Of a DNA stretch of 5,124 bases, positions 1 to 5,124 are shown piece after piece (position 1 is the first letter of the stretch; each line of letters opens with the position of its first letter). The position numbers were made by a program, and so were the translations under genes. The notes under the pieces were generated by a model, which was not told the DNA's origin, made no database searches, and was given only the letters and a program-made list of their open reading frames with translations. The stretch covers positions 1 through 5,124 of the forward strand of contig JAJXXG010000898.1 in NCBI GenBank assembly GCA_021781255.1, read 5' to 3'. The stretch comes from Acidobacteriota bacterium (GTDB lineage: Bacteria; Acidobacteriota; Terriglobia; Terriglobales; Acidobacteriaceae).

Positions 1-1
1 G

Positions 2-424
2 AACGGCGCCCACCACGAGCGCAAGGCGTTGCTGGTGGTCTCTGACGGCGGCGATAACCGCTCGCGCTACACTGAGGGCGAGGTCCGCGCCGCCGTGCGC
101 GAGGCCGATGTCGAGATCTACTCCATCGGCATCTTCGATCCTTATGCACCCACACCCGAGGAGCGCACCGGCCCCGTGCTCCTCGACGACATCAGCTCCG
201 CAACGGGCGGGCGGCTCTTCCGCGTCGACGATGTCGATGAGATGAGCGACATTGCCGAAAAGATCTCCACCGAGCTGCGCAACCAGTATGTGATCGGTTA
301 CAAGCCCAAAGACCTGACCCGCGACGGCAAGTGGCGTAAAGTGAAGGTGAAGGTGAATCCTCCTCCGGGACTGCCTCCACTCACCGTTTATGCTCGCACC
401 GGGTACTATGCGCCCTTGCAATAA
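2..424 (+). CDS. VWA-domain protein, 3' end only (acidobacterial VWFA-related family)
   Basis: The reading frame is open from the first complete codon (position 2) to TAA at 422-424, so the 5' part lies outside the window and the true start is not visible. The 140 visible residues are the second half of a VWA domain. They include the conserved SDGGDN turn near the start (Asp is the third metal-binding position of a MIDAS site), an IYSIGIF strand, a TGG(R)LF stretch, and a C-terminal module with RNQYVIGY and a terminal ARTGYY. The order and spacing match the C-terminal half of the next gene, so the two are tandem paralogues. The family is known from acidobacterial genomes, where members are usually exported; its exact role is not established. 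The stop overlaps the next gene by 17 bases, which suggests co-transcription and possibly coupled translation. The family call is firm; the function is open. Confidence 0.88.
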   Translation, partial: NGAHHERKALLVVSDGGDNRSRYTEGEVRAAVREADVEIYSIGIFDPYAPTPEERTGPVLLDDISSATGGRLFRVDDVDEMSDIAEKISTELRNQYVIGYKPKDLTRDGKWRKVKVKVNPPPGLPPLTVYARTGYYAPLQ

Positions 425-1478
425 CGTGGCTCTAGCCGCAATCCTGGCCGCGGCTGCCCTCGCGCTGCCGGCGCAAACTGTCCCTGCGCCGACCTCCAGC
501 ACGCAAGCACAGCAGGCGCCATCCCTCACAGTCGACACCGACCCTGTTCGCTCGCCTGACGCCGTAGCGCCTGTTCCGTCCTCCGGTTCACTGAAGAAAC
601 AGGGCGAAGGTTACATGTTCCACACTGACGTGGAAGAAGTGGTGCTCAACGCCACTGTGCTGAACGGCACAGACCTGGTCCAGAACCTCACCAGGGACAA
701 TTTCACCGTCCTCGAAGACGGCGTCAAGCAGACCCTGATCAGCTTTCAGCACACCGATCTTCCCGTCTCCATCGGGCTGGTGATCGACAACTCCGGGTCC
801 ATGTATCGCAAGCGTCCCTCGGTGAACAAAGCCTCGCTCGACCTGATTCTGGCCTCGAACCCGCAGGACGAAGCCTTTGTGGTGAACTTCTCCGACGAGG
901 CGTTTATCGACTGTGACCTCACGTCGAATATCAACAAGCTTCGCGATGGCCTGTCGCACATCGACTCCCGCGGCGGCACTGCGCTCTACGACGCCGTGGT
1001 TGCCTCGGCAGACAAGCTCGTCGCCGACGCCAAGCGGCCCAAGCAGGTGCTCATCCTCATCACCGATGGCGAAGACAACGCCTCCACCCTCACGCTGGAG
1101 CAGACCATCCGCCGCGTGCAGCAGCTCTCGGGGCCCGTCATCTACTCCATCGGAATGCTCTTCGGCGACGAGATGAGCCGCGCTGAGGTGCGCCACGCGC
1201 GCCGCGCTCTCGAGATGCTCTCCGCTGAAACCGGAGGCATGGCCTTCTTCCCCAAAACGATCGACCAGATCGATGAGATCGCCGCCGAGGTGGCGCGCGA
1301 TATTCGCAGCCAGTACATGCTCGGCTATCGTTCCACCAAGCCATCCACCGTGCCGGGATTCCGGCGCGTGGAAGTAACAGCCGAAGCCAAGGGACTGGGC
1401 AAACTCACCGTCCGCACCCGCACCGGCTACTTCCCGGTGGTGCGCACGGTCAAGCAAACTGCGGCTGTTGCAAAATAG
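408..1478 (+). CDS. Secreted VWA-domain protein (VWFA-related Acidobacterial domain family)
   Basis: This is a complete 356-residue protein when started at ATG 408. Residues 1-22 form a good Sec signal peptide: Arg2, an Ala/Leu-rich core, and LPA before Gln23 as the likely cleavage site. A Pro/Ser/Thr-rich linker follows, then a short beta-rich module with FTVLEDGVKQ. The VWA domain has an intact MIDAS metal site: DxSxS at D127, S129 and S131, T191 in GGTALYD, and D220 in ITDGEDN. The C-terminal module carries RSQYMLGY and ends near RTRTGYF. The protein probably acts outside the cytoplasm as a divalent-metal-dependent adhesion or scaffold protein; ligand and partners are unknown. An in-frame ATG at 390 and a GTG at 426 are alternative starts, and none has a clear Shine-Dalgarno sequence. 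I chose 408 because it puts Arg2 directly before the hydrophobic core. The gene overlaps its paralogue upstream by 17 bases. Confidence 0.92.
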   Translation: MRPCNNVALAAILAAAALALPAQTVPAPTSSTQAQQAPSLTVDTDPVRSPDAVAPVPSSGSLKKQGEGYMFHTDVEEVVLNATVLNGTDLVQNLTRDNFTVLEDGVKQTLISFQHTDLPVSIGLVIDNSGSMYRKRPSVNKASLDLILASNPQDEAFVVNFSDEAFIDCDLTSNINKLRDGLSHIDSRGGTALYDAVVASADKLVADAKRPKQVLILITDGEDNASTLTLEQTIRRVQQLSGPVIYSIGMLFGDEMSRAEVRHARRALEMLSAETGGMAFFPKTIDQIDEIAAEVARDIRSQYMLGYRSTKPSTVPGFRRVEVTAEAKGLGKLTVRTRTGYFPVVRTVKQTAAVAK

Positions 1479-1503
1479 CCGGGGGTTCCGGACCACGGAG
1501 GAG

Positions 1504-1657
1504 ATGCCAACCGTGAAGCGCAAATTGCCCGCTATGCCGTACCCTGCGGCAATCCGTCCACCGGCCGCCGCGTTGACCGCCCCACCTGCCTCCACTGCTG
1601 GATAGAGTTGGCCGAGCACAAGGTCGGCAAACACCTGCGCAGGGCAGGAAGAAAGAT
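1504..1657 (+). pseudogene. Possible remnant of a small Cys-containing ORF (weak)
   Basis: A GGAGGAG tract (1497-1503) directly precedes ATG 1504, but the ATG frame gives only a 33-residue low-complexity peptide ending at 1605. The frame one base away is the same frame as the VWA gene and stays open from 1479 across this region. It reads from about ANREAQIARY to IELAEHKVGK, mostly with G/C-ending codons, and has three cysteines encoded at 1545, 1587 and 1596 (C-x13-C-x2-C), like a partial zinc ribbon. A single added G after the ATG would join this frame to the start codon. It could therefore be a frameshifted small gene, or simply chance in GC-rich DNA. No function is proposed, and the family is not recognised. 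Confidence 0.2.
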
Positions 1658-1711
1658 CCAGAGTCTGTTATCAACCTTCTTGCGGGCGGGAAAGTTGATA
1701 ACAGACTCCAG
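1658..1711. repeat. 46-bp palindromic element flanked by CCAG direct repeats
   Basis: AGTCTGTTATCAAC (1662-1675) and its perfect reverse complement (1694-1707) enclose an 18-base centre. The pairing continues inward after one mismatch (TTC with GAA, then G/T wobbles and GC). The two ends are bounded by identical CCAG tetramers at 1658-1661 and 1708-1711, which look like a target-site duplication. No T-run follows on either strand, so this is not a standard intrinsic terminator. It may be a minimal mobile palindrome, such as a miniature element or fused insertion-sequence ends. It may also form an RNA hairpin in read-through from the VWA genes. It lies 33 bases before the operator of the downstream regulator. 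Confidence 0.6.
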
Positions 1712-1743
1712 GAGCCCCGTGAAACCAATGATTATCAGGGGTT

Positions 1744-1759
1744 CGCGACCAAAGTCGCA
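1744..1759. promoter_or_regulatory. Candidate Crp/Fnr-type operator of the regulator gene (autoregulation)
   Basis: The site reads CGCGAC-CAAA-GTCGCA, with a perfect 5+5 inverted repeat (GCGAC/GTCGC). It matches the palindrome upstream of hcp at 12 of 16 positions, including all of GCGAC and GTC. It lies between the presumed -35 and -10 regions of the regulator promoter, centred about 25 bases before the likely transcription start. A protein bound there would block RNA polymerase, so negative autoregulation is inferred. Confidence 0.55.
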
Positions 1760-1764
1760 ACTGC

Positions 1765-1770
1765 TAAAAT
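1765..1770 (+). promoter_or_regulatory. Extended -10 element of the regulator gene
   Basis: TAAAAT matches TATAAT at 5 of 6 positions and is preceded by TGC, the extended -10 motif. The corresponding -35 region (about 1742-1747) is poor, which an extended -10 can offset. The predicted start of transcription is around 1777, right at the ATG at 1778. No Shine-Dalgarno sequence is present, so the mRNA is probably leaderless. Confidence 0.5.
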
Positions 1771-1777
1771 CCCTCAC

Positions 1778-2482
1778 ATGGTTACTCCGCGCACAGACAT
1801 CGCTCATATTCTTGAAGAAACCGCGCTTCTGTCGAGCCTTTCGCGATCCGAGTTGCAAATGCTGGCGTCCCGCACTGTACGCAAGCATTTTGTTTCGCGT
1901 GAATTGCTGTTCTCTCAAGATGAGCCATGCAAAGGCCTGCACATTATCGCCCGCGGTAAAGTTCGCATCTTCAACACATCTGTGAATGGCCGGGAGCAGG
2001 TTCTCGCCGTAAATGTTCCCGGCGAATCGGTTGCCGAGCTACCCGTTTTCGATGGAGGTTCCTACCCGGCCTCCGCAATGGCCATCGAGGACACAGAGGT
2101 CGCCTTCATTTCACGAGCCGACTTTCAGGCTTTCTGCATTGAGCATCCTGAAGTCGCTCTGAAGGTGCTCACTGTTGTGGGAGCGCGGCTTCGGCGCCTG
2201 GTCGGAATCATTGAAGAGCTTTCGTTCACCACGATCCGCCAGCGGCTCATTTCTGTTTTGGTGAAGCTCGCGCAGACCCAGGGTAAAAAGTCGGATCGAG
2301 GCATCGAGTTCCAACTTCCGGCGACCCATCAGGAATTGGCCAATCAGCTCGGAACCGTGCGTGAACTGATATCGAGAAATCTCATGCGGCTTCAGGCAGA
2401 AGGTTTGCTTGACGTGTATGCACGGCAGATTGTCGTGAAAGACATGAAGGGGCTGAGCGCACTGCTCGAGTCAGGCTCATAG
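1778..2482 (+). CDS. Crp/Fnr-family transcriptional regulator, HcpR-like candidate
   Basis: This 234-residue protein has normal Crp/Fnr length. Residues of about 15-125 form the cyclic-nucleotide-binding-type beta barrel, including PGESVAEL at 81-88. A long dimer helix spans about 124-165 and a winged helix-turn-helix about 180-222. The recognition helix has R195, E196 and R200, the CRP R180-E181-R185 pattern that reads TGTGA-like half-sites; FNR has Val at the first position. The N-terminal iron-sulfur cysteines of FNR are absent (only C51 and C120 occur). The phosphate-binding Arg-Ser of CRP is replaced by a Pro-Ala-Ser stretch (97-99), so cAMP is unlikely to be the ligand. The effector may be NO, possibly through haem as in DNR-type relatives, but this is inference. 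The gene converges on hcp, and both carry matching upstream palindromes, which suggests control of hcp and of itself. ATG 1778 is used because it gives the full N-terminus; translation is probably leaderless. Confidence 0.9.
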   Translation: MVTPRTDIAHILEETALLSSLSRSELQMLASRTVRKHFVSRELLFSQDEPCKGLHIIARGKVRIFNTSVNGREQVLAVNVPGESVAELPVFDGGSYPASAMAIEDTEVAFISRADFQAFCIEHPEVALKVLTVVGARLRRLVGIIEELSFTTIRQRLISVLVKLAQTQGKKSDRGIEFQLPATHQELANQLGTVRELISRNLMRLQAEGLLDVYARQIVVKDMKGLSALLESGS

Positions 2483-2491
2483 CCAATTCTG

Positions 2492-2584
2492 TAGCGGCAA
2501 CCTCCGCGGCTTGAGCGGGCGCAATCTAAGATCGTCTCCGCTCATGCCGTTATGGGCCCCGGAGGTAGGCGAATCCTGCCGCTA
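2492..2584. other. Nested inverted repeats, candidate structured RNA or fold-back DNA
   Basis: The left arm is an unbroken 27-base run that pairs in three blocks with the right side. TAGCGGCA (2492-2499) pairs with 2577-2584, ACCTCCG (2500-2506) with 2560-2566, and CGGC-T-TGAGCGG (2507-2518) with 2538-2549 around one T-T mismatch. That makes 26 pairs. The right arm is broken by two bulges of exactly 10 bases (2550-2559 and 2567-2576). The apical loop contains a further small ATC/GAT pairing. The structure starts 9 bases after the regulator stop codon and no T-run follows, so it is not a simple terminator. I recognise no known riboswitch or ncRNA family. It could be a 3'-UTR structure, a small RNA on either strand, or a decayed palindromic repeat. 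Confidence 0.5.
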
Positions 2585-2605
2585 GCCGGATCGCCAAGTT
2601 TGAGC

Positions 2606-2646
2606 AACCGCACTCCTCCAGGAAGGAACTGGGAAGGAGCGCGGTT
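2606..2646. terminator. Probable bidirectional terminator between convergent genes
   Basis: AACCGC-a-CTCCT (2606-2617) pairs with AGGAG-c-GCGGTT (2635-2646) with one A/C mismatch. An inner CCAG/CTGG stem (2618-2621 with 2629-2632) closes a 7-base loop. The hairpin begins 8 bases after the hcp stop codon as read on the - strand. On the + strand it is followed by a T-rich GATGTTTGTT. The T-tract is imperfect on the + strand and poor on the - strand, so efficiency is uncertain. The position between two facing genes supports the call. Confidence 0.55.
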
Positions 2647-2654
2647 GATGTTTG

Positions 2655-4295
2655 TTAAGCCATGATGGCGGCCAGATCAGCATCGGCCGTGGTCGTTGGC
2701 ATGAGGTTGTAGTTCTTATTGAGCAGCCCGATGACTGCCGGCGACAGGAAGGCCGGCAGCGTGGGACCAATGCGGATGTTCCTGACGCCGAGCCAGAGCA
2801 AGGTGAGCAGGATGGAGACAGCCTTCTGCTCGTACCAGCTGAGGACCAGCGAGAGAGGCAGGTCGTTGACTCCGCAGTTGAAGGCTCCGGCGAGCGCCAC
2901 GGCCACCTTGAGAGCCGAGCAGGCGTCGTTGCACTGGCCCATGTCCAGCAGGCGCGGCAACCCGCCGAGGGTTCCGAACTGCTGCTTGTTGAAGCGGAAT
3001 TTGCCGCACCCCAGGGTGAGGATCACGCAATCCTGAGGCACCTTTTCCGCGAGTTCCGTGTAGTAGTCGCGGCCCGGGCGGGCGCCGTCGCAACCGCCGA
3101 TCAGGAAGAACCGTTTGAGCGCGCCCGACTTCACGGCATCGATCACCTTGTCGGCAACGCCCAGTACGGCGGCGTGGCCAAAGCCAGTGAGAATGGTGTC
3201 GCCGGGTCCATCCTCGGCAAAACCGGGCGCGGCAAGTGCGGCGGCGATCACAGGAGAAAAGTCGGTTCCGTCAAGGTGCTTCACGCCAGGCCACTGGACG
3301 GCATTCATGGTGAAGATGCGGTCTGTGTAGCTCTGTTTGGGCTGCTGGATGCAGTTCGTGGTCATGACGATGGCGCCGGGGAATGCTGCGAACTCTTCGG
3401 CCTGGTCCTGCCATGCGCCGCCGTAGTTCCCCACGAGATGCTTGAAAGCCTTGAGCTTGGGATAGCCATGGGCGGGCAGCATTTCGCCATGCGTATACAC
3501 GTTGATGCCAGTGCCTTCGGTCTGGACGAGAAGCTGGTAGAGGTCGTGCAAGTCGTGGCCGGAGATGAGGATGGCCTTGCCCTTGACGGGATGGATGCGC
3601 AGCGGCGTGGGCACAGGTGCGCCGAAGGTCTCATTGTGTGCGCGGTCGAGCTGCTCCAGCACATTGAAGTTGAGCTCACCCACTTTGAGGGCGAATCCTA
3701 GCAGCTCTTCGACGGTGTGCTCTTCGGTCAGCGCATTCAGCAGCTCGTGGATGGCGGCGTAACTGGCGGGGGCACTGGAGCCGAGCATGGCGGCATGGTA
3801 GGCGTAGGCAGCGACGCCCTTCAGGCCGTAAATCACAAGCTCTTCGAGGTTCTTGAGCTCGGCCCCGCCGTTGGAGAACGATATATTGATGAGTTGCTCG
3901 CGGCCCTGGGCGAGAAGGCTTTCGCGATCTCGTGCAGGCTGGAAGAGTGCTGGTCCGGCCGGGTTTTCGGCTGGTTGGCCGGCCTTGGCAGCGGCTGCCC
4001 GATAGAGGTCCCTGGCGATGTCGCGAACGGCAGCGGCCTTGTAGACCAGCTCAGCGACAGAGTCGGCGTCAAAGTTGACGTTGGTAAGAGTAGCGAAGAT
4101 GGCTTCAAGGGTAAAGACATCGATTTCCGGGCTGCGGGCGCCCAGTTGCGCGGCGCGATGGGCATATTGGCTGACGCCCTTGAGAGCATGGATCAGCAGG
4201 TCTTGCAGCGTCGCCGTGTTTTCGTCTTTTCCGCAGACTCCGAGGACTTGGCAGGCCTGCCCTTGTTTAGTCTGTTCGCACTGATAGCAAAACAT
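2655..4295 (-). CDS. hcp: Hybrid-cluster protein Hcp (hydroxylamine / NO reductase), class I-like
   Basis: This complete 546-residue protein has the usual length of full-size Hcp. The N-terminal cysteines are C3, C6, C15 and C21 (C-x2-C-x8-C-x5-C), the tight spacing of class I enzymes from anaerobes; the enterobacterial type has a longer gap. All expected hybrid-cluster ligands are present: H247, E271, C315, C402 (the persulfide-bearing position), C430, C455, E489 and K491. No key residue is missing, so it should be active. Hcp enzymes reduce hydroxylamine in vitro. Their physiological role is linked to NO detoxification (NO to N2O) and protein S-nitrosylation in the cytoplasm. There is no adjacent hcr reductase gene in the window, so electrons must come from elsewhere. 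The start is ATG at 4295, with AAAGG (4305-4309) 9 bases upstream as ribosome-binding site. The gene is monocistronic here, convergent with the Crp/Fnr regulator, and preceded by a Crp-type palindrome. Confidence 0.96.
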   Translation of the reverse strand: MFCYQCEQTKQGQACQVLGVCGKDENTATLQDLLIHALKGVSQYAHRAAQLGARSPEIDVFTLEAIFATLTNVNFDADSVAELVYKAAAVRDIARDLYRAAAAKAGQPAENPAGPALFQPARDRESLLAQGREQLINISFSNGGAELKNLEELVIYGLKGVAAYAYHAAMLGSSAPASYAAIHELLNALTEEHTVEELLGFALKVGELNFNVLEQLDRAHNETFGAPVPTPLRIHPVKGKAILISGHDLHDLYQLLVQTEGTGINVYTHGEMLPAHGYPKLKAFKHLVGNYGGAWQDQAEEFAAFPGAIVMTTNCIQQPKQSYTDRIFTMNAVQWPGVKHLDGTDFSPVIAAALAAPGFAEDGPGDTILTGFGHAAVLGVADKVIDAVKSGALKRFFLIGGCDGARPGRDYYTELAEKVPQDCVILTLGCGKFRFNKQQFGTLGGLPRLLDMGQCNDACSALKVAVALAGAFNCGVNDLPLSLVLSWYEQKAVSILLTLLWLGVRNIRIGPTLPAFLSPAVIGLLNKNYNLMPTTTADADLAAIMA

Positions 4296-4333
4296 GATGA
4301 GTAGCCTTTCGGTTGATGTTGTTGGATGGATTC

Positions 4334-4339
4334 AGAGTA
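4334..4339 (-). promoter_or_regulatory. Candidate -10 element of hcp
   Basis: On the - strand this reads TACTCT, a weak match to TATAAT (3 of 6). Its centre is 32 bases from the centre of the palindrome at 4361-4376, the spacing of class II Crp/Fnr-activated promoters. Transcription would start near 4327 (an A on the - strand), leaving a leader of about 31 bases. There is no good -35 element, as expected for an activator-dependent promoter. The call rests mainly on spacing. Confidence 0.4.
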
Positions 4340-4360
4340 GAGGAGGCTGGGCGAGAAATA

Positions 4361-4376
4361 TGCGACTTAAGTCACA
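4361..4376. promoter_or_regulatory. Crp/Fnr-type operator upstream of hcp
   Basis: The site reads TGCGA-CTTAAG-TCACA, one base off the CRP consensus TGTGA-N6-TCACA, with a perfect 10-base core GACTTAAGTC. A/T-rich flanks (AAATA and ATTT) add partial symmetry. HcpR-type Crp/Fnr regulators of hcp genes in other bacteria are known to use CRP-like palindromes. The nearby regulator has the matching Arg-Glu-x-x-x-Arg recognition helix, and its own promoter carries a sister site. Activation of hcp is inferred from the placement about 41.5 bases before the likely start. Confidence 0.7.
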
Positions 4377-4661
4377 ATTTGGCTGAGCAAGCAGGACAAA
4401 ACTCAATAGCATAAGAAGTCCTTTCGCGGAGCCGTTGGCCACCCGGCGCAAGAGTACCACACGAAAGCGATGGAGAGTCTTGAGCAGCTTATCAGCGGGG
4501 GAGAGAATCGCTCTGGCCGAACACAACGCCGCTAACCTATCGCAGTCAATTTAATGACAGCGAGCTATTCTTCATTTGTTCGCCTTTGGTCGATTACGGC
4601 AATTCTCACTACAGTGCCCGTTATCGACGAAATTTGCAATTGTGTAAGTTATTGAGAATAT
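4377..4661. other. Intergenic stretch with no convincing gene
   Basis: These 285 bases lie between the hcp operator and the 3' end of tRNA-Cys. A - strand ORF with a TTG start (4526 to 4332) crosses part of it, but it has no ribosome-binding site and runs through the hcp operator and -10 region, so it is not called. I found no second Crp-type palindrome, no tRNA and no T-tailed hairpin that would end the tRNA transcript. A short CACTGTAGTG self-complementary stretch is too small to interpret. The section from about 4540 is less GC-rich than the genes around it. Confidence 0.5.
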
Positions 4662-4736
4662 TGGAGGCGCGGGCCGGGATCGAACCGGCGCATAAAGGTT
4701 TTGCAGACCTCTCCCTTACCACTTGGGTACCGCGCC
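4662..4736 (-). tRNA. tRNA-Cys (GCA)
   Basis: Read on the - strand, the acceptor arm GGCGCGG pairs with CCGCGCC, followed by discriminator T and an encoded CCA. The D arm has CCC/GGG. The anticodon arm GAGGT/ACCTT (one G-T pair) holds the loop CTGCAAA with anticodon GCA. The T arm is GCCGG-TTCGATC-CCGGC. All four stems close, so the gene should be functional. It is the second gene of a two-tRNA unit, 79 bases after tRNA-Gly. Confidence 0.97.
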
Positions 4737-4815
4737 TTGGGCTGCCTGCGTCATGGGTTGCGGATTGTCCCAGACCGCTCTCAACCCAGCTTAAATCTAC
4801 CGGGGCGATGCGGAA

Positions 4816-4890
4816 TGGAGCGGGAGACGAGACTTGAACTCGCGACCCTCGCCTTGGCAAGGCGATGCTCTACCACTGAGCTACTCCCGC
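4816..4890 (-). tRNA. tRNA-Gly (GCC)
   Basis: Read on the - strand, the acceptor arm GCGGGAG pairs with CTCCCGC, followed by discriminator T and an encoded CCA. The D arm is GCTC-AGTGGTA-GAGC. The anticodon arm TCGCC/GGCGA holds the loop TTGCCAA with anticodon GCC. The T arm is GCGAG-TTCAAGT-CTCGT with one G-T pair. It is the promoter-proximal gene of the unit and reads towards tRNA-Cys. Confidence 0.97.
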
Positions 4891-4904
4891 TTGACGCAAT
4901 TTCG

Positions 4905-4933
4905 AGTATACCGGGCCGCAGAAACCGGGTCAA
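4905..4933 (-). promoter_or_regulatory. Sigma70-type promoter of the tRNA-Gly/tRNA-Cys unit
   Basis: On the - strand, TTGACC (4933-4928) and TATACT (4910-4905) each match the -35 and -10 consensus at 5 of 6 positions and are separated by exactly 17 bases. Transcription should start near 4898, about 8 bases before the mature tRNA-Gly. This is the best housekeeping promoter in the window, which suits stable-RNA genes. Confidence 0.8.
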
Positions 4934-4944
4934 ACCGGACTCTC

Positions 4945-5002
4945 TTCCAACACAAGATGAGCCTGAAGGGTGGGATTGATTCCAACGCAAGATGAGCCTG
5001 AA
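4945..5002. repeat. Direct repeat, two 23-base copies
   Basis: The copies at 4945-4967 and 4980-5002 share 22 of 23 bases, beginning TTCCAAC(A/G)CAAGATGAG and ending CCTGAA. Start-to-start distance is 35 bases, with a 12-base spacer. They lie between the tRNA promoter and the presumed left end of the insertion sequence. They may be a target-side repeat or subterminal transposase-binding repeats; the sequence does not decide. Confidence 0.85.
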
Positions 5003-5003
5003 C

Positions 5004-5124
5004 AGTCTGTTACGAAACTCGTCGGCGGCGAGCAAAAGCGTGGCAAGATGGGGTTATGGGCTATATCCAGGGCGAGGCGCGCAATCAGCAGTCGCTGTTT
5101 CCGGTGGCGTTGGACGATCTTGTT
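5004..5124 (+). mobile_element. Left end of an IS1182-type insertion sequence (partial)
   Basis: A transposase ORF starts at 5056 and runs off the window. The proposed boundary at 5004 is the AGTCTGTTA that also ends the palindromic element at 1662-1707. It leaves a 52-base leader before the start codon, reasonable for an insertion-sequence end. The boundary is inferred, since the other terminus is not in view; the true end could be anywhere between about 4940 and 5040. Confidence 0.5.
5056..5124 (+). CDS. Transposase N-terminus, IS1182 family (partial)
   Basis: Only the first 23 residues are visible; they begin MGYIQGEARNQQ and continue SLFPVALDDLV. This matches the characteristic start of IS1182-type transposases (MGxIxGxxRxQxxLFPxxLDDxV), which precedes a DUF772-like N-terminal domain and a DDE catalytic domain outside the window. 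The start is ATG 5056, with a weak purine-rich AAGATGGGG upstream. Whether the gene is intact cannot be judged. The insertion sits just upstream of the tRNA promoter and points away from it. Confidence 0.78.
   Translation, partial: MGYIQGEARNQQSLFPVALDDLV

Follow-up and report, generated by a model that had tools for sequence, protein, structure and literature searches.

A Crp/Fnr-family regulator and matching palindromic operators point to a probable nitrosative-stress regulon wider than hcp in Acidobacteriota

The window, by which we mean the whole 5,124-nucleotide stretch analysed here (contig JAJXXG010000898.1 of an Acidobacteriota bacterium), carries a gene for a Crp/Fnr-family regulator and, on the opposite strand, the hcp gene, each preceded by a palindromic operator (Table 1). 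The regulator has the domain pair of the Crp/Fnr superfamily (PF00027 at 77.2 bits, PF13545 at 63.2 bits), and hcp matches its profile with 759.8 bits against a cut-off of 367. The two palindromes that an earlier note had picked out from the DNA alone are CGCGACCAAAGTCGCA at 1744-1759 (operator 1) and TGCGACTTAAGTCACA at 4361-4376 (operator 2); as it had claimed, they agree at 12 of 16 positions (hand count), and they recur in relatives as parts of operators that both measure 18 bp in the window. Each has one mismatch against TTGYGACNNNNGTCRCAA. When the window was dinucleotide-shuffled 200 times, no shuffle produced a match this close, in a test that is post hoc because the pattern was derived from these two sites. 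With up to three mismatches the window holds three matches versus 0.71 expected, a number reached in 9 of the 200 shuffles. An inverted repeat at 1661-1708 was also sought in the loci of relatives and was not found there.

Table 1. Positions of genes, codons and putative regulatory elements in the window
Feature	Position	Strand	Basis or remark
Operator 1, before regulator: TCGCGACCAAAGTCGCAA, palindromic core GCGAC-N4-GTCGC at 1745-1758	1743..1760	+	pattern searches, conservation in relatives
Putative -10 TAAAAT of regulator (extended -10 TGCTAAAAT); operator centre about -25.5	1765..1770	+	prediction
Crp/Fnr-family regulator, 234 aa, cNMP_binding + HTH_Crp_2	1778..2482	+	domain matches, orthologue alignment, tree
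Cys51 codon	1928..1930	+	invariant where aligned, 85/85 distinct orthologues; one row gapped
Cys120 to His123 codons	2135..2146	+	Cys120 in 86/86 distinct orthologues, His123 in 84/86
Recognition-helix residues R195-E196-L-I-S-R200	2360..2377	+	CRP R180, E181, R185
hcp, hybrid cluster protein/hydroxylamine reductase, 546 aa	2655..4295	-	profile match
Putative -10 TACTCT of hcp, starting 22 nt past operator core	4334..4339	-	prediction
Operator 2, before hcp: TTGTGACTTAAGTCGCAT in hcp direction, palindromic core GCGAC-N4-GTCAC at 4362-4375; centre -41.5, as placed by the predicted -10 TACTCT	4360..4377	-	searches, relatives

Every one of the 18 window-type hcp loci that were scored has an exact GYGAC-N4-GTCRC site (the window is among the 18; same-gene duplicates, the genes without a start L006, L011 and L091, and the paralogue L093 were excluded), and so does hcp in L170 and L171 from a wider sample. 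L093, a 45% hcp paralogue, has no operator site. All 19 hcp sites are followed by TAnnnT at +22/+23 past the core, and all 19 share one polarity, with GTGAC upstream and GTCGC downstream. The sequence and position of the palindromes, on whose conservation in relatives the earlier note had staked its proposal, are both kept, as is their polarity at hcp. The activation geometry that it had read from the spacing also fits: with its centre near -41.5, in the window and in relatives, the operator is placed where a dimer bound to it would be expected to work as a class II activator. Relatives also have a second site around -137 of hcp that resembled a tandem class III site; where ric and hcp are divergent, it is better explained as the RIC operator.

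The family operator consensus is GTGAC-YWAA-GTCGC. The motif GCGAC-N4-GTCRCA put forward earlier is seen in that form in both window sites, but GTGAC in the upstream and GTCGC in the downstream half of the sites in relatives rule out GCGAC as the family consensus; 'GCGAC-type' therefore names a minority variant.

At the regulator's own promoter, the predicted -10 starts 6 nt past the core of operator 1 (partly a hand count), and the transcript is predicted to be leaderless. Relatives of the regulator (the best 80 of 106) provided 80 upstream regions, namely the window and 79 of the 80 loci, with L071, which lacks a start, left out. In 36 of these regions, window included, the core start lies 31-34 nt ahead of the start codon, and the operator lies between -35 and -10 of the regulator promoter in 36 of the 48 loci having one. 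The repression geometry suggested earlier fits the window and its relatives alike, and from an operator so placed self-repression would be expected. As a counterpoint, only 48 of the 80 regions, window included, have the core within 200 bp of the regulator start.

The regulator itself was compared across an alignment of 94 rows, representing 86 distinct orthologues; it is present, for example, in the genomes of Occallatibacter savannae and Acidipila rosea. Aligned to E. coli CRP, R195, E196 and R200 fall on R, E and R, as had been proposed for the recognition helix, and they are invariant in 86/86 distinct orthologues. In the sensor domain, the residues R82 and S83 with which CRP contacts cAMP correspond to Y and P. 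FNR uses four cysteines for its [4Fe-4S] cluster; no such set is present in the window protein, whose sole cysteines, Cys51 and Cys120, are the two invariant cysteines of the sensor domain. A fold comparison returned the Crp/Fnr fold only and offered no choice between sensors.

The locus had been described as a self-contained hcp module, and this is ruled out because sites also precede RIC/YtfE and NapH-like polyferredoxin genes and because, of the 75 genomes with the regulator (many of them incomplete MAGs), no more than 16 had a detected hcp, RIC being the usual neighbour. The regulon is wider than hcp and is centred on RIC. Among 60 scored RIC/YtfE promoters, 53 have a site at ≤1 mismatch, where 1.5 were expected from mononucleotide shuffles; the input was 70 of the 76 over-cut-off matches listed, from which 9 that lacked a usable start and 1 of insufficient length were removed, and the count excludes a lower-scoring second RIC type often found directly 3' of the regulator. 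Most of these 53 sites have class II activator spacing, with TAnnnT at +22/+23 past the core in 49 of them, and the polarity recurs (T in the upstream half in 51/53, G in the downstream half in 43/53). In 67 of 81 loci the regulator has hcp, RIC or both in its neighbourhood: RIC follows on the same strand at no more than 400 bp in 39 loci and is divergently oriented at up to 600 bp in 15, and hcp is linked in 13. When 30 of the RIC matches listed were divided by genome, a site at ≤1 mismatch preceded RIC in 5/5 cases with the regulator and in 9/25 without a detected one; the link is therefore not exclusive at RIC, or distant orthologues were missed.

Beyond RIC and the polyferredoxin genes, single or few loci have sites before NnrS-like and NirK genes. 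A copper nitrite reductase gene (TIGR02376, 311 bits, cut-off 296), itself found via its site, has an exact match upstream. NnrS is weak as a general target, with a site at ≤1 mismatch in 8 of 49 NnrS-like genes, a count that, like that for the polyferredoxins, comes from loci partly chosen for holding sites. Other genes in the 80 regulator loci have a site in 51 of 401 cases, and genes set aside for lying near the regulator, hcp or RIC in 28 of 98. In a genome-wide search for the pattern, of the kind that had been proposed, the totals are uninformative: among the matches listed for 34 of the 75 genomes, 103 were forward and 126 were matches to the reversed control (hand sum), so that the signal lies in position and not in number. 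Targets from the 40 chosen stretches taken from this search are therefore examples and not a census.

Other Acidobacteriota have HcpR1-like proteins (so labelled from the site, the divergent hcp and the helix rather than from a reference sequence) and, at this position of the hcp promoter, sites of the form TTGAY-N4-RTCAA. This is an already known site type, of which the 18 promoters scored for window-type hcp hold no exact copy (1-3 mismatches). An evenly drawn sample of 396 genomes of the phylum includes 42 with hcp, and 30 of these gave loci, namely L082 and 29 further ones; without L187, which is short, and L192, which has no start, the remaining 27 new loci comprised 2 of GYGAC-type, 14 of TTGAY-type and 11 of neither. 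Among those scored, the regulator (E ≤ 1e-55) was found in 3/3 genomes with GYGAC-type hcp versus 0/14 with TTGAY-type hcp, a contrast that does not amount to 17 independent events since the compared genomes are related. The two operator types show no overlap in the genomes scored. At CRP position 180, the window regulator has Arg where the site has G at position 3, and 7/7 HcpR1-like proteins have Pro with T, a residue-base correlation described in PMC1274295. Together, the non-overlapping operator types and the two regulator groups suggest that HcpR1 was replaced by the window regulator with a matched recognition-helix change (Pro vs Arg at position 180).

We put at roughly 85% the probability that the window carries the regulatory portion of a nitrosative-stress regulon in Acidobacteriota, with a regulator clade of its own, matching operators, dual control, an NO-type signal and replacement of HcpR1. 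The regulator, as a dimer, would bind GTGAC-YWAA-GTCGC operators and serve as a class II activator in lieu of a -35 element, both at hcp and, in relatives, before RIC/YtfE and NapH-like polyferredoxin genes; NnrS-like and NirK genes may be activated likewise in some loci. The same protein would repress itself at its own apparently leaderless promoter and, in the window clade, appears to have replaced HcpR1, which in other Acidobacteriota seems to act at this hcp promoter position through TTGAY-N4-RTCAA sites. The computation shows the operators with their positions and polarity, the gene linkage and, in the genomes scored, two operator types that do not overlap; binding, activation, repression, the signal and the evolutionary route by replacement are inferences from these. 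The target genes probably repair nitric-oxide damage, and we infer that the regulator senses NO or, as the most likely signal more broadly, NO or related reactive nitrogen species. A bolder version, to which we give somewhat less than even odds, is that an undescribed NO-responsive Crp/Fnr clade took the hcp promoter from HcpR1 and senses NO by its own chemistry. The -41.5 architecture would have been kept, while G took the place of T at site position 3 and Arg that of Pro at residue 180. Sensing would involve Cys51, Cys120 and the near-invariant His123, by way of a heme with Cys/His ligands or of thiol modification, in contrast to P. gingivalis HcpR, for which a heme site at Met68 has been proposed.

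Among the alternatives, chance matches have a practically negligible probability: short degenerate palindromes are common and genome-wide counts do not exceed the control pattern, but the conservation of position, sequence and polarity in relatives already contradicts this explanation. It is very improbable that the operators belong to another regulator, a Crp/Fnr paralogue or Rex, with the linked gene a bystander, given that the site precedes the regulator's own gene, that the regulator is linked to its targets and goes with GYGAC-type rather than TTGAY-type hcp in the counts above, that its recognition helix predicts the operator, and that the constant C after GTGA misfits the Rex site. What speaks for such a regulator is that Rex and HcpR1 share identical sites in Desulfovibrio (PMC5701242), that genomes with the window-type regulator each have 6-24 first-look Crp/Fnr-like candidates, and that similar RIC sites occur in some genomes without a detected orthologue.

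The regulator might also be a diverged true HcpR1 orthologue and no replacement, which is improbable. It shares with the TTGAY-type promoters the job, the hcp promoter position and the class II spacing, and a Desulfovibrio HcpR with a CRP-like motif is described in PMC1274295. However, the HcpR1-like proteins of Acidobacteriota are only 24-26% identical to it over the aligned part, and the tree, which has long branches and contains no characterised HcpR1, recovers the window clade and the HcpR1-like group as one clade each at 100/100. The window regulator, called an HcpR analogue in the earlier note, does seem to do the HcpR job, yet it falls in a different clade from these proteins and is probably not an HcpR1 orthologue. 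Weightier, albeit still rather unlikely, is a signal other than NO (oxygen, redox state or a metabolite), with hcp and RIC in a wider redox/Fe-S damage response. Targets such as hcp, RIC and, in some loci, NnrS-like/NirK genes are typical of NO regulons, and neither the four-cysteine FNR cluster nor the CRP contacts for cAMP are found in the two-cysteine window protein; conversely, any sensing residue is putative, the pair of invariant cysteines might become linked in a disulfide or react with peroxide, and oxidative stress is a further inducer of RIC in S. aureus and T. vaginalis (PMC9268430).

On the preferred reading, a Crp/Fnr switch protein and its matching site appear to control nitrosative-stress genes in soil Acidobacteriota. 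A literature search, at the level of search results, returned no description of an NO regulon for the phylum. Acidobacteriota are abundant in acidic soils, and the outcome is a specific operator, a candidate regulon and a promoter geometry that are testable in cultured relatives. One promoter served by two apparent regulator clades with matched differences in protein and DNA is a natural case that tests the published residue-base correlation, and the two invariant cysteines provide a handle on the sensing mechanism.

Among known systems, a Crp/Fnr relative on a Thermus thermophilus plasmid, presumably DnrT, lies near a nitrate reductase gene and adjoins the gene of a GAF protein; it is 33% identical to the window regulator and differs in having Pro at position 180. 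NsrR and NorR, regulators of hcp, ric or both in a range of Proteobacteria (PMC1274295, PMC9268430), are unrelated to the window system in protein family and operator. Pseudomonas DNR/DnrD is an NO-responsive Crp/Fnr activator, as the window regulator is proposed to be, and ric of P. stutzeri has DnrD as a positive regulator (PMC9268430), but the DNR site is TTGATnnnnATCAA (PMC1274295); the DNR-type TTGAT-N4-ATCAA falls under the TTGAY-N4-RTCAA pattern, to which none of the 18 scored promoters of window-type hcp has an exact match, and the P. aeruginosa DNR structure has 24% identity to the window regulator. HcpR2 of Clostridia, Bacteroidales and Thermotogales is also a Crp/Fnr protein controlling hcp, with the site GTAAC-N4-GTTAC and Pro/Ser/Gln at CRP position 181 (PMC1274295) in contrast to Glu196 and GTGAC here; P. 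gingivalis HcpR, described as heme-dependent and NO-responsive (PMC12750200), shows 18% identity by Foldseek. HcpR1 of Desulfovibrio, Geobacter and others (Rodionov et al. 2005) is a Crp/Fnr protein linked to hcp (PMC1274295), and this protein type, the hcp linkage and a palindromic operator at the hcp promoter are all present here; the differences are GTGAC-YWAA-GTCGC versus TTGAC-N4-GTCAA and RIC as the most frequent partner found here. Desulfovibrio HcpR1, with Arg at position 180, has the CRP-like site wTGTGAnnnnnnTCACAw (PMC1274295), and with this form the upstream half GTGAC of the operators described here agrees.

The two palindromes of the window, said in the earlier note to stand before the Crp/Fnr regulator gene (operator 1) and before hcp (operator 2), were confirmed at their claimed positions and are identical at 12 of 16 positions. 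A pattern built from both, TTGYGACNNNNGTCRCAA, matches the window with one mismatch at these two places only and matched none of 200 shuffles of the window at that stringency, a post hoc test in that the pattern was derived from the tested sites. Read in the hcp direction, operator 2 is TGTGAC-TTAA-GTCGCA. A second, partial frame resembling the VWA-domain gene also precedes the regulator; no homologue of the VWA gene was found at E ≤ 1e-20 in the other loci compared, and 12–15-base pieces of the arm of the longer-armed inverted repeat were absent from these loci.

Features of the window around the regulator and hcp
Feature	Position	Strand	Remarks
VWA-domain gene (acidobact_VWFA family)	390-1478		before regulator
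Inverted repeat	1661-1708		between VWA gene and operator 1; 19-nt arms (GAGTCTGTTATCAACCTTC / GAAAGTTGATAACAGACTC), 95% complementary, 10-nt spacer
Regulator promoter	1765-1778		
Crp/Fnr regulator gene	1778-2482	+	convergent with hcp
hcp	2655-4295	-	convergent with regulator gene
Inverted repeat	4585-4632		between hcp promoter and tRNA genes; 15-nt arms, 87%
tRNA-Cys(gca) gene	4662-4736	-	beyond hcp promoter
tRNA-Gly(gcc) gene	4816-4890	-	beyond hcp promoter

An alignment of the regulator, searched against named genomes, gave 106 relatives; we took the best 80 loci, which lie in 75 genomes and are all acidobacterial by their record titles. Many regulator upstream regions feature CAGTGAC-YNAA-GTCRC, set a short and constant distance ahead of the start codon, and in many it is adjoined by the extended -10 element TGCTAGAAT. 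The operator core, GYGAC-N4-GTCRC, was found within 200 bp and with at most one mismatch before the regulator in 48 of 80 upstream regions (the window and 79 loci). In 36 of them a TAnnnT hexamer starts 5–8 nt past the core; the operator would then sit between -35 and -10, the position of a repressor. A TAnnnT hexamer and the start codon are only 6–7 nt apart in 37 of the 48, making a leaderless regulator transcript probable.

At E ≤ 1e-50, hcp was detected in 16 of the 75 regulator-bearing genomes. The exact core lies within 150 bp at all 18 window-type hcp loci scored (window included) and is missing at a distant hcp paralogue (L093, 45%). Among hcp genes more than 60% identical, TAnnnT begins 22 or 23 nt past the core in 19 of 19 sites (loci L170 and L171 included), corresponding to an operator centre of -41.5 or -42.5, that is, the class II activator position; the halves GTGAC (upstream) and GTCGC (downstream) are constant in these sites. 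Nine hcp genes of the same identity range (L172–L180) are without the core. The operators recur in relatives, and the promoter geometry there fits the activation of hcp and repression of the regulator proposed from the window. In one genome, G020 (L020, L022, L026), the regulator gene occurs three times and hcp twice, with operators at both hcp copies.

A pattern search covering 34 genomes, from which 40 stretches were then chosen, gave, among the matches listed, sites before RIC/YtfE repair genes, a ~363-aa NapH-like polyferredoxin, an NnrS-like gene and a copper nitrite reductase; many of its sites fall within predicted genes. RIC was tested by a family search in the 75 genomes, unselected by site, with matches at E ≤ 0.001 in all 75 and above the cut-off in 64. 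Of 70 RIC upstream regions given, 60 were scored, and in 53 the core was present with no more than one mismatch (47 exact), against 1.5 expected from mononucleotide shuffles; TAnnnT stands at +22/+23 in 49 of the 53. The same stringency was reached by 51 of the 401 remaining genes of the 80 regulator loci and by 28 of 98 genes near the regulator, hcp or RIC that were set aside from that count, both sets possibly including further targets, and by 13 of 28 NapH-like polyferredoxin genes, some of which had been retrieved on account of the sites they carry. The predicted regulon extends beyond hcp: the pairing of regulator and hcp in the earlier note stands as regards the hcp sites and proves too narrow as regards targets. 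Divergent RIC–hcp pairs enclosing two operators are frequent (e.g., genomes G010, G020, G026 and G034). Judged by eye from its upstream sequence, an NnrS-like frame seemingly directly follows the second RIC gene at nine loci (L001, L002, L007, L015, L022, L028, L038, L041 and L074), which suggests a regulator–RIC–NnrS operon. Separately, a multi-haem cytochrome gene (L102:1215-2480), with a hydrazine dehydrogenase match below the cut-off, has a site 89 bp upstream.

Across 81 regulator loci (window counted), RIC is present in 65, hcp in 13 and either in 67; in 39 the regulator is followed by RIC on its own strand at a distance of no more than 400 bp. Among 30 RIC genes of a wider sample, at most one mismatch was seen in 5/5 with the regulator in the genome versus 9/25 with none detected there, and these nine argue against an exclusive link between regulator and site at RIC. 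Three of the nine are GTGACTTCCCTCAC, which may serve another regulator, and one (G160) is exact. ATGACC-NN-GGTCAT-like palindromes, perhaps for another regulator, occur at -77 to -79 of RIC at L271, L274, L282 and L289, in genomes with no regulator detected.

With respect to sensing, R82 and S83 of CRP (its cAMP-contact residues) align with Y and P in the regulator, and of cysteines it has only C51 and C120, without the four of FNR. C51 is conserved in 85/85 aligned orthologues, C120 in 86/86 distinct ones and H123 in 84/86; together they mark a candidate sensor site, with which heme, thiol or metal would be alike compatible. The target genes lead us to infer NO as the signal. The AlphaFold model of the regulator (pLDDT 86.7, pTM 0.60; remaining models lower) resembles Crp/Fnr structures in general, P. 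gingivalis HcpR and DNR among them. Overall, the regulator is of a known kind but belongs to a new clade, and a well-defined operator and a candidate regulon go with it; among the papers listed in literature searches on Acidobacteria, judged on titles and abstract openings, none describes this regulon.

An even sample of 396 genomes of the phylum (hcp E ≤ 1e-80, regulator E ≤ 1e-55) contained hcp in 42 and the regulator in 21. Of 27 wider hcp promoters scored, two have the exact GYGAC-N4-GTCRC, 14 have the exact TTGAY-N4-RTCAA, about equally far from the gene, and the remaining 11 have neither; TAnnnT at +21 to +24 in 13 of the 14 TTGAY sites points to the same architecture. The regulator is present in 3/3 sampled GYGAC-type genomes (G031 = L082 added) versus 0/14 of the TTGAY type (Fisher p about 0.0015, calculated by hand on related genomes). 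Seven TTGAY loci have a divergently oriented Crp/Fnr gene, whose HcpR1-like product is 24–26% identical to the protein of the window. In the tree the window clade and the HcpR1-like group are each a single clade (100/100), with long branches and an unsure deep order. Position 180 is Pro in 7/7 HcpR1-like proteins and Arg in 86/86 distinct window-clade proteins, site position 3 being G in the window clade. The predicted operator and the recognition helix clearly differ in step from one clade to the other, at the same promoter. The account of HcpR1 of Geobacter and its like in PMC1274295 gives Ser or Pro at position 180 and the motif TTGAC-N4-GTCAA, in contrast to GYGAC-N4-GTCRC at window-clade hcp. 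In the present alignment, the seven HcpR1-like proteins, CRP, FNR and two plasmid relatives all differ from the window clade in lacking its candidate sensor-site residues.
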